DNA of 64,000 nt, taken from assembly GCF_030409835.1 (NCBI RefSeq), contig NZ_JAUFQO010000001.1, positions 248,001 to 312,000 of the forward strand. Reading direction: 5' to 3'. The position numbers were made by a program, and so were the translations under genes. Source of the stretch: Lutimonas halocynthiae (GTDB taxonomy: Bacteria > Bacteroidota > Bacteroidia > Flavobacteriales > Flavobacteriaceae). How positions within the stretch are numbered: position 1 is the first letter of the stretch; every line of letters starts with the position of its first letter. The notes beneath the pieces were generated by a model. It made no database searches. It was not told the DNA's origin and saw only the letters and a list, made by a program, of their open reading frames with translations. Positions 1-64,000 of this stretch are shown piece after piece.

Positions 1-233
1 CTAACCGGCGGAATAACCGCAACAGTGTCATTTTCAACTATGATCAAGTCTTCTTCAGCATAGGTTTCATTCACAGCAATCGAGAATGAATCCATTTGAG
101 AAAATAAGGGATATTTATCTTGTAAAACTTTTCTAAAAGCACTTACTTTCAGGTCTTCATTAACTTCCAAAAAGGTGCTAGTTTCACTGGCTAAATCTTT
201 CGCCATCCCAAAAAAAAGAATCTTAAGCTTCAT
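1..233 (-). CDS. moaD: MoaD-like molybdopterin synthase small subunit (3' end cut by window)
   Basis: The minus strand reads from an ATG at 233 for 77 codons to the window edge. The product starts MKLKILFFGMAKDL and runs to DTVAVIPPV, the beta-grasp fold and C-terminal region of MoaD, which normally ends a few residues later in a Gly-Gly that receives the thiocarboxylate. About five residues are therefore missing off the window. The role is sulfur carriage to molybdopterin during molybdenum cofactor synthesis in the cytoplasm. It diverges from the molybdoenzyme genes on the other strand, which need this cofactor. A TATTTTTG box on the minus strand (254-247) would place transcription start very close to the ATG, so the message may be almost leaderless. 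Confidence 0.85.
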   Translation of the reverse strand, partial: MKLKILFFGMAKDLASETSTFLEVNEDLKVSAFRKVLQDKYPLFSQMDSFSIAVNETYAEEDLIIVENDTVAVIPPV

Positions 234-322
234 AATTGAATTTTATCAAAAATAACCAATACCTTTAAGAGGAAAAAATTAATTTAAGGCAGATTATTCT
301 TTAGTCAAACCATTCTCTTTAA

Positions 323-336
323 GTAACTAATGTTAC
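323..336. promoter_or_regulatory. GTAAC-N4-GTTAC operator upstream of soeBC
   Basis: A perfect 5-bp inverted repeat, GTAAC TAAT GTTAC, sits 28.5 bp (centre to first base) before the -7 box TAAATTTG. That places its centre near -42 from the expected transcription start, the class II position of Crp/Fnr-family activators. The same sequence and spacing recur before the MBL-rhodanese gene (9774-9787). The identity of the regulator is inference. Confidence 0.6.
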
Positions 337-357
337 AACTTAAAACCTGCATTTGAC

Positions 358-365
358 TAAATTTG
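358..365 (+). promoter_or_regulatory. -7 promoter box of the soeBC-soeA operon
   Basis: TAAATTTG matches the Bacteroidota -7 consensus TAnnTTTG. No TTTG is present at the usual -33 distance, which fits dependence on an activator bound at 323-336. The expected start is near 372, giving a leader of about 90 nt before the ATG at 463. Confidence 0.5.
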
Positions 366-462
366 GTAACAGTACCCAGAACATCCTTTCAAAAGTTCTT
401 GAACTTGTTCTTTATTTCCTAGTTAATTAGGATTTCACAATAATTATGAAGCCATTGCGCAT

Positions 463-2079
463 ATGAAATACGGATTTATTATTGACAACAGAAAATGTAT
501 CGGTTGTCATGCGTGTACTACCGCTTGTAAAAGTGAACACGACGTACCCATAGGGGTCAACAGGACCTATGTAAAGCAAGTTGAAAAGGGAGAATTCCCA
601 AATACCAGAAGGATTTTCTCAGTGATGAGATGTAATCACTGTACCGATGCTCCATGTGTAGAAATATGCCCTGTTGAGGCGCTGCACACCAGAGAAGATG
701 GGATTGTAGATTTTGATAATAATCGATGTATTGGATGCAAGTCATGTATGCAAGCATGCCCCTATGATGCACTTTATATTGATCCTGACAATAAAACCGC
801 AGCAAAATGTAATTATTGCGCTCACAGAGTTGAAGTGGGTAGAGCTCCTGCTTGTGTAGATGTCTGTCCTGAGCACGCCATTATTGCTGGAGACATGGAT
901 AATCCAGAAACGGAGATTTCTATGCTGCTAGCCAGAGAACAAGTCATGGTTAGAAAACCTGAAAAAGGAACGAAACCAAACTTATTTTATATCGATGGTG
1001 ATTACCAATCTTTGGATCCTGATACTACGGATAGTTCTGGTCCTGGATTATGGAACTCTCAAGCAAGGGGAGTTGGGCATTATGCAAAAGCCGCTGAAAA
1101 AATGATGCATACTAATGACGATATTAATTTATTACAGATGAGTATCGATAATGACCTGGAAGCAGCCTACCATAAGAATGAAACAGAGAATCCTAATTAT
1201 ATTGATGTACTTAATGGCAAAGCCCGAAGAGTATATGACACACCTGATAAGGGAATTTTATGGGGTTGGGAAGTATCTGCCTATGTCACGACCAAGGCAA
1301 TTGCTGCCGGTGCCTTTTTAATTCCTCTTTTAGCCATAGTCCTTGGATATGAAGTTTCTAATACGATCAAATTGGTATCTGTAGGAATATCCTTATCCTT
1401 TTTAGGACTTACAGGACTGTTTTTAGTCATGGACCTTGACCGCCCGGATAGATTTTTAAACGTCTTATTAAGACCTCAATGGAATTCATGGCTTGTTAAA
1501 GGCGGGTATACCATATCAATCTTTGGCTTACTCATGACCATATGGGGAGTCGCTACATTTTTTGAATGGGACATCCCTGAAAATTTATTGTTAGGCGTAA
1601 CTGCTGTATTTGGTGTGATCCTGGCTATCTACACTGCATTTTTATTTGCTCAAGCAAAGGGAAGAGATTTTTGGCAAAGCCCTACCTTACCATTGCATAT
1701 GTTGGTTCATAGCGTTCTTGCCGGTGCTGCTGTTTTTGCTGTCTTGGCCGTCGTAATGCAACCTGAAAGCTGGATGGAAATTTTAGGCGCTGTAATTTCT
1801 ATTTCGCTAATTGTTAATTTGTTTACACTCATTTCAGAGCTGACCATTACACATCCAACAAAAGCAGCGAAAAAAGTGGTTCATATGATCCTAAAAGGAA
1901 GGTATCAAGGCTTGTTTTGGTTAGGAACCATAATTCTAGGAAACGTTTTACCATTGATTTTAATTCAATTTTTACCTGGTCAATTATCTTTGGCAGTGGC
2001 TGGAATTTTAATACTCATAGGTATATATGTTACTGAAAAAATTTGGGTTGAGGCTCCGCAAAGAATACCTCTCGCCTAA
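463..2079 (+). CDS. Fused 4Fe-4S electron-transfer / NrfD-type membrane subunit (SoeBC-like)
   Basis: The 538-residue protein joins two subunits that are usually separate. Residues 1 to about 200 form a DMSO reductase-type iron-sulfur protein with four Cys-rich clusters (CIGCHACTTAC, CNHCTDAPCVEIC, CIGCKSCMQAC, CNYC with CVDVC) for four [4Fe-4S] centres. Residues about 270-538 are a multi-helix NrfD/PsrC-like quinone-interacting membrane domain. There is no Tat or Sec signal at the start, so the iron-sulfur part should face the cytoplasm. It lies 43 bp before the catalytic subunit gene and is surely co-transcribed with it. Known relatives are PsrBC, PhsBC and SoeBC; cytoplasmic orientation and sulfur-oxidation neighbours favour a sulfite dehydrogenase carrying electrons to menaquinone. 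The exact substrate is inferred. Confidence 0.85.
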   Translation: MKYGFIIDNRKCIGCHACTTACKSEHDVPIGVNRTYVKQVEKGEFPNTRRIFSVMRCNHCTDAPCVEICPVEALHTREDGIVDFDNNRCIGCKSCMQACPYDALYIDPDNKTAAKCNYCAHRVEVGRAPACVDVCPEHAIIAGDMDNPETEISMLLAREQVMVRKPEKGTKPNLFYIDGDYQSLDPDTTDSSGPGLWNSQARGVGHYAKAAEKMMHTNDDINLLQMSIDNDLEAAYHKNETENPNYIDVLNGKARRVYDTPDKGILWGWEVSAYVTTKAIAAGAFLIPLLAIVLGYEVSNTIKLVSVGISLSFLGLTGLFLVMDLDRPDRFLNVLLRPQWNSWLVKGGYTISIFGLLMTIWGVATFFEWDIPENLLLGVTAVFGVILAIYTAFLFAQAKGRDFWQSPTLPLHMLVHSVLAGAAVFAVLAVVMQPESWMEILGAVISISLIVNLFTLISELTITHPTKAAKKVVHMILKGRYQGLFWLGTIILGNVLPLILIQFLPGQLSLAVAGILILIGIYVTEKIWVEAPQRIPLA

Positions 2080-2122
2080 TTATTTAAAAAATTAAAGATT
2101 TAGAACCAATAATATTAAGATT

Positions 2123-5026
2123 ATGGGCTACAAAAAAGCATCCTTTATAGAAAATCTGGCCGAGAAAGTTGGTCTTATTCCTGACCTACATAAGGAAGGG
2201 TACCAGAAACATGATGCTGATATGCGTCATTTTACAGATGAAGAAGTTGCTGCCATGTATGAAAATTTTCCTCCTCCGGAGAAATGGAATGATTGGATAG
2301 AATATGATCCAAAAGCCTGGCCTAACAAAAAGAAGACCAATTATCAAATTGTTCCTACCACTTGTTTCAACTGCGAAAGTGCATGCGGATTAACAGCTTT
2401 TATTGATAAGTCTTCAGGTGAAATCAAAAAGTTTGAAGGGAACCCATATCATCCTGGCAGTCGCGGAAGAAATTGCGCAAAAGGACCTGCTACTATCAAC
2501 CAAGTGACTGATCCTGATCGTATTTTATTCCCTTTGAAGAGAAAAGGTAAACGCGGGGAAGGTGAATGGGAAAGAATCTCATGGGATGAAGCCTTAGATA
2601 CAATCGCTGACAGAATTAGAAAAGCACTAAAAGAAGAAAGACATAACGAGATTGCCTACCACGTTGGAAGGCCTGGACATGAAGGATTCATGAATTGGGT
2701 TTTACCATCTTGGGGTATTGACGGTCATAATTCACATACTAATATTTGCTCCTCTGGTGCAAGGTTTGGTTATAATATTTGGTACGGTTATGACAGGCCG
2801 TCTCCTGATCATGCTGAAGCCAAATTTATATTGTTAATCTCAGCACATTTGGAATCGGGTCATTATTTTAACCCACATGCCCAAAGAATCATAGAAGGGA
2901 AAATGAAAGGAGCCAAACTGGCTACCATGGACCCAAGATTGTCTAACACGGCTTCTATGAGCGACTATTGGTTGCCATCATATCCGGGAACTGAAGCGGC
3001 TGTTCTATTAGCGATGGCTTTGATTATTCTACAAAAAAAATTGTACAATAGGTCCTACCTTGAAAACTGGACAAATTGGCAAGAATACTTGGAAGCCAAG
3101 CATCCTGAAAAAGAAGTATCCTTCGAAAATTACATCGATGCAATGATAGATGAGTATAAAGAATTTACGCCTGAATTTGCTGAAGAAGAGTCAGGGGTAA
3201 AGGCTGAAATGATACGAGAAATTGCGGTGAAAATTGGTGAAGCCGGAGAGCGATTCGCAAGTCATAACTGGAGAAGCGCAGGCGCATCAAACCTTGGAGG
3301 ATGGGCCGTTGCCAGATGTTTGCATTTTTTGACTGTACTTACCGGAGCTGTTGGAGCTAAAGGAGGTACTTCTCCTAATTCATGGAATAAATTTAAACCG
3401 GAAGTTCCGAATCCACCAAAGCCACAAAAAAAATGGAATGAGTTACATTTCCCTAAAGAATATCCATTAGCCTTTTTTGAAATGAGTCAGTTATTACCTC
3501 ACTTCCTTAAAGAAGGACGGGGTAAAATGGATGTCTATTTTTCACGTGTATTTAATCCTGTCTGGACCTATCCTGATGGCTTTACATGGATGGAAATGTT
3601 TATGGATGAATCTAAGTTCGGCCTTCATACTGCCATGACACCTACTTGGAATGAAACGGCCTTTTTTGCCGACTTGGTATTGCCAATGGGCTTAGCGCCT
3701 GAAAGACATGATATCAATTCATATGCGACCCATGGGGGAACCTGGGTGGCGTTTAGACAACCGGTATTAAGAGAAGCGGCAAGAAGAAATGGGAAACCTG
3801 TTGAATATACATATGAAGCCAATCCTGGAGAAGTATGGGAAGAAGATGAATTTTGGATTGAATTAAGTTGGAGAATTGATCCGGATGGAAGTATGGGAAT
3901 TCGCAAACACTTTGAATCTCCAAAACGTCCAGGTAAAAAAATTACGATCGAAGAATACTATCAATATATATTTGAAAGAATCAAAGGCTTGCCTGCTGCT
4001 GCTAAAAAAGAAGGCATATCGGAATTTGAATATATGTCAAAATACGGTGCCTTTGAAATTGAAAAAGGCGAGTCTTACAAAATGAATGAAAACCTTTTGA
4101 CAAAAGAACAGTTAGAGGGATCTGAAGTTGATAAGAAAAATGGGGTCGTTAGAAAGAAGGGCAAAGATATTGGTGTCATGATTAACGGGCAGGCAATGGT
4201 TGGTTTTCCTACCCCGTCGAGGAAAAACGAATTCTATTCGCAAACCATGGTTGACTGGAATTGGCCTGAATATTCAACACCAACTTATATCAAAAGTCAT
4301 ATTCACAACGATGTATTAGACAAATCTAAAGGGGAATATGTGCTTGTCCCTACTTTTAGGTTACCAACCCTTATTCATACAAGGTCTGGAAATGCTAAAT
4401 GGCTCGTTGAAATCTCAAATAGAAACCCTATCTGGATGCATCCTGAAGACGCGGCCAAATGGAATTTTAAAACTGGAGATTTGGTTAAATTGAACACAGA
4501 CATTGGCTATTTTATAGACAAAGTATGGGTAACCCAATCTATGAAGCCAGGTGTTGTGGCTTGTTCACATCATATTGGAAGATGGAGAAGAGAACAGGAT
4601 ACTGTAGGGAATCGATGGGCAACCAATACGGTAGACATTGAAAACAAGTCGTCAGGAAAATGGAAAATGACCACAAAACGAGGAATTAAGCCTTTTGAAT
4701 CAAGTGATAGAGATTCAAAAAGAATCTTTTGGAAAGATGGAGGTGTTCATCAAAACATAACACATGCAGTACATCCAGACCCGATCAGTGGTATGCATAC
4801 CTGGCATCAACGTGTCAGAATAGAAAAGCCAGGGGCAGATGATCAATATGGTGATATTTTTGTGGATACTAATAAATCACATGAAATATACAAGGAGTGG
4901 TTAGCTATGACAAGGCCGGCTCCAGGCCCTGATGGTCTCAGAAGACCGCTTTGGTTCAAAAGAGCCTTTAAACCTGATGAATCGACCTATTATATAAAAG
5001 ACGTTAAAAACGATCCTAAGGAGTAG
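2123..5026 (+). CDS. Molybdopterin oxidoreductase catalytic subunit, SoeA-like sulfite dehydrogenase
   Basis: The 967-residue protein is a DMSO reductase-superfamily enzyme binding Mo-bis-MGD. Cys81, Cys84, Cys88 and Cys118 (CFNCESAC and GRNC) should hold the N-terminal [4Fe-4S] cluster. Cys209, in TNICSSGARFG, is the probable molybdenum ligand, as in PsrA/PhsA and NapA. The C-terminal part has the usual molydopterin-dinucleotide-binding beta barrel. No twin-arginine leader is present, unlike periplasmic polysulfide or thiosulfate reductases, so it should be cytoplasmic like SoeA. The length is close to that of known SoeA proteins (about 970). Neighbours are its own electron-transfer/membrane subunit, moaD, SulP transporters and a persulfide dioxygenase-like protein, which together suggest sulfite to sulfate oxidation. 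Thiosulfate, tetrathionate or polysulfide chemistry cannot be excluded. Confidence 0.8.
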   Translation: MGYKKASFIENLAEKVGLIPDLHKEGYQKHDADMRHFTDEEVAAMYENFPPPEKWNDWIEYDPKAWPNKKKTNYQIVPTTCFNCESACGLTAFIDKSSGEIKKFEGNPYHPGSRGRNCAKGPATINQVTDPDRILFPLKRKGKRGEGEWERISWDEALDTIADRIRKALKEERHNEIAYHVGRPGHEGFMNWVLPSWGIDGHNSHTNICSSGARFGYNIWYGYDRPSPDHAEAKFILLISAHLESGHYFNPHAQRIIEGKMKGAKLATMDPRLSNTASMSDYWLPSYPGTEAAVLLAMALIILQKKLYNRSYLENWTNWQEYLEAKHPEKEVSFENYIDAMIDEYKEFTPEFAEEESGVKAEMIREIAVKIGEAGERFASHNWRSAGASNLGGWAVARCLHFLTVLTGAVGAKGGTSPNSWNKFKPEVPNPPKPQKKWNELHFPKEYPLAFFEMSQLLPHFLKEGRGKMDVYFSRVFNPVWTYPDGFTWMEMFMDESKFGLHTAMTPTWNETAFFADLVLPMGLAPERHDINSYATHGGTWVAFRQPVLREAARRNGKPVEYTYEANPGEVWEEDEFWIELSWRIDPDGSMGIRKHFESPKRPGKKITIEEYYQYIFERIKGLPAAAKKEGISEFEYMSKYGAFEIEKGESYKMNENLLTKEQLEGSEVDKKNGVVRKKGKDIGVMINGQAMVGFPTPSRKNEFYSQTMVDWNWPEYSTPTYIKSHIHNDVLDKSKGEYVLVPTFRLPTLIHTRSGNAKWLVEISNRNPIWMHPEDAAKWNFKTGDLVKLNTDIGYFIDKVWVTQSMKPGVVACSHHIGRWRREQDTVGNRWATNTVDIENKSSGKWKMTTKRGIKPFESSDRDSKRIFWKDGGVHQNITHAVHPDPISGMHTWHQRVRIEKPGADDQYGDIFVDTNKSHEIYKEWLAMTRPAPGPDGLRRPLWFKRAFKPDESTYYIKDVKNDPKE

Positions 5027-5035
5027 AATAAATTT

Positions 5036-5043
5036 TATCTTTG
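5036..5043 (+). promoter_or_regulatory. Possible -7 box before the TlpA-like gene
   Basis: TATCTTTG fits TAnnTTTG and lies 24 bp before the ATG at 5068, just after the soeA stop codon. No clear -33 TTTG is seen, so this is only a candidate internal promoter. Confidence 0.35.
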
Positions 5044-5067
5044 GCTGCAAAAAGTTAAATTTAAATA

Positions 5068-6105
5068 ATGAAAATGAAAAAAATTGTCTATTTCTTGCTT
5101 GTCTTGACTATTATGTCTTGTCAAAATGAACCAAAAGATTATGTTTCTATCTCTGGTCAGATAACTGATAAGAATAGTGATTCAGTTGTAATCAGAAACC
5201 GTACATATTCCAAGACCATTGCCGTTAATGAAGATGGATCATTCAGCGATACTTTAAAGGTTGAGACCGGAACCTATTCTTTTTATGACGGTGGTGAGTC
5301 AACTTCAATATTTCTAAAAAATGGCTACGATCTGACTGTTACTTTAGACACTAAAATGTTTGATGAAACAGTTAAGTATACCGGAAATGGTGCTGAGCAA
5401 AGCAACTTCTTGGCTGAAAAATCTCTTTTACAAGAAAAGATGCTTGATTTGGATGAACTGCTATTATTAGATTCTATCAGTCGTGAAGAAAAATTTGTTT
5501 CAATAAAAACTGCACTTACAGAATTTTACAATGCTGACAAGAGTATTGACACGTCAATCGTCAATAGTAGTTTGAAAAGTATTGATCCAATGTTAAGCTC
5601 TTACAGAAGATACATTGACGCTGATTTAGCAATGAAAAGAGACCTTCCGAAAGGAGCTCCTTCTCCCACATTTGAAAATTATGAAAATTTCAATGGTGAG
5701 ACAACATCCCTTTCAGATCTTAAAGGCAAGTATGTTTATATAGATGTTTGGGCAACTTGGTGCGGACCTTGTAAAGCTGAAATTCCATCTCTTAAAAAAG
5801 TGGAAAAAGATTATCACGGAAAAAACATTGCCTTTGTAAGCATGTCAATAGATGATGACAGATCACATGGTGGGTCATGGGAAAAAGCGAATGAAGATTG
5901 GAAAAAAATGGTCAGTGAAAAAGAACTTGGAGGGATTCAGATTTTTGCCCCGGAAGGTTGGCAATCAGAATTTGTTAAAAACTACAAGATTAATGGAATT
6001 CCGCGTTTTATTCTTGTTGACCCTGAGGGAAACATTGTAAGCGCTAGTGCTCCAAGACCATCTAGTGATGAGCTTATAAAGCTATTTGACGAAGAAAACA
6101 TATAA
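5068..6105 (+). CDS. TlpA/ResA-like thiol-disulfide oxidoreductase lipoprotein
   Basis: The 345-residue protein begins with a lipoprotein signal ending at the lipobox (IMSC, Cys18), followed by a DUF4369-like beta domain (about 25-115), a helical linker and a thioredoxin domain (about 195-345). The active site is WCGPC at 231-235, and the cis-Pro lies in GIPRF. It should be anchored in the periplasm and reduce or shuffle disulfides. Such proteins are common in Flavobacteriia. Its position between soeA and sulfate transporters suggests it keeps c-type haem or sulfur-carrying thiols reduced, but that link is inference. A second ATG six bases downstream is an alternative start. Confidence 0.85.
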   Translation: MKMKKIVYFLLVLTIMSCQNEPKDYVSISGQITDKNSDSVVIRNRTYSKTIAVNEDGSFSDTLKVETGTYSFYDGGESTSIFLKNGYDLTVTLDTKMFDETVKYTGNGAEQSNFLAEKSLLQEKMLDLDELLLLDSISREEKFVSIKTALTEFYNADKSIDTSIVNSSLKSIDPMLSSYRRYIDADLAMKRDLPKGAPSPTFENYENFNGETTSLSDLKGKYVYIDVWATWCGPCKAEIPSLKKVEKDYHGKNIAFVSMSIDDDRSHGGSWEKANEDWKKMVSEKELGGIQIFAPEGWQSEFVKNYKINGIPRFILVDPEGNIVSASAPRPSSDELIKLFDEENI

Positions 6106-6164
6106 CAATTTTAATTGTTAGAAGGAATCTCATTTGATGTTTCTTTAGGGATAAAAATATATAA

Positions 6165-6215
6165 GATACATTTCCTTTGAATAATATTTCAAAGGAAATG
6201 TTATCTTTATTATTC
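6165..6215 (+). terminator. Rho-independent terminator after the TlpA-like gene
   Basis: Perfect 14-bp arms, ACATTTCCTTTGAA (6168-6181) and its complement (6188-6201), continue outward past one bulged base with GAT/ATC, followed by a T-rich stretch. It separates the soe-tlpA transcript from the SulP genes. Confidence 0.7.
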
Positions 6216-6245
6216 TTAGTTTTTTTTAATCAAGATATATCATAA

Positions 6246-7967
6246 ATGCTACAGCGAATATTTCCATTTTTAGCTTGGTTGCCATTGGCAAAGAAATCAT
6301 GGAAAGATGATCTGATAGCGGGAATTACAGGAACAGTTATTGTAATTCCTCAGGCCGTGGCTTTTGCAATCATTGCAGGTCTCCCTCCTGTATATGGTTT
6401 CTACACTGCTATGATTACACCCATCATTGCAGCTTTATTTGGTTCTTCATATCATCTTATTTCTGGTCCTACTACTGCTATTTCTATAGTCGTTTTTGCT
6501 ACTGTTAGTCAAATGGCTGACGCCACGACCGACGTCGAAAATTATGTAGCCCTGACGCTCGTTCTTACATTTATGGCTGGAGTTATTCAGTTCGCAATGG
6601 GATTGGCCAGAATGGGTAAACTCGTCAATTTTGTTTCCCACTCTGTGATTATTGGTTTTACGGCAGGCGCCGGGGTATTAATTGCTTTTAAGCAACTGCA
6701 ACATGTATTCGGACTTGAAGTCGAAAGAGGTAGTTCTTTTTATACCATTTTAAAAACGATAGTTTTAAATATTGATCAGACAAATTGGTATGTTTTTGCA
6801 GTAGCTATTGGAACAATGCTCATTGCCATTATTGTCAAAAATTTTGTAAAACCGCTCTCAAGATTTTATATGCTTATTGCCATGGTGCTTGGTAGTGTTC
6901 TGGCCTATTTCTTGGGCGGAGAGGCAAATGGTATAGAAAATGTCGGTAAGATTCCATCCAACTTACCTCCTTTTGGCATCCCCTCCTTTTCAATTACAAA
7001 CATTAGAGAACTTAGTACAGGTGCACTTACCCTGGCATTGCTCGGATTAATTGAAGCAGTAGCCATCGCCAGATCTATCGCTTTGTCTTCTCATCAAAGA
7101 ATTGACGGAAATCAAGAATTCAAAGGACAGGGCTTATCAAATATAGTTGCCAGTTTTTTCTCAAGTTATATGGGGTCAGGCTCTTTTACAAGATCAGGAG
7201 TCAATTATCAGGCAGGAGCTAAAACACCGATGTCAGCCATCTTTGCTGCTGTTTTTTTAATGTTTGTTTTGCTATTGTTCTCTCAATATGCCTCTTATCT
7301 TCCTAAATCAGCTATGGGAGGTATCATTTTACTTGTGGGCTATAACCTCATTGATTTTCATCATATCCAACAGGTGTTCAAAAGTAGTGGAAGGGAATTA
7401 ATCGTTTTAGGGACTACGCTGTTTGGAGCATTGTTCTTTGAACTGGAAACGGCTTTGTTCTCTGGTATAGGGCTTTCTTTATTCTTTTATTTAGAAAAAA
7501 CAGCCAAACCGAATATTGCTATTCTTGGCACTACAAAGACACACAGGTTTATAAATATTATTAGAGACCCAGATGTTAAAGAATGTCCTCAATTAAAAAT
7601 TGTCAGGATAGATGGTTCCATCTATTTTGGCGCATTAGAGGTAGTTTCTGATTTTTTCTCAAACCTCTATGAAAAAGGAGATGTAAAACATGTATTGATT
7701 GTTGCTAAGGGTATTAATTTCATAGATCTTGCCGGTGCTACTTGGCTCTCTTATGAAGCTAAAAAATGGCAAGATAGAGGTGGAGGGCTCTATTTCAGTG
7801 GTCTAAAAATAGTCAGTCAACAGATATTGAAAAAAGGAGGTTTTAGAAATGAAATTGGGGAAGAAAATTTCTATGTCGATAAACCTAGTGCCATCAATGA
7901 TATCTTTAACAAGTTGGATAAAGACATTTGCGCCAATTGTAAAGTTCGTATCTTTCACGAATGTTAA
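6246..7967 (+). CDS. SulP family anion transporter with STAS domain (first copy)
   Basis: The 573-residue protein is a SulP/SLC26 transporter: about 12-14 membrane segments over residues 10-410 with the family's signature region near the N-terminus (AGITGTVIVIPQAVAFAIIAGLPPVYGFY), and a STAS domain from about 440. SulP proteins carry sulfate, bicarbonate or other anions by proton or sodium coupling. In a sulfite-oxidising operon it may export sulfate or import sulfite, which is inference. An odd feature is the Cys-rich C-terminal end, CANC then a last-residue Cys (HEC), absent from the second copy at 8023. The terminator at 6165-6215 implies its own promoter, but none with a clear TAnnTTTG box was seen. 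Confidence 0.9.
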   Translation: MLQRIFPFLAWLPLAKKSWKDDLIAGITGTVIVIPQAVAFAIIAGLPPVYGFYTAMITPIIAALFGSSYHLISGPTTAISIVVFATVSQMADATTDVENYVALTLVLTFMAGVIQFAMGLARMGKLVNFVSHSVIIGFTAGAGVLIAFKQLQHVFGLEVERGSSFYTILKTIVLNIDQTNWYVFAVAIGTMLIAIIVKNFVKPLSRFYMLIAMVLGSVLAYFLGGEANGIENVGKIPSNLPPFGIPSFSITNIRELSTGALTLALLGLIEAVAIARSIALSSHQRIDGNQEFKGQGLSNIVASFFSSYMGSGSFTRSGVNYQAGAKTPMSAIFAAVFLMFVLLLFSQYASYLPKSAMGGIILLVGYNLIDFHHIQQVFKSSGRELIVLGTTLFGALFFELETALFSGIGLSLFFYLEKTAKPNIAILGTTKTHRFINIIRDPDVKECPQLKIVRIDGSIYFGALEVVSDFFSNLYEKGDVKHVLIVAKGINFIDLAGATWLSYEAKKWQDRGGGLYFSGLKIVSQQILKKGGFRNEIGEENFYVDKPSAINDIFNKLDKDICANCKVRIFHEC

Positions 7968-8022
7968 TACTTACAGTTTAATTCATTTAATTAATTCACA
8001 ACTACTTTATAATTAATTGTTT

Positions 8023-9756
8023 ATGCATTTGAAAAAGCATATTCCCATCCTTGAATGGTTACCAAATTATAAGAAATCCTGGTTGAAGAGTGATCTTTTT
8101 GCCGGTTTGACTATCGGTGTTATTCTGATTCCTCAAGGTATTGCCTATGCAATTATCGCCGGACTGCCCCCTATTTATGGTCTTTATACCGCAATGATCC
8201 CTCAAATTGTATACGCCTTTTTAGGAACATCCAGACAATTGGCCATAGGCCCTGCTGCCATGGATTCTTTAATCGTCGCTTCAGGAATTGGTATGTTAGC
8301 AGCCATAGGTTCAGAACACTTTATTGTTCTTGCCGTTTTATTGGCCTTTATGGTAGGGTTTATTCAAGTCTTGTTTGGTGTTTTTCGTCTCGGATTTTTA
8401 GTCAATTTTTTATCCAAACCTGTTATTAGTGGATTTACTTCTGGTTCTGCAGTCATAATTGGTATGAATCAAATGGGTAATCTACTCGGTATTGATTTGG
8501 AAAGAAGCAATCGGGTGCAAACTTTACTATTTGAAATCTTTGAAAAAATATCGCATATACACTGGCCCACAACATTAATCGGTATTATCTCAATTCTCGT
8601 TATTATCGGTATTAAAAAAGTCAGCAAAAAAATTCCTGCTTCATTAGTAATTGTTGTATTGGGGATCTCATTTGTTTATTGGCTGCATTTAGACATGCAA
8701 GGCGTCACGATTCTTGGAGAAATTCCAAGAGGTTTACCTTCTTTTGTAATTCCTACTTTCGATAAAGCCTTTATCGAAGAATTATCTGGACTAGCACTTA
8801 CCTTAGGACTTATCGGATTTATGGAAGCTATTTCTATCGCAAAATCTATTGAAGTAAAACATAATAATTATAATGTTGAGGCCAATAAAGAACTGGTTGC
8901 TTTGGGTTTTAGCAATATGGTTGGCTCCTTCTTCCAAACCTATCCAGCCACAGCTGGATTTGCCAGAACTGCTGTAAATGATCAATCTGGAGCAAAAACG
9001 CCCCTTTCGTCTCTTTTTGCCGCATTGATAATTGGCTTATCACTCCTTTTTCTTACACCAGCATTTTTCTTTCTCCCCAAAGCTGCATTGGCAGCCGTTA
9101 TTATTGTAGCGGCTTTTGGTTTATTAGATTTCTCTATGCCCAAAAATTTATTGAATTATAACAAGAGAGATTTGATCATTCTAAACAGCACCTTGCTGAT
9201 CACTGTTTTTGTTGGAATTAAAGAAGGAATTCTTTTTGGGATAGTGCTTTCATTAGTGATGCTGATCTACAAAACAACTAAACCACATATGGCAATACTG
9301 GGTAATGTTCCAGGAACTCACTTCTACAGAAATATAAAACGATTCAATGATGTGATCATTCAGGATGAAATACTTATTGTGCGGTTCGATGCACAATTAT
9401 ATTTTGCCAACACAAGTTATTTCAAGGATAAGCTTAAACAATTTGCAAGAGAAAAAGGACCCAAATTAAAACTGATTATTATTGACGGAGAGAGTTTAAA
9501 TGCCTTAGACAGCAGTGCAATTTATACGCTTGATGAAATTCATGACTTTTTCTCCTCAAAGGGCATAACCCTTGTTTTTACCGGTTTAAAAGGCCCTGTT
9601 AGAGATACCTTGGTGCAATCTAAACTAATGAAAAAAATTCGGTACGATCATTGCTTTATGAGTAATGACGAAGCAGTAAAATGTTTTAAGGAAAATTGTT
9701 TTGAACTACCTAAAGGGTATAGTTATCAAGAGTATACAAAACAATCTAATAGATAA
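8023..9756 (+). CDS. SulP family anion transporter with STAS domain (second copy)
   Basis: The 577-residue protein is a second SulP transporter, with the same membrane layout and a C-terminal STAS domain beginning near residue 440. I chose ATG 8023 over a TTG two codons upstream because the protein then starts MHLKKHIPILEWLP, matching the start of the first copy (MLQRIFPFLAWLP). It follows the first copy by 55 bp and is probably in the same transcript. The two proteins are clearly related but diverged along their length, so this is an old duplication or separate recruitment rather than a recent tandem copy. The substrate may differ (sulfate, sulfite or bicarbonate). It ends 82 bp before the next gene, which has its own promoter. 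Confidence 0.9.
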   Translation: MHLKKHIPILEWLPNYKKSWLKSDLFAGLTIGVILIPQGIAYAIIAGLPPIYGLYTAMIPQIVYAFLGTSRQLAIGPAAMDSLIVASGIGMLAAIGSEHFIVLAVLLAFMVGFIQVLFGVFRLGFLVNFLSKPVISGFTSGSAVIIGMNQMGNLLGIDLERSNRVQTLLFEIFEKISHIHWPTTLIGIISILVIIGIKKVSKKIPASLVIVVLGISFVYWLHLDMQGVTILGEIPRGLPSFVIPTFDKAFIEELSGLALTLGLIGFMEAISIAKSIEVKHNNYNVEANKELVALGFSNMVGSFFQTYPATAGFARTAVNDQSGAKTPLSSLFAALIIGLSLLFLTPAFFFLPKAALAAVIIVAAFGLLDFSMPKNLLNYNKRDLIILNSTLLITVFVGIKEGILFGIVLSLVMLIYKTTKPHMAILGNVPGTHFYRNIKRFNDVIIQDEILIVRFDAQLYFANTSYFKDKLKQFAREKGPKLKLIIIDGESLNALDSSAIYTLDEIHDFFSSKGITLVFTGLKGPVRDTLVQSKLMKKIRYDHCFMSNDEAVKCFKENCFELPKGYSYQEYTKQSNR

Positions 9757-9773
9757 ACAGCAACTCATCCATG

Positions 9774-9787
9774 GTAACAAGAGTTAC
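9774..9787. promoter_or_regulatory. GTAAC-N4-GTTAC operator upstream of the MBL-rhodanese gene
   Basis: GTAAC AAGA GTTAC is the second copy of the inverted repeat found before soeBC. Its centre (9780.5) is again 28.5 bp before the first base of the -7 box, giving a position near -42. A Crp/Fnr-type activator is the likely binder. Confidence 0.6.
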
Positions 9788-9808
9788 ATATGATAATTCT
9801 TCAATTAC

Positions 9809-9816
9809 TAACTTTG
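9809..9816 (+). promoter_or_regulatory. -7 promoter box of the MBL-rhodanese gene
   Basis: TAACTTTG fits TAnnTTTG. Expected start is near 9823, 16 nt before the ATG. As at soeBC, a -33 TTTG is missing, consistent with an activator-dependent promoter. Confidence 0.5.
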
Positions 9817-9838
9817 AGTGAATTTAAAATAAAAAACA

Positions 9839-11260
9839 ATGAAAGTAGAACAATTATTTACAGGATGCCTTGCGGAAATGGCTTATTATATTGAGTCAAA
9901 TGGAGAAGCTGCTGTTATTGATCCTCTTCGTGAGACCGAACCATATTTAAGGATGGCGGAGGCTGATAATGCTAAAATAAAGTATGTGTTCTTAACTCAT
10001 TTTCACGCGGATTTTGTGTCAGGTCAATATGACTTAGCTCAAAAAACCGGAGCTAAAATTATTTTTGGGCCAAATGCTACGGCTGAATATGATATATATA
10101 ATGCAAAAGATGGTGAAGAATTCCCTCTTGGTGAAGGTAAATTAACCTTATTACACACGCCTGGGCATACCATGGAATCTTCTTCATATTTGATTACTGA
10201 TGGTGATGGTAACACTCCTTATGTATGTACTGGTGATTGCTTGTTTATAGGTGATGTTGGAAGACCAGATCTTGCTGTTAAACAAGGTAAACTGACAGAA
10301 AAAGATTTAGCTGGATTCTTATTTGATTCACTTCGAAATAAGATCATGACACTTCCTGATGATATCATCGTTTATCCAAATCATGGTGCAGGTTCAGCAT
10401 GTGGAAAAAATATGAGTAGCGAAACTTTTGATACTTTAGGAAATCAAAAGAAAACGAATTATGCGCTTCGTGCGGATATGACTAAGGAGGAATTTATTAC
10501 CGAAGTGACTACTGGTTTAAAACCCCCGCCACAGTATTTTCCGAATAATGTTAGGATGAATAAAACAATCAATACTAGTATTGAAGACATCTTACATAAA
10601 GGTACAACACCTCTGGATGCTGCAACTTTTAAAGAATTAAGCGAGCAAAAAGATATTCTGGTTGTTGACACCCGTAATAAAGAATTATATGCCGAAGAAG
10701 GAACAGTTCCCGGAGCCTGGTATATAGGTATTGATGGTAGTTTTGCTCCATGGGTTGGAGCGCTTATAAGAGACATCAACCAGAAAATTATTTTTATTGC
10801 TGATAGTGAAAACAGAGTGAGTGAAATCGTAACACGCTTCTCAAGAGTAGGTTATGACAATACCTTAGGTTATTTAGAAGGTGGATTATCAAATTGGAAA
10901 AGCCATGGGTATGAAGCAGATATGATTGGATCAATTTCTGCGCATAAATTTGCTGAAAAACTGGCGAAAGGTGAAATGGAGAAGCCTGTTGATGTGCGTA
11001 AAGAATCAGAGTACTTATCAGAACATGTTGTTGGGGTAGAAAATTTCCCATTAGATTTTATCCACGATAATTTTTCTGAGATAGATACTGAAAAAGAATA
11101 TTTTTTACACTGCGCGAGTGGTTATAGATCTCTGGTAGCAGCTTCCATTTTTAAAGCTAATGGAGTTGAAAAGGTAACGGATGTTCGAGGCGGTTTTAAG
11201 GATCTCAAGGAAACTGAAGCTCCTATGACAGATTATGTATGTCCTACTACATTATTATAA
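9839..11260 (+). CDS. Persulfide dioxygenase-like MBL-fold protein with two rhodanese domains
   Basis: Residues 1-250 are an ETHE1/Blh-type metallo-beta-lactamase domain. Probable iron ligands are His54 (THFHADFVSG), His110 (HTPGHT) and Asp133 (TGDCLF); Phe59 replaces the last His of the HxHxDH motif, which mononuclear-iron persulfide dioxygenases do not need. Residues about 258-360 are a rhodanese domain without a catalytic Cys (FIADSENR). Residues about 370-465 are a second rhodanese domain with Cys425 in HCASGYRS. No signal peptide, so cytoplasmic. The expected reaction is oxidation of a glutathione- or protein-persulfide to sulfite, with rhodanese passing the sulfane sulfur. It therefore supplies the substrate for the molybdoenzyme at 463-5026, and both have matching operator/promoter layouts. 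Confidence 0.85.
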   Translation: MKVEQLFTGCLAEMAYYIESNGEAAVIDPLRETEPYLRMAEADNAKIKYVFLTHFHADFVSGQYDLAQKTGAKIIFGPNATAEYDIYNAKDGEEFPLGEGKLTLLHTPGHTMESSSYLITDGDGNTPYVCTGDCLFIGDVGRPDLAVKQGKLTEKDLAGFLFDSLRNKIMTLPDDIIVYPNHGAGSACGKNMSSETFDTLGNQKKTNYALRADMTKEEFITEVTTGLKPPPQYFPNNVRMNKTINTSIEDILHKGTTPLDAATFKELSEQKDILVVDTRNKELYAEEGTVPGAWYIGIDGSFAPWVGALIRDINQKIIFIADSENRVSEIVTRFSRVGYDNTLGYLEGGLSNWKSHGYEADMIGSISAHKFAEKLAKGEMEKPVDVRKESEYLSEHVVGVENFPLDFIHDNFSEIDTEKEYFLHCASGYRSLVAASIFKANGVEKVTDVRGGFKDLKETEAPMTDYVCPTTLL

Positions 11261-11280
11261 TATAGATTGATTAGGTATTA

Positions 11281-11308
11281 AAGGGAGTTTTGGCTCCCTT
11301 TTTTTATG
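11281..11308 (+). terminator. Rho-independent terminator after the MBL-rhodanese gene
   Basis: AAGGGAG, loop TTTTGG, CTCCCTT followed by seven T residues. Confidence 0.85.
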
Positions 11309-11343
11309 TAACATTGTATTATTAAATTTAAAAATCAGGCATC

Positions 11344-11763
11344 ATGAATATTAAAAAGTCACATTATTTATTTATCGGATTGTTATGGATTAGCTTATTA
11401 TCATGCGGGCAGAAGCAAAAAGAAGGTTCAACAGATCAGGACTCTGCCTCAAAAATTTCCTTAATATCTCCTTCAGAATTGAATAAGGCCAACAATGATA
11501 TTCTTTTAATCGATGTCAGAACTCCAGGAGAATATGCTTCAGGACACCTTGAAAATTCAATTAATATAGATTACAAAGCTGATAATTTTAAAGATTTAAT
11601 CGGCGAGCTTGACCCAAATCAAGAAGTTTATGTTTATTGTAAGGTTGGGGGTAGAAGTGCAAGATCAGCAAAGGTGATGAAAGAAATGGGGTTTAAAAAG
11701 GTCTATGACTTAGATGGAGGTATTAATAGCTGGGAAAAAGATGGTTTTAAAATAGTTAAATAA
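11344..11763 (+). CDS. Rhodanese-domain lipoprotein
   Basis: The 139-residue protein has a lipoprotein signal with lipobox SLLSC (Cys21) and a single rhodanese domain over about 40-138. The catalytic Cys99 is in YCKVGGRSA, and the CDC25-like preceding DVRTPGEY motif is intact. It should sit in the periplasm and transfer sulfane sulfur, for example from thiosulfate or polysulfide to a thiol. It is followed 11 bp later by a c-haem lipoprotein gene, so both likely form one transcript. Together with the cytoplasmic double rhodanese it gives sulfur-transfer proteins on both sides of the inner membrane. Confidence 0.9.
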   Translation: MNIKKSHYLFIGLLWISLLSCGQKQKEGSTDQDSASKISLISPSELNKANNDILLIDVRTPGEYASGHLENSINIDYKADNFKDLIGELDPNQEVYVYCKVGGRSARSAKVMKEMGFKKVYDLDGGINSWEKDGFKIVK

Positions 11764-11774
11764 AACACTTAAGC

Positions 11775-12350
11775 ATGCATAAGTTATCTGCGATTCTGCT
11801 TCTTTCAGTTCTTTTTACGTCCTGTCAAACTTCATTGTCTGAGAAAGAAACTAAAATGTATTTAGAAAAGGGATTATCAATTTCTAAAAGTACAGGTAAA
11901 GAATTATCCGGAACACTCACAAGTAAAATGAAGTCTGGTGGGGTTATAGAAGCCTTAGCGTTTTGCAACGCTGCTGCACTGCCCCTAACCCAGCAAATGT
12001 CAGATAAGCATGAGGTTCTGATAAAAAGAACTTCGCTCAAAACTAGAAATTCGTTAAATAAACCTACTGAGAATGAAATATTAATTCTCAAAGCATTTCA
12101 GGTTAATTTAGATAAGGGTGGCGTTCTTGAACCTAAGGTTGTTTTAGATCAAAATGGAACTCCAAATTATTATGCCCCAATTATTGTAGAACAGAAATGT
12201 TTAAAGTGTCATGGCACACTTAATAAAGAACTCTCCAAATCGACTGATTCCATCATTAAATCATATTACCAGGATGATTTGGCCACAGGATATAGTGAAG
12301 GAGATCTAAGAGGCATATGGAGCATTTCCTTTAAAAAATCAAAATCTTAA
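11775..12350 (+). CDS. DUF3365 (Tll0287-like) c-type haem lipoprotein
   Basis: The 191-residue protein has a lipoprotein signal (LFTSC) and a DUF3365/Tll0287-like domain with one c-type haem motif, CLKCH, near residue 143. Family members are periplasmic haem-binding sensors or electron carriers. It follows the rhodanese lipoprotein by 11 bp, so it may accept electrons or sense redox state during periplasmic sulfur turnover. No methionine ligand can be assigned by eye. Its 3' end converges with the TonB receptor gene 40 bp away, with no strong hairpin between. Confidence 0.8.
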   Translation: MHKLSAILLLSVLFTSCQTSLSEKETKMYLEKGLSISKSTGKELSGTLTSKMKSGGVIEALAFCNAAALPLTQQMSDKHEVLIKRTSLKTRNSLNKPTENEILILKAFQVNLDKGGVLEPKVVLDQNGTPNYYAPIIVEQKCLKCHGTLNKELSKSTDSIIKSYYQDDLATGYSEGDLRGIWSISFKKSKS

Positions 12351-12390
12351 ACCTTTTAATTTTTTATATCATTTTTGTAAGCTCTACCGA

Positions 12391-14574
12391 TTAAAACTTA
12401 AGATTCACTCCTAATAAAAAATTCAATTCAGCTTGTGGATAATAGCCTGCTCCTGTAATAGTGGTTACCTGATCAGGATCTGTCCAGGTGTCATCATAGG
12501 TATAGAAATAACCATTCGAAACATATTTCACATTGAATAAGTTATTTACAAGACCAGTAAACACCACTGACTTAAACAATTTTTCAGTTTTGATTTCATA
12601 GCTAACCTGAAGGTCATTTACAAAATAAGCATCTAATTTTGAAGCCTCCAATTCGATATTACTCATATACTGGTCTCCAACATATTTAGATAATAAACTA
12701 ATTTGAAAACTCTCTGTTGGTTGGTATCTGATATTACTCGCAGCAATAAAATTTGGAGAATAAGCTAAATCCGTATTCCCAAAATTGGTCAATTCGCCGT
12801 CAAACTCATAATATTTGTCAATATTCTTATTGGTGCTAACGGCAAGATTTGGTTGCCAAATAAATTTCTCGGAAAATCTTACAACAGCATCTATTTCCAA
12901 GCCTAATCTGTAACTATTCCCAATATTATCTGCAATTGGGTTTCCTACATCATCGATAGTTCCGGTCAAAACCAGTTGATCAACATAGTTCATATAGTAA
13001 ATATTTGTCTTTAATCTGAAATTTGTCGTGCTGTAATTCCATCCCAATTCAAAATCATCAAGAGATTCTGGTTTTACGTCATTATTGGCGAGATAGTCAG
13101 CTCTTTTTGGTTCTTTATGTCCTTTTGCATAAGACAAGAAAAAACTACTCTTATCCATAAAATAACTCACACCAAACTTTGGATTAAAGAAATTATTCTC
13201 GTCTTTGATATCTATTGTCACAGGGCCTTCATCAGTTCCTAAAACCTCATAATCAACATATCTGTATTGAAGATCCCCAAATAAACTCCAGTTCGTATTC
13301 AAGGCATAGTCGGCCTTGGCGTACATATTGAAATCCGTTTTCTTACCCGTATTATCATAAAATCGCTGATCGATGCTTTCACTACCGTATTTTGCCCATT
13401 TCACTTCGCCAAAATGATCACCATCGTATTGGTTAAACGCTCCGCCAAGTATGAAATTCACCTTTTCAAAATTCTTTAATACAGAGAAAGTAGTTCCATA
13501 GAAATCATTATCCAACCACTTTCGTTGAACCAGATCAGTAGTGTTTATCTCTTCTCCATCCACATTTATCGGGTCAAACCCGTAAACCTCAAAATCAGCA
13601 TCGTTTTCATACTGTTCGTAAAAACCCCTTCCATAAGTATAATGCAATGCCAGATTTCCTGTCCATTCATTTCCAAAATCATGATTAACGTGTAATTGAT
13701 AATGATCTTGTTTATAATCATCAACTTGATTTTGGTAATAGCCGTTCAGTTCACCGTTTTCATCATATATTTCTCCGGCAGGGTTATAGGTTCTGTCTGT
13801 TTCTAAAGTTTCTTCATCTATACCGTACCAAGCCTGATAAGTAACCTCATGACCTCCAAAGGCAATAGCTTTGATCAGTGTTTTTTCACTAAAAATACTT
13901 GCCGAAAGATAAACTGAACGCAAGTCAGCGGCAGCACGGTCAATATATCCATCTGACTGAATTGTTGAAACCCTTCCGGTAAATTCTGAATTAAATTTGC
14001 CTTTGCTTTCAATAATTCCCGATCCGAATTGTGCATTTGCCTTAAAGGTATTATATGATCCTCCTGAGAAACCGACTTCAGCAAATGCCTTTTCTCGAAT
14101 TCCATTTGTTGAAAGACTCAGACTTGCACCAAAAGCGCCTGCCCCGTTTGTTGAAGATCCAACACCTCTTTGGAGTTGCATACTTTGGGTCGAACTGGCA
14201 AAATCAGGAAGGTTTACCCAAAAAACACCATGTGATTCACTGTCGTTCAAAGGGACGCCATTAATCGTTACGTTAACTCTGGAAGCATCACTACCCCTCA
14301 CTCTGATTCCGGTATAACCAATTCCGTTTCCCGCATCTGAGGTGCTTACCACATTTGGAAGAAAATTTAACAATACTGGAATATCCTGGCCCAGGTTTCG
14401 AGATTCAATTTCTTCTTTTGTTACATTAGATTGTACAAAAGGTGCCTTTTCATCAACTCTTGTTGCCTTTACCAAGACCTCGTCAAGATCAATAGTGTCT
14501 TTTAAAATACTCTGTTCTTGCGCGATTGATACAAATCCTATGCACATGGCGCAAATAAAAATAATTCGTTTCAT
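12391..14574 (-). CDS. TonB-dependent outer membrane receptor, probable thiamine uptake
   Basis: The protein (727 residues from the chosen ATG) has a Sec signal (MKRIIFICAMCIGFVSIAQ), a plug domain (DEVLVKATRVDEKAPFVQSNVTKEE, then the NVTINGVPLNDSESHGVFWVNLPD region) and a beta barrel ending in an aromatic C-terminal residue (LGVNLKF), as expected for outer membrane sorting. An upstream ATG at 14586 would add four residues (MGNE) in front of a normal signal and is less likely. A TPP riboswitch lies in its leader, which strongly suggests it imports thiamine or a precursor. The PnuT, thiamine-binding and kinase genes upstream support this. In Bacteroidota such receptors are members of the thiamine regulon. 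Confidence 0.85.
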   Translation of the reverse strand: MKRIIFICAMCIGFVSIAQEQSILKDTIDLDEVLVKATRVDEKAPFVQSNVTKEEIESRNLGQDIPVLLNFLPNVVSTSDAGNGIGYTGIRVRGSDASRVNVTINGVPLNDSESHGVFWVNLPDFASSTQSMQLQRGVGSSTNGAGAFGASLSLSTNGIREKAFAEVGFSGGSYNTFKANAQFGSGIIESKGKFNSEFTGRVSTIQSDGYIDRAAADLRSVYLSASIFSEKTLIKAIAFGGHEVTYQAWYGIDEETLETDRTYNPAGEIYDENGELNGYYQNQVDDYKQDHYQLHVNHDFGNEWTGNLALHYTYGRGFYEQYENDADFEVYGFDPINVDGEEINTTDLVQRKWLDNDFYGTTFSVLKNFEKVNFILGGAFNQYDGDHFGEVKWAKYGSESIDQRFYDNTGKKTDFNMYAKADYALNTNWSLFGDLQYRYVDYEVLGTDEGPVTIDIKDENNFFNPKFGVSYFMDKSSFFLSYAKGHKEPKRADYLANNDVKPESLDDFELGWNYSTTNFRLKTNIYYMNYVDQLVLTGTIDDVGNPIADNIGNSYRLGLEIDAVVRFSEKFIWQPNLAVSTNKNIDKYYEFDGELTNFGNTDLAYSPNFIAASNIRYQPTESFQISLLSKYVGDQYMSNIELEASKLDAYFVNDLQVSYEIKTEKLFKSVVFTGLVNNLFNVKYVSNGYFYTYDDTWTDPDQVTTITGAGYYPQAELNFLLGVNLKF

Positions 14575-14640
14575 TTCATTACCCATTTCGGGGCTATTTA
14601 ATTAATGAAAATCGAATAAAAAGAGGTGAAATTCGAATTG

Positions 14641-14667
14641 ATGATTTTTTGCTATTCTAAAAATCAT
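14641..14667 (-). terminator. Hairpin downstream of the TPP aptamer (possible expression platform)
   Basis: Perfect 9-bp arms (ATGATTTTT and its complement, loop of 9 nt) start four bases after the aptamer's P1 helix on the minus strand. It lacks a strong U tail, so it may act as an antiterminator partner or a ribosome-access switch rather than a plain terminator. Confidence 0.45.
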
Positions 14668-14670
14668 TTT

Positions 14671-14739
14671 CCTAAACAGCATTACCTGTTCCAGGTTCAA
14701 TGGGTTTAATCTCAGCCTATATTTGGCACCCCTTTTAAG
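14671..14739 (-). promoter_or_regulatory. TPP (thi-box) riboswitch
   Basis: Read on the minus strand the segment carries, in order, GGGGTGCC, GGCTGAGAT, ACCC, GAACCTG, ACAGGTAATGC and TTTAGG, the conserved cores of the TPP aptamer. CTTAAA (14739-14734) and TTTAGG (14676-14671) pair to close helix P1. It precedes the TonB receptor by about 95 nt. Confidence 0.93.
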
Positions 14740-14746
14740 ATTGTTG

Positions 14747-14754
14747 CAAATGTA
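14747..14754 (-). promoter_or_regulatory. -7 promoter box for the riboswitch-TonB receptor transcript
   Basis: TACATTTG on the minus strand fits TAnnTTTG and predicts transcription start near 14741, right at the first base of the aptamer. The receptor thus has its own promoter, separate from the upstream arfB gene. Confidence 0.5.
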
Positions 14755-14791
14755 AACAACAATTACTAATTAAAAAATCATTTTTAAACTA

Positions 14792-15196
14792 TTAATCCCA
14801 CTTGGGTTTTTGTCGAAGAGACTTTTTTAATCCTCGCTTTTTTTTAGCTTCCAGACGTCTTGCTTTCTCACCCTTACTAACTCTGGTAGGGACTCTTTTC
14901 TTTTGCTTTTTTAAAGTTTCCTGCAATAAAGTAATAAAGCGATTCGTGACAATTTCTTTATTTTTATGTTGACTTCTACTTTCGTCACATGTTAAAATTA
15001 ATTGTTCACGACTATTTAATCTTCCTGTCAGTTTTTGGACTAATCTTTCTTTTTCCGCGTCAGAAATTGATTCAGAATCAGGAATATCGAACATCAGTAC
15101 AACCTTTGAGGAAACCTTATTAGCGTGTTGCCCTCCAGGTCCTCCTGATCTAACTGCAGTAAATGAAATCTCTTTTAAAATTTTTTCAACGTTCAT
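14792..15196 (-). CDS. arfB: Peptidyl-tRNA hydrolase ArfB (YaeJ-type ribosome rescue factor)
   Basis: The 134-residue protein has the GGQ motif in SGGPGGQHANKV near the N-terminus and a basic, lysine/arginine-rich C-terminal tail (KKQKKRVPTRVSKGEKARRLEAKKK), the two hallmarks of ArfB/YaeJ. It rescues stalled ribosomes by hydrolysing peptidyl-tRNA, the tail entering the empty mRNA channel. I use the ATG at 15196; a TTG four codons upstream would add MCND without support. It follows the NadR-like kinase gene by 30 bp and is probably the last gene of that transcript. Its function is unrelated to thiamine. Confidence 0.9.
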   Translation of the reverse strand: MNVEKILKEISFTAVRSGGPGGQHANKVSSKVVLMFDIPDSESISDAEKERLVQKLTGRLNSREQLILTCDESRSQHKNKEIVTNRFITLLQETLKKQKKRVPTRVSKGEKARRLEAKKKRGLKKSLRQKPKWD

Positions 15197-15226
15197 ATCA
15201 TTACACAAATTATCCCATCAAACTGT

Positions 15227-15823
15227 TTATAAGCCACTTGAATAACGATCCAGATTCTCTCTGTTTAGCAACAACTTATCAATGGCCGCCGTAGCCAATT
15301 TCATTCTTTCTTTAATACTTCCATCGAGCTTGATAAAGGGTCTTTTATATTTTATCAATGTATTCTCAAAAGCCTGAAACATTTCTTGTCTTTGATCTGG
15401 TCGATCTCTTAAATCGTCGGCTTCCCAAGGGGTGTCAATATTTGTCAAAAGATATAAATCATATTGATTCTTTAAGGCGTATTTATCAAGATTTGGATGC
15501 ACAAAACCACCATAGTACTCCTCAGAATATACTTTGGTCTCGAGCAGGTCAGTATCACAAATTAGAATTCTGTCTGCTTTTAAAGCCAATTCATTCTCTA
15601 ATGCTATCTGACCTCTTGCTATGGGAATTAAATCAGCATCTTCACAGGTCTTCCTTTCATTATTCCATTTATCCTGCAGGTATTCTCTTGCATATTCAGC
15701 AACCCAAACCGTATTATAATGTTTTGCCAGCAGTTCTGACATTGTTGTTTTTCCAGTTGATTCCGGACCAAACAATACGATCTTAATCAAGTTTACTGGA
15801 TGCTGTTCAAGTGTTTTTTCCAT
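15227..15823 (-). CDS. NadR-like P-loop kinase, probable thiamine (or nicotinamide riboside) kinase
   Basis: The 198-residue protein matches the C-terminal ATPase/kinase domain of NadR: Walker A GPESTGKTT near residue 19, the WVAEYAREYL motif and DTDLLET. No HTH or adenylyltransferase domain is present. NadR kinases phosphorylate nicotinamide riboside. Here it overlaps by 31 bp the pnuT gene and is close to a thiamine-binding protein and a TPP riboswitch-controlled receptor, so thiamine phosphorylation after uptake is the better inference. Which vitamin it uses can only be settled by test. Translational coupling with pnuT is likely from the overlap. Confidence 0.75.
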   Translation of the reverse strand: MEKTLEQHPVNLIKIVLFGPESTGKTTMSELLAKHYNTVWVAEYAREYLQDKWNNERKTCEDADLIPIARGQIALENELALKADRILICDTDLLETKVYSEEYYGGFVHPNLDKYALKNQYDLYLLTNIDTPWEADDLRDRPDQRQEMFQAFENTLIKYKRPFIKLDGSIKERMKLATAAIDKLLLNRENLDRYSSGL

Positions 15824-16416
15824 GCGATATATCCATAAATTGCAATAAATGTAAATCCTAAATACTGTATACTGGTAAAGGCTAATCCCTTATAAAGATA
15901 CAAAGGAACAGAAATGATATCTCCTATGATCCAATAGATCCAGTTTTCTAATTTTCTTTTTGCCATGAGCCACATCCCTACAAAAAAGACTGCGGTGGTT
16001 ATTGTGTCAACATAAGCCGTCCAGTTATTCCATTTATCATTGTAATAATAAACAATAAAAACAAAAACTATCGTCGCAAAGAAAATAAAAACTGACTGTT
16101 TTTTCTCTTTGGAATTGGTCCTACTAATCGGTGTAACATGAGAGGAGTCAACTTTTCTTGTCCAGATATACCAGCCATAAACACTCATGATGAAATAATA
16201 GCCATTAATCATCATATCGCCCAAAAGGCCCCAGTGAAAAAGCAAATAAACAAAAATTGAAGTGCTGATCATTCCGGTGGGAAACACCAAAATTTTATTC
16301 TGTTTAGAATACCATACAGACAAAAACCCAAATATCACGGCAACAATCTCTAATACGATATCTAGCGTTTGGTAATCCTGGTATTGGTCAAATAGGTATT
16401 CAATAATCTGGTGCAT
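15793..16416 (-). CDS. pnuT: PnuC-family vitamin transporter, probable thiamine transporter PnuT
   Basis: The 207-residue protein is a PnuC-family membrane transporter of about seven helices, with conserved aromatic patches such as NGYYFIMSVYGWYIWTRK, NWIYWIIGDI and FIAIYGYIAWKK. PnuC carries nicotinamide riboside and PnuT thiamine by facilitated diffusion with metabolic trapping by a kinase. The adjoining kinase gene overlaps its 3' end and the thiamine-binding gene overlaps its 5' end by 17 bp, so the three are one translationally coupled unit. Context favours thiamine, hence the symbol; substrate cannot be told from sequence alone. Confidence 0.8.
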   Translation of the reverse strand: MHQIIEYLFDQYQDYQTLDIVLEIVAVIFGFLSVWYSKQNKILVFPTGMISTSIFVYLLFHWGLLGDMMINGYYFIMSVYGWYIWTRKVDSSHVTPISRTNSKEKKQSVFIFFATIVFVFIVYYYNDKWNNWTAYVDTITTAVFFVGMWLMAKRKLENWIYWIIGDIISVPLYLYKGLAFTSIQYLGFTFIAIYGYIAWKKHLNSIQ

Positions 16417-16660
16417 GCTGACTTCTGTCGTCGGTGACGATTTTTAAGATAAAAACACAGTTTTTTTCATTGAGTAATGAACTGTGAATATTCGAATTCA
16501 CAAAAGCCATAACTTCCTCATAAGGACCAAAAATCTGTGTGCTCAATCCATTTTCTTCAACACGAAAAGAAGACTCTCTTAAGGTCTTAATAAATGCAAT
16601 GATTGGTTTTTCAAAGTCTTTATGCAATGGATACATTGATATATCAATGGATATGTTCAT
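16400..16660 (-). CDS. Small thiamine-binding (YkoF/MTH1187-like, DUF77) protein
   Basis: The 86-residue protein fits the single-domain MTH1187/YkoF thiamine-binding superfamily: MNISIDISMYPLHKDF, then a helix, a central GPYEEVM segment and a final strand (CVFILKIVTD). These ferredoxin-like proteins bind thiamine or its pyrimidine part in the cytoplasm. Its stop overlaps the pnuT start and its start overlaps the end of the GGGP synthase gene, so it is embedded in a tightly packed operon. Its presence is the best local support for thiamine as the PnuT substrate. Confidence 0.7.
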   Translation of the reverse strand: MNISIDISMYPLHKDFEKPIIAFIKTLRESSFRVEENGLSTQIFGPYEEVMAFVNSNIHSSLLNEKNCVFILKIVTDDRSQHAPDY

Positions 16661-17378
16661 TCTTCGTAAAATTTATGAGTAAATTACTGTTTTCTTCAAA
16701 TGCTGTTCCAATTACAACAAGGTCTGCTCCGTTATCATAAGCCTCTTGTAATTCCTTTTCTGATCTGATCCCTCCTCCCACTATCAATGGAATAGAAATG
16801 GTTTCTTTAACAGCTTTAATAACTTTAGGTAAGACAGGGTTCGCAGCCCCACTTCCGGCCTCGAGATAAATTACCTTATTACCCATGTACATCCCTGCGA
16901 TAGCTGTTCGGGTTATTTGTTCAATATCTTGAGCTAACAGCGGCTTGGTTCCGCTTACTTTTTGGACTGCTGTTTCCTTTCCTCCGTCTATCAAAATATA
17001 CCCGGTAGGGATGATTTCCAGATTGGTGTTTTGAATATGTGGTACAGCCTTAACTTGTTGGTTAATCAAATATTCAGGATTCCTACCAGAAATAAGAGAT
17101 AAAAATAATACCCCATCTGCATGTGGTGTAATCTGTTCAAAATTTCCTGGAAATAAGACTATTGGCAAGGACGTTTTCTTTCTCAAGTTTAAAACGAGCT
17201 CATCAGTTGCATTTTTAGGGACAGTACTGCCTCCAACAAAAATCAGGTTGACAGTTGAGTCATTCACTTTCAACATTAAATCATTCAACATCTCCTGATT
17301 CAATTTATCAGGATCCAAAAGAATAGCGAGTAGCTTTTTACCCTCCTTCATTGCCGATAAAAAATAATCGTAAATCAT
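16644..17378 (-). CDS. Geranylgeranylglyceryl/heptaprenylglyceryl phosphate synthase (PcrB-type)
   Basis: The 244-residue TIM-barrel protein carries family motifs: LLDPDK near residue 20, FVGGSTVP, FPGN, GYILIDGG, YLEAGSGA and VGGGIRS for phosphate binding. It joins a polyprenyl diphosphate to glycerol-1-phosphate; Bacteroidota members of this group make unusual ether lipids or their precursors. The ATG at 17378 starts MIYDYFLSAMKEGKK; a GTG two codons upstream is the alternative. The gene opens the operon that runs into the thiamine genes, overlapping the thiamine-binding gene by 17 bp, although its reaction has no link to thiamine. Confidence 0.9.
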   Translation of the reverse strand: MIYDYFLSAMKEGKKLLAILLDPDKLNQEMLNDLMLKVNDSTVNLIFVGGSTVPKNATDELVLNLRKKTSLPIVLFPGNFEQITPHADGVLFLSLISGRNPEYLINQQVKAVPHIQNTNLEIIPTGYILIDGGKETAVQKVSGTKPLLAQDIEQITRTAIAGMYMGNKVIYLEAGSGAANPVLPKVIKAVKETISIPLIVGGGIRSEKELQEAYDNGADLVVIGTAFEENSNLLINFTKNEHIH

Positions 17379-17440
17379 GATCACTCAACGCTTCTATTCT
17401 ATTCTAAATTTGTCATTTATTAATAAACAACTACTGCACT

Positions 17441-18070
17441 CTAATGCTTCTCCAAAGCATATACTAAAGTAAAACCCTCCTCAAAAAATTCGAATTTTAT
17501 TTCGTATTCTTTCTTCCAGCTGCCAAAGATAACCCTTCCTGTTGACCTACCCTCTGCAAACAAAAAAGGATTGATTCCTATATGGTCATGAAAACTTAAA
17601 CCTCCATATGGATACGTCTTATACATTGACTCTTTAGCGCCCCAAATAACAGTCAATTGTTTCACCAGATCCTCGTCTGAAAGCGAATCGACTTCAGTAT
17701 TAACAAATCTATGATGTATATTAACTATTTTTTCTCTGTTCTTTTCTATATCAATTCCAGCTTCCTTATCACTGATCAAAATAGCGGCAAAATTAAATGA
17801 ATGTGTTATTGAGATATGCTTTTCATCATCTAAAAACGGTTTCCCAAATTCATTATAGGAAAGGTTTAAGTCTTGATAACCAGCATGTTTTAATAATTTT
17901 CTGACACTTAAAAATCCTTTTTGATGCAATTCAGATTTCATGCCATTTAATCTGGTTAGGCTATGCTCCTGAAGCAGTAAATCAGTTTTTAATTCATCCA
18001 AGGACTCCTCAATTTTCCAAACATAAATCGTCGTTCCATTTTGAGAAGTAATGGTTTTATAAATTGGCAT
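17441..18070 (-). CDS. 4'-phosphopantetheinyl transferase (Sfp type)
   Basis: The 209-residue protein has the two superfamily motifs GIDIE (Mg2+ and CoA binding) and WGAKESMYK. It transfers the phosphopantetheine arm from CoA to acyl or peptidyl carrier proteins. I start it at ATG 18070 (MPIYKTITSQNG); an upstream TTG at 18103 would push the gene into the ahcY promoter box at 18093-18100. It diverges from ahcY with 55 bp between the start codons. No carrier-protein or polyketide genes lie nearby, so it is probably the general AcpP-modifying enzyme. Confidence 0.85.
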   Translation of the reverse strand: MPIYKTITSQNGTTIYVWKIEESLDELKTDLLLQEHSLTRLNGMKSELHQKGFLSVRKLLKHAGYQDLNLSYNEFGKPFLDDEKHISITHSFNFAAILISDKEAGIDIEKNREKIVNIHHRFVNTEVDSLSDEDLVKQLTVIWGAKESMYKTYPYGGLSFHDHIGINPFLFAEGRSTGRVIFGSWKKEYEIKFEFFEEGFTLVYALEKH

Positions 18071-18092
18071 ACAATTTTTAATAGGTATTTCG

Positions 18093-18100
18093 TATTTTTG
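18093..18100 (+). promoter_or_regulatory. -7 promoter box of ahcY
   Basis: TATTTTTG fits TAnnTTTG; expected start near 18106, 20 nt before the ATG. No good -33 TTTG was found. Confidence 0.45.
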
Positions 18101-18125
18101 CAAACTCTAAACAAATATAAAAATT

Positions 18126-19442
18126 ATGAGTTCAGAAACATCGACATACGTCAAATATAAAGTGAAAGACATCAATCTTGCTGATTGGGGTAGAAAAGAA
18201 ATTGAATTAGCCGAAGCAGATATGCCAGGTTTAATGAGTCTTCGTGAAGAGTTTGGTAGTGACCAACCTTTGAAAGGAGCAAGAATTGCTGGTTGTTTAC
18301 ACATGACTATTCAAACAGCGGTTTTAATTGAGACACTTATTGCACTTGGTGCAGAAGTAACCTGGAGTTCTTGTAACATTTTTTCAACGCAAGATCAAGC
18401 AGCGGCTGCCATTGCAGAAGCAGGAGTATCTGTTTACGCTTGGAAAGGTCTAACGGAAGAAGAGTTTGACTGGTGTATTGAGCAAACCTTATTCTTTGGT
18501 GAAGACAAAAAGCCTTTGAATATGATCCTGGATGATGGAGGAGATCTTACAAACATGGTATTAGATAGATACCCTGAATTAGTAAAAGACATTAAAGGTT
18601 TATCTGAAGAAACAACCACTGGAGTACATCGTTTGTACGACAGAGTGAAAGCAGGAACCTTACCAATGCCCGCTATTAACGTAAATGATTCAGTTACTAA
18701 ATCTAAATTCGACAACAAATACGGATGTAGAGAAAGTGCTGTTGATGCAATTAGAAGAGCTACAGACACAATGATGGCTGGAAAAGTTGTTGTTGTTGCA
18801 GGATACGGAGATGTAGGGAAAGGAACAGCGGCCTCTTTCAAAGGAACAGGAGCTCGTGTAATCGTAACAGAAATTGACCCTATTTGTGCGCTTCAGGCGG
18901 CCATGGAGGGCTTTGAAGTAAAAAAATTAGACAATGTTATTGATAAGGCAGATATCGTTATTACAACAACTGGTAATAAAGACATCGTACAAGAAAGACA
19001 TTTCAGAGCTATTAAGGATAAAGCCATAATCTGTAATATTGGACATTTTGATAATGAAATCGATATGGCCTGGTTAAATGGTAATTATGGAGACACTAAG
19101 GTTGAAATCAAACCACAAGTGGATAAGTATACGATTGATGGAAAAGAATTATTGATTTTAGCAGAAGGAAGATTGGTGAACTTAGGTTGTGCAACAGGTC
19201 ATCCAAGTTTTGTTATGAGTAATTCATTTACAAACCAGACTTTAGCTCAACTTGAATTATGGAATAATTCAGATAAATATGAGAATAAAGTTTATATGCT
19301 TCCTAAGCACTTAGACGAGAAAGTAGCCAGACTTCACCTTGCAAAAGTAGGTGTTGAATTAGAAGAATTACGTAAAGATCAGGCAGACTATATCGGAGTC
19401 AAAGTAGAAGGTCCATTCAAACCAGAATACTACCGTTACTAA
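18126..19442 (+). CDS. ahcY: Adenosylhomocysteinase
   Basis: The 438-residue protein is S-adenosylhomocysteine hydrolase, full length. Visible motifs are [15 protein letters not shown] and [18 protein letters not shown] for substrate binding, [15 protein letters not shown], the NAD-binding GYGDVGKG and the C-terminal tail ending KPEYYRY with the NAD-contacting Lys/Tyr. It splits S-adenosylhomocysteine into adenosine and homocysteine, sustaining methylation reactions. It has its own promoter and a terminator-like hairpin behind it, so it is monocistronic. Codon use and sequence look ordinary. Confidence 0.97.
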
Positions 19443-19462
19443 TCATTCCAGTTCTTAAAAAA

Positions 19463-19503
19463 TGAAAACTTCTGAGTATTAACTTGGAAGTTTTCTTTAT
19501 TTT
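19463..19503 (+). terminator. Terminator after ahcY
   Basis: GAAAACTTC (19464-19472) pairs with GAAGTTTTC (19487-19495), followed by TTTATTTTT. Confidence 0.65.
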
Positions 19504-19532
19504 TAGCCCTATCTATATTTAAAATATATCCA

Positions 19533-20330
19533 ATGAAAAATATACTAGTTCCAGTTGGAAGTAATGATCACGCCGTAAATACACTTCAATACGCTATTGA
19601 TTTTGCCGAAGCTGTCGAAGCAAAGATTTACCTTGTACACGTTTACAGCAGTCCTAAAATAAGCGGTAGCATTCTAAAAGTAGATCAGATCATTGAAAGA
19701 GATAGCAAAGCGGTTTTAAAAGACCTTATAAAAAATGTGGATCGAAAAAATGTGGAAATCATCACCAGTACCCTGAAAGGCTATTCGGTTATTGATACTT
19801 TAAAGCAACTCAATAAGTTACTTCAAATTGATTTGATTATCGCCTCAACCAAGAACGACGGGGCAGATGAAAATATCTTTTTAGGAAAAATTACAGGTAA
19901 TATTATTAAAGATACGAAGGTTCCTGTCTTAATCATTCCTAAAAAAGTTACATTCAAGCCCATCAAAAAGATTCTGATGACTATTAAATCGGGTTCTATA
20001 AAATCTGTATCCACTTTAGATTTATTAGTGAAAATAAAAAACACTTTTTCATCAACCATTCATCTTTTACAGGTAAAAACTCCGAAGCTTGATGCCAAAG
20101 ACCTTCCTTTGAATGATGTGCTGGAGAGTCATATTGATAAATTAATTCCAACTACAAATGCAACGGTCTTTCAAGGAGTTTTAGAATTCTTACATGAGGA
20201 AAATCCAGATATGCTTTGCGTTATTCGCAGAAAAAGAGGGTTTTTCAAAAAATTATGGGAGAATGACAGGGTCAAAAAAGTTAATTTTGATAGCAGTATT
20301 CCCTTGCTTGTTTTAAAAGGAATGTCGTAA
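19533..20330 (+). CDS. Universal stress protein (UspA family, two-domain)
   Basis: The 265-residue protein has a complete UspA domain at the N-terminus (MKNILVPVGSNDHAVNTLQYAIDFA to VPVLIIPK) and a second, weaker one in the C-terminal half (FKPIKKILMTIKSGS to SIPLLVLKGMS). The ATP-binding G-x2-G-x9-G(S/T) motif is not clearly visible in the first domain: the region reads IFLGKITGNIIKDTKVPV. Two-domain USPs of this size are common in Flavobacteriia. The role is stress survival, unspecified. It lies just before tRNA-Ala. Confidence 0.85.
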   Translation: MKNILVPVGSNDHAVNTLQYAIDFAEAVEAKIYLVHVYSSPKISGSILKVDQIIERDSKAVLKDLIKNVDRKNVEIITSTLKGYSVIDTLKQLNKLLQIDLIIASTKNDGADENIFLGKITGNIIKDTKVPVLIIPKKVTFKPIKKILMTIKSGSIKSVSTLDLLVKIKNTFSSTIHLLQVKTPKLDAKDLPLNDVLESHIDKLIPTTNATVFQGVLEFLHEENPDMLCVIRRKRGFFKKLWENDRVKKVNFDSSIPLLVLKGMS

Positions 20331-20351
20331 TTTGTCTTCTCAAAAATTTTT

Positions 20352-20425
20352 GGGGTTATAGCTCAGTTGGCTAGAGTGCTTGACTGGCAGTCAAGAGGTC
20401 CGGGGTTCGAATCCCCGTAGCTCCA
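20352..20425 (+). tRNA. tRNA-Ala (anticodon GGC)
   Basis: A full cloverleaf: acceptor GGGGTTA/TAGCTCC with the G3-U70 pair that identifies alanine tRNAs, D arm GCTC/GAGT, anticodon stem CTTGA/TCAAG with loop CTGGCAG (anticodon GGC at 34-36), T arm CGGGG/CCCCG with TTCGAAT. The discriminator is A; the CCA end is not encoded. Confidence 0.95.
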
Positions 20426-20666
20426 CAAGCTAAAAGAAAAGTCTTCGATAGAAGGCTTTTTTTTATTTCCAAGAATTTTGGCGAAGCAACGCTTCAAGTT
20501 AAAATTCTTGGAAATAAAAAAGGAGCTCCTGAAAGGGAGCTTTTTCTTTTTTGTTGTTAGGGGCACCCTTTTTGGGATCAACGCAGTTAATCCTTCTTAA
20601 ACCAGATAACCAATCACAATTAATAAAGCCACAAAACAGGCAAAGCAGCATTTTCTTTTAGCTTGT
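20425..20666 (+). repeat. Nested inverted-repeat region behind tRNA-Ala
   Basis: From the tRNA discriminator base, 16 nt (ACAAGCTAAAAGAAAA, 20425-20440) are exactly complementary to 20651-20666. Inside lie a terminator (20436-20462), a hairpin with 21-bp perfect arms (20459-20479 with 20501-20521, top helix GAAGC/GCTTC) and a second hairpin with a T tail (20516-20550). A similar nested layout follows tRNA-Val at 33144-33271, but with different sequences. Confidence 0.7.
20436..20462 (+). terminator. Terminator of tRNA-Ala transcript
   Basis: AAAGTCTTC, loop GATA, GAAGGCTTT followed by a run of T residues. Confidence 0.7.
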
Positions 20667-20914
20667 AAGGAGCCCCTATTAGGGATCAACGCAGTTAATC
20701 CGTCTTAAACCAAATATCCAATCAATTAATAAAGTCACAAAACAGGCAAAGCAGTATTTTCTTTTTTGTTGTTAAGAGCACCCTTTTTGGGATCAACGCA
20801 GTTAATCCACAAACCTTAAAACTTAAATTACGTGCTAAGATGTTAAATAGCTGCCCAGCAATTTGCAGATTTATTTGCAGAATGGGAGATCTTTGGGATC
20901 AACGCAATTAATCC
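20574..20914 (+). repeat. Tandem ~107-bp repeat headed by GGATCAACGCAGTTAATCC, four heads
   Basis: The 19-20 bp head begins at 20574, 20682, 20789 and 20895, spacings of 108, 107 and 106 bp. The first two full units are similar through most of their length (shared TTAAACCA, CAATTAATAAAG, CACAAAACAGGCAAAGCAG); the third keeps only the head and period. Each head is a small palindrome (GGAT ... ATCC with inner AA/TT). No ORF spans it. The rest of the 20426-21039 gap holds nothing else I recognise. Confidence 0.75.
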
Positions 20915-21039
20915 TTTCAAAAGAAAAATGAGTGCGTGATTAATCAATAATAGAAAAAATTATTTCACCCTCATTTTTTAAACCATCATACTTGATTCAC
21001 AATTTTTTTATGGGTAACTTAAACGTCTATTCATAGCAG

Positions 21040-21786
21040 ATGAATTCCAAAGAACAAATTTCTGAAAAAAAATGCCCTTCACCCAGTAAAGGAATTCTAT
21101 CCAATATAGTAAATTTCTTCATAAACAAACCAAAGTATGATACCTTCATCAAATTTGATTCATCAGAAGAGCGCTATCAATACAATAAAAGGATCATTCA
21201 AAGAATCGGGATTGATTCCAATCAGTACTCTGTTTTAAACATCAATAAAATTGGTATAGATGCCCCGGTCAACAACATCTTTAATGAATTAATCCTTTTT
21301 GACGGTAATCCGCGCTGTTGGCCAAATCATATTGCGAAGGTAGATCGAATTAATAATGATTTCAAAAACATACGAATACTTCCTTTTGGTTGGAAACGTT
21401 ATCCTTTCAAATCAATGAAAAGCTTCTTTGGCATTCCCTTAATTCCTTTGTTTCTTCTGAATGCAATTAGGGTAAAAGAAGTTCCTGATAGTTTTGACTT
21501 TGACAATGCCCGCTATGTACTCTATGAATGCTCTGGAGGTTATCCGATAGGATTTTTAGCCATCTATATACGATCCTCAATTCCAGAAATGGGTGAGACT
21601 TCCAAATCGCAATTAGTTTTTGGCGTAGGCTTCAATTTTTTTGGTCGAAAAGAATGGCAGGGTAAACGTAAGTTTGTGAGCGCCATCTGGGAATCGGTAC
21701 ACAACCGAGTTACTGCAAATGTCCTAAACCGAATAAAACGATTGAGCGAATGGCGACTTGAAAACATGCTTGAAAATCAAAATTAA
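21040..21786 (+). CDS. Hypothetical protein, 248 residues
   Basis: I do not recognise this protein. It has no signal peptide and no clear full membrane helix, although FFGIPLIPLFLLNAI (about 127-141) is hydrophobic. Features are several Trp/Arg-rich patches (NPRCWPNHIAKVDRI, WKRYPFKSM, FFGRKEWQGKRKF) and a basic C-terminal helix (IKRLSEWRLENMLENQN). Base composition and codon use look like those of neighbouring genes, so it is probably real. It stands alone between the repeat region behind tRNA-Ala and the cold-shock gene, with no operon partner. Downstream to 22013 there is no gene, only the promoter of the next. Confidence 0.65.
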   Translation: MNSKEQISEKKCPSPSKGILSNIVNFFINKPKYDTFIKFDSSEERYQYNKRIIQRIGIDSNQYSVLNINKIGIDAPVNNIFNELILFDGNPRCWPNHIAKVDRINNDFKNIRILPFGWKRYPFKSMKSFFGIPLIPLFLLNAIRVKEVPDSFDFDNARYVLYECSGGYPIGFLAIYIRSSIPEMGETSKSQLVFGVGFNFFGRKEWQGKRKFVSAIWESVHNRVTANVLNRIKRLSEWRLENMLENQN

Positions 21787-21936
21787 CCTCCTGAGAATAA
21801 TGTTTCAAAAACTAGTGGTCTTAAATCAGACTTCCGAAAACCAATTTATGCCGAAGAACAATTTTTAGACTTCTAAATTCCGCTTTATGCTTAAAATGAC
21901 AATGAAATGATTAAAATTTGAATGAAAACACAATTA

Positions 21937-21970
21937 TTTGAGGTATTTTCATTATAATTAGATAGCTTTG
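21937..21970 (+). promoter_or_regulatory. Promoter of the cold-shock gene
   Basis: TTTG (21937-21940), 22 nt, TAGCTTTG (21963-21970): both elements of the Bacteroidota housekeeping promoter. Expected start near 21976, 38 nt before the ATG. Confidence 0.6.
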
Positions 21971-22013
21971 AAAAATAATTACCATTTTTGGTAGAAACAT
22001 ATTAAATAAAAGA

Positions 22014-22481
22014 ATGGCAAAATCGCAGCAAACATTTAACAAGAGTGAAAAGGAGAAGAAACGTTTAAAAAAACGTGCCGACAAGAAAAAGAAAATGGAT
22101 GCTCGCAAGGCTGAAGCGAGAGAAAATGGAAAAAAGGGAATTGAATTTGCCTATGTTGATCATAATGGTCATTTGACCGATACGCCACCTGATCCTTCCA
22201 AAAAAATAAAGGTTGATGCAGGAAGCATAGAAATCAGTATTCCAAGAACTATGCCTGGAGATGAAGTAGAGATAGATCCTATTAGAAAAGGATCTGTATC
22301 ATTTTTTGATTCTTCCAAAGGTTTTGGTTTTATAATTGATGCTGAAAATTCTGAAAAATATTTCTGTCACGTAAGTGGTTTAATTGATGAAATTGTAGAA
22401 AATGATAAAGTTACTTTCGAACTTGAAAGAGGAATGAAAGGAATGAATGCTGTTAAGGTTACTTTGATAAAAGCTTCTTAA
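22014..22481 (+). CDS. Cold-shock domain protein with basic N-terminal extension
   Basis: Residues about 90-155 form a cold-shock domain with RNP1-like KGFGFI and RNP2-like YFCHVSGL motifs. The first 60 residues are an unusual lysine/arginine-rich helix (SEKEKKRLKKRADKKKKMDAR) followed by an acidic linker. The product should bind single-stranded RNA or DNA and act as an RNA chaperone. The Lys-rich tail form is frequent in Bacteroidota. It has its own promoter and terminator, so it is monocistronic. Confidence 0.88.
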   Translation: MAKSQQTFNKSEKEKKRLKKRADKKKKMDARKAEARENGKKGIEFAYVDHNGHLTDTPPDPSKKIKVDAGSIEISIPRTMPGDEVEIDPIRKGSVSFFDSSKGFGFIIDAENSEKYFCHVSGLIDEIVENDKVTFELERGMKGMNAVKVTLIKAS

Positions 22482-22502
22482 CAACCTGATTAAAAAAAAT
22501 AC

Positions 22503-22526
22503 AAAGCCGCTTTGCGGCTTTTTTTC
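22503..22526 (+). terminator. Terminator of the cold-shock gene
   Basis: AAAGCCGC, loop TTT, GCGGCTTT followed by five T residues. Confidence 0.9.
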
Positions 22527-22553
22527 TGCTCAATTGTTAAGAAAATCAAGCCC

Positions 22554-22561
22554 TATATTTG
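22554..22561 (+). promoter_or_regulatory. -7 promoter box of the bestrophin gene
   Basis: TATATTTG, with ATTG at 22533-22536 as a weak -33 element (17-nt spacer). Expected start near 22568. Confidence 0.45.
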
Positions 22562-22599
22562 TCTATCTAAGAGAATCTCATATTTTTAAATAAAAAAGA

Positions 22600-23649
22600 A
22601 TGTACAAACAGAGAAGATTTCCGTTTAAAAATGTTTTAATCTGGACAAAAAGAGAGCTAATTTTCTTTATCATAATGGCAACAGTCTTTACTATCTTATA
22701 CGAATTATTAGCAGTAAAATGGCTGCAGGTTCCTTTTACTCCTGTGGCACTTGTGGGTACTGCAGTTGCATTCATGATTGGTTTTCAGAACAATGCTGCT
22801 TATGATAGAATCTGGGAAGCAAGGAAAATTTGGGGAGGTATTGTCAATACATCAAGATCATTAATCATTACGGTAAAAGACAGCTTTTACATGCATCGGG
22901 TTGAATCAAATAAGGATGAATCTGAGGTTATAAAGATAATCACTAACAGACATATTGCCTGGTTAACAGCATTGCGTTATGCGATGAGGACCAAAAAGCC
23001 TTGGGAGGCTTCTTATGAGTCAATGCATAAGAAAGAAAAGTTCACTTATCAAGTTCCAGAACATGAGTCTCCTCTAGAAGATGAGATTAAGCCTTATTTA
23101 TCAAAAGTAGAATATGAAAAAGTCATGGCGGCGGCTAATAAACCTAATGCTATTATCAGTCTGCAATCAAAACATTTGAGGACATTAACCGATGAAAAAA
23201 AAATATGGGACTTCTCGCTTTTAAATTTGCAACAAATGCTACAAGAGTTAACTTCACTTCAAGGCAAGTCAGAACGAATCAAAAACTTTCCTTACCCTAA
23301 ACAATATGCCAGCATTGGCTACCACTTTGTACATATTTTTATGTGGTTGATTCCTATGGCCATTATTCCTGCTTTTTCCAGAATAGGTCTTGAAATAGCC
23401 GATGTAAATCCATTTGTTGGGACGTATTTTGTTTGGCTAAACATCCCTTTTACTGTAGTAGTTATTTGGGTATTTAATACCATGCTCCGAATTGGTTTGG
23501 CCGGAGAAAACCCCTTTGAAGGGTCTCCTAATGATGTGCCTATTTCTAATATTGCAAGAGGGATCACTAGAGATATATTACAGATCATTGATGAAGATCC
23601 AAAAGATATTCCGGAACCATTCACCAATACCAATTATATTGATATGTAG
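22600..23649 (+). CDS. Bestrophin family (UPF0187) chloride channel
   Basis: The 349-residue protein is a bacterial bestrophin: membrane helices near residues 24-45, 50-67, about 245-265 and 275-300, the FQNNAAYDRIWEARKIWGGIVN region and the C-terminal ENPFEGSPNDVPI segment typical of the family. These pentameric channels conduct anions, or cations in some bacterial members. It ends 44 bp from the convergent AraC gene. Confidence 0.9.
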   Translation: MYKQRRFPFKNVLIWTKRELIFFIIMATVFTILYELLAVKWLQVPFTPVALVGTAVAFMIGFQNNAAYDRIWEARKIWGGIVNTSRSLIITVKDSFYMHRVESNKDESEVIKIITNRHIAWLTALRYAMRTKKPWEASYESMHKKEKFTYQVPEHESPLEDEIKPYLSKVEYEKVMAAANKPNAIISLQSKHLRTLTDEKKIWDFSLLNLQQMLQELTSLQGKSERIKNFPYPKQYASIGYHFVHIFMWLIPMAIIPAFSRIGLEIADVNPFVGTYFVWLNIPFTVVVIWVFNTMLRIGLAGENPFEGSPNDVPISNIARGITRDILQIIDEDPKDIPEPFTNTNYIDM

Positions 23650-23693
23650 CGATTTTTCAATGGAATCGGCATTAATTTAATTCTTTAATCTTT

Positions 23694-24626
23694 TTAGCTA
23701 TGTGGCTTTCTTAAGGTTTCCGAAGGTAGTTCTCCAAAGAGCTTTTTATAATCTCGACTAAATTGCCCCATGTGCCAAAAGTTGTATTCACTGGAAATTT
23801 TAATAAGTGTACTCTTTTCCTTATCCATTTTCAGCATCTTTCTAACTTCATTTAACCGAAGTGCAGTTAAATATTTTTTTGGAGACATATCGTATTTTTT
23901 CCTGATCAATCTTCTAATAGTTCGTTCTGGAATATTTGTTCTTTCACAAATCTGATGTAAGGAGGTAACATTCGTAATATCACTATGTATATAATCTATA
24001 ACCTGAGAAAATCTGGAGAATGTAAGGTCATCATAAGGTTTTTCAGGCAATGTACAGACCAAACAATCAATTAAAAGGCTAACTAACTTGTTCTCAATTA
24101 ATTCTATCGCAACTTTTTCCGACAAATCTGTAACTTGAATTGCAAATAAAACCAATTGTCTCAACTCCTCTAGTTTAGACTCATCCACATGCAATAACTC
24201 TTCTTTCTTTAGTTTATCTATTAATTCTGAATGCCCTTTAATTTGACATAAGCTAGTAAAGAAGTTTTCTTCAACAGAAACTGGTATTCCGTTAAATCCT
24301 GATCCTGTAACGCTTTGGTGTTCATTGTTCCAAATGACACCGATCATTCCCTTTTTCATTTCATGCCTCTTCCAAGTAAAGGCTGTTTTTGGATCCCAAA
24401 TGGTAAAGGTTATAAATCCAGGAACACCCGTTCCTAACTGTAATACCTTTCTATTGATTTCAAAACTATTTAGCATTACATTGGGCGTTTTAACAATAGC
24501 TACCTTTCCATAAAAAGCTCCAGATTCTAAAATCTTCTCCTCTACTTGGGCCACAGTGAACATATCAGAAAATTCATCGTAATGATGCGATGAAAATTGT
24601 AGTCTCTGTATCGAATTATCCTTCAC
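23694..24626 (-). CDS. AraC-family regulator of the adjacent sulfatase (module 1)
   Basis: The C-terminal 100 residues are an AraC double HTH (SLHQICERTNIPERTIRRLIRKKYDMSPKKYLTALRLNEVRKML, then WHMGQFSRDYKKLFGELPSETL). The N-terminal part resembles the sensor domain of AraC proteins (YDEFSDMF, GFITFTI). The longest reading frame with ATG would begin at 24770, inside the divergent sulfatase gene and through its promoter, so I place the start at GTG 24626 (VKDNSIQRLQFSSH). This leaves 76 bp between the divergent start codons. It almost certainly regulates the sulfatase at 24703. The paralogue at 36102 has the same arrangement. The start is uncertain. Confidence 0.8.
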   Translation of the reverse strand: MKDNSIQRLQFSSHHYDEFSDMFTVAQVEEKILESGAFYGKVAIVKTPNVMLNSFEINRKVLQLGTGVPGFITFTIWDPKTAFTWKRHEMKKGMIGVIWNNEHQSVTGSGFNGIPVSVEENFFTSLCQIKGHSELIDKLKKEELLHVDESKLEELRQLVLFAIQVTDLSEKVAIELIENKLVSLLIDCLVCTLPEKPYDDLTFSRFSQVIDYIHSDITNVTSLHQICERTNIPERTIRRLIRKKYDMSPKKYLTALRLNEVRKMLKMDKEKSTLIKISSEYNFWHMGQFSRDYKKLFGELPSETLRKPHS

Positions 24627-24636
24627 TTGGCCGTTT

Positions 24637-24671
24637 TTTGATAGTCTATCGATGCTAAGGTAGTAATTTTG
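24637..24671 (+). promoter_or_regulatory. Promoter of sulfatase 1
   Basis: TTTG (24637-24640), 23 nt, TAATTTTG (24664-24671). Expected start near 24678, 25 nt before the ATG. It lies within the spacer shared with the AraC gene. Confidence 0.6.
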
Positions 24672-24702
24672 ACAGATTCTAAATAACACATAAAAATATA
24701 GT

Positions 24703-26367
24703 ATGAAAAACATAATTCTTTTAGTGGCAATTTTTTGTTTCACGACATCATTTATGAATGGGCAAAACAAGATTATTCACGATGCTGAATATTACGTTAT
24801 CGAAGCTCAAAACGGTGAAAGATGGGCGGCAGACGATAAAACTATCGATGCAAAACTAAAGGAGGTTCGAAAGAAAAATGGAAATCAAGCACCAAACATC
24901 ATCTATATCTTACTGGATGATATAGGTTTTGGCGAAATTGGAAAACCTGATTTAGATGTAATTAGAGGATATAGTACACCACGTATTAGTTCATTAGCAA
25001 AAGAAGGAATGAGTATCCAACGTATGTATACCGAGCCTTCTTGTACGCCAACCAGAGTCGCAATGATGACAGGGAGGCTTCCTACACGCACGGGTATTGT
25101 AGAAGCTAAGGTTGTTGTTTGCGGAGAAGGTTTACCTGCCGAAGAAGTGACAATTGCCGAGGTTCTTAGGGATGCTGGGTACAATACAGCTCATATTGGT
25201 AAATGGCATATGGGAGATATTGAACAGTGTTTTGCAAACAATCAGGGTTTCATGCATGCAGAATTCCCAATTCACCAACAAGCTCAATTGGCTTTAATGA
25301 ACAAAGATGCAGAATATGCAGGTATTGTTCAAGGTATTCAAACGGATAACCTGGCCCAGACTTTTACATTAGACAATGGATTTGTACCTGACCCAAGCGA
25401 CATGGTGACAGGAGTGGAATTAAGAGATGGGAAACTTTATGAAGTAGATTTAACTGCCGGTGAAAAATGGACACAGGATAAATACAGAAAAATGAACCAG
25501 CGGTATCAGGATCATGCCATAGAGCAGATTCAGATACTGTCTCAAAAGGACGAACCTTTCTTTTTAAATTACTGGCCACTATTCCCTGTGACTTTTACCT
25601 TGACTGATATTGAAGAATTTAAAACACTTAACGGTGGATCAATGGCAGAATCAATTGTTCAAATTGACGAATGGGTTGGAGATATTATTGATGAAGTAGA
25701 TAAATTAGGTATTGCCGAAAATACTGTGATTGTAGTGATGGGAGATAACGGACCCTTCATGCAATACTTGAGAAGTTCCGGACAATCAGACAGGATTTAC
25801 CGAGGAGGCAAGGGTGAGCACCTGGAAGGTGGCGTTAGAGCGGATGCCTATGTCAGATGGAAAGGAACCATTGAAGCGGGAAGTTCTGCTATGGACATTT
25901 TTCATGTGAGCGACTTATACACAACTTTCGCGCGTCTTGGGAATGCAACAGACTATATTCCACGAGATCGCATAGTAGATGGGATAGACCAAACGGCGGT
26001 TTTATTGCTAGGTGAAACCAATGGAAGAAGAGATTATATTTTTAATTACGAAGAATACAGCCTTAAATCTGTAGTGAAAAATAAGTTTAAAATGCATCTT
26101 CCTCCTCCAGGTACAAATGCTATCCTTACTTCTCAAATATTTGATCTCTACAGAGATCCTCGTGAATCAAGACCTGAAAGTACCATTTTACTGAGCCCAT
26201 GGGCAGGAGGTTCATTTGGTGGTATGATCGAACGTCATCTGAAAAATAAAAAGAAATATCCTGACAGACCGATGACCCATGCTGATCCTTACGAAGGAAT
26301 TGAAAACTTAAGACCTGAATCAAAAAAGCTTGTGGATACGTTTCATGGTGCAGGATCTCATGAATAG
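24703..26367 (+). CDS. Type I sulfatase (formylglycine-dependent), module 1
   Basis: The 554-residue protein has a Sec signal (residues 1-20) and an alkaline phosphatase-superfamily sulfatase fold. Cys114 in SCTPTR is the residue converted to formylglycine; Asp72-Asp73 (LLDDIG) bind Ca2+; GKWHMGD (Lys167, His169) and GDNGP complete the active site. It hydrolyses sulfate esters in the periplasm; maturation by an anSME enzyme, not encoded here, is required for a Cys-type site in Bacteroidota. A roughly 40-residue N-terminal block before the fold (IIHDAEYYVIEAQNGERWAADD) is shared only with the paralogue at 34307. The substrate-binding lipoprotein gene follows 24 bp later. Substrate unknown; no carbohydrate-uptake genes adjoin, so an aromatic or small sulfate ester is possible. 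Confidence 0.9.
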   Translation: MKNIILLVAIFCFTTSFMNGQNKIIHDAEYYVIEAQNGERWAADDKTIDAKLKEVRKKNGNQAPNIIYILLDDIGFGEIGKPDLDVIRGYSTPRISSLAKEGMSIQRMYTEPSCTPTRVAMMTGRLPTRTGIVEAKVVVCGEGLPAEEVTIAEVLRDAGYNTAHIGKWHMGDIEQCFANNQGFMHAEFPIHQQAQLALMNKDAEYAGIVQGIQTDNLAQTFTLDNGFVPDPSDMVTGVELRDGKLYEVDLTAGEKWTQDKYRKMNQRYQDHAIEQIQILSQKDEPFFLNYWPLFPVTFTLTDIEEFKTLNGGSMAESIVQIDEWVGDIIDEVDKLGIAENTVIVVMGDNGPFMQYLRSSGQSDRIYRGGKGEHLEGGVRADAYVRWKGTIEAGSSAMDIFHVSDLYTTFARLGNATDYIPRDRIVDGIDQTAVLLLGETNGRRDYIFNYEEYSLKSVVKNKFKMHLPPPGTNAILTSQIFDLYRDPRESRPESTILLSPWAGGSFGGMIERHLKNKKKYPDRPMTHADPYEGIENLRPESKKLVDTFHGAGSHE

Positions 26368-26391
26368 TGTTGAATTAAAAAATTAGAATTT

Positions 26392-27483
26392 ATGAAGAGT
26401 TTAATTTCTGCAACGCTAGCTATTTGTCTTACAGTCTTTATCATGGGTTGCAATGAATCACCTCCTGTAAAAGAAACCAATACTAAATTAGAACTTAAAC
26501 TAGCAGGTTACGATTATGACCGTGTTAGTGCTATAAGAGATGGAAAAGTATCTATAGAAGGTGCTGATGTCAACTTTGAGGTGAGCAATATTTATGCGAT
26601 GAACAAAACCACTTTTGGGCCAGAACAAAAATTTGAAGTAGTTGAAATCGGATTAATACCCTATATCTCGAGGTACATCAACGAAGGTTTTAGTGATTAT
26701 ACTTTAATCCCCGTATTTATTTCAAGGACTTTTCGTCATCGAAATATCTATGTACACGCAGATTCAGGTATTGAAACACCTGAAGATCTGAAAGGAAAAA
26801 GAATAGGGACACCTGGTTATGGAATGAGTGCAAATACTTGGATTAGAGGCATGCTTTTAGACGAGTATGGTGTAAAAGCAGATGATTTTCAATGGATCGA
26901 ATCTGATAAAAGCTCGGATGGAAAGGAGCTAAATTCTGGTTTTGCTAAGTATTACTTTGGCGAAGACTTCCCTTTAACAAAAGGCCCGGAAGGAGTTGAT
27001 GAATCTGAGTTATTACTCAGTGGTCAATGCGATGCTTTAATTACGGCCATAACTCCAAAAGCATATTTGGATGAAAACCCTAAGATCAGACAATTATTCC
27101 CAAAAGCCAGAGAAGTAGAGGCCGCCTATTTTAAGATGACGGGTATGTTTCCTATTATGCATGCAATAGCGATAAAGAAAACCGTTTTAGAGGAAAATCC
27201 TTGGCTGGCTAAAGCTGTGTTTGAGATGTATTCTGAGGCAAAAGATATTGCTTATAAGAATCTAGAATCTACCACAGTTGTAAGAACATCCTTACCTTGG
27301 GCTAAAGATGAGTTTGAAAGTACTGTTGAATTAATGGGTGATAATTACTGGAAATATGGAATCGAAGATAATCGTAAAGAACTTGAAGCCATCATGCGCT
27401 ATGTTTATGAGCAAGGTTTGGTAAAGCGTCAGATTCCATTTGAAGAGTTATTTGATACCTCTACTTTGTCTTTAAAAGAATAG
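26392..27483 (+). CDS. Substrate-binding lipoprotein of the 4,5-dihydroxyphthalate decarboxylase/NMT1-like family
   Basis: The 363-residue protein has a lipoprotein signal (IMGC, about residue 20) and a two-lobed fold of periplasmic binding type. Motifs match 4,5-dihydroxyphthalate decarboxylase-like proteins: LAGYDYDRVSAIRDGKV, IPVFISRTFRHRNIYVHADSGI, PEDLKGKRIGTPGYGMSANTWIRGML. The family is annotated both as a decarboxylase and as a binding protein; the lipid anchor argues for binding or a surface enzyme here. It follows the sulfatase by 24 bp and should be co-transcribed under the same AraC regulator, suggesting it handles the desulfated product. No ABC permease genes follow. Function is unproven. 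Confidence 0.8.
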   Translation: MKSLISATLAICLTVFIMGCNESPPVKETNTKLELKLAGYDYDRVSAIRDGKVSIEGADVNFEVSNIYAMNKTTFGPEQKFEVVEIGLIPYISRYINEGFSDYTLIPVFISRTFRHRNIYVHADSGIETPEDLKGKRIGTPGYGMSANTWIRGMLLDEYGVKADDFQWIESDKSSDGKELNSGFAKYYFGEDFPLTKGPEGVDESELLLSGQCDALITAITPKAYLDENPKIRQLFPKAREVEAAYFKMTGMFPIMHAIAIKKTVLEENPWLAKAVFEMYSEAKDIAYKNLESTTVVRTSLPWAKDEFESTVELMGDNYWKYGIEDNRKELEAIMRYVYEQGLVKRQIPFEELFDTSTLSLKE

Positions 27484-27525
27484 CGTTTGATTCCATTTGG
27501 ATAGACGATTCATTCTTTTGAAATT

Positions 27526-28269
27526 CTATAAATTAATTATTAAACGAATGATGCCAATATCGTCATGAGGAATAAAACCCTTATTGAGAAAGTCCTGATA
27601 TGTATTTTGTAAGAAACAATCTTCGAAACGCTCTGGTTTTCCAATTAGAAATATCGCTCTAGGATCAACAGCTGCATTTTTATGCTTAGTTCCTTTTTTC
27701 AGCTTGTCAATACCATCAGTAGAAATTGAAATGTCTCTTACTTCCTTAAAAGACCAGGTTTGAATCTCGTTGTCCTTGACATCTTCGAAACTATCCCCTA
27801 AATGATATCCCAAAAAATTTGGAATGTTGTTTTGATCTATTTCAGTTATTTCATTATTTACAGCAAAAAGACCATCCCCACTCATCTTAATACAAGCGAT
27901 GCGCTTCTTTTTATCAATGACCAACAGAACGATCGTTGCTAATAACTCTTCTCTTTCAAGAAAGAATAACTTTTTTGCTCTTTTTAAATCCTCGAAAAGT
28001 TGTTTAAAGAAGAACTCAGCGATTGCTTCTAAAGCCATTGTTTTCAAATCAAAATCCTCCATAATTGCCTTCAATTGAGGAAGCATTCTACTTGATTTAT
28101 GAAGAGATTTAGCATATAAAGCAGCTGTGAATTGACTATCTTTTGCCGAGGAGCACCCATCCATAACGGCACAAACCATAATGTCTTTCGTTAAGGATTG
28201 CGTGTACAAAAAATCCTCATTAAAGTTTTTATGGTGTATTCCTCTGTGAAGAAGGGTTGAAATTTTCAT
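27526..28269 (-). CDS. PP2C-family protein phosphatase
   Basis: The 247-residue protein has PP2C metal-site motifs, though in abbreviated form: NEDF near the start, CAVMDGCSSAKDS, SISTDGIDKL and HDDIGIIRL. It should remove phosphate from Ser/Thr in the cytoplasm. It is the last gene of a divergon of ECF sigma, sensor kinase and phosphatase, 85 bp downstream of the kinase, and is the obvious opponent of that kinase. It has no membrane segment. Confidence 0.85.
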   Translation of the reverse strand: MKISTLLHRGIHHKNFNEDFLYTQSLTKDIMVCAVMDGCSSAKDSQFTAALYAKSLHKSSRMLPQLKAIMEDFDLKTMALEAIAEFFFKQLFEDLKRAKKLFFLEREELLATIVLLVIDKKKRIACIKMSGDGLFAVNNEITEIDQNNIPNFLGYHLGDSFEDVKDNEIQTWSFKEVRDISISTDGIDKLKKGTKHKNAAVDPRAIFLIGKPERFEDCFLQNTYQDFLNKGFIPHDDIGIIRLIINL

Positions 28270-28354
28270 GTGAGTCTATTTACCTACTTTTATATAAAAG
28301 GGAATAAACAAGCTAAAATCCCTAATTGAGCCCCTATATTTATCAAGAGTATTC

Positions 28355-30697
28355 CTAAGAATAGGCATCGTATTCTTTCCACCACTTTAAAGCATCATGA
28401 CGATCCCAGGGGAATTCTTTATGTTTTATTTCAAAAAAATCAATTAATTGGTCAATATGAGCCGGTCTTTTTTGAGGATCAAATCGTATACATTCTGCTA
28501 AAAAATCTCTTAAATCAGCAGGTACATCTTTTCTTTCAATCAATTGGTTTCTAAATTCTCCATGTAGTGTTTCTTCACCTGACAACATTTTTTGAGACAC
28601 CAATTCCAATAAATACTGCCCACTAAATAAATACATCCCTAATGCACCAATAGAATAGATATCAACGCGCTGGTCTGCATTAAATGGATCACGAAGTCGT
28701 TCAGGAGCCATAAACATCGGCGTACCTCCTATCCTGTTTATCTGTGTTTGCTGTGAAATAGTAGCATCCACTTCCTTCACTAAACCAAAGTCGAGTAATT
28801 TAACCACATCAACAGCGCCTCCTTGATTACAGAGCATCACGTTCATTGGTTTTATATCCCGGTGCACCAAACCTTTTTCATGTGCCTCCTTTAACGACAG
28901 ACAAATGTGATATAGAATATAAACACCTCTCGCAACAGATATGTCATTTTTCGAATTGACTATTTTATCTAAAGAAACCCCGTTGAGGTATTCCATCACA
29001 TAGTAAAAGTCTTTCGTTTCTGTAATACCATAATCATAAACCTTGATGGTGTTTGGATGTGATAAAGAAGATGTGATCTTGACTTCCTTTTCAAAGCGGT
29101 CGAGCATATCAGTATTTACAAAATTGCTTTTTAATATTTTAATAGCCACCGGGTTTTTAAGGAAGGTGTGTTCAGCCTTATATACCTGACCAAATCCTCC
29201 TTCACCAATTTTTTCACGTAGTTTGTATTGTCCTAATATGCTAAAGTCTTCTACTTTTTTTCCTATTCTGGCAATTCGAACATTCGAATTAAATAGTAAA
29301 AAGGAAAGAACTAGAATAACAATAAAAAAGGATGCGAACGTATATTTAAAATAAACCAGAGAGGCCAGCGCCTCAGTATAATCTTCCTCAGTGATGACCC
29401 CAAAATTATATTCCGGAAGCCATACAGATGCCCCTATGACCTCTATTCCTCTATAATCACGGTAAGGAGTCATCAAATCTCCACTATAAGTCGTATCTCC
29501 TGTGGCCAACTTGTTCAAGGCCAAATCTACTATTCTTGTATAAGGCTGCTCCACACTCTTCGTTTCGGGGATACTGCCATCCATTACATCAAAACCAGGG
29601 TCCCTTAACTCAATATTATAAATAGTTTCTGCCAGCGTATCGTGTTTTAATAAGTATGTCTGACGCAACTCCTTTGTAAACCTGCTTGAAGAAAGCATTT
29701 TTCCTACATCATTAAAAGCATAAGTTTCACTCGTCGCACCATGTTTTGATAGCCTAAAGATATTTGAAAAGCTATATTTAGCTTGATAGGAACCAACTAG
29801 AATTGCAATGACTTGTTCATTCTTGTTAAAAATCGGACATAAAAAATTTACCCAAGCCTCTCTGTGAACATTTTCACCGTAAACATTAACAAAATTGTTG
29901 ACCAAATCATAATTGTTGACCGGCGGTATAAAAACGATTTCCCCATTTTTCGCTTTCAAATAATCCTTGTAAATTATTTCCCCAAGATCTTCATTCAATT
30001 GTGCTGTAATTCCAGTAGAATCGACCAGTGAATTTCCCAAAAGAATTTTTGGACTAGCATTACTCAGCATACTGATCAATCCATATTTCGTTCTTTTGCC
30101 TTCCTTTTGAAACCATTTGGTAGCTTCTCTGGCCACTTGAGAACTCCTAAGTAATTCATAAGTTTCATCTAAGTTTTCAAGACTATCAATAGCTATTGCA
30201 TAGTTGATTAGCTCCTCATTTAAGGCAATCGCCTGTATTTTATTTTTTTCGTTGATGATCCAGCGCTCAAAAATCTCTGTTGTAGTAGCTAGCAATGCTT
30301 TTTTTACTTCTCTCTCAGAATCTAAAATATTGTTACGGATATACATCCCAGAAATGAATCCCGCGCCAAGCAAAATACACAGAAATAATAGTACCAATAC
30401 AAGTCTATTGCGCTTATTCCCGAACAAAATTTTAGTCCAATTACTAACAACTTTTGATCGGAATACTGAGTCCTTTCTACCAACAAGTTTGGTCTTATCT
30501 TTAACTTTGTGAATCGAAGGAGCTACTTCCTTTGAATCTTCTTCTTGCATTTCATCATAAAGCGAGACGACTTCCTTTTTCAATAAGGCATCCTCAGCGC
30601 AAAACTGGTCAATTTTACGCAGGCCTTCCTCGTAAGGCAGGTCTATAACTTTCGCTAATATTTCTGAAACTTTTTGGTGGAAATCTTTATTATTCAT
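28355..30697 (-). CDS. Membrane Ser/Thr protein kinase with extracytoplasmic Cache-like sensor
   Basis: The 780-residue protein has a short cytoplasmic N-terminus, membrane helix 1 near 98-118, a periplasmic domain (about 121-445) resembling a dCache sensor, helix 2 near 446-470 and a Hanks kinase domain (about 491-755). Glycine loop GEGGFGQV, Lys520 in VAIK, HRDIKPMN with Asp614, DFG at 636-638 and APE at the activation loop all look intact. This topology is inverted with respect to PknB, which has its kinase N-terminal. Its start codon overlaps the stop of the ECF sigma gene (TAATG), implying coupled translation. Together they suggest signal sensing, phosphorylation and sigma control; substrate of the kinase is not known. 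Confidence 0.9.
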   Translation of the reverse strand: MNNKDFHQKVSEILAKVIDLPYEEGLRKIDQFCAEDALLKKEVVSLYDEMQEEDSKEVAPSIHKVKDKTKLVGRKDSVFRSKVVSNWTKILFGNKRNRLVLVLLFLCILLGAGFISGMYIRNNILDSEREVKKALLATTTEIFERWIINEKNKIQAIALNEELINYAIAIDSLENLDETYELLRSSQVAREATKWFQKEGKRTKYGLISMLSNASPKILLGNSLVDSTGITAQLNEDLGEIIYKDYLKAKNGEIVFIPPVNNYDLVNNFVNVYGENVHREAWVNFLCPIFNKNEQVIAILVGSYQAKYSFSNIFRLSKHGATSETYAFNDVGKMLSSSRFTKELRQTYLLKHDTLAETIYNIELRDPGFDVMDGSIPETKSVEQPYTRIVDLALNKLATGDTTYSGDLMTPYRDYRGIEVIGASVWLPEYNFGVITEEDYTEALASLVYFKYTFASFFIVILVLSFLLFNSNVRIARIGKKVEDFSILGQYKLREKIGEGGFGQVYKAEHTFLKNPVAIKILKSNFVNTDMLDRFEKEVKITSSLSHPNTIKVYDYGITETKDFYYVMEYLNGVSLDKIVNSKNDISVARGVYILYHICLSLKEAHEKGLVHRDIKPMNVMLCNQGGAVDVVKLLDFGLVKEVDATISQQTQINRIGGTPMFMAPERLRDPFNADQRVDIYSIGALGMYLFSGQYLLELVSQKMLSGEETLHGEFRNQLIERKDVPADLRDFLAECIRFDPQKRPAHIDQLIDFFEIKHKEFPWDRHDALKWWKEYDAYS

Positions 30698-31260
30698 TAA
30701 ATATCGCTCTTCATAAATTTTTTGAGCCAGGCCTTAGCCACTCTCCAATCAATCTCAATAGTCTTGATAGAAACTCCCAATTCATCAGCTATTTCTTGCA
30801 TTTTCATACCGCCAAAAAATTTTAATTCAACCACCTTAGCTTGTCTTTCATGGATTTCTTCTAGTTTTTCGAGTGCTTCATCTAATGACAAAATCACCTC
30901 ATCCTTTTCGACACTATAAGTCAATGCCTCTTCTAAATCGAGTTTCCTTTCACCTGACCCTCTTTTTTGCGCATTTTTATGCCTGGCATGATGCACCAAA
31001 ACACGTCTGATAGCCTGCGCACCAACCGCGTAAAAATGGGAACGACCTTTCCAGTCTATCTGATCCTGATCCACTAGACTCATATAGGCTTCATTTACTA
31101 ATATAGTGGGTTGTAAGGTATGTCCTGCTCTTTCTCTTCTGTATAACTTCTCGGCAATGTCATGAAGGTTGTCATACACTAATGGGTACAAATCAGCCGT
31201 TTTGTTCTTCGTGCCAATATTATTAAGTATTTGAGTGACTTCACTTTTTTTATTATCCAT
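30697..31260 (-). CDS. ECF-type RNA polymerase sigma factor (TIGR02999-like)
   Basis: The 187-residue protein has sigma region 2 (LYRRERAGHTLQPTILVNEAYMSLVDQDQIDWKGRSHFYAVGAQAIRRVLVHHA) and region 4 (LKFFGGMKMQEIADELGVSIKTIEIDWRVAKAWL). It resembles the ECF group encoded with Ser/Thr kinases in Planctomycetes and others, which typically lack a classical anti-sigma factor. The gene ends within the start of the kinase gene. No anti-sigma gene is present, so control by phosphorylation from its partner is a reasonable inference. A TATATTTG -7 box on the minus strand (31307-31300) may drive it. Confidence 0.85.
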   Translation of the reverse strand: MDNKKSEVTQILNNIGTKNKTADLYPLVYDNLHDIAEKLYRRERAGHTLQPTILVNEAYMSLVDQDQIDWKGRSHFYAVGAQAIRRVLVHHARHKNAQKRGSGERKLDLEEALTYSVEKDEVILSLDEALEKLEEIHERQAKVVELKFFGGMKMQEIADELGVSIKTIEIDWRVAKAWLKKFMKSDI

Positions 31261-31299
31261 ATATCAATCTATTCAACCAAATTTCAATTTTAAAGGTAA

Positions 31300-31307
31300 C
31301 AAATATA
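31300..31307 (-). promoter_or_regulatory. -7 promoter box for the ECF sigma/kinase/PP2C operon
   Basis: Minus strand reads TATATTTG; expected start near 31293, about 33 nt before the ATG. No -33 TTTG is obvious. Confidence 0.4.
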
Positions 31308-31353
31308 GCCTAATTCGACTTTACTCTACATATGAATTCTCATTTCCGAAATT

Positions 31354-31380
31354 ATTAACAGCACTTAAAGTGCTGTTAAT
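31354..31380. promoter_or_regulatory. 27-bp perfect palindrome in the sigma/31505 spacer
   Basis: Arms ATTAACAGCACTT and its exact complement flank a single central base. It lies about 60-85 bp upstream of the likely sigma operon start and 125 bp before the gene at 31505. There is no T run, so an operator for a dimeric regulator is more likely than a terminator. Confidence 0.55.
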
Positions 31381-31504
31381 CTATAAGTTGAAAATTCTAT
31401 TTAAACAAACATCTTCTCCAATTAGGGTTTATGAGTACTCTTTGCCCTGTTACTTATGAGAGACATAAAAACTCAAACAAATTATACATAATAAAATAGA
31501 AAAC

Positions 31505-32338
31505 ATGAAAACAAGAAATCAAATTTTAACAGTACTTATGGCGGTCATCATTAGTTTTTCTGCCTTAGCAAACAACATTGTCGTTATTGAAAAGAATGGA
31601 CAAGAATCAACATTAGAGATAGAAAAAAATGACATTCGTGGCAAGGGTATTAAATCAGGAAATGAAGCGATGCTTTATTTTGAAAATATCAAAGAAGTGA
31701 GCACAAATAGTTTTGATGTATATGAAAAGCTGGTCACCAAAACTCAAAAAAACTATAATCACTTAAAAGTGGAATTTACTGGAGACGGAAACCTTCATGC
31801 ACTTCAACTAGAAAAATTGAGAAAGAAAAGAACCGGAGCTGATGTGACAAGAGCCGCTGGAGGTGTAATGACCATTTTAGGAGTTCTTTCAGGAGATAGA
31901 GGTCTTACTGCGGCTGGACTAGCAACAAATGCAGCCGGTAGAATTGCGAGAGATCTTAATGACGACAAAACATCTAATACCCAAACAGCCATGCTAAACG
32001 AATTGGACGAAAGAACCAAAGCTGCAGAGGCTAAAAATGAGGAAGTTGAATTAAAGAAGGCCTATGGAGATGAAAATATTGAAGGTTTAAAAGCATTAAT
32101 AGACAAGAACTATGACAGAGCTTTAGCTTTGGCCAATGTGGGAGAAACTTCAGATGTAGAAGATCATAAGATTGCAGCGGTGTACTTAAAAGCGATGATT
32201 GCAGCTGATCAAAACAATGAAGAACAAGAAGAAATCGAATATAACAGAATGGCTGAAATTGACTCAGAAATTAATGATGCGAATGAGGCTAAAAACGAAA
32301 TCGCTGGTTTAATGGAAGAAATGGCAGCATTAAGATAA
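31505..32338 (+). CDS. Secreted protein with glycine-rich segment and helical C-terminus, unknown function
   Basis: The 277-residue protein has a Sec signal (residues 1-22, cut after ALA), a short beta region (about 23-75), a Gly/Ala-rich hydrophobic stretch (about 119-150, AAGGVMTILGVLSGDRGLTAAGLATNAAGRI) that could insert in a membrane, and an acidic helical tail (about 160-277). I do not recognise a family. It is divergent from the ECF sigma operon and could be one of its targets or partners. It has its own terminator. Confidence 0.7.
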   Translation: MKTRNQILTVLMAVIISFSALANNIVVIEKNGQESTLEIEKNDIRGKGIKSGNEAMLYFENIKEVSTNSFDVYEKLVTKTQKNYNHLKVEFTGDGNLHALQLEKLRKKRTGADVTRAAGGVMTILGVLSGDRGLTAAGLATNAAGRIARDLNDDKTSNTQTAMLNELDERTKAAEAKNEEVELKKAYGDENIEGLKALIDKNYDRALALANVGETSDVEDHKIAAVYLKAMIAADQNNEEQEEIEYNRMAEIDSEINDANEAKNEIAGLMEEMAALR

Positions 32339-32370
32339 ATAGTAGCAAAGTAAACTCAATATAAAATTAA

Positions 32371-32401
32371 AAACCGAAGAGAATCTCTTCGGTTTTTTTA
32401 T
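32371..32401. terminator. Bidirectional terminator between 31505 and 32457 genes
   Basis: AAACCGAAGA, loop GAA-type centre, TCTTCGGTTT then T residues on the plus strand. Convergent genes on both sides can use it. Confidence 0.85.
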
Positions 32402-32456
32402 TTGTAAATCAGGTCATTTCGTAAAAGAAAAAACTCTTTTCGAAAGAAAAGCTTTT

Positions 32457-32834
32457 TTACATTCCAGCCATTTTCATCACCTTATTCAGCATTTCTGGAT
32501 TGTTCGCGATATAATCAACAGCTGCCGTTGTTAAGGCGCTATCTCCTAAAACAGATTTAATGATTCCATCCAAAGAATCCTTATTATCTGTAATGATTTT
32601 TGATATTGCATTTGTAGTTTCTGGGTTCTCTTTCAAGTAGTCTACAGTCTCCTTTTGTAATCCTTCATCCTTCGACAAAGCATCTGTAATTTGCTTTTCT
32701 AATTCAGGATTTTGATCAGCAGCAGCCTCCATGCCAACTTTTTTAACATCATCTGTGCTCACTGAAGGCATCGTTTGTGCCGAAATAGAAGCAGAAAAAG
32801 CCATAACAAATACTAATAGTAATAAACGTTTCAT
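32457..32834 (-). CDS. Small secreted helical protein, unknown function
   Basis: From the ATG at 32834 the product is 125 residues with a Sec signal (MKRLLLLVFVMAFSASISAQ), followed by four or five short helices with repeated DYLKENPETTNAISKII and DYIANNPEMLNKVMKM units about 45 residues apart. The upstream ATG at 32876 would add a non-signal stretch and is unlikely. It should be exported. It has no recognised family and lies between the 31505 gene and tRNA-Val. Confidence 0.7.
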   Translation of the reverse strand: MKRLLLLVFVMAFSASISAQTMPSVSTDDVKKVGMEAAADQNPELEKQITDALSKDEGLQKETVDYLKENPETTNAISKIITDNKDSLDGIIKSVLGDSALTTAAVDYIANNPEMLNKVMKMAGM

Positions 32835-33065
32835 AATTTTAAATTTAGGGGTTAAGCGAACAAAAATAAGAGTCAAAACCGTTTAAAAACTGAAGTTTTA
32901 CTTTCCAATTCATTATTTACATCAAATTTCTTCAATGCTAATCTTTTTTGCCATTTTTAATTTCGAATAGCATCATCCTCTTTATTCTAAAAAACTCCAA
33001 ACTAGATTCTAAATGTCAATTAGATTTTATAAAAAATTTGTAGTTTTGACAACTCTAATTTAAAG

Positions 33066-33140
33066 GGGTCATTAACTCAGTTGGTTCAGAGTGTTACCTT
33101 GACAGGGTAGAAGTCACTGGTTCGAATCCAGTATGACCCA
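33066..33140 (+). tRNA. tRNA-Val (anticodon GAC)
   Basis: Cloverleaf with acceptor GGGTCAT/ATGACCC, D arm ACTC/GAGT, anticodon stem TTACC/GGTAG, loop TTGACAG giving anticodon GAC, T arm ACTGG/CCAGT with TTCGAAT. Discriminator is A; the following bases are CATC, so CCA is not encoded. Confidence 0.93.
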
Positions 33141-33143
33141 CAT

Positions 33144-33271
33144 CAAATAGAATCCCGGTGCCGTAGGCACTGGGATTTTTATTTTCACGCCGCTGAAAGT
33201 TCACTTTCAAAAGGCTTTGAAAATAAAAAATCCCCTATCCTGGCAAAGCCAGGATATAGGGATTCTATTTG
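33144..33271 (+). repeat. Nested inverted-repeat region behind tRNA-Val
   Basis: CAAATAGAATCCC (33144-33156) is exactly complementary to 33259-33271. Inside are a terminator (33151-33186), a stem with arms ATTTTCA/TGAAAAT and flanking T/A runs, and a hairpin TATCCTGGC/GCCAGGATA with AATCCC/GGGATT outer pairs. The architecture matches that behind tRNA-Ala, with other sequences. Confidence 0.65.
33151..33186 (+). terminator. Terminator of tRNA-Val transcript
   Basis: AATCCC-G-GTGCC, loop GTA, GGCAC-T-GGGATT, then TTTATTTT. Confidence 0.75.
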
Positions 33272-33275
33272 CAGA

Positions 33276-33307
33276 AGCGGTTCTCATCTGGATCACGCCA
33301 GTAATCC
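33276..33307 (+). repeat. Conserved GGATCACGCCAGTAATCC element behind tRNA-Val
   Basis: GCGGTTCTCATCTGGATC followed by ACGCCAGTAATCC. It has the same palindromic core as the heads at 20574-20914 (GGAT ... ATCC), with inner AC/GT instead of AA/TT, a compensatory pair change. A third, weaker relative lies at 41561-41608. Confidence 0.65.
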
Positions 33308-33343
33308 TTGCCCAAGGAAATAATGATATATTGATGTAATGAT

Positions 33344-34210
33344 TTACTTCAATAAGTTACTTTTCACCTTTTCGATAGTTAAGGAATCAACTCCTATGGA
33401 ATTTAAATAATTCTGGATGTTGCCATATTCGTTTTCAACGGCTTCTTTTGTACCCTTGATGTAATTTTCATTTAACTGATAAAAGGCCTTAATATTCTCA
33501 AGGTTTTTTGCTTTATCCACAACGTCAGGATTGTGCTCTGCCAATTCATTCAGAGCTTTAATTCTTGCATTGCTTTCTTCTTTCCGGTAGATATTTGAAA
33601 GCATATACTCCGAGGCAATTGTGTCCCATGGAACATCTAAAGCCATCATTAATAATGCGGTGGCAGTTCCGGTTCTGTGTACACCATGAGAACAATGAAA
33701 AACAACAGGGTAACTATCAGCATCAGCTAAAACTTCAAAAAAACCTTTATAGGCCTCTTTGCCAACATCAACCAACAGCGCATGAATATTATAATTCAAC
33801 TCAATTGGTACAGCAGCGAAATTCCCGGTCTGACGAGCTTCGAGTATCTGTTCTGCTTCTTGGTTTTCACCGGAAATTGGTAAGAAAACTGATTTTGTAC
33901 CGCGTGGTAAAATGTCTTCTCCTCTCACCTTGCGCTCTTCCTCTGTCAAGAAATTAACTACCGTTTTTATGCCAAGTGAATCTAAAATCTGAACATCGCT
34001 ATTACTGCAGGCTGACAATGTTCCAGAACGATAGACCATTCCTGATTTAAGCGATTTACCATTTCCGGTGGTATGATTCCCTATGTCTCGAAAATTGGAC
34101 TGACCTTCTAGTTCAATATGTCGTAGAAAGATATCATTTGTGTCTTTTTCTTTTTTGGACTGACATCCGATTAAGGTTAAAATAAGAAGTGTAAAAATTG
34201 TATTTCTCAT
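33344..34210 (-). CDS. Tyrosine-protein phosphatase lipoprotein (Y_phosphatase3 type)
   Basis: The 288-residue protein has a lipoprotein signal (TLIGC), an N-terminal SNFRDIG motif and the active site HCSHGVHRTG, the Cys-x5-Arg loop of dual-specificity or tyrosine phosphatases. It should be tethered in the periplasm, where its substrate is unclear. The sulfatase gene (34307) upstream ends in a terminator, so this gene has its own transcript or reads through. Placement beside a sulfatase suggests dephosphorylation of a sulfate/phosphate ester substrate, but that is only inference. Confidence 0.85.
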   Translation of the reverse strand: MRNTIFTLLILTLIGCQSKKEKDTNDIFLRHIELEGQSNFRDIGNHTTGNGKSLKSGMVYRSGTLSACSNSDVQILDSLGIKTVVNFLTEEERKVRGEDILPRGTKSVFLPISGENQEAEQILEARQTGNFAAVPIELNYNIHALLVDVGKEAYKGFFEVLADADSYPVVFHCSHGVHRTGTATALLMMALDVPWDTIASEYMLSNIYRKEESNARIKALNELAEHNPDVVDKAKNLENIKAFYQLNENYIKGTKEAVENEYGNIQNYLNSIGVDSLTIEKVKSNLLK

Positions 34211-34253
34211 AGATTTCTTAAATTACACGATAGATGTTGAAGTGTTAATAACA

Positions 34254-34290
34254 AAACGGCTACTACAAAATGATTGCAGTAGCCGTTTCC
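34254..34290 (-). terminator. Terminator of sulfatase 2
   Basis: AAACGGCTACT (34254-34264) pairs with AGTAGCCGTTT (34278-34288); read leftward it ends in a U-rich tail. Confidence 0.7.
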
Positions 34291-34306
34291 TTTATTCATT
34301 ATTGCT

Positions 34307-36022
34307 TTATTCATTATCGAACCAAAGCTGTTCTGTATTCTCCCATTCATCAAGATGTTTTATAAACTCTCTTGGGTCAAAAGGCAGATCTTTTGGATCA
34401 ATTCTGGGCTCTGAAGCTGCTTTTACTTTTGGAGATGGATTTTCTAATCCTTTAAAAGGGAAATCACGGGTCTGTGGTCTGTCTGGATATTTCTCTTTCC
34501 ACAATTCGTGGCGAATTTTCATTTCCATAAACATACCCTTAGTAGTGAAACCTGGTAGCATTTTACCATTTACTTCTCTTGGATCGTTATATAAATCATA
34601 GAAAGCTGCACCACTTAATCCTGGTAGTTCGCCCATCCAATGACGCTTAAACCTGCCTTTTACAGTGGCAGCATGAAAAGGGCCAGTGTAGATAAATACA
34701 TAATCTCTTCTTCCATATCCATCACCATTCAGCAATAAGGATGTTTGATCCAATCCGTCGATAATTCTATCTGTAGGGATATATTGTTTGGCCCCACCCA
34801 AATTAGCAAAGGTTGTAAACAGGTCAGTTACATGAATCATATCACCCACAATTTGACCTTCATCAATCACACCTTTCCACTTCGCAATAGCCGGTACACG
34901 CACGGCACCTTCGGTAAAGTCACCCTTCCCTCCTCTGTATAAATGCTCAATAAAACCTGGAGGGCCATTATGTGTCATAGGGCCATTGTCGGCCATTAGG
35001 ATAACCAATGTGTTTTCTTCAAGACCAAGTCTTTTCAATTCGTCCATGATTTGTCCGACGTATCCATCAACTTTTACGTAGCCTTCCTGAACAGGTGCTC
35101 CACTGGTTGTGTTGTTTGGAGTTCCGGGCTGATTGCCGAGGAATGATTGCATAAGCGGCCAGTAAGCAATATAAAACGGCTTCTTTTCTTCTTTGTTTTT
35201 TGCCATAAAAGCTTTGGCCCTTTTCACACATTCAGGATCGAGTTTGTAATAATCATCGTCGGTTTCTGTGTTTCCCCATTCTTTGGCTTTCCCACCTTTT
35301 TTGGCTTCTAAGGCCCAAACAAATCCATCAGGAATCCATCCCTCATCCAAAGTGTATTTGTCTTCAGGGTACATATCCGGATACATACTGGTAGGATATA
35401 AGGCCGCTTGTTGTCCGCGCCTAACGTATAAACTGGGTACCTGGTTGTACGGTGTCCATAATGCTTCGTCAAAACCTTGTGTATGCATATAACTTGACTC
35501 TACATCACCCAGGTGTGCTTTTCCATAAAAAGCTGTTGCATATCCGGCTTCGGAAAGTACTTCTGCCATAAATACTTCTTCATCGGCGATTCCGCCGTAT
35601 TCATAAGGAAATGCTACGGTTGTCATTCCGCTTCTTACCGCATGTCGCCCTGTAATGGCAGCAGCCCTTGTTGGGGTACAAGAAGGTTCCGTATACATAC
35701 GGGTAAAAAGAATCCCTTCTTCTGCAACCTTATTCATTACAGGAGTTTCAAATCCTCTGTTTTTTTGAAGTGCAGGGATGCCAATTTCACCAACAGGCAT
35801 GTCGTCCCACATGATGTGAATGATATTAGGAGGAGTGCCATATTCCTTTCTCAGTTCTTTGAGTTTCTTTTGAAGTGCTTCATCTTCAGCAGCCCATATT
35901 TCGCCATGCTGCGCTTCAAGAATGTAATACTCAGCATCATGGATGATCTCCTTTTGGCCAAAAGCCATAATGGAGATTCCCATGAATAAAGCTAATACAT
36001 AACAATTCATGCTTGATTTCAT
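34307..36022 (-). CDS. Type I sulfatase (formylglycine-dependent), module 2
   Basis: The 571-residue protein has a Sec signal (about residues 1-22, FGQ) and a sulfatase fold: Cys115 in SCTPTR (formylglycine), Asp73-Asp74 in WDDMPVGE for Ca2+, GKAHLGD (Lys168, His170) and ADNGP. Its N-terminal block IIHDAEYYILEAQHGEIWAAED matches that of the paralogue at 24703, so the two share a recent ancestor apart from generic sulfatases. The gene is divergent from an AraC gene as in module 1. No substrate can be assigned. Its start at 36022 lies 79 bp from the proposed AraC start. Confidence 0.9.
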   Translation of the reverse strand: MKSSMNCYVLALFMGISIMAFGQKEIIHDAEYYILEAQHGEIWAAEDEALQKKLKELRKEYGTPPNIIHIMWDDMPVGEIGIPALQKNRGFETPVMNKVAEEGILFTRMYTEPSCTPTRAAAITGRHAVRSGMTTVAFPYEYGGIADEEVFMAEVLSEAGYATAFYGKAHLGDVESSYMHTQGFDEALWTPYNQVPSLYVRRGQQAALYPTSMYPDMYPEDKYTLDEGWIPDGFVWALEAKKGGKAKEWGNTETDDDYYKLDPECVKRAKAFMAKNKEEKKPFYIAYWPLMQSFLGNQPGTPNNTTSGAPVQEGYVKVDGYVGQIMDELKRLGLEENTLVILMADNGPMTHNGPPGFIEHLYRGGKGDFTEGAVRVPAIAKWKGVIDEGQIVGDMIHVTDLFTTFANLGGAKQYIPTDRIIDGLDQTSLLLNGDGYGRRDYVFIYTGPFHAATVKGRFKRHWMGELPGLSGAAFYDLYNDPREVNGKMLPGFTTKGMFMEMKIRHELWKEKYPDRPQTRDFPFKGLENPSPKVKAASEPRIDPKDLPFDPREFIKHLDEWENTEQLWFDNE

Positions 36023-36054
36023 TTTCTTATTATTTTTCGTTATTTTTAATTTTA

Positions 36055-36090
36055 CAAATATAACTTGTTTATTAATTGAGTTTTATCAAA
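36055..36090 (-). promoter_or_regulatory. Promoter of sulfatase 2
   Basis: Minus strand: TTTG (36090-36087), 24 nt, TATATTTG (36062-36055). Expected start about 36048, 26 nt before the ATG; layout close to that of sulfatase 1. Confidence 0.55.
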
Positions 36091-36101
36091 AATCCGCAGA
36101 A

Positions 36102-37055
36102 TTGCATTTTTACGCTTCTTCATTTCTAGATATCGATTTGCTGAAAGATTCTGTTATCAAATGGAATTTAGAAGTGTTTCCTCTCGAGGTTACATCAATA
36201 TGTTATGACATTAAACAGGCCATAAGTCCGAAGTTTTTAATTGGAGAAGGCAATTTTTCCTGCAAAACCGAGCAACGTGGCGCCACTCCAAAAGGATTTA
36301 GAACCTTTGTAATTCCAGCTAAAGACAGTGTTGAATATTGTTGGCGTGGGAGGAAATTACGTGGCAATAATTTATCCCTATTTCCAGAAAATGGTGAATT
36401 GCATAGCATATCAAATCACACGTTTCATGTGTATACTGTCTCTTTTCATCAATCTTTAATCAATGCGGAATGCAACATTTTAGGAAGTAAAAGACTGGAC
36501 CAATCTATTAAAGGAGAAAAAGTTTGGGAAATTGAGAAGCATACAATGGGTTTGATACGTGAATTGGCTCGGAACATTATTTTACAATCTTCTTTAAATA
36601 AATATCCCTATTATTTGCAGCAAATGCTTCTTAGAGAAATACTTCTTATCATAAGAGATAGCGAAGAGAGACGACCTTTACCCCTGCAACTAAAAAAGCA
36701 TAAAATTCTTAAAAAGGCAACAGATTGGATGAGGGAAAGAACAATTCAACCCGTTCCACTGTCTCAATTATATCAGGAGTTATCGGTAAGCGAGCGAGCT
36801 GCACAAATCGCATTTAAAAATCAGTTTGGGCTATCATTGAAAACGTATTACAAAAATTACCGATTAATGAGGATTCACCAAGCCTTAAAAAAGGAGAATG
36901 GTGAAAATTTTATTTCTGATGTGGCTTCAAGTTTTGGATATTGGCACATGGGCCAGTTTTCTAAAGACTACAAAAATCTCATTGGAGAATTGCCATCAAC
37001 AACCTTAAATAAAGGAAATACTAATGCGTGGCTGAAACAACAAAACGGAAGCTAA
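36102..37055 (+). CDS. AraC-family regulator of the adjacent sulfatase (module 2), 3' tail from xylT antisense
   Basis: The C-terminal AraC double HTH (LYQELSVSERAAQIAFKNQFGLSLKTYYKNYRLMRIHQAL, then SFGYWHMGQFSKDYKNLIGELPSTTL) is close to the paralogue at 23694. The only upstream ATG, 36009, overlaps the divergent sulfatase by 14 bp and adds a hydrophobic stretch unlike the paralogue's N-terminus. I therefore prefer TTG 36102 (product begins with HFYASSFLDID), which also leaves the same spacer as in module 1. The last residues (about NTNAWLKQQNGS) lie past the paralogue's end and are read from the antisense of the xylT remnant, so the C-terminus is new. The start is uncertain. Confidence 0.75.
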   Translation: MHFYASSFLDIDLLKDSVIKWNLEVFPLEVTSICYDIKQAISPKFLIGEGNFSCKTEQRGATPKGFRTFVIPAKDSVEYCWRGRKLRGNNLSLFPENGELHSISNHTFHVYTVSFHQSLINAECNILGSKRLDQSIKGEKVWEIEKHTMGLIRELARNIILQSSLNKYPYYLQQMLLREILLIIRDSEERRPLPLQLKKHKILKKATDWMRERTIQPVPLSQLYQELSVSERAAQIAFKNQFGLSLKTYYKNYRLMRIHQALKKENGENFISDVASSFGYWHMGQFSKDYKNLIGELPSTTLNKGNTNAWLKQQNGS

Positions 37056-37325
37056 AATCAAACCTTTTTTCCGGCCCAGTTTCCTACTGATAAGGCCACC
37101 AGAAATACCTCCAATAATACATCCTATTAAAGCACTTGAAACAACTAGGCCTAATCGCGCATTTGCGGCGCTTTCGCCTAAGCCAAAAGGCAATACAAAG
37201 AAACTTTCTAAAGAACTTACGGTTCCCGAAATAACAGCAGTGTCATAACCAAATAATAAACCTCATAAGATTACCACTAAAGATAATTTAATTAAATATG
37301 TGGAACTCGTTGAATTTTTGATTAT
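37035..37325 (-). pseudogene. xylT remnant: truncated sugar/H+ symporter (XylE-like)
   Basis: Immediately after xylA, the minus strand encodes GLLFGYDTAVISGT, GLVVSSALIGCIIGGISGG and RKLGRKKGLILASVLLF, the first two to three helices of an MFS sugar porter (XylE type). Three lesions are visible: an ATA (37325-37323) where the start codon should be, an in-frame TGA at 37265-37263 just before the GLLFGYD motif, and loss of everything after about residue 95. The remnant runs into the AraC gene ending at 37055. It would have been the xylose transporter of the xylRBA operon. Confidence 0.85.
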
Positions 37326-37332
37326 CTATTAA

Positions 37333-38658
37333 TTAGATGTATTGATTGATAATGTTTTCGAATAATTCTTGCTTGCCGCTTTTTAATGATAACTCTCCAT
37401 TTTCCTGTGCAATTTTATACAAGTCTTGCATTGATAGTTTACCATTTTCAAAAGCTTTCCCATTACCAGCATCAAAAGAAGCATAGCGTTCTTTTCTCAA
37501 GTTATCATAGGGAGAAGAAGTGATTATTTTATCTGCAATTAACAAGGCTCTGGCAAAAGTGTCTGCGCCACCAATATGGGCAAAGAAAATATCCTCTAAA
37601 TCAGTTGAATTTCTTCTGATTTTTGCATCAAAATTCACACCACCGCCTTGCAAACCACCAGCTTTAAGAAATACCAACATGGCCTCAGTAGTTTCCTGAA
37701 TATTATTTGGGAACTGATCTGTATCCCAACCATTTTGGTAATCACCCCTGTTCGCATCCAAGCTCCCTAACATTCCTGCTTTTGCAGCGGTTTCAATTTC
37801 GTGCTGAAAAGTGTGTTGCGCTAAAGTAGCATGGTTCACTTCAATATTCATTTTAAAATCTTTATCCAAACCTTGCTCTCTTAAGAACCCGATAGCCGTG
37901 GCCGAATCAAAATCATATTGGTGCTTCATTGGCTCCATTGGTTTCGGTTCAATAAAGAAATTTCCTTTAAATCCTTGAGCACGGGCATAGTCACGAGCCA
38001 TTCTTAAAAATTGCCCCAAATGATCTAGTTCACGACCCATATCAGTATTCAACAGTGACATATAACCTTCTCTACCTCCCCAGAATACGTAGTTTTCACC
38101 ACCTAGTTTGATGGTTGCATCTAAAGCCAGTTTAATCTGACCACCTGCTCTGGCAAGTACATCGAAATCAGGATTCGTTGCTGCCCCATTCATATAGCGT
38201 GGGTTGGAAAAACAATTGGCAGTTCCCCACAATAATTTAATACCCGATGCCGCCTGCTTATCCTTTATATAATCTGTAATTGCTGTCAATCTATTCTCAG
38301 ATTCGGCAAAGGTTGCGCCTTCCTGAATTAAATCGTAATCATGGAAACAGAAATAATTAAAACCCATTTTACTAATAAACTCGAAAGCTGCGTCTGCCTT
38401 ATCTTTAGCTGCCTGAATTACATCACTTGATTGATCCCAGGCAAAATTCTGCGTTCCTGGGCCAAATGGATCGCCGCCTTGCCCACAGAATGTGTGCCAA
38501 TAAGCGATTGCAAACTTAAAGTGTTCGCGCATAGTTTTCCCGGCAACCACTTGCTCAGGGTTATAGTATTTATAAGCAAGAGGGTTGTCAGATTCCTTAC
38601 CTTCAAAATTAATTTCTCCTATACCTTTAAAGTATTCTTTGTTTCCTAAACTTGCCAT
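37333..38658 (-). CDS. xylA: Xylose isomerase
   Basis: The 441-residue protein is full-length XylA of the group II type. Motifs present include [25 protein letters not shown] with the catalytic His/Asp, [26 protein letters not shown] for metal binding, and [12 protein letters not shown]. It converts xylose to xylulose in the cytoplasm. It sits 19 bp after xylB and continues into the xylT remnant. The product looks intact, so the pathway might still work if xylose enters by another transporter. Confidence 0.97.
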
Positions 38659-38677
38659 TTGTTCTGTTTTTTAGATG

Positions 38678-40165
38678 TTATTTATGATATTGATTTTCTA
38701 AATCCTGCTTCCAAATTTCATAGAATTCAGTATAATTTTTTTTATCTTTTAAGGGATGATAAGTCATCACATGCTCATTGTCTGAAAAAGCCTCGTTCAA
38801 GGTTTTAAAGGCGCATGAACTTACCCCTGCCGCTCGAGCTGCTCCCACAGCACCTGTCGTGTCAATAATATTTATGTCAGCCCCTACTAAGGTTGCAATC
38901 GTATTTGAAAATATTTCAGACCTGAATAAGTTATCATTTCCAGCTCTGATCACAGAAAGATCAACACCATCATTTTTCAAAATATCTATCCCATAAACAA
39001 AGGAAAAAGCAATCCCCTCCAAAGCAGCTCTGAACAAGTGTTCTTTTTTATGCAAATTAAAATTCAGATTTGAAATACGCGCTCCTTTGTTTTGGTTATT
39101 CAACATACGCTCTGCACCATTACCAAATGGTAAAATTCGCAAGCCGTCAGAGCCAAAAGGAACCGATGCTGCCAACTTATTCATATCATTATAAGAATCA
39201 TTCGTATTGGCCATATTTTGCTTCATCCAACTGTACTGAATTCCAGCGCCATTTATATTCAAAAGTTTACCAATTCTCGGTGCTTCTTTTGTGTAATTAA
39301 CATGAGCGAAACTGTTGATTCTTAAACTTTCCTGAGTTTTTGTACTATCAGTAATAGCATAAACAACCCCTGAGGTGCCGCCAGTAGCTGCGATTTCACC
39401 GGGTTCAAAAGCATTTAAAGACAAAGCATTATTGGGTTGGTCTCCAGCTCTGTAAAGAACAGGAATGCCTTCAGGCAACCCGATTTCGTCAGCAGCCTTT
39501 TTTGTCACTTTTCCTTGATCTGAAAATGTTGGAACGATTGTAGGAATTACATCAGTACTGATCCCCATATAATCAAAAAGCCAATCTGCTGGCCGGTTTT
39601 CTTTGAAATCCCACATGATCCCTTCTGACAAACCAGAAATAGTTGTTGTAGTTTCACCAGTTAATCTCATGGCGATATAATCTCCAGGCAATAACAACTT
39701 ATCTACCTTATCATAAATTTCGGGTTCATTTTCTTTGACCCATTTTAGCTTTGACAAAGTAAAGTTACCTGGTGAGTTTAATAAATTCGAAACACATCTA
39801 TCCTCTCCAACTCCTCGAAATGCTTCATTTCCTATTTCGACAGCCCTACTGTCACACCATATTATCGATGGTCGTAAAACTTGCTGATCGCGATCAACAA
39901 TCACCATACCATGCATTTGATAGGAAATACCTATTCCTTTAATATTTTGTGACGACACACCAGTTTGAGCCAGTAATTTTTGCGTGACTTGGCAACAATT
40001 TTTCCACCACAAATTAGGGTCTTGTTCGGCCCATCCTGTCTGTTCAGCAAAAATTGCCATTTCCTCTTCAGGATAGTTGGTTACGCCTATGGTTTTCCCT
40101 GTGCCGGACTCTATCAAAGCTGCTTTGACTGATGAACTTCCTAAATCAAATCCTATGTAATACAT
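38678..40165 (-). CDS. xylB: Xylulokinase
   Basis: The 495-residue protein is a FGGY-family kinase. It shows the N-terminal DLGSSSVKAALI phosphate loop, GISYQMHGMVIVDRD, and the C-terminal AGNDNLFRSEIFSNTIATLVG and AVGAARAAG segments typical of XylB. It phosphorylates xylulose to xylulose-5-phosphate. It follows the regulator by three bases and precedes xylA by 19, so xylR-xylB-xylA form one operon. Confidence 0.95.
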   Translation of the reverse strand: MYYIGFDLGSSSVKAALIESGTGKTIGVTNYPEEEMAIFAEQTGWAEQDPNLWWKNCCQVTQKLLAQTGVSSQNIKGIGISYQMHGMVIVDRDQQVLRPSIIWCDSRAVEIGNEAFRGVGEDRCVSNLLNSPGNFTLSKLKWVKENEPEIYDKVDKLLLPGDYIAMRLTGETTTTISGLSEGIMWDFKENRPADWLFDYMGISTDVIPTIVPTFSDQGKVTKKAADEIGLPEGIPVLYRAGDQPNNALSLNAFEPGEIAATGGTSGVVYAITDSTKTQESLRINSFAHVNYTKEAPRIGKLLNINGAGIQYSWMKQNMANTNDSYNDMNKLAASVPFGSDGLRILPFGNGAERMLNNQNKGARISNLNFNLHKKEHLFRAALEGIAFSFVYGIDILKNDGVDLSVIRAGNDNLFRSEIFSNTIATLVGADINIIDTTGAVGAARAAGVSSCAFKTLNEAFSDNEHVMTYHPLKDKKNYTEFYEIWKQDLENQYHK

Positions 40166-40168
40166 AAT

Positions 40169-41179
40169 TTATAATGATTCTCTTACTATTAGTTTTGTTT
40201 CTATATATTCTTGAATAGATTGGTCATTCATAATAAACTCGGCTGCCTTTGTTCCTAAGGCTTTAAAATCTGTCGAAACAACTGAAATTCCTTTGTATAT
40301 AAATTCTTTCATTGGGGTTTCGTTATATGACAAAAATCCTACATCAACTCCTGGCTCAATATTTTTCATCTTACATTGTTCCAGAAATATGCCTAATACC
40401 CGATCACTTACACTGATGTAAGCAATATCTTTTTGAATATCATACTTATTTGGATCAGTAAGCACTTTGAAATCAAATCCAAAATCAGCGCAAAACTTTT
40501 CAAAAAACAATATAGTTTCTTTTGGGTGCTCGGTATAATTAGGGAAGAGAAGGTGTATTTCTTTGTACTTCCTAAACAGATGAGTCACTTCTTCTAAAGA
40601 AGTGTAAAATGCCTTACCAAAGTCCTGAAAGACATAATTACTTTCTTTATCAGCATAGACATTCCAATCAATCAACAGTAGTTTATCCTTGTTAATTTTG
40701 GAAACAACTGAAGGAACTTCCTTATGGTCAAAATTCATGACCACATATTTATAATACTTCCCTAAACTATTGTTCAGAATAGTTTTAAAATTATCAATGT
40801 TATAGTGATGAAACTGAACATCTGTAATGTAATGAGTAGGAAGGTTATTTATAAATGAATGGTACAAAACCTCCTTGTATGCTTTAAAAGTATCCAATAC
40901 CAAAAGTATTTTTCTAGTATCACTCGATACATAATAGCCCTTGTTTGGCACGGATTCAATCACATTATTTTCTTTCAACAAAGAATAGGCCTTAAAAACC
41001 GTATCCCTTGACAAACTATGTGTTTTACAAATACTGTTTACTGAAGGAAGCAAATCCCCATTTGAAATAACACTATTTGAAATAGCATTATTAATGGAAT
41101 TCACTATCTGCTGATATTTAGGAATATCGCTATCATGTTGTATACTTAAAAAGCTTGTATTTGTTATATTTTTAGTCAT
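40169..41179 (-). CDS. GntR-family regulator with LacI-like sensing domain (probable XylR)
   Basis: The 336-residue protein has an N-terminal GntR winged-helix domain (PKYQQIVNSINNAISNSVISNGDLLPSVNSICKTHSLSRDTVFKAYSLLKENNVIES) and a C-terminal sugar-binding domain of the periplasmic-binding type (about residues 85-336). It is the first gene of the xylose operon and its likely repressor, with xylose as inducer. The promoter at 41238-41267 and the small repeat GTATGCAATAC (41194-41204) in its leader fit autoregulation. In Bacteroidota XylR is often of this GntR-LacI hybrid type. Confidence 0.85.
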   Translation of the reverse strand: MTKNITNTSFLSIQHDSDIPKYQQIVNSINNAISNSVISNGDLLPSVNSICKTHSLSRDTVFKAYSLLKENNVIESVPNKGYYVSSDTRKILLVLDTFKAYKEVLYHSFINNLPTHYITDVQFHHYNIDNFKTILNNSLGKYYKYVVMNFDHKEVPSVVSKINKDKLLLIDWNVYADKESNYVFQDFGKAFYTSLEEVTHLFRKYKEIHLLFPNYTEHPKETILFFEKFCADFGFDFKVLTDPNKYDIQKDIAYISVSDRVLGIFLEQCKMKNIEPGVDVGFLSYNETPMKEFIYKGISVVSTDFKALGTKAAEFIMNDQSIQEYIETKLIVRESL

Positions 41180-41193
41180 GCTGTTCTGGTCTG

Positions 41194-41204
41194 GTATGCA
41201 ATAC
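41194..41204. promoter_or_regulatory. Possible operator in the xyl leader
   Basis: GTATGCAATAC has GTAT/ATAC arms and lies about 27-37 nt downstream of the predicted start, a repressing position. Short arms make this weak. Confidence 0.3.
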
Positions 41205-41237
41205 TAAAAATTATTTTAAAATCATGCAAAATTTTAA

Positions 41238-41267
41238 CAAATATATTTTTGTCGTTAACAGTTCAAA
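41238..41267 (-). promoter_or_regulatory. Promoter of the xylose operon
   Basis: Minus strand: TTTG (41267-41264), 18 nt, TATATTTG (41245-41238), predicting a start near 41231 and a leader of about 50 nt. Confidence 0.6.
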
Positions 41268-41463
41268 CTACAATTTAAGTTCTATTTTTTTATTAAAACT
41301 TGCCAGCGAACCTGCTAATCATCAGTTCTTTTCCAATTGGAAAGAGCCTCTAAATAATAATAATCAGCATAGTTTAAAGGTTTATCATTTTCTTCCCCAG
41401 TATGGATGTTACCAACAGAATTCCTTTTCACCCAAAACCATCAATAGTTTGTTTTTATATCGA

Positions 41464-41488
41464 AATTAGATCATGAAATAATCTAATT
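41464..41488. repeat. Hairpin AATTAGAT/ATCTAATT in the 41180-41709 gap
   Basis: Eight-bp perfect arms around a 9-nt loop, with no T run. Function not clear. The rest of this 530-bp gap holds the xyl promoter (right end of the minus operon) and the repeat element at 41561-41608; I see no gene in it. Confidence 0.4.
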
Positions 41489-41560
41489 AACTTTAAAAAG
41501 GCTGTGAAAACAAAAAGACCAAGTAAAACGGAGTCATAGGATTTATCCACCATGGGTGGG

Positions 41561-41608
41561 CGGGTTTGCAAAAGCGTTTCTCATCTGGATCTCGCCAGTA
41601 ACCCACTT
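41561..41608 (+). repeat. Third copy of the CTGGATC/CGCCAGTAA element
   Basis: CAAAAGCGTTTCTCATC, TGGATCTCGCCAGTAACCC matches the element behind tRNA-Val over about 33 of 38 positions, including CTCATCTGGATC and CGCCAGTAA. There is no tRNA next to it. Pairing in the core (GGAT with ACCC) is broken. Confidence 0.6.
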
Positions 41609-41709
41609 TCTTTTTATAGCGTACAATAAAACAGCGCTTTAATCGGTTTTATACCTTGTATACATGTAAAAATTTAAACGCATTAGATTTGATAAAAAAA
41701 TTACTTAAA

Positions 41710-42048
41710 ATGAAAAAAATATTTCTTATTGTCTTGCTATTTGCAGGATTTACTGCTCAAGCTCAGATTGTAGATGGAATTCCATTGTCTGAAATCAAAA
41801 TTGAATTTGTACAAATTTGGATCACCCAATCCAAATCCGGGTCAAAGGTCTATGTAGATTATGGTCAGGAACGCAAGCGTCTTTATGGCGATCATAACCT
41901 GACTGATGAAGACGAAAAAGATATTGAAACACTTAGCCACGTGCCACTCATTAACCAAATGATTGGTTTAGGATATGAAGTTATGGACATTACTTCCTTG
42001 AGAGATGACAATGTAAGCACACTACTCTATTCGTTTCGGAAAAAATAA
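41710..42048 (+). CDS. Small secreted protein, unknown function
   Basis: From ATG 41710 the product is 112 residues with a Sec signal (MKKIFLIVLLFAGFTAQAQ) and a compact domain of about 90 residues, with motifs VDGIPLSEIKIEFVQIWI, SKVYVDYGQERK and LGYEVMDI. I do not recognise the family, although the size and EFVQIW/DYGQ pattern suggest a soluble periplasmic or outer-membrane associated protein. The upstream ATG at 41656 would place extra residues before a normal signal. It has a bidirectional terminator behind it. Confidence 0.75.
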   Translation: MKKIFLIVLLFAGFTAQAQIVDGIPLSEIKIEFVQIWITQSKSGSKVYVDYGQERKRLYGDHNLTDEDEKDIETLSHVPLINQMIGLGYEVMDITSLRDDNVSTLLYSFRKK

Positions 42049-42104
42049 TTGATTTTATTGATTACGTGGCAAACTCCTGATAATCATTTTATTATATAAT
42101 AAAA

Positions 42105-42134
42105 AACCCGAGTGAATTATCACTCGGGTTTTCT
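42105..42134. terminator. Bidirectional terminator between the 41710 gene and the 42177 sORF
   Basis: AACCCGAGTGA, loop ATTA-type, TCACTCGGGTT with T runs on both strands. Confidence 0.85.
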
Positions 42135-42176
42135 GATTTAAATCTATTCTGTTTTTATTCTAATTGAAACTTACCA

Positions 42177-42281
42177 TCACTCATACATCGTTGGCACATC
42201 ATTAATTAGTAAGAATGGAAGTGCTATGACTAGTAAAACTCCTAGGAACATAGCGGCTATTAACTCAAAAAAATTTCTCAT
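42177..42281 (-). CDS. Candidate 34-residue single-helix membrane peptide
   Basis: The minus strand from ATG 42281 encodes MRNFFELIAAMFLGVLLV, then IALPFLLINDVPTMYE, ending in TGA. It has one strong membrane helix with a short charged N-terminus and acidic end. A TACCTTTG -7 box (42314-42307) lies 26 nt before the ATG, and a terminator follows. No family is recognised. Small hydrophobic ORFs can arise by chance; the promoter and terminator make it plausible. Confidence 0.5.
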   Translation of the reverse strand: MRNFFELIAAMFLGVLLVIALPFLLINDVPTMYE

Positions 42282-42306
42282 GGTTATTGTTATTGTTAGA
42301 AGACTT

Positions 42307-42314
42307 CAAAGGTA
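42307..42314 (-). promoter_or_regulatory. -7 promoter box for the 34-residue sORF
   Basis: Minus strand TACCTTTG (42314-42307); the -33 element is not convincing. Confidence 0.35.
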
Positions 42315-42375
42315 CAACTTATTTGGATACCTTAACATGATGAATATCATTATCTTAGGTAATCAAAAATTAAAT

Positions 42376-43443
42376 CTAACTCACGATTCCCATTTCTTCT
42401 TCAAAGCTCTCGATTAATTTAAACTGATTCTTGGCTCTTACCAGATTATGCTCAGGATAATTTATCTTATAGTATTTGTCTCCATTTAGATAATCGGTTA
42501 GAAAACGAATTCCCATAATAAAAATCATGGTCTTGGCTCCTAGAGGCAAGTACTGCTTTTCCAAATCCGAAATTGATGTGTTCATTTTTTCGAGAAACCC
42601 TTTCCTGTACGCCTCATAAAATTCCCCATTGAAATTAACTCTGTCAAGGTCTTTCTCATCTTCGGCAGCAGTATTGCATATGGTTCTAATGGCGTCTCCA
42701 AAATCATAGTGAATGATTCCAGGCATGATGGTATCCGTATCGATCACGCAGAGGCCTTTCCCTTGCATATCAAACAGCGCATTTGAAATTTTAGTGTCGT
42801 TATGCGTTACACGAAGTCTAATCTTTCCTTTTTCTTTTAGATCCTGTAAAATGTGCATTTCTTTCTTTAACCCCTTTACTCTTTTGATAAGATGTGCTGA
42901 TAAAAACAATCTTTGTTCAGAAGCATCGATTAACGAAGCCTCAAATTGAGAAAATCGAAAAGACATATCATGAAATTGAGGAATCACTTCTATAAGTTCA
43001 GAAGCATTGAAATCTTCTGTTAAATTCAAAAATTCACCAAATAACTTCCCTCCTTCATAGGCAATACTGGCATCTGTAACAATTTCAAAAGTTTGGCTAT
43101 TGTCTATATAGATCATCCCATTCCAAAAATCCCCATTCTTGTCTTTAAAAAAATAGCTTCCTGAAGTACTTGGCAGAAAAGTTAAAACGCTTCTCTCAAT
43201 TATCTCCTGACTTGATCCTGACATCTTTTTATGAAGATGTTTGCTCACCAGGGTCTTATTCCTTATTAAACCGGGAACATCCTTAAAAACCGCATTATTA
43301 ATTCTCTGAATAATATATTGCTGGCCTTCTCTGGGTTTTACCAAATAAGTATCATTAATATGTCCTGAGACCAATTCACTAATAGAAATTATTTCCTTTT
43401 CAGGAAGAAAGGCATCCAGGATCTCTTTTGAAAGATTTGACAT
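42376..43443 (-). CDS. Phosphotransferase of the N-acetylhexosamine 1-kinase (NahK)-like family
   Basis: The 355-residue protein is an aminoglycoside phosphotransferase-fold kinase with GHINDTYLV (nucleotide loop), QYIIQRIN, THNDTKISN (catalytic loop, Asp in HND) and DTDTIMPG (metal loop). Similar proteins phosphorylate the anomeric carbon of GlcNAc or GalNAc, giving sugar-1-phosphates. It is separated by a single base from the nucleotidyltransferase gene, which would activate the product to a nucleotide sugar. The sugar used is not known. Confidence 0.75.
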   Translation of the reverse strand: MSNLSKEILDAFLPEKEIISISELVSGHINDTYLVKPREGQQYIIQRINNAVFKDVPGLIRNKTLVSKHLHKKMSGSSQEIIERSVLTFLPSTSGSYFFKDKNGDFWNGMIYIDNSQTFEIVTDASIAYEGGKLFGEFLNLTEDFNASELIEVIPQFHDMSFRFSQFEASLIDASEQRLFLSAHLIKRVKGLKKEMHILQDLKEKGKIRLRVTHNDTKISNALFDMQGKGLCVIDTDTIMPGIIHYDFGDAIRTICNTAAEDEKDLDRVNFNGEFYEAYRKGFLEKMNTSISDLEKQYLPLGAKTMIFIMGIRFLTDYLNGDKYYKINYPEHNLVRAKNQFKLIESFEEEMGIVS

Positions 43444-43444
43444 A

Positions 43445-44353
43445 CTACCAAAGGTGTGTTGGATAGATTCCTTGTTTTTTTAATTGCTGAATTTCCTTTT
43501 CAACAGATTGTTTGTCTTCTTTATAAGTCACTCCAAACCATTTTGCATCGGAAGTCAGTACTTTCACAGAACCGGTTCCATTTTCCAGATAACCGTTTAC
43601 AATTAACGGAATGAAATATTCGGCTTTTAAATTGTCTTTGTTCTCTTCTAAAAAGGCCTCAAATAAAGATTCGGTATAATCAAAACATCGCGGCGTAAAT
43701 CCCCAAAAATTCATAGATACAACCGTGTTTTTATCTATTGGAATAAGGTTGCTCTTATCATCTTTTCGCACGAGTTGCCCATCAATTGTTTCAATATGGG
43801 TTCTTTCTACAACATTTGTCAAGAATCCCTTTTCATCCACAGTACATTCCCCTCTCGACACAAAGCCGTGCTCTGAAATAGTGTTTTTAAGCCTATAGGC
43901 CATCATGCTAAATTCATGAGAAGTTTTGTCAATAGACTGTAAGTATTTTGCCATAGACTTAAAGGCTTCTCTACCATAAAAATCATCGGCATTGATAATG
44001 GCAAAATTTTCTTTGACAGCATCCTTCGCCATTAACATTGCATGCCCCGTACCATAAGGCTTGACGCGATCTGGATTAAAATATTTTTCTGGCACTTTAT
44101 CAATTTCTTGAAAGACATATGCTACTTCCGCCTTCCCTTCAAGTTTTTTATCTATTTCAGCGCGAAATTCTACCTCAATACTTTTTCTTATTATAAAAAC
44201 AAATTTCCCAAATCCGGCCTCTAAGGCATCGTAAATTGAAAAATCGATTATGGTATCTCCTTCTGGAGTAAATGTATCTAATTGCTTTAATCCTCCGTAT
44301 CTGCTTCCTATTCCTGCCGCAAGAATTACTAAGGTTGGTTTATTTGTACTCAT
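43445..44353 (-). CDS. Sugar-phosphate nucleotidyltransferase
   Basis: The 302-residue protein has the nucleotidyltransferase P-loop LAAGIGSRYGGLKQ, followed by the GFGKFVFIIRK strand, GTGHAML and NADDFYG substrate motifs, and the C-terminal WFGVTYKEDK segment. It probably joins UTP or another NTP to a sugar-1-phosphate from the NahK-like kinase encoded next to it (translation almost coupled). Its length and motifs fit UDP-sugar pyrophosphorylases. This kinase/transferase pair is frequent in Flavobacteriia. Confidence 0.85.
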   Translation of the reverse strand: MSTNKPTLVILAAGIGSRYGGLKQLDTFTPEGDTIIDFSIYDALEAGFGKFVFIIRKSIEVEFRAEIDKKLEGKAEVAYVFQEIDKVPEKYFNPDRVKPYGTGHAMLMAKDAVKENFAIINADDFYGREAFKSMAKYLQSIDKTSHEFSMMAYRLKNTISEHGFVSRGECTVDEKGFLTNVVERTHIETIDGQLVRKDDKSNLIPIDKNTVVSMNFWGFTPRCFDYTESLFEAFLEENKDNLKAEYFIPLIVNGYLENGTGSVKVLTSDAKWFGVTYKEDKQSVEKEIQQLKKQGIYPTHLW

Positions 44354-44431
44354 GTTATAAATTTTGAAGCGAATTTAATAAAGAATTAGCATTCTAAGTC
44401 TGGAATTTGATTTAAATACCAATTATAGAAT

Positions 44432-45322
44432 TCATTTTCTCATAGATATTTTCGAAAGAATTTTTCCCAAAATTGGATTCCTGTTAGACTTGTTCCAGGC
44501 AACGGATAAAACAGTTCGTTGTGGCATTTGATTAAGCTCAATAAATTTCACTTTCATATCGTAGCCCAACTTTAAAGAACTCGGCACAATTGAAAGACCT
44601 AAATTATTTTCTACCAACCTGAATATCGTACTTGCATGTACTGTATTATGAGAAATAATGGGCTGGAAACCACTTTGCTTAAAAATCTCCATCACTTGTT
44701 CATAATAAGCAGGACTATAGGATGGATCAAATAAAATAAAATCTTCGTTTTTAAATTGAGTCAAACTGTTAAGATCTATATTTTCGAGTTCATAATTTTC
44801 AGGAACTACCAATGAAAAAGTGTCTTCAAAAACAGGGCGTATGTCAAGTCCTTTAGGTACTTTCTCTAGCCTTACAAAGGCAAGGTCAACATCATTCAAT
44901 AAAAGCGCGTCTATCTGTTCCGGGTTTTCCATTTCCCGAAGACTGTAATGAATATTAGGATGATCTTCCCTTATTTTTAAAATGAGTTCAGGTATCACAT
45001 TTTGCATGGCCGACCCTACATACGCAAAACTAATTTGGCCTTCCATACCCTCGTGGATTAACTGGGCATGATCAAAGGTGTCTTCCACATTTTTAAAAAT
45101 CAATGCGACTTCCTCCTTCAAATATTTTCCCGCTTTTGTCAAAGTAACCCGTTTGTTTGTTCTTTCAAATAATGGAAAGCCAAGTTCTTCCTCCATTTGC
45201 TTTATCTGTCGACTCAAACCAGGCTGGGAAACAAAAAGTTTATCGGCGGCTTTTCGAAAGTGAAGTTCTTCTGCAACTGCAAGAAAATAACGCAAATGTC
45301 TAAACTCTATTTGATGCCTCAT
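44432..45322 (-). CDS. LysR-family regulator, probable regulator of hut genes
   Basis: The 296-residue protein has an N-terminal LysR winged HTH (EFRHLRYFLAVAEELHFRKAADKLFVSQPGLSRQIKQMEEELGFPLFERTNKRVTLT) and a C-terminal substrate-binding domain. It is divergent from hutH with 78 bp between start codons. By analogy it should bind that spacer and control hutHU with a histidine-pathway effector such as urocanate, but this is inference; in many bacteria HutC is GntR-type. Similar LysR genes adjoin catabolic operons generally. Confidence 0.85.
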   Translation of the reverse strand: MRHQIEFRHLRYFLAVAEELHFRKAADKLFVSQPGLSRQIKQMEEELGFPLFERTNKRVTLTKAGKYLKEEVALIFKNVEDTFDHAQLIHEGMEGQISFAYVGSAMQNVIPELILKIREDHPNIHYSLREMENPEQIDALLLNDVDLAFVRLEKVPKGLDIRPVFEDTFSLVVPENYELENIDLNSLTQFKNEDFILFDPSYSPAYYEQVMEIFKQSGFQPIISHNTVHASTIFRLVENNLGLSIVPSSLKLGYDMKVKFIELNQMPQRTVLSVAWNKSNRNPILGKILSKISMRK

Positions 45323-45372
45323 AGTTATCTATAATTGATTGTAATGGTATTATTAAGCATCAAATATAATCG

Positions 45373-45380
45373 TAAATTTG
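45373..45380 (+). promoter_or_regulatory. -7 promoter box of hutHU
   Basis: TAAATTTG fits TAnnTTTG; start expected near 45387, 14 nt before the ATG. No -33 TTTG, as expected for a regulated promoter. Confidence 0.5.
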
Positions 45381-45400
45381 ATAAAATCAAATTTATAAAA

Positions 45401-46948
45401 ATGTTCGAATACGGATTGGATCATCTTACAGTAGGCCAGTTAATTTCTATACTAAATGGAGATTTAAAAGCCGTTATTACAAGTGAAGTCAAAGACAGTA
45501 TCAATAAGTCTCATGAAATAGTTTTAAAAACGGCCTTAAAAGATAAGGCTGTCTACGGCATCAATACCGGTTTTGGACCCTTATGTGATACGATCATCTC
45601 TAAAGATGATACCACCGAATTGCAACGAAAAATCTTACTGAGTCATTCAGTGGGTGTCGGAGCGCCTATTGACAAAGACCTCGCTAAACTCATGTTGATA
45701 TTAAAAATGCATTCCTTGGCACAAGGCTTCTCTGGAATATCTATGGCTGTATTAGAAAGAATTCAATGGCATATCGAGAATGATGTCATTCCGATTGTTC
45801 CTGAACAAGGTTCAGTGGGCGCATCCGGAGATCTGGCCCCTTTATCTCACCTTTTTCTCCCACTCATTGGAGAAGGGAAAGTTTTTTATAAAAACAAGAT
45901 TCAAAAAACAAAAAAAGTCCTGGAAAAGGAAGGTTTAGAAGCCTTGCAATTACATCCCAAGGCTGGATTGGCCTTGATCAATGGGACTCAATTTATTCTG
46001 GCTCATGCAGTAATGTGCGTAGACAAACTGTACAATTGTCTCTCTCATGCCGATCTTATCGGAAGCCTAATGATTGAAGGGTTAATGGGCTCACAAATGC
46101 CTTTTCACGAAGCCCTTCATAAAACAAGGCCTTTTAAGGGAAATATGCATGTTGCAAAAAGAATCAGTCAATTTCTTCAGGGATCTGAAATAGGTAAATC
46201 ACATTTATTTTGTGGAAAAGTACAAGATCCTTACTCTTTGAGATGTATGCCACAAGTTCATGGAAGTTCAAGAAGTGCCTGGCTTCATCTAAAGGAAAGT
46301 GTTGAAATAGAACTCAATTCTGTCACAGACAATCCTGTTATCATTTCTGACGAACTCATTATTAGCGGAGGGAGTTTTCACGGACAACCCCTGGCATTAC
46401 CTCTCGATTATGCCTGTTTGGCTGCAGCTGAATTGGGAAGCATATCTGATCGAAGAACCTACCTCTCTCTTGAGGGGAAATACGAAGGAACCCCCAGACT
46501 GCTGATGAAAGACACCGGTTTGAATTCAGGTTTTATGATACTCCAATACACCTCTGCCGCGCTCGTGAGTGAAAATAAAGGCCTTTGCTTCCCTTCAAGT
46601 GCTGATAGTATTCCAACCTCTTTAGGTCAGGAAGATCATGTGAGTATGGGATCGATTGGGGGAAGAAAAGCCCTTCGCGTTATTGATAATCTTGAAAAAA
46701 TACTTGCCATTGAATTATTATGCGCTGCCCAGGCGCTCGACTTTAGAAAACCGCTGAAATCTAGTGAAGTACTTGATGATGTACACGATACTATACGAGA
46801 AAAAATAACCTTCGCGGAAGAAGACAGAATTTTTTCAATCGATATTGAAAAAGCAATTCAATTGATCAAAGACCGAGAGCTGTTAGAAACCGCCTCATTT
46901 CACAGTGACTCCTTCAGCGAATTCGATAATTTATTTGAATCATATTAA
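45401..46948 (+). CDS. hutH: Histidine ammonia-lyase
   Basis: The 515-residue protein has the MIO-forming triad Ala-Ser-Gly (141-143 in SVGASGDLAPLSH) and lyase signatures (YGINTGFGP, QDPYSLRCMPQVHG, DNPVI). It deaminates histidine to urocanate. The ATG at 45401 starts MFEYGLDHLTVGQL, as in known enzymes; the upstream ATG at 45335 would run over the promoter. It is followed after 10 bp by hutU. Downstream steps (hutI, hutG) are not in the window and must lie elsewhere or be absent. Confidence 0.95.
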   Translation: MFEYGLDHLTVGQLISILNGDLKAVITSEVKDSINKSHEIVLKTALKDKAVYGINTGFGPLCDTIISKDDTTELQRKILLSHSVGVGAPIDKDLAKLMLILKMHSLAQGFSGISMAVLERIQWHIENDVIPIVPEQGSVGASGDLAPLSHLFLPLIGEGKVFYKNKIQKTKKVLEKEGLEALQLHPKAGLALINGTQFILAHAVMCVDKLYNCLSHADLIGSLMIEGLMGSQMPFHEALHKTRPFKGNMHVAKRISQFLQGSEIGKSHLFCGKVQDPYSLRCMPQVHGSSRSAWLHLKESVEIELNSVTDNPVIISDELIISGGSFHGQPLALPLDYACLAAAELGSISDRRTYLSLEGKYEGTPRLLMKDTGLNSGFMILQYTSAALVSENKGLCFPSSADSIPTSLGQEDHVSMGSIGGRKALRVIDNLEKILAIELLCAAQALDFRKPLKSSEVLDDVHDTIREKITFAEEDRIFSIDIEKAIQLIKDRELLETASFHSDSFSEFDNLFESY

Positions 46949-46958
46949 CCGGATTAAG

Positions 46959-48983
46959 ATGATAAATACAACATACAATACAGATTTTCAAAAGGAAATT
47001 CAACAGGGTATACCAGCCCAATTACCTGTAAAAAAGGCTTATCCAAAGGGAGTGAATCAGGCTCCAAAAAGAAAAGATATCCTTAACCAGGATGAAAAAA
47101 AATTGGCCATTAGAAACGCTTTACGATACTTTCCTGCTGACTGGCATGAAGAATTGGCAAAAGAGTTTTTAGCAGAACTAAATACCTTAGGCCGTATTTA
47201 CATGCATCGTTTTAAACCTTCTTATAAGATATTTGCCCGTCCAATAGAGGCATATCCGGCAAAAAGCAGGAAAGCAGCGGCCATTATGTTAATGATTCAA
47301 AACAATCTGGATCCTGCCGTTGCGCAGCATCCTGAAGAATTGATTACCTATGGTGGTAACGGAGCCGTTTTTCAAAATTGGGCGCAGTACCTACTCACGA
47401 TGCAATATTTATCTGATATGACAGATGAACAAACCCTTCATATGTACTCCGGACATCCGATGGGCTTATTCCCATCAAGTAAGGATGCTCCTATGGTTAT
47501 TGTTACCAATGGTATGATGATTCCTAATTATTCAAAACCCGATGATCTTGAAAAATTCAATGCCCTGGGTGTTACCCAATACGGTCAAATGACAGCAGGG
47601 TCATTCATGTATATCGGTCCGCAAGGGATTGTTCATGGAACAACAATTACCCTTATGAATGCTTTTAGAAAAATTCTTAACAAAGGAGAAAGCTCAAAAG
47701 GAAAAATATTTTTAACCTCTGGTTTGGGAGGCATGAGTGGTGCACAACCTAAAGCAGGTGATATTACGGAGTGTATCACCGTATGTGCTGAGGTGAACGA
47801 AAAAGCAGCTGTAAAAAGACATGAACAGGGATGGGCGAGTATTCTGATCAAAGACATGGATGAATTGGTCAAAAGGGTAAAGATGGCTCAGCTTAACGAA
47901 GAAATACTTTCCATTGCTTTTCACGGTAATATTGTTGATGTCTGGGAAAGGTTTGACAAAGAAAATGTTTTTGTTCATGTAGGGTCAGATCAGACTTCAT
48001 TGCATAATCCCTGGTCAGGAGGTTATTATCCAGCAGGTATTTCTTTTGAAGAAGCCAATGAACTTATTAGCAATGACCCTGATTTATTCAAAGAAAAAGT
48101 ACAGGAATCTCTTAGACGACAGGCCGACTCGATCAACAATCACGTAAAAAAAGGAACCTATTTCTTTGACTATGGCAATGCCTTCCTTCTTGAAGCATCT
48201 CGCGCCGGTGCAGATGTTATGGGGGATAAGCCTGGTCAATTTAGATACCCAACTTATGTTCAGGACATTCTAGGGCCTATGTGTTTTGATTATGGCTTTG
48301 GACCTTTTAGATGGGTGTGTACATCAGGAAAAGCAAAAGATCTGGATATATCTGACCAAATTGCCATGGACGTTCTCACTGAAATTCAACAAACTGCTCC
48401 AGAAGAAATTCAATTACAAATGAATGACAATATCATTTGGATTAAAAACGCCAAGGAAAATAAATTGGTTGTAGGATCTCAGGCACGTATTCTATATGCC
48501 GATGCTGAAGGTCGCGCAAAAATAGCTTCTGCATTTAACAAAGCAATTGAAAAAGGTGACATTTCTGCCCCCATTGTTCTGGGCAGAGATCATCATGATG
48601 TTAGTGGTACAGATTCTCCTTACAGAGAAACAAGTAACATCCATGATGGTAGTCAGTTTACTGCAGATATGTCGATACATAACGTCATTGGCGACAGTTT
48701 CCGAGGAGCCACCTGGGTGTCTATCCACAATGGTGGAGGCGTTGGCTGGGGAGAAGTAAGCAACGGTGGTTTTGGGATGGTTCTTGACGGATCAGTTCAA
48801 ACAGAAAATCAACTAAGATCTATGCTGTTTTACGATGTGAATAACGGTATTGCCAGAAGGAGTTGGGCAAGAAACAAAGAAGCACTGTTTGCCATTAAAA
48901 GAGAAATGGACAGATCTCCGAATTTAAAGGTCACGCTGCCTAATTTGGTTGATAACAATGTATTAAACGATTTGGACATATAA
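46959..48983 (+). CDS. hutU: Urocanate hydratase
   Basis: The 674-residue protein is HutU with the NAD-binding GGMSGAQPKAG motif and the substrate/NAD region SFMYIGPQGIVHGT, plus ITYGGNGAVFQNW and GRDHHDVSGTDSPYRET. It converts urocanate to imidazolone propionate in the cytoplasm. It is longer than the 550-residue proteobacterial form, with about 60 extra residues at the N-terminus, a type known in Bacteroidota. The ATG at 46959 lies 10 bp after hutH; an upstream ATG would overlap hutH. Confidence 0.95.
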   Translation: MINTTYNTDFQKEIQQGIPAQLPVKKAYPKGVNQAPKRKDILNQDEKKLAIRNALRYFPADWHEELAKEFLAELNTLGRIYMHRFKPSYKIFARPIEAYPAKSRKAAAIMLMIQNNLDPAVAQHPEELITYGGNGAVFQNWAQYLLTMQYLSDMTDEQTLHMYSGHPMGLFPSSKDAPMVIVTNGMMIPNYSKPDDLEKFNALGVTQYGQMTAGSFMYIGPQGIVHGTTITLMNAFRKILNKGESSKGKIFLTSGLGGMSGAQPKAGDITECITVCAEVNEKAAVKRHEQGWASILIKDMDELVKRVKMAQLNEEILSIAFHGNIVDVWERFDKENVFVHVGSDQTSLHNPWSGGYYPAGISFEEANELISNDPDLFKEKVQESLRRQADSINNHVKKGTYFFDYGNAFLLEASRAGADVMGDKPGQFRYPTYVQDILGPMCFDYGFGPFRWVCTSGKAKDLDISDQIAMDVLTEIQQTAPEEIQLQMNDNIIWIKNAKENKLVVGSQARILYADAEGRAKIASAFNKAIEKGDISAPIVLGRDHHDVSGTDSPYRETSNIHDGSQFTADMSIHNVIGDSFRGATWVSIHNGGGVGWGEVSNGGFGMVLDGSVQTENQLRSMLFYDVNNGIARRSWARNKEALFAIKREMDRSPNLKVTLPNLVDNNVLNDLDI

Positions 48984-48986
48984 AAA

Positions 48987-49012
48987 AACGCCCATTAATA
49001 TAATGGGCGTTT
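48987..49012. terminator. Terminator after hutU, shared with the converging thioredoxin-like gene
   Basis: AACGCCCATTA, loop ATA, TAATGGGCGTT with T/A runs on both sides. Confidence 0.85.
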
Positions 49013-49027
49013 CCTATTTCCTAGCAA

Positions 49028-49669
49028 CTATTTTTTTATTGAACAGCCTATAGCCTTTGTGCTAGCGACTTCAATTGGTATGCCTTTGGTTAAAGCGTCT
49101 ACAGCATTTTCTACAAATTTCGTTTTTACCGCTCCGGAATTTCTGGCACTATCATCTATTGATCCAATATACCTAACTATAAGCTTATTATCCTCTTTGT
49201 TTAAGACATATACATGTGGCGTTTTTGAGGCACCATATTTAGGGTACACTTTTTGGCCATCATCAAATAAATAAGGGAAATTAAAACCCTTCTCCTCGGC
49301 TCTTACCTTCATGAGTTCATAACTGTCTCCACTTGATATTTTCGGATTATTTGGATTGATCGCGATTACAGGATATCCCTGATCCATATATTTTTCGTTT
49401 AAGGCAATAATTCGATCTTCATTGGCCACCGAAACCGGGCAGGTATTACAAGTGAAAATAACAATGAATCCTTTGGCCTCTTCAAAATCAGCAAGTGAAA
49501 CCATCTTCCCATCCACATTCTTCAGCTCAAAATCTTCAGCCACATCTCCGATTTGATAGCTCATTATTATTTTTGAAATTCCAGTATCAACTCCGGTGAA
49601 AGCAAAAATGGAGAAAACAGTGGAAAAAGCGACTACACATAACAACAAAAAATAATGCTTGTTTTTCAT
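49028..49669 (-). CDS. Thioredoxin-fold secreted protein (AhpC/TSA-like, CxxC)
   Basis: The 213-residue protein has an N-terminal hydrophobic signal (about 8-25) and a thioredoxin-like domain with CNTCP at 74-78, the peroxiredoxin/TlpA-type active site with Cys in a CxxC form. It resembles the 'thioredoxin family protein' group common in Bacteroidota. The role is redox of periplasmic thiols or peroxide reduction; the exact substrate is not evident. It follows the next gene (49674) by four bases, so the two form one operon. Confidence 0.8.
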   Translation of the reverse strand: MKNKHYFLLLCVVAFSTVFSIFAFTGVDTGISKIIMSYQIGDVAEDFELKNVDGKMVSLADFEEAKGFIVIFTCNTCPVSVANEDRIIALNEKYMDQGYPVIAINPNNPKISSGDSYELMKVRAEEKGFNFPYLFDDGQKVYPKYGASKTPHVYVLNKEDNKLIVRYIGSIDDSARNSGAVKTKFVENAVDALTKGIPIEVASTKAIGCSIKK

Positions 49670-49673
49670 AATA

Positions 49674-50186
49674 CTATAGGTTTTTAAAATTCAATATTTC
49701 GTTTTCTAATTCTTTCTCGCTAAATGACTGCTCATAGAATTTTCTTTTTGAGCCTTTTATCATGAGTGTGGCGGGAATAGCTCCAGACCAGGTTGAATCA
49801 ACCTTGGGAATCCATTCATTTTCGTGTGGATCATCTAACAATATCACTTGAGATTGGATGGAATTCTTTTTTACGAAGGGTATTAACTGGCTTTCAAGTT
49901 TATTCGTAAAATCCAGGCTAAGCAAAATTACCTTGACATCTTCCTTGTGCATTTTCTGAGCAGCTTCAAAATAGGGAAGTTCCTGAATACAAGGTTTGCA
50001 CCATGTTGCCCAGAAATTAATTATATAAATTTGGTCTTCATCTTCTTCTAAAAAGAGCTCAAATTCTTCAAAGCTATACACTTCAATTTCATCATTTACA
50101 GTTTGTTTTGAACTAATCTTTTCAGCGTCATGCTTCTTACACGAAAGGAAGGCAAACAAGCTCAGGATGATGATATAATATTTCAT
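49674..50186 (-). CDS. TlpA-like thioredoxin lipoprotein
   Basis: The 170-residue protein has a lipobox FLSC (Cys16) and a compact thioredoxin domain with WCKPC near 62-66 and the cis-Pro segment GAIPATL. Being lipid-anchored, it acts in the periplasm, reducing disulfides, probably in partnership with the adjoining thioredoxin-like protein. TAAATTTG on the minus strand (50214-50207) with TTTG 15 nt upstream may be its promoter, which is a short spacing. Confidence 0.85.
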   Translation of the reverse strand: MKYYIIILSLFAFLSCKKHDAEKISSKQTVNDEIEVYSFEEFELFLEEDEDQIYIINFWATWCKPCIQELPYFEAAQKMHKEDVKVILLSLDFTNKLESQLIPFVKKNSIQSQVILLDDPHENEWIPKVDSTWSGAIPATLMIKGSKRKFYEQSFSEKELENEILNFKNL

Positions 50187-50286
50187 TTTTGACGGATGTA
50201 TACCAACAAATTTAAATAATCATCTAAGTCAAAAAAGTCATAATTCGTTTTTTATCAAAACTTTAACTATGTCAAATGCAAAAAAA

Positions 50287-51663
50287 TTAGTTTTTAAAAA
50301 TCAATGTAAATGTAGTGTTTACGCCTACTTCAGAGCTTACCAGTAAATTTCCTCCGTGCTTTTTCATAATGTTTTTAGAAAGGCTTAAACCGATACCAGA
50401 ACCATTTTTCTTTGTCGTATAAAAAGGTATAAATATCTGATTCATGATATTTTCTTCAATCCCTTTACCATTGTCAGAAACTATTAGTAAAGTTTTTTCC
50501 TGCTCAACAATACAGCTAATTTTTATTAAAGGATTGTTCACCCCTTCCAAAGCATGGATACTATTATTAATCAAGTTAATTAACACTTGTTCAATTAATT
50601 TTCTGTCAATTCTGATTGTCGCATTGGCAGGAATCGGAAGAATTTTTATCTCAACCTTAGCCTCTTTTGCATTGTTAGACATCAATACAAATATTTCGGA
50701 TAGAAATTGCTTGACATTAACAGGATGAAGTTTCGGAATAGGAACATTTGATATGGTCCGATAATCTTTCACAAAAACCAGAAGCCCATCAGATCTTTTT
50801 TTAATAGTTGATGCGGCCATATTAATATCGCGAATATCTTCATCATCAATGTCTTCCAAATTTATTGGGCCGCCGCCTTCTCCTTCTGTCATTGATTTTA
50901 TGGTAGATGCCAAAGAGCTGACAGGGGTAAAAGAATTTAGCATTTCATGAGCCAAAATTCTGATCACATTGTGCCAGGCTTCAATTTCTTTTTGCTCAAT
51001 TTCAGAACGGATATCCTGAAAAGCAATAATCAAATATGGCGCGTTAAGTAATTGTATTTCAATTACTTCTAAAGAAAGTTGTTTTCTGATTAGGTCATCC
51101 CCAAAATCTACAAGAGACTTACCACCGCCTGACAATTTCTTAACCTCCTTTTCAAACCAAGGTAGGTTTTTCGCTATCCTGTGCCAATATTTATGCTGAG
51201 GCTGTTGTAAAATATCACAGGCAGCTTTATTCAAAAACAAGAGTTCAGAATCGGCCTGTTCTTTAAACAAATCATCCTTTCTAATGGATATGATTCCAAG
51301 GTTAACATGTTCAAGGATGTATTTAAAATACTTGTATTGGGCCTCTTTCTCAATTTTATTTCGCTTAAATATTTTTATGATCAAATTAAAGTCGTCATAT
51401 ACTTTTGCAAAAGAGTCACCCTTTTTGGAAGGTGAAAAATATACTGAATAATCTTCTGTTTTTAAGGCATCAAGAAATTTTACCAAGGAATAATTTGTGT
51501 TGTTTACATAGCGAATTAAAAAATATACCTGCAACAGTATCATGAAGGCCATCCCTGCGCTACTAAACCAAATGTTTCGAACCAAAAAATAGGAAAACAG
51601 GACGCAAAATAATAGAATCACAAAGATTCTGGCGGTTACTTGTATGGTAAATCTTTTGATCAA
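50287..51663 (-). CDS. Membrane sensor histidine kinase (NtrY/NtrB-like)
   Basis: The 458-residue protein has two membrane helices in the first 60 residues, a PAS-like region (about 110-225), an H box with the phosphorylated His in RILAHEMLNSFTPVSSL, and a HATPase domain (NLINNSIHAL, DNGKGIEENIMNQIFIPFYTTKKNGSGIGLSLS). It is encoded four bases after the NtrC-type regulator and is its probable partner. The periplasmic loop between the helices is very short, so sensing is likely inside the membrane or in the PAS region. Confidence 0.9.
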   Translation of the reverse strand: MIKRFTIQVTARIFVILLFCVLFSYFLVRNIWFSSAGMAFMILLQVYFLIRYVNNTNYSLVKFLDALKTEDYSVYFSPSKKGDSFAKVYDDFNLIIKIFKRNKIEKEAQYKYFKYILEHVNLGIISIRKDDLFKEQADSELLFLNKAACDILQQPQHKYWHRIAKNLPWFEKEVKKLSGGGKSLVDFGDDLIRKQLSLEVIEIQLLNAPYLIIAFQDIRSEIEQKEIEAWHNVIRILAHEMLNSFTPVSSLASTIKSMTEGEGGGPINLEDIDDEDIRDINMAASTIKKRSDGLLVFVKDYRTISNVPIPKLHPVNVKQFLSEIFVLMSNNAKEAKVEIKILPIPANATIRIDRKLIEQVLINLINNSIHALEGVNNPLIKISCIVEQEKTLLIVSDNGKGIEENIMNQIFIPFYTTKKNGSGIGLSLSKNIMKKHGGNLLVSSEVGVNTTFTLIFKN

Positions 51664-51667
51664 ATTC

Positions 51668-53047
51668 TTATAAATTAAATTTTTCTAAACGTCTATACAA
51701 CGCAGCTCTGGTCAAGCCAAGTTCTTTAGCTGCCTTTGAAATATTCCCCTCATGTTTATCTAAAGCCTTTTCAACCAATAACTTCTCAATATCCTGAAGA
51801 TTAAGGTTATCAAATTTCTCAATACCATCATTCGCAGCCGGTCTGCTGGATAAATTAAAATCTGTAATTCTTATCTCATGTCCGTCAGACATAATAACAC
51901 CTCTTTCGATAGTGTGCTGCACTTCTCTTATGTTTCCAGGCCAATGATGCTCATCCAGTATTTTTAATGCATCTTCATTTATCTTTAAATGAGACTTGTG
52001 GTATTTCGTTCTGAAATTTTCTAAAAAATGATTTACAAACTCCTTAATGTCTTCAGGTCTTTGTCTAAGTGAGGGAATTTCTATTTCAACGGTGTTAATT
52101 CTAAACATGAGGTCTTGTCTGAATTTACCTTTTGACACCCATTCATTCAATGGCGCATTTGTAGCAAATAACAAACGTGCATTAAACGGCCTTTCTATTC
52201 CTTCCCCTAAGCGTGAAACTTTTTTGTCTTGCAATACGGTTAAAAGCTTAGACTGCAAATTATATGGAAGATTTCCGATTTCGTCTAAAAACAAGGTTCC
52301 GTTTTCTGCCAATTCAAACCTGCCAGGCTTGTCTTCATGCGCATCCGTGAAGGCTCCTTTTTTATGTCCAAACAATTCGCTTTCAAATAAGTTCTCTGAT
52401 AAAGCGCCCAGATCAACATGTATAAAAGGGCCGTTTTTAACAGATGATCTTCTGTGAATCTCTCTTGCCAGGTGTTGTTTTCCGGTTCCGTTCTCACCTA
52501 AAATCAGCATATTGGCATCAGTCTGGCTCACCTTATCAACTACCTTCATGATTTTTTGCATGGCTGATGAACTGCCTATAACAGGGCCAAATTTTTGAGA
52601 AATATTTCCTTCTAATGCATCATTAGCGGATTCAAGCAAACTGACTTTCTGCTTGGTTTTGCTAAGTTCAAGTCCGGCGTTAATCGTTGCTAAAAATTTC
52701 TCGTTTGTCCATGGTTTTAAGATGAAATCAAATGCTCCTTCTTTTATGGCATCAACAGCTAACTCCACTTCTCCATAGGCCGTCATTAAAATTACAACCA
52801 TCTGAGGTCTGATACCAATGATATGTTTTAACCAATACATCCCTTCTTTACCATCATTAAATCCTATGCGATAGTTCATGTCTAAAATGATCACATCTAA
52901 GGCCTCTGTCGAAAGTAATTGATTGAGTTCTTTGGGAGAATTTCTTGTAAGAATATTCGTAAAATGCTTCTTTAATAACAATTTAGCGGAAAGAAGAACG
53001 TCTTCGTCATCGTCAATAATTAAGATCGTTGCCTTTGATTTTGCCAT
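51668..53047 (-). CDS. NtrC-family sigma-54-dependent response regulator
   Basis: The 459-residue protein has a receiver domain (ILIIDDDEDVLL, phospho-Asp in VIILDMNYR), an AAA+ sigma-54 interaction domain (GENGTGKQHLAR Walker A, ESELFGHKKGAFTDA L1 loop) and a Fis-type HTH (HEGNISKAAKELGLTRAALYRRL). The GAFTDA variant matches the classic GAFTGA with G to D. I prefer ATG 53047, directly before the receiver domain, over ATG 53074. It is divergent from the efflux operon at 53489; the two inverted repeats at 53088-53125 are its likely binding sites. This gene layout is common in Bacteroidota ABC efflux clusters. Confidence 0.9.
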   Translation of the reverse strand: MAKSKATILIIDDDEDVLLSAKLLLKKHFTNILTRNSPKELNQLLSTEALDVIILDMNYRIGFNDGKEGMYWLKHIIGIRPQMVVILMTAYGEVELAVDAIKEGAFDFILKPWTNEKFLATINAGLELSKTKQKVSLLESANDALEGNISQKFGPVIGSSSAMQKIMKVVDKVSQTDANMLILGENGTGKQHLAREIHRRSSVKNGPFIHVDLGALSENLFESELFGHKKGAFTDAHEDKPGRFELAENGTLFLDEIGNLPYNLQSKLLTVLQDKKVSRLGEGIERPFNARLLFATNAPLNEWVSKGKFRQDLMFRINTVEIEIPSLRQRPEDIKEFVNHFLENFRTKYHKSHLKINEDALKILDEHHWPGNIREVQHTIERGVIMSDGHEIRITDFNLSSRPAANDGIEKFDNLNLQDIEKLLVEKALDKHEGNISKAAKELGLTRAALYRRLEKFNL

Positions 53048-53087
53048 TGGAAAATTAGAAATTTTAAATTTCATCTAAAGTACAAAA

Positions 53088-53125
53088 TGTTCAATAACGG
53101 ACAACTATATGTTCGAAAATGAACA
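53088..53125. promoter_or_regulatory. Two tandem TGTTC-N6-GAACA activator sites (probable UAS for the NtrC regulator)
   Basis: TGTTC AATAAC GGACA (53088-53103) and TGTTC GAAAAT GAACA (53110-53125) have centres 22 bp apart, two helical turns. They lie between the divergent regulator gene and the efflux operon, about 98 bp upstream of the predicted start, a normal place for sigma-54 enhancers. Confidence 0.6.
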
Positions 53126-53189
53126 GTTCTTAATTTTCTTAAAATATATAAAACATTGTATATAAGCATTTTATGATAAATAAAAATTG

Positions 53190-53204
53190 CGGCATAAGGA
53201 TTGA
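53190..53204 (+). promoter_or_regulatory. Candidate sigma-54 (-24/-12) promoter
   Basis: CGGCAT-A-AGGA-TTGAA fits TGGCAC-N5-TTGC with GG at 53191-53192, ten bases, then GA instead of GC at -12. One core base is off, so this is a candidate. Expected start about 53216. Confidence 0.45.
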
Positions 53205-53236
53205 ACATTGTTATACGAACCCCAAAACAATGAATC

Positions 53237-53302
53237 ATGATCAGCATATTAGTTAATATCGTAATCAGCATCATAAACATCCTTCAGGCGATTATTCTTT
53301 AA
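53237..53302 (+). CDS. Candidate 21-residue hydrophobic peptide at the head of the efflux operon
   Basis: ATG 53237 encodes a 21-residue, almost wholly Ile/Leu/Val peptide (MISILVNIV...QAIIL) before TAA. It lies about 21 nt downstream of the candidate sigma-54 start. It could be a membrane-inserting peptide or a leader peptide. So short an ORF could occur by chance. Confidence 0.3.
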   Translation: MISILVNIVISIINILQAIIL

Positions 53303-53342
53303 GCAAAGGATCCAAATCAAAAAACCCTCTAAATAAAATATT

Positions 53343-53456
53343 ATGAAAACTATACTATATAACACCACAACGGAATCTCGAAATCACGAATTTCATTTAC
53401 AGCTTAGAAACAGTAAAAGAGTTCAATGGTCAGCCTATAGAAATTATATTCATTAG
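53343..53456 (+). CDS. Candidate 37-residue basic peptide
   Basis: ATG 53343 encodes 37 residues (MKTILYNTTTESRNHEFH, then basic LRNSKRVQW...) ending in TAG 17 bp before the first possible start codon of the membrane fusion gene. It is on the same strand and in the same gap as the 53237 ORF. No match to a known family; low confidence. Confidence 0.3.
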   Translation: MKTILYNTTTESRNHEFHLQLRNSKRVQWSAYRNYIH

Positions 53457-53488
53457 GACACAAATTTTTAATAATGAGACAAATTGGT

Positions 53489-54733
53489 ATGGATAAAAGG
53501 ATTGAAAAAAAGAAGTGGACCAGAAAGAAAATAATGTATATCGCTGGTGCTGTACTTTTTATATTACTTATGTTTTTTGGTTTTAAATCATTTAACAAGA
53601 AAACATATAAAGTAAAGGCTTCAAGGTTAACTGTAAAAGAAGTTATTGAAGGGCCGTTTCAAGATATGATCTTAATAGAAGGTGATGTTGAATCAATAAA
53701 TTTAGTATTGGTCAATACGCTTGAAGGTGGCTCAGTAAAAGAAATTTTTGTAGAAGATGGCGTTTTCGTTGAAAAAGGAACCCCTTTGCTTCAATTGAGT
53801 AACCCTTCTGCTACATTGGGATATCTCAATCAGGAAACTGCAATTATTGAGCAAATCAATAATCTTAGAAACTTGAGGTTATCCTTAGAAAAGAACCAAA
53901 GGAATTTAGATGAAGCCCTTATCGATTCTGAAAACAAACTTTCTCAAACCACGCGAAGGTATAAAACCGATTCTGTTCTGTATGCAAAAGATGTCATCGC
54001 GAAAAATGACTATATCGATGTCAGGGAGAGTTACAAATACGAAAAAGAAAAAAGAAACTTACTCAGTAATAACGTCAAAAAAAGTAGTCAGGATAATAAA
54101 GTTCAGATTCAGCAAATCAATCAATCTATCAACATGATGCAACGCAATCTTGAAATGATCCATGAAAACATTGAAAAAATGCTGGTTAAGGCACCGGTAA
54201 GTGGTATGCTTTCGTCATTTAATACTGTTATTGGTGAAACATATGGTCGTAATGAAACGGTTGCAAAAATTGATGTCCAAAGCGGGTTCAAAATTAAAGG
54301 TCAGGTTGACGAGTACTATTTAAGCTCAGTAAAACCAGGTCAATTAGCTAGATTTTCTTTTAACGGCCAATTGATAGATCTTAAAGTTAAGAAAGTAATT
54401 CCTGAAGTGATTAACAGAAGGTTTGAGATAGAGCTCATATTTGTTAATGACATCCCTGAAGATATAACCATAGGGCAATCTTTACAGGTCAGGCTCGAAC
54501 TTTCAAAGGCACAAGAGTCTTTAATGATCTCAAGAGGAAACTATTTTCAGGCCTCAGGCGGGCAATATGTCTTTGTGCTCGATGATCAAGGAGAAGCTCA
54601 TAAACGCTATATCAAATTAGGGAATCAAAATCCAAGTTATTATCAGGTTCTCGACGGTTTGGTAAAAGGAGAAAAATTCATTTCTTCCTCTTATCAGGAT
54701 TTTAAAAATTACGAAACAATAGAAATCAATTAA
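53489..54733 (+). CDS. Membrane fusion (HlyD/MacA-like) subunit of an efflux ABC transporter
   Basis: The 414-residue protein has one N-terminal membrane helix (about residues 15-33 from this start), a biotinyl-lipoyl hairpin with coiled coil in the middle (about 105-245) and a beta barrel domain at the end (VLDDQGEAHKRYIKLG). I prefer ATG 53489 (MDKRIEKKKWTRKK) over ATG 53474. It bridges inner and outer membrane for the ABC exporter that follows after ten bases. The region 53048-53488 holds the regulator sites and small ORFs listed separately. Confidence 0.88.
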   Translation: MDKRIEKKKWTRKKIMYIAGAVLFILLMFFGFKSFNKKTYKVKASRLTVKEVIEGPFQDMILIEGDVESINLVLVNTLEGGSVKEIFVEDGVFVEKGTPLLQLSNPSATLGYLNQETAIIEQINNLRNLRLSLEKNQRNLDEALIDSENKLSQTTRRYKTDSVLYAKDVIAKNDYIDVRESYKYEKEKRNLLSNNVKKSSQDNKVQIQQINQSINMMQRNLEMIHENIEKMLVKAPVSGMLSSFNTVIGETYGRNETVAKIDVQSGFKIKGQVDEYYLSSVKPGQLARFSFNGQLIDLKVKKVIPEVINRRFEIELIFVNDIPEDITIGQSLQVRLELSKAQESLMISRGNYFQASGGQYVFVLDDQGEAHKRYIKLGNQNPSYYQVLDGLVKGEKFISSSYQDFKNYETIEIN

Positions 54734-54743
54734 ATCTAACAAA

Positions 54744-55439
54744 ATGATCAAATTAGAAAATCTTAGCAAAGTATATCGAACTGAAGAAATTGAATCAACT
54801 GCACTTAACCAGGTTTCTTTTGAAATCGAAAAAGGAGAATTTGTTTCAGTAATGGGTCCTTCAGGTTGTGGAAAATCTACCCTTTTGAATATCATTGGAA
54901 TGCTGGATAAACCTGAAAGTGGTAGTTATACATTTTTAGATAAAGAAGTCAGTGGCCTTAATGAAAAAGGCAGGTCAGCTGTTAGAAAAGAAAACATTGG
55001 TTTCATTTTCCAAAACTTTAATTTGATTGACGAACTAACAGTATTCGAAAATATCGAGCTTCCATTGATCTATAATAAAGTGAGTGCTTCTGAACGAAAA
55101 GAAAGAGTGAATAAACTTATTGAAAAAATTGGGATTTCACATCGTTCTTCACATTTTCCTCAACAACTATCAGGTGGACAGCAACAAAGAGTTGCAGTGG
55201 CCAGAGCCTTAGTTACCAGACCTCCGCTAATCTTAGCAGATGAGCCTACAGGGAATCTTGATAGTTCTCATGGAAATGAAGTGATGGAATTATTATGTGA
55301 ACTCAATGAGGCAGGAACTACCATTATCATGGTGACTCACTCCTCTCATGATGCCAGTTACTCTCAGAGAGTTATCAATCTTTTAGACGGTCAAGTTGTA
55401 TCTGAAAAAAGATCTAAACTAAGTCAAGCCGCTGTTTAA
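54744..55439 (+). CDS. ABC transporter ATP-binding subunit (MacB/LolD-like)
   Basis: The 231-residue protein has Walker [10 protein letters not shown], signature LSGGQQQR, Walker [14 protein letters not shown] and a His loop (VTHSSH). It powers the FtsX-type permease encoded next. The spacing to the neighbours (10 and 16 bp) makes this one operon with the membrane fusion and permease genes. Such exporters in Bacteroidota carry antibiotics, lipids or peptides; the load is unknown. Confidence 0.95.
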
Positions 55440-55455
55440 CCATAAATCTAATCAA

Positions 55456-57861
55456 ATGCTTAAGAATTATTTTAAAGTCGCCTTTAGAAGCCTTAATAGA
55501 AATAGAGTCTATGCTTTTATCAATATTCTAGGACTTGCTCTTGGATTAACTGTCAGTATACTGGTTTTTATGTTTGTAAAAGATGAGACGAGTTATGATA
55601 AACATTGGTCAGGCTCAGAACTAATTTACAGAACCGGGATCAAGGCAGATATGATGGGTCAGAAAATGGATGCTCCGGTTTCACCAAGCCCGATGGCTCA
55701 GGCGTTGAGAACAGAATTTAACGCTGTTGAAGCCGCAACCAGGATCAATCCAGTTCGTCAAGAAATAATGATGCGCCATGAACAAACCAAAGTTTATATT
55801 CAAAAAGGAGTTTCGGTTGACAGCACTTTTTTCAGTGTATTTGATTACGATTTTGTGCATGGCGACCCAAAAACTGCCTTAAATGAACCAAATGCTATTG
55901 TACTGACAGAAGAAACGGCTAGTAAACTATTTGGTGATAAAAGTGCAATGGGAGGTGTAGTAAATTACGACAACCGACAAGATTATATTGTCAAAGGTAT
56001 TGTCAAAGCACCTCGAGGGCATGCTCATTTCCAATTTGATATGTTCGTGGCTGACAATAGTATTAGGAATATCTGGATCAGTAACAATTACTTTACTTAT
56101 GTAAAACTAAAAGAAAATGCAGATTTTGCTTCATTTGAATCTGAAATGAAAGAAAATTTCAATAAAAAAATTGAACCAAATGTCGAAGCTTTTCTTAAAG
56201 TTACAATGGAAGAATTCTTTGAAAGTGGCAATAGTTACGAATACCAATTACAGCCCTTAGAAAGCATTCATCTTTACTCGCATAAAGATTGGGAAATTCA
56301 ACAAAATGGAAATATCATATATGTATATGTCTTTATAGGAATTGCATTACTCGTAATTCTAATAGCAGGGATAAACTTTATGAACCTTTCAACTGCCAGA
56401 TCAGGAAAAAGAGCAAAAGAAGTTGGGGTAAGAAAAGTTTCAGGAGCCTCAAGAAATATGTTAATATTTCAATTTTTAACTGAATCTATTATCCAAAGTT
56501 TTCTAGCGCTGTTTCTGGCTTTTATTTTGGTAGAATTGTTTATACCAGGCTTTAATAATGTCATGGATACTAATTTATATTTATTCAACGATTACCTCGC
56601 ACAAACAATAGGATTTAGTGTTTTGGTTACCATATGCTATGGGCTTTTTGCCGGAAGTTATCCAGCATTTTTCCTCTCAGGGTTCCAGCCAGTATCCGTT
56701 TTAAAAGGAGATTTAACAAAAACAAAAGGAGGGGCTTTACTCAGAAAATCTCTCGTAGTCACTCAGTTTGCCGCTTCAATTATTTTGATCATTGGTATGA
56801 TTATTATCTTTCAACAAATCTCTTACCTACATAATAAGAATATTGGATTTGAAGGAGATCAGGTGCTTATCGTTCCTATTCAGACCGATCAAATGACTGA
56901 AAATTTTAGAAGCTATAAAGATATCTTTTTAAAAAACAGTGCCGTACATAGTATCTCCAGAGCCTCATATTTTCCTGGCGACACGCCAAATCAGAACATG
57001 TATGTTCTTGAAGGAACTGAAGAACAATTGCCGCTTTGGAACATGGAAGTCGATTTCGATTTCTTTAAAACGCTTGATGTGCAATTATCAGAGGGAAGAT
57101 TCTTTGATATAGAAAAAGACAATGATTCGATTCCATCATATATTTTAAATGAGACAGCCATTAGGAACTTAAATCTCGAAAACGCAGTTGGAAAAAGAAT
57201 GGGAAATTATTTTAACCAGCAAGGAGATCTCAGATATGGAAACATAGTAGGAATTGTAAAAGATTTTCATATTGAAGGGTTCGATCAGCCGATAAGACCA
57301 ATGATTCTTTCGATAAGCAATAACGTTTGGTTTACAGCATTTAAAATTTCACCAGATAATATGAACACTACAATTGCTTTTATTGAAGAAGAGTGGAATA
57401 AACTAGAACCATCTCATCCTTTCCGATATACTTTTTTGGATGAGAAATTCGGATCCATGTTCAAACAACAGGAAAACTTTGGTACCATGTTTCTATATCT
57501 AACCATATTGGCTATTATCATTTCATCAATGGGATTATATGGCTTGGCATCTTATACTGCCGAACAAAGAACAAAAGAGATAGGTGTAAGGAAAGTTTTA
57601 GGAGCCTCTGTAGGGCAAATCATGAATATGCTTAATAAAGATTTTATAAAACTTGTATTGATTGCAAACATTTTTGCCTGGCCAATAACGTTTCTTTTGG
57701 CTAAAAACTGGCTGTCAAATTTTTCGTATCAAATTGATATGCCAATTTTACCTTATCTGTTTGCTACTTTAATTGCCTTAATCATTGCATTGCTCACTGT
57801 TAGTACTCAATCATATATTGCTGCTAACTCTGACCCTGTTGATGCATTGAAATACGAATAA
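55456..57861 (+). CDS. FtsX-like ABC permease (MacB-type, double unit)
   Basis: The 801-residue protein has a first helix near residues 20-42, a large extracytoplasmic MacB_PCD domain (about 45-280), an FtsX domain with three helices (about 285-425), a second such periplasmic domain (about 450-660) and a final FtsX helix set (about 680-800). The KEVGVRKVSGASR and KEIGVRKVLGASV coupling motifs repeat in each half. Together with the preceding genes it forms a mechanotransmission exporter. The outer membrane partner is not encoded here. A terminator follows. Confidence 0.9.
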   Translation: MLKNYFKVAFRSLNRNRVYAFINILGLALGLTVSILVFMFVKDETSYDKHWSGSELIYRTGIKADMMGQKMDAPVSPSPMAQALRTEFNAVEAATRINPVRQEIMMRHEQTKVYIQKGVSVDSTFFSVFDYDFVHGDPKTALNEPNAIVLTEETASKLFGDKSAMGGVVNYDNRQDYIVKGIVKAPRGHAHFQFDMFVADNSIRNIWISNNYFTYVKLKENADFASFESEMKENFNKKIEPNVEAFLKVTMEEFFESGNSYEYQLQPLESIHLYSHKDWEIQQNGNIIYVYVFIGIALLVILIAGINFMNLSTARSGKRAKEVGVRKVSGASRNMLIFQFLTESIIQSFLALFLAFILVELFIPGFNNVMDTNLYLFNDYLAQTIGFSVLVTICYGLFAGSYPAFFLSGFQPVSVLKGDLTKTKGGALLRKSLVVTQFAASIILIIGMIIIFQQISYLHNKNIGFEGDQVLIVPIQTDQMTENFRSYKDIFLKNSAVHSISRASYFPGDTPNQNMYVLEGTEEQLPLWNMEVDFDFFKTLDVQLSEGRFFDIEKDNDSIPSYILNETAIRNLNLENAVGKRMGNYFNQQGDLRYGNIVGIVKDFHIEGFDQPIRPMILSISNNVWFTAFKISPDNMNTTIAFIEEEWNKLEPSHPFRYTFLDEKFGSMFKQQENFGTMFLYLTILAIIISSMGLYGLASYTAEQRTKEIGVRKVLGASVGQIMNMLNKDFIKLVLIANIFAWPITFLLAKNWLSNFSYQIDMPILPYLFATLIALIIALLTVSTQSYIAANSDPVDALKYE

Positions 57862-57901
57862 CAAATACAATCAATTCAAAATTAATTAGTGTCTAATCGA
57901 A

Positions 57902-57935
57902 AAAATGATCAAGTTAAAGCTTGATCATTTTTTAT
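57902..57935 (+). terminator. Terminator of the efflux operon
   Basis: AAAATGATCAAG, loop TTAAAG, CTTGATCATTTT followed by T residues. Confidence 0.85.
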
Positions 57936-58115
57936 TATATCCGGAAAGAGAGGAATTTTTATTTGGTATATTTCACTTTAGGTTGACATGTGATGTAATT
58001 TTACACAAAAAATTGATTTGGATTATCGAGATTTGTAATCCCATAAGGTATTTTGAATTGCAGTAGATTCACCATCTTATTATACTATTAAAATGATCAA
58101 AAACGACTTCAATAA

Positions 58116-59816
58116 ATGCGTTGGACATTAAAAGACAAGCCTGATTCGAATATAACAGAACATCTATCCAAAACTCTTGGAATTGATTTAGTTTTGAGTA
58201 GCATTCTGGCCCAGAGAGGTATAGAAAATTTTGACAAGGCTAAATATTTTTTTAGACCCTCCTTGCAAGCGCTTCACGATCCTTTTTTGATGCAGGATAT
58301 GAAAATTGCGGTTGAGAGAATCATAGAAGCGATAAACCAAAACGAGTACATTATGATCTATGGAGATTATGATGTTGACGGCACTACTGCGGTCTCCCTT
58401 GTCTTCGGATATTTAAATTCGAAATATGAAAATATTACAACTTATATTCCTGACCGATATAAAGAAGGGTATGGTATCTCTTACGACGGAATAGATTTTG
58501 CAGATGATAATGACATAAGTCTGATCATAGCTCTAGACTGTGGCATCAAAGCATTGGATAAAGTGGATTATGCTAAAGAAAAGGGTATTGATTTTATTAT
58601 TTGTGATCATCACCGTCCTGGGGATGAACTTCCTAAGGCTATAGCAGTTCTTGATCCGAAGAGAGAAGATTGCTCATACCCATATGATGAATTATGTGGC
58701 TGTGGTATTGGTTTTAAACTCATTCAGGCTCTGGGGCGAGAATTTGGAGATACTATAGAAGAACTAATACCTTATCTTGATCTCGTGTCAACGGCTATTG
58801 CAGCAGATATCGTGCCGCTTACTGGCGAGAATAGGATTCTAAGTTATTACGGATTAAAGGTAATCAACGGCGAGCCTCGCCCAGGTATAAAGGCATTAAT
58901 ACATCAGATCAAAAAAGAAACATTAGACATTACAGATGTAGTATTTATTATCGCTCCAAGAATTAATGCCGCTGGCAGAATGAAACACGGCTCTTATGCT
59001 GTTGAACTGCTCACCGAGCAAGATTTTGACAAAGCCATGGAAATGGCAAAATCTATCGAATCTTATAATGCAGATAGAAAAGAGCTGGATAAAAGTATCA
59101 CCAAAGAAGCTTTAGAGCAGATAAAGCACAATAAGGAAGAACAGTATTTCTCAACAGTTGTTTATGATGAAAACTGGCATAAAGGTGTTATTGGCATTGT
59201 AGCCTCCAGATTGATTGAACAATATTACAGGCCCACCTTGGTCTTTACCAAAAGTGGTGATAAATTAGCTGCTTCAGCTCGTTCTGTGAGAGGTTTTGAC
59301 GTGTACAATGCCTTGGGTGAATGCAAAGACCTGATAGAGCAATTTGGGGGCCATAAATACGCAGCTGGCCTTACCCTTGATCCTGACAATTATAAATCTT
59401 TTAAAAAGAAATTCGAATCAGTCGTTGAACAAAGTATTCCTGCAGCATTACGTGAACGACAAATCATTATTGATTCAGCAATTTATTTGTCTGATATAAA
59501 TGCTAAATTTTTTAGAATCTTACAACAATTAGGGCCTTTCGGACCACTTAATATGAAACCCGTTTTTATGGCTGTAGGCCTAAGAGATAATGGATATGGC
59601 AAAAGAATAGGCGCTGATGGTGATCATCTAAAACTTCAAATCATATCAGGCACCGATCAAAAAACGTATAATGCAATTGGATTTGGTTTAGGGGATAAAA
59701 TTGATTTGGTTTCAAATGGTGATCCATTCAAAGCCGTGTTTACCATCGAAGAAAATCACTGGAATGGGATTACAAGTCTGCAGCTAAATCTGAAAGACTT
59801 AAAACTGGAAGGCTAA
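58116..59816 (+). CDS. recJ: Single-stranded-DNA-specific exonuclease RecJ
   Basis: The 566-residue protein is a DHH/DHHA1-family RecJ: GDYDVDGTTA, DCGIKALDK, CDHHRPG and GCGIGFKL motifs in the catalytic core, APRINAAGRM before the second domain, and an OB-fold-like C-terminus. It degrades ssDNA 5' to 3' in recombination and mismatch repair. It converges with rpe with only four bases between the stop codons. Its own upstream region (57936-58115) shows no clear promoter. Confidence 0.95.
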   Translation: MRWTLKDKPDSNITEHLSKTLGIDLVLSSILAQRGIENFDKAKYFFRPSLQALHDPFLMQDMKIAVERIIEAINQNEYIMIYGDYDVDGTTAVSLVFGYLNSKYENITTYIPDRYKEGYGISYDGIDFADDNDISLIIALDCGIKALDKVDYAKEKGIDFIICDHHRPGDELPKAIAVLDPKREDCSYPYDELCGCGIGFKLIQALGREFGDTIEELIPYLDLVSTAIAADIVPLTGENRILSYYGLKVINGEPRPGIKALIHQIKKETLDITDVVFIIAPRINAAGRMKHGSYAVELLTEQDFDKAMEMAKSIESYNADRKELDKSITKEALEQIKHNKEEQYFSTVVYDENWHKGVIGIVASRLIEQYYRPTLVFTKSGDKLAASARSVRGFDVYNALGECKDLIEQFGGHKYAAGLTLDPDNYKSFKKKFESVVEQSIPAALRERQIIIDSAIYLSDINAKFFRILQQLGPFGPLNMKPVFMAVGLRDNGYGKRIGADGDHLKLQIISGTDQKTYNAIGFGLGDKIDLVSNGDPFKAVFTIEENHWNGITSLQLNLKDLKLEG

Positions 59817-59820
59817 TCAA

Positions 59821-60477
59821 TTACCACTTGACGTCTTTAAGATTTTTTATGGTTTGAGACGGATCATTACTGTTGAACACAAAACTACCCGCCACTAATG
59901 CTGTAGCCCCTGCTTCCAAAAGTTTTGGAGCATTTTTATCATTCACGCCACCATCGATTTCAATAACAGCTTTTGAACCTGACCAATCAATCAATTCTTT
60001 TAATTGAGCGATCTTTTTATACGTATTTTCAATAAAGCTTTGACCACCAAACCCAGGATTTACACTCATAAGCAATACCAAATCTAAATCTTCAATAATA
60101 TCTTCAAGTACAGCCACCGGAGTGTGGGGATTCAGCGATACGCCTGCCTGCATTCCTTCTTGTTTTATGGCCTGCACTGTTCTATGCAAATGCTTGCATG
60201 CCTCATAATGCACCGTTAAAATATCAGCCCCTGCCTTCTTAAAATCTTTGATAAATCTATCTGGTTCAACAATCATCAAATGTACATCCATTGTTTTCTC
60301 TGCATGTTTGCTAATTGCCGAAATGACTGGCATTCCAAAAGAAATATTTGGAACAAAAACCCCGTCCATTACATCAATATGAAACCAATCGGCTTCACTT
60401 TGATTAACCATTTCAATATCTCTTTGCAAATTGGCAAAATCAGCTGCCAGAATAGAAGGTGCTATGATGTGCGACAT
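59821..60477 (-). CDS. rpe: Ribulose-phosphate 3-epimerase
   Basis: The 218-residue TIM-barrel protein has the metal-site motifs HIDVMDGVFVPN, DVHLM and EIDGGVN, with GASLNPHT replaced by GVSLNPHT and the phosphate loop LVAGSFVF. It interconverts ribulose-5-phosphate and xylulose-5-phosphate in the pentose phosphate pathway, which also receives the xylose-derived xylulose-5-phosphate from the xyl operon. It is a lone gene with a terminator of the upstream rpoD in between. Confidence 0.95.
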   Translation of the reverse strand: MSHIIAPSILAADFANLQRDIEMVNQSEADWFHIDVMDGVFVPNISFGMPVISAISKHAEKTMDVHLMIVEPDRFIKDFKKAGADILTVHYEACKHLHRTVQAIKQEGMQAGVSLNPHTPVAVLEDIIEDLDLVLLMSVNPGFGGQSFIENTYKKIAQLKELIDWSGSKAVIEIDGGVNDKNAPKLLEAGATALVAGSFVFNSNDPSQTIKNLKDVKW

Positions 60478-60513
60478 AAAATTTAATTTATTGCAAAACT
60501 AACACAAAAAATA

Positions 60514-60544
60514 AAAAGCCCGCGATTAATCGCAGGCTTTTTAA
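60514..60544 (-). terminator. Terminator after rpoD
   Basis: AAAAGCCCGCGATT and AATCGCAGGCTTTTT arms with one mismatch; a U-rich tail on the minus strand. Confidence 0.85.
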
Positions 60545-60564
60545 AAATCTATTTGTTTCAAATT

Positions 60565-61428
60565 TTAACCAAGATAGGTTCTAAGTATCTTGCTCCTCGA
60601 GGTATGCTTTAATCTTCTAATCGCTTTTTCCTTTATTTGTCTCACTCTTTCACGAGTTAAGTCAAAAGTTTCACCAATTTCTTCAAGCGTCATTGGATGT
60701 GCATCACCTAAACCAAAGTAAAGTTTTACCACATCAGCTTCTCTTGGAGTTAGGGTTTCTAAGGCTCTTAAGATTTCTACTTTCAGTGATTCGTGCAATA
60801 AACTTTTATCCGGATTTGGTGATTCTCCAGAGTTCAATACATCATATAAATTAGAATCTTCTCCTTCAATAAGAGGTGCATCCATAGATACGTGTCTCCC
60901 TGAATTCTTCATTGATTCCTTAACATCGCTAACGGTCATGTCTAATTCCTTAGCAATTTCTTCAGCAGAAGGTGGACGTTCATTTTCTTGTTCCAATCGA
61001 GCAAAAGTCTTATTGATCTTATTGATTGAACCAATCTTATTCAACGGTAGTCTTACAATTCTCGATTGCTCCGCCAAAGCTTGTAATATAGATTGTCTAA
61101 TCCACCAAACAGCGTATGATATAAATTTAAATCCTCTGGTCTCATCAAATCTTTTTGCTGCTTTGATCAATCCTAAATTTCCTTCATTTATCAAATCCGG
61201 TAAAGTAAGGCCTTGATTCTGGTATTGTTTAGCCACAGAAACAACAAACCTTAAATTCGCTTTGGTTAATTTCTCCAACGCTATCTGATCTCCTTGTTTT
61301 ATTTTTTGTGCCAATTCAACTTCCATGTCGGCTGTAATCAAATCAACCTTACCAATCTCTTGCAAATACTTGTCCAAAGAAGCAGTTTCACGATTCGTAA
61401 CCTGCTTCGTTATTTTTAGTTGTCTCAT
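60565..61428 (-). CDS. rpoD: Primary RNA polymerase sigma factor
   Basis: The 287-residue protein is a short RpoD/SigA of the Bacteroidota type, lacking the long N-terminal region 1.1. It has region 1.2, region 2 ([57 protein letters not shown]), region 3 and region 4 ([45 protein letters not shown]). It recognises the TTTG / TAnnTTTG promoters noted elsewhere in this window. Confidence 0.95.
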
Positions 61429-61516
61429 TAAATAATTGGAGTTTTAGTTTAAAAAGTTTTGTCGTGTATTAGTTTATACGTACGAAATACGTTAAATGTT
61501 ACAAAAGATCAAAAAA

Positions 61517-61546
61517 AAACCTCAAAAATTTAATTTTGAGGTTTTA
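61517..61546 (-). terminator. Terminator after pnp
   Basis: AACCTCAAAATTA and its complement form a long hairpin; the minus strand continues into a run of T residues. Confidence 0.85.
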
Positions 61547-61569
61547 TATTTAATTATGAAAAAGAAAGT

Positions 61570-63795
61570 TTAGTCTCTTTTTCTATCGTCTCTGCGATTA
61601 TCACGTCCGCGATTATCACGTCCACGATTATCACGTCCTCTATCATTTCTTTCTCTTGGTGGTCTTTCAACAAAACCTTCTGGTTTTGGTAAAATTGCCT
61701 TACGAGATACTTTTTCTTTACGCGTTCTTGGATCTTGTCCAAAATACTTCACATCAAAAACGTCTCCCATATTCACAACGTCAGAAACATTTTCTGTACG
61801 TTCCCAAGCCAATTCACTTACGTGCAATAAAACCTCGTTTCCTGGAGCATCCATATATTCTACAACAGCACCAAAATCAAGCATTTTAATAACTTTTACT
61901 TCGTAAACGCTACCAACAGTTGGTTTGAATAATAAAGAATCTATTTTTGCCATAACTGCATCAATTCCAGCGCTACCTACACCTAAAATTTCAACAATAC
62001 CTTCTTCAGTTACTGGATCCTCGTTAATAACGATTGTTGTCTCAGTTTCTTTTTGCATTTCTTGGATTACTTTTCCTCCAGGTCCAATTAAAGCACCAAT
62101 AAATTCATTAGGAACTCTACGTGTAACCATTGTTGGAGCATGCTCTTTAACTTCAGTATTAGGAGCAGAAATAGTATCTGTGATTTTACCTAAAATATGT
62201 AAACGACCTTCACGAGCTTGTTTTAGCGCATTTACTAAAATCTCATATGATAAGCCTTTAATTTTAATGTCCATTTGACAAGCAGTAATTCCTTCAGAAG
62301 TCCCAGTTACTTTAAAGTCCATATCACCTAAATGATCTTCATCACCTAAAATATCAGATAAAACCGCATAACGATCACCATCAGAAATTAATCCCATAGC
62401 AATACCAGAAACAGGACGTTTCATTTGCACCCCAGCATCCATTAATGCCATTGTACCAGCACAAACCGTTGCCATAGAAGAAGAACCGTTAGATTCTAAC
62501 ACTTCAGATACAACACGCACTGTATAAGGGCAATCGTCAGGAATCATTCCTTTTAATCCACGTTGCGCTAAGTTACCATGACCAACTTCTCTTCTAGAAG
62601 TTCCTCTTAATGGTCTAGCTTCACCTGTACAAAAAGGAGGGAAGTTATAATGTAAATAGAAATTTTCTTCGCCTTCATGAGATGGCATATCTATTTTGTT
62701 TGCATCTCTAGAGGTACCTAAGGTAACTGTTGCTAGAGCTTGTGTTTCTCCACGCGTAAAAATTGAAGAACCATGTGTAGATGGTAAATAATCAACCTCA
62801 CACCAAATTGGTCTGATTTCATCAGTTTGTCTTCCGTCTAAACGCAAACCTTCGCTCAATGTTAATTCACGAACGGCCTCTTTTTCAGCTTTTCTGTAGT
62901 AACCTCCAACAAGGTGACCAAACTCTTCCATCTCCTCTTCAGTAAAAGATGCTTTCACTTCTTCTTTTACTTCTGCAAATGCATTACTACGCTCTACTTT
63001 AGAAGTTCCCTTCTTAGCAATAGCATAACATTTATCGTAAGCTAAATCGTGTATTCTTTTTTGTAAATCTTCATTTTCTTCAGCAGTATCATACTCGCGA
63101 ACTTCTTTTTTACCAAAAGCTTCTGCTAAACGTAATTGAGCAGCAATTTGAACTTTAATAGCTTCGTGAGCAAATTTGATAGCATCAGCCATTTCTTCTT
63201 CAGAAATTTCATCCATCTCACCTTCAACCATCATTACTGAATCAGCTGAAGCGCCAATCATCATCTCTAAATCAGATTCTGCTAACTGTGTTCTTGTTGG
63301 GTTAATTACAAATTCACCATTAACACGACCAACTCTGGCTTCAGAAATGGCACATTCGAATGGGAAATCTGACAATTGAATAGCTGCAGATGCTGCTAAA
63401 CCAGCCATAGCTTCAGGCATAACATCATCATCATGAGACATCAATTGAATCATCACTTGTGTTTCTGCTTGATAATCTTTCGGGAATAACGGACGTAAAA
63501 CACGGTCTACTAAACGCATTGTTAAAACTTCACCGTCACTTGGTCTCGCTTCTCTTTTAAAGAAACCGCCTGGATAACGTCCTGCAGCAGCAAATTTCTC
63601 TCTGTAATCTACTGTTAATGGCAGAAAACCAAGATCTTTTTGTTCGTAATTGGAAACAACTGTACATAATAACATACATTTTCCTGATTGCACAACAACG
63701 CTTCCATGAGCTTGTTTTGCTAATTTTCCGGTTTCAATAGAAATTTCTCTACCGTCTCCTAGGTCAATGACCTCTCTAAAAACTTTTGGTTTCAT
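61570..63795 (-). CDS. pnp: Polyribonucleotide nucleotidyltransferase (PNPase)
   Basis: The 741-residue protein has two RNase PH-like cores, a KH domain (about 565-625) and an S1 domain (about 635-705), followed by an Arg/Asp/Gly-rich tail (about 710-741). It phosphorolytically degrades RNA 3' to 5'. The tail contains three 15-bp repeats (61595-61639) coding for RDNRG units. The start codon is preceded by a leader with a hairpin at 63870-63893. Upstream beyond the window rpsO would be expected, but cannot be seen. Confidence 0.97.
61595..61639 (-). repeat. Three tandem 15-bp repeats in the pnp tail
   Basis: Units begin at 61595, 61610 and 61625 with one or no difference between them; they encode RDNRG. 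Slippage-type expansion of a disordered tail. Confidence 0.85.
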
Positions 63796-63869
63796 AATTT
63801 TTCTTTAGAATTCACTTCATAGAAGCAAATAAATTAATTCATGGTTAAACTTGTAGTTGTGTTGTCATG

Positions 63870-63893
63870 CCTCTGAATTCGAGGTCATAGTTT
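63870..63893. promoter_or_regulatory. Hairpin in the pnp leader
   Basis: CATGCCTC and GAGGTCATG pair with a central GAATTC loop, with one bulged base on one side. It lies about 75 nt upstream of the pnp ATG. In other bacteria the pnp leader is cut at such a hairpin for autoregulation; that role here is inference. From 63894 to 64000 I see nothing else. Confidence 0.35.
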
Positions 63894-64000
63894 GCCAATG
63901 AATTACTCTAGTTTCCATTTCTTTGTCTCAAAGAATGGGTTTTCGGAATTAGATAACGAAAGTAAACAACTTTTAGTCTAAATCCTAACAGTACTATAAA

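Follow-up and report, generated by a model that had tools for sequence, protein, structure and literature searches.

Short non-coding elements behind tRNA genes of Lutimonas halocynthiae and other Bacteroidia look like insertions ending in a T-arm mimic

Two tRNA loci and their flanking elements

The 64,000-nucleotide stretch of the L. halocynthiae genome analysed here (the window) carries tRNA-Ala(GGC) at 20352-20426 and tRNA-Val(GAC) at 33066-33141. Both genes were confirmed. Each gene is followed by a nested inverted repeat and then a palindrome, a shared layout that our analysis confirmed, with 148 nt separating the first palindrome from the tRNA end at both loci (the long form of the element). 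The features, all on the plus strand, are as follows.

20352..20426 (+), tRNA-Ala(GGC), target gene; displaced copies elsewhere suggest that the part of its 3' end starting at AATCC would be the element's own copy
20425..20440 (+), Ala outer arm A (tRNA trailer), from inverted-repeat comparison
20441..20464 (+), Ala hairpin 1, terminator-like, with T-run (sequence, fold)
20459..20521 (+), Ala central stem with inner hairpin (arms 20459-20479 and 20501-20521, 21/21)
20522..20545 (+), Ala hairpin 2, resembling a terminator when read on the opposite strand (sequence, fold)
20542..20557 (+), Ala unit 1 outer arm A' (complementarity with A 81%)
20575..20593 (+), Ala T-arm mimic palindrome 1, right end of the element (pattern search, covariance model)
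20594..20701 (+), Ala tandem unit 2, left-truncated (exact A' 20651-20666, palindrome 20683-20701)
20702..20808 (+), Ala tandem unit 3 (palindrome 20790-20808)
20809..20914 (+), Ala tandem unit 4, more diverged (palindrome 20896-20914, one change)
33066..33141 (+), tRNA-Val(GAC), target gene
33144..33156 (+), Val outer arm A, from inverted-repeat comparison
33172..33234 (+), Val central stem with inner hairpin TGAAAGTTCACTTTCA (arms 33172-33185 and 33221-33234)
33259..33271 (+), Val outer arm A', 13/13
33290..33307 (+), Val T-arm mimic palindrome; the CT just before it is complementary to the AG after AATCC of tRNA-Val

The reported exact complementarity of the outer arms held at tRNA-Val (33144-33156 with 33259-33271, 13/13). 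At tRNA-Ala, the 16/16 match of 20425-20440 with 20651-20666 is equally exact, but the partner sits in the second tandem unit, and the arm of unit 1 is only 81% complementary. The four tandem copies at tRNA-Ala had been overlooked earlier. Both regions fold beyond chance, with z-scores of -7.2 for Ala (DNA parameters) and -9.3 for Val (RNA parameters). The only Rfam family above its gathering score in the window was tRNA, as it was above the cut-off in 12 loci, and the window elements contain no GIY-YIG gene. None of the five window palindromes is followed by a displaced tRNA end of the kind described below, which the window copies have presumably lost.

Distribution of the palindrome and its resemblance to the T-arm

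Searching the genome with the Ala palindrome (up to three mismatches) recovered 12 matches in 4 Mb against none for the reversed control, and the form GGATCA-N4..18-TAATCC gave 24 matches against one in the control. This genome-wide search, which the first-pass annotation had proposed, placed 18 of the 24 pattern matches behind tRNA genes or, once, behind a tRNA-end remnant, and therefore the palindrome does not lie equally near random genes. The accompanying refuting condition, that other tRNA genes of the genome lack the layout, holds for most of them: a palindrome on the tRNA strand and no more than 700 nt away accompanies 8 of the 36 tRNA genes found (the flank of tRNA-Ser would be a ninth, but it reaches only the array of the adjoining tRNA-Pro). 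The eight are among the 17 tRNA genes with AATCC, against 0 of 19 without it, an association partly built in because the search pattern itself ends in AATCC; two tRNAs lacking AATCC carry apparent variant mimics (L029, L033).

A covariance model of the palindrome matched in 21 of 22 genus, 79 of 149 family and 39 of 295 class genomes, at differing E cut-offs. An intact tRNA or tmRNA gene lay upstream on the same strand in 40 of the 57 best matches retrieved from family and class (20/28 and 20/29, respectively), and none of the 57 had such a gene on the opposite strand only. Similar elements occur in other Bacteroidia and in many genera. No description of them was found among the titles and abstract openings surveyed.

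The palindrome imitates the T-arm of its particular tRNA. A conserved ATCA...TAAT core is flanked by outer bases that follow the T-stem of that tRNA, and it encloses an inner stem that covaries and a loop, mostly G..A, of 3-11 nt. The first outer base (+1) matched the T-stem of the locus's own tRNA in 71 of 77 collected loci (shuffled mean 28.0, maximum 44 of 10,000) and the second in 51 (shuffled mean 26.7, maximum 42), whereas the third matched in 10, against 10.3 expected; after deduplication to 62 loci, the counts were 56, 38 and 9. This tRNA-specific outer arm is absent from the first-pass annotation. The AA/TT to AC/GT change noted there in the palindromic core is real, being one case of a broader variation in the first inner pair, which was CG in 20, AT in 9, TA in 6, GC in 4 and TG in 1 of 40 distinct palindromes. 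These counts come from the unfiltered set, because alignment A1 had been selected by a filter demanding that very pair and its counts were biased. Selection on structure, as originally suggested, is backed by covariation in the palindrome and the arms (in the tRNA-Ala alignment, 18 of 57 predicted pairs changed on both sides), part of which conversion between inverted arms could yield.

Displaced tRNA ends and the insertion model

In 12 of the 77 loci, allowing an offset of 1-2 bases, the 3' end of the tRNA recurs as a displaced copy immediately after the palindrome; a stricter count gave 10, one of them doubtful (L241). With the offset allowed, 65 of the 77 lack a displaced end after the first palindrome. 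Exact 17-nt copies were present at L208 (Pro), L247 (Arg), L258 and L263 (both Ser), and further displaced ends were found beyond the 77-locus set or after later palindromes (L146, L147, L203, L221, L232, L286, L299, L337). At locus L040 of the L. halocynthiae genome itself, a 17/17 repeat of the tRNA-Arg(ACG) end AATCCAGTCGAGGTCAC separates a long-form element from a short-form unit, the latter having a variant palindrome as its right end. Displaced ends at sister loci had not been noticed earlier. A T-run was sought past the displaced end in 14 loci (L265 left out) and starts 31-36 nt beyond it in nine, at 24 (L263), 15 (L203), 0 (L208) and 54 nt (L063) in others, and not at all at L228. At L040, L147 and L263, the displaced end is followed by another element instead of the original terminator.

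The sister loci show two copies of a tRNA 3' end bounding the element, the left one completing the working tRNA and the right one directly following the palindrome. They also show elements stacking in arrays, in which downstream units are often left-truncated. Because the displaced 3' ends come right after the palindrome, the elements look like short non-coding insertions (about 85-190 bp) in tRNA or tmRNA genes that bring their own 3'-end copy and so restore the tRNA. We consider it probable that an integrative element seated in the T-arm or 3' half of the tRNA gene, together with its mimic, its stacking and the mechanism proposed below, accounts for the loci as a whole. The different tRNA-Ala 3' end at L059 had been considered as proof of 3'-end replacement and was dropped, since the 5' half largely fits that end.

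Of the readings offered in the first-pass annotation, a tRNA-linked RNA element is not supported as the primary one, given the lack of an Rfam match and given that tRNA ends are duplicated at sister loci, which points to DNA insertion. Its alternative of a MITE-like element came close to the evidence, which indicates that the element is integrated, does not code for protein and has a defined end on the right. MITEs, such as that of Cardinium (PMC9769881), are likewise short, non-coding, palindromic and multi-copy, but the elements described here differ in being tRNA-site-specific, in having unlike left and right ends and in lacking transposase-type inverted termini.

Candidate mechanisms and related systems

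The most likely mechanism would begin with a nuclease or recombinase cutting at the T-arm, after which the element would be inserted by copying or joining, with the T-arm mimic and the tRNA 3' end common to both as guides. As candidate mover we would first name a small homing-type nuclease of the GIY-YIG kind, which would act in cis in larger versions and in trans on the small elements; to this step we give less than an even chance. Homing is tentatively preferred because small GIY-YIG genes occupy tRNA genes similarly and one lies between a tmRNA gene and a T-arm mimic (L341, 81 aa). Among 38 distinct small GIY-YIG ORFs, 20 have a tRNA or tmRNA gene in the retrieved stretch, all on the same strand. 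One such gene lies in a tRNA-Ser array of the elements (L286), within a unit whose end is another hairpin, and two copies precede a tRNA-Arg with small elements behind it (L337). The single small GIY-YIG gene of L. halocynthiae (L340) stands beside tRNA-Arg(TCG) and is of a 5'-half type. A scan of the GIY-YIG loci L301-L350 for mimic-like hairpins gave L341 and an array that follows an adjacent tRNA-Arg (L305/L342); its other two matches were weak and on the opposite strand. The phage homing nuclease SegB is of the GIY-YIG type. Free-standing GIY-YIG homing nucleases near tRNA genes, such as phage SegB (PMC13096335), resemble the present case in lying at tRNA genes; unlike them, insertion here replaces part of the tRNA gene, and most element copies have no nuclease.

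Taken more broadly, these observations could reflect a Bacteroidia-wide system, a proposal we advance tentatively and with distinctly less confidence than the insertion model. Elements would enter tRNA and tmRNA genes by T-arm mimicry, repair the tRNA with the 3' end that they bring along and form cassette-like arrays with occasional cargo (a restriction system, metabolic genes). Either small GIY-YIG nucleases or a recombinase of folded DNA would move them, and the whole would parallel homing elements and integrons on the basis of tRNA genes. tRNA genes are favoured insertion sites of bacterial mobile DNA, and non-lethal tRNA disruption is usually explained by integrase islands. The elements would represent a far smaller solution to breaking a tRNA gene without killing the cell, found in many genera, with an element end that is a structural copy of its target. 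They offer a simple target rule (two T-stem bases) and a clean test of whether insertion sites can be specified by a folded arm of DNA, and would account for a class of repeats adjoining tRNA genes.

It is possible, though rather unlikely, that the elements are att-only satellites of tRNA islands, excised and integrated in trans by the tyrosine integrases of islands at the same tRNA, with the palindrome as integrase core site. Islands and integrative and mobilizable elements that use tyrosine recombinases insert into tRNA genes, restore the 3' end, leave a displaced far copy and stack, as seen here, and direct repeats of the tRNA 3' end, typical of such islands, are present. Integrase genes occur at the same tRNAs, at C12:281650 beside tRNA-Arg(TCG), where a displaced end lies at a distance of 21 kb, and at G011:C1:581677 near L232; of six PF00589 matches in the L. 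halocynthiae genome, one lies in an island that has at its far end a tRNA remnant carrying an element. However, three apparent island right ends lack the mimic, one keeping a near-normal T-arm (GGTTTGAATCC) and the others reading GGTGTGAATCC (L212) and TTGGGATCC (L232). Tyrosine recombinases need a fixed overlap, whereas the mimic loop varies over 3-11 nt, and the tmRNA cluster at C1:549-566 kb has no PF00589 gene. The small form here is also tiny and geneless, with a T-arm mimic at its right end and no room for a tyrosine integrase gene of its own, none being found in small forms.

Integron-like recombination of folded DNA, in which a Xer-like recombinase would join the single-stranded palindrome hairpin at its base to the hairpin-forming tRNA T-arm, seems improbable to us. 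Integron cassettes carry at one end an attC hairpin conserved in structure and variable in sequence, and they form arrays with cargo. The present elements share the structure-conserved end hairpin, the arrays and occasional apparent cargo between hairpins (5.7 kb at the tmRNA of this genome, a type I restriction system in L299), and their hairpin and junction position are compatible with attC. A constant shape and mismatch amid variable sequence, a covarying inner stem and a variable loop also fit. The target here, unlike that of cassettes, is the tRNA T-arm, and the indications of the folding strand conflict: G..A loops, which are stable, suggest the tRNA strand, but the computed hairpin energy favours the other (-4.1 versus -2.5 kcal/mol).

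We judge it equally improbable that the structure is a selected host trailer or bidirectional terminator of tRNA transcripts with no present mobility. The strong folds at Ala and Val, the two-sided changes in the tRNA-Ala pairs and a near-constant length (126-150 nt in 64 of 77 loci) speak for it. Among the genus tRNA-Ala loci, nine of 13 readable ones hold the element and two more were too short to read; such retention is as compatible with a host role or with insertions of long standing as it is with mobility. Against this reading, tRNA-Ala lacks the element in L060, L065, L109 and L110 although the gene upstream of it is the same, tRNA ends are displaced and arrays stacked, L265 keeps the terminator and mimic without the inverted-repeat body, and arm-to-arm conversion may mimic covariation. 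REP/RAYT-type palindromes moved by a Y1 transposase are very improbable. The small tandem palindromes resemble REP/BIME arrays, which are tandem palindromes accompanied by RAYT, but they are tRNA-linked, and the L. halocynthiae genome has no Y1_Tnp (PF01797) match and no RAYT.

A phage vehicle was also considered and set aside. No relatives of two GIY-YIG proteins were confirmed in viral contigs. The palindrome GGATCAACGNAGTTAATCC gave two matches in such contigs, one apparently by chance and one in host sequence flanking a tRNA-Ser end (L248), behind which it lies. A longer pattern gave four, which were chance-like except for L253, where a tRNA-Arg-like end comes after the palindrome at the edge of the contig.

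Layout behind tRNA-Ala and tRNA-Val and its wider occurrence

The source genome is a Lutimonas-like member of the Flavobacteriaceae, and the gene immediately 5' of tRNA-Ala encodes a universal stress protein 84% identical to a Lutimonas saemankumensis protein. The first-pass annotation had described one layout behind two tRNA genes of the window, which was borne out, every component being found at both loci: nested inverted repeat, terminator-like hairpin, central stem with inner hairpin, second hairpin, complementary outer arm, and palindrome.

20352-20426: tRNA-Ala(GGC)
33066-33141: tRNA-Val(GAC)

The tRNA end lay 148 nt from the first palindrome in both cases, and the two regions folded far more strongly than shuffled sequence. 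At tRNA-Ala, tandem repetition of the right part, spaced 108, 107, and 106 bases apart, yielded four palindromes in all; units downstream were left-truncated, as often at other loci, and the outer arm was perfect in unit 2 and only 81% complementary in unit 1. Immediately 3' of this array lies the gene for a 248-aa protein (21040-21786) with no Pfam match.

The extent of these elements (non-coding units of ~85-190 bp behind tRNA or tmRNA genes, with the palindrome as right end) proved much greater than initially claimed, covering further tRNAs of the same genome, the genus, the family, and the class. The pattern GGATCA-N4..18-TAATCC matched 24 times in the 4-Mb L. halocynthiae genome, versus once for the reversed control; 17 matches lay 3' of a tRNA gene (Ala, two Val, three Pro, two Arg), one lay 3' of a displaced tRNA-Arg end (contig C12:302281), and six lay elsewhere. 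It occurred within 700 nt of 8 of the 36 tRNA genes found in this genome, on the tRNA strand. A covariance model of spacer and palindrome (R1), containing no tRNA information, matched in 21/22 genus genomes (E ≤ 0.5), 79/149 family genomes (E ≤ 0.05), and 39/295 class genomes (E ≤ 0.001, stricter filters). Among the best R1 loci only, 20/28 in the family and 20/29 in the class had an intact tRNA or tmRNA gene no more than 1 kb upstream in the same orientation, and none of these best loci had one on the opposite strand alone. Five of the other eight family loci (L212, L214, L218, L221, L223) followed a tRNA/tmRNA 3'-end remnant, L226 had a tRNA with a variant palindrome, L227 lay at a contig edge, and L222 had the appearance of coding sequence; the other nine class loci comprised tRNA-end-like remnants (L274, L275, L282), one ambiguous case (L283), and seemingly unrelated sites (L269, L272, L276, L278, L279). 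The portion of the literature reached by our search held no description of these elements, which leaves an existing description possible. Genus loci at tRNA-Ala were distributed as follows.

Element or decayed form, same upstream gene (nine loci): L. halocynthiae, L055, L056, L057, L059, L063, L064, L098, L107
No element, same upstream gene (four loci): L060, L065, L109, L110
Cut short, same upstream gene (two loci): L061, L062

Palindrome, T-arm, and element body

That the palindrome mimics the T-arm of the adjoining tRNA is well supported. The two bases before the constant GGAT/ATCC correspond to the tRNA's own T-stem: AATCC-TG in the tRNA is mostly matched by a preceding CA, and -AG, -AA, -TA, -TT, -TC, and -C mostly by CT, TT, TA, AA, GA, and G, respectively. 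The first outer base fitted the tRNA in 71/77 loci (shuffled mean 28.0, maximum 44 in 10,000) and the second in 51/77 (mean 26.7, maximum 42), versus 10/77 for the third (shuffled mean 10.3); after deduplication to 62 loci, the values were 56, 38, and 9. Palindromes at the genus tmRNA, whose T-arm is GAGTCCC, start with GGGACC, some with GGGCCC, and at L341, where the tmRNA has a different T-stem, the palindrome is GGGAG-ATCA-CC-GAA-GG-TAAT-CTC. Because the outer bases track the tRNA or tmRNA, the element ends in its own target's T-stem, a conserved ATCA...TAAT core taking the place of the T-loop. Across 40 distinct palindromes, the inner stem covaried (first pair: CG 20, AT 9, TA 6, GC 4, TG 1) and the loop was G..A in 32 and T..C in none, suggesting that a single strand is recognized in hairpin form; G..A loops point to the tRNA strand and computed energies to the other.

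The tRNA-to-palindrome distance was 126-150 nt in 64/77 loci and 81-82 nt in four (short form), with nine outliers. Exact complementarity of at least 10 nt between the trailer and the stretch before the palindrome occurred in 29 of 68 long-form loci, versus 0.5% when halves were exchanged between different tRNAs, and in the tRNA-Ala alignment (seven genomes) 18/57 predicted pairs showed changes in both partners in one or more sequences. Conversion between the inverted arms could sustain them. The body is dispensable, because L265 retains trailer, terminator, and mimic alone (52 nt).

Displaced tRNA ends and enclosed genes

The integrative nature of the elements is likewise well supported. In sister loci, the palindromic TAATCC continues directly as a second copy of the same tRNA's 3' end. 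Such displaced ends followed the palindrome in 12/77 tRNA loci when a shift by one or two bases was tolerated, and in 10/77 (one doubtful) under a stricter count. Exact copies, defined as the 17 nt from AATCC through the C after the discriminator, were found at L208 (Pro), L247 (Arg), and L258 and L263 (Ser), and near-exact ones at L219, L225, L265, and L270, as well as after the second palindrome of L299. At tRNA-Arg(ACG) of L. halocynthiae (L040), a short-form unit with a variant palindrome end is followed by an exact 17-nt copy and a long-form element; L337 has the opposite order, from long form through tRNA end to short form. Full elements and tRNA ends alternate in stacks at L263, L257/L286, and L147. 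A T-run started 31-36 nt after the displaced end in 9/14 loci checked, as expected of an original terminator, although in some of them another element comes next. The first palindrome was followed by no displaced end in 65/77 loci, including both window loci, where it has presumably been lost.

Longer segments also lie between mimics. In the tmRNA cluster of L. halocynthiae (C1:549-556 kb), with the intact tmRNA 10 kb away, 5.7 kb lie between a pair of palindromes, both of which have a tmRNA-like 3' end behind them; at tRNA-Pro of a relative (L299; G112:C1:341500-352000), a type I restriction system between two mimic groups is apparent cargo.

5.7-kb segment: two DUF1254/DUF1214 proteins, carbonic anhydrase, AraC regulator
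L299 (Pfam): HsdM, HsdS, extra AAA protein, HsdR

In L254 (C1:557001-577000 of L. halocynthiae), ~10 kb separate the intact tmRNA from a displaced copy of its end; the intervening stretch encodes, by eye, several membrane proteins and a response regulator-sensor pair, with no PF00589 match. In the same genome, tRNA-Arg(TCG) harbors a 21-kb island encoding a tyrosine integrase (C12:280599-302300); the far side of the island bears a displaced tRNA end and then an element of the present family.

Candidate movers and GIY-YIG genes

These genomes carry small GIY-YIG genes (about 80-130 aa) beside tRNA and tmRNA genes. Among 38 distinct genes examined, a part of all small matches in the search, for 20 the retrieved sequence included a tRNA or tmRNA, invariably encoded on the strand of the GIY-YIG gene; of the 18 with none, eight form one array among tRNA-Met halves. 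The 3' side is occupied at tRNA-Asp, Met, Asn, His, Ser, and tmRNA, the 5' side at tRNA-Arg, Pro, Met, and Asn; in several cases 5' halves are repeated. At L286, the gene sits within an array of the present elements at tRNA-Ser, with the left end that they have and a different hairpin at its right end, and at L341 it lies between tmRNA and T-arm mimic; L341 aside, scanning L301-L350 revealed no mimic at any GIY-YIG gene itself. Because of these associations, including L286 and L341, we rank homing by a GIY-YIG nuclease first, at below even odds; such a nuclease, in cis or in trans, would move the elements. Mobilization as integrase satellites and recombination of folded DNA rank behind it. L. 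halocynthiae has six tyrosine recombinases, none of them in the tmRNA cluster, and no Y1 transposase was found in its genome.

Eight small GIY-YIG genes stand in tandem at L331 (G345:C34:5500-11500); between those units that were inspected closely lie 3' halves of tRNA-Met, in which the anticodon is followed by a small GC-rich palindrome. At L345, L340 (C12:279000-283500 of L. halocynthiae), and L333, small palindromes (e.g., CCTGCCTGCCGGCAGGCAGG) occur in the arms of displaced tRNA halves or copies next to GIY-YIG genes, as though these halves or copies had been rendered unable to fold or be cut. At L337, L339, L342, and L347, a GIY-YIG gene runs into the tRNA 5' end, an arrangement that amounts to a mirror-image insertion type; at L337 and L339, the genes are tandem copies with repeated tRNA 5' parts between them.
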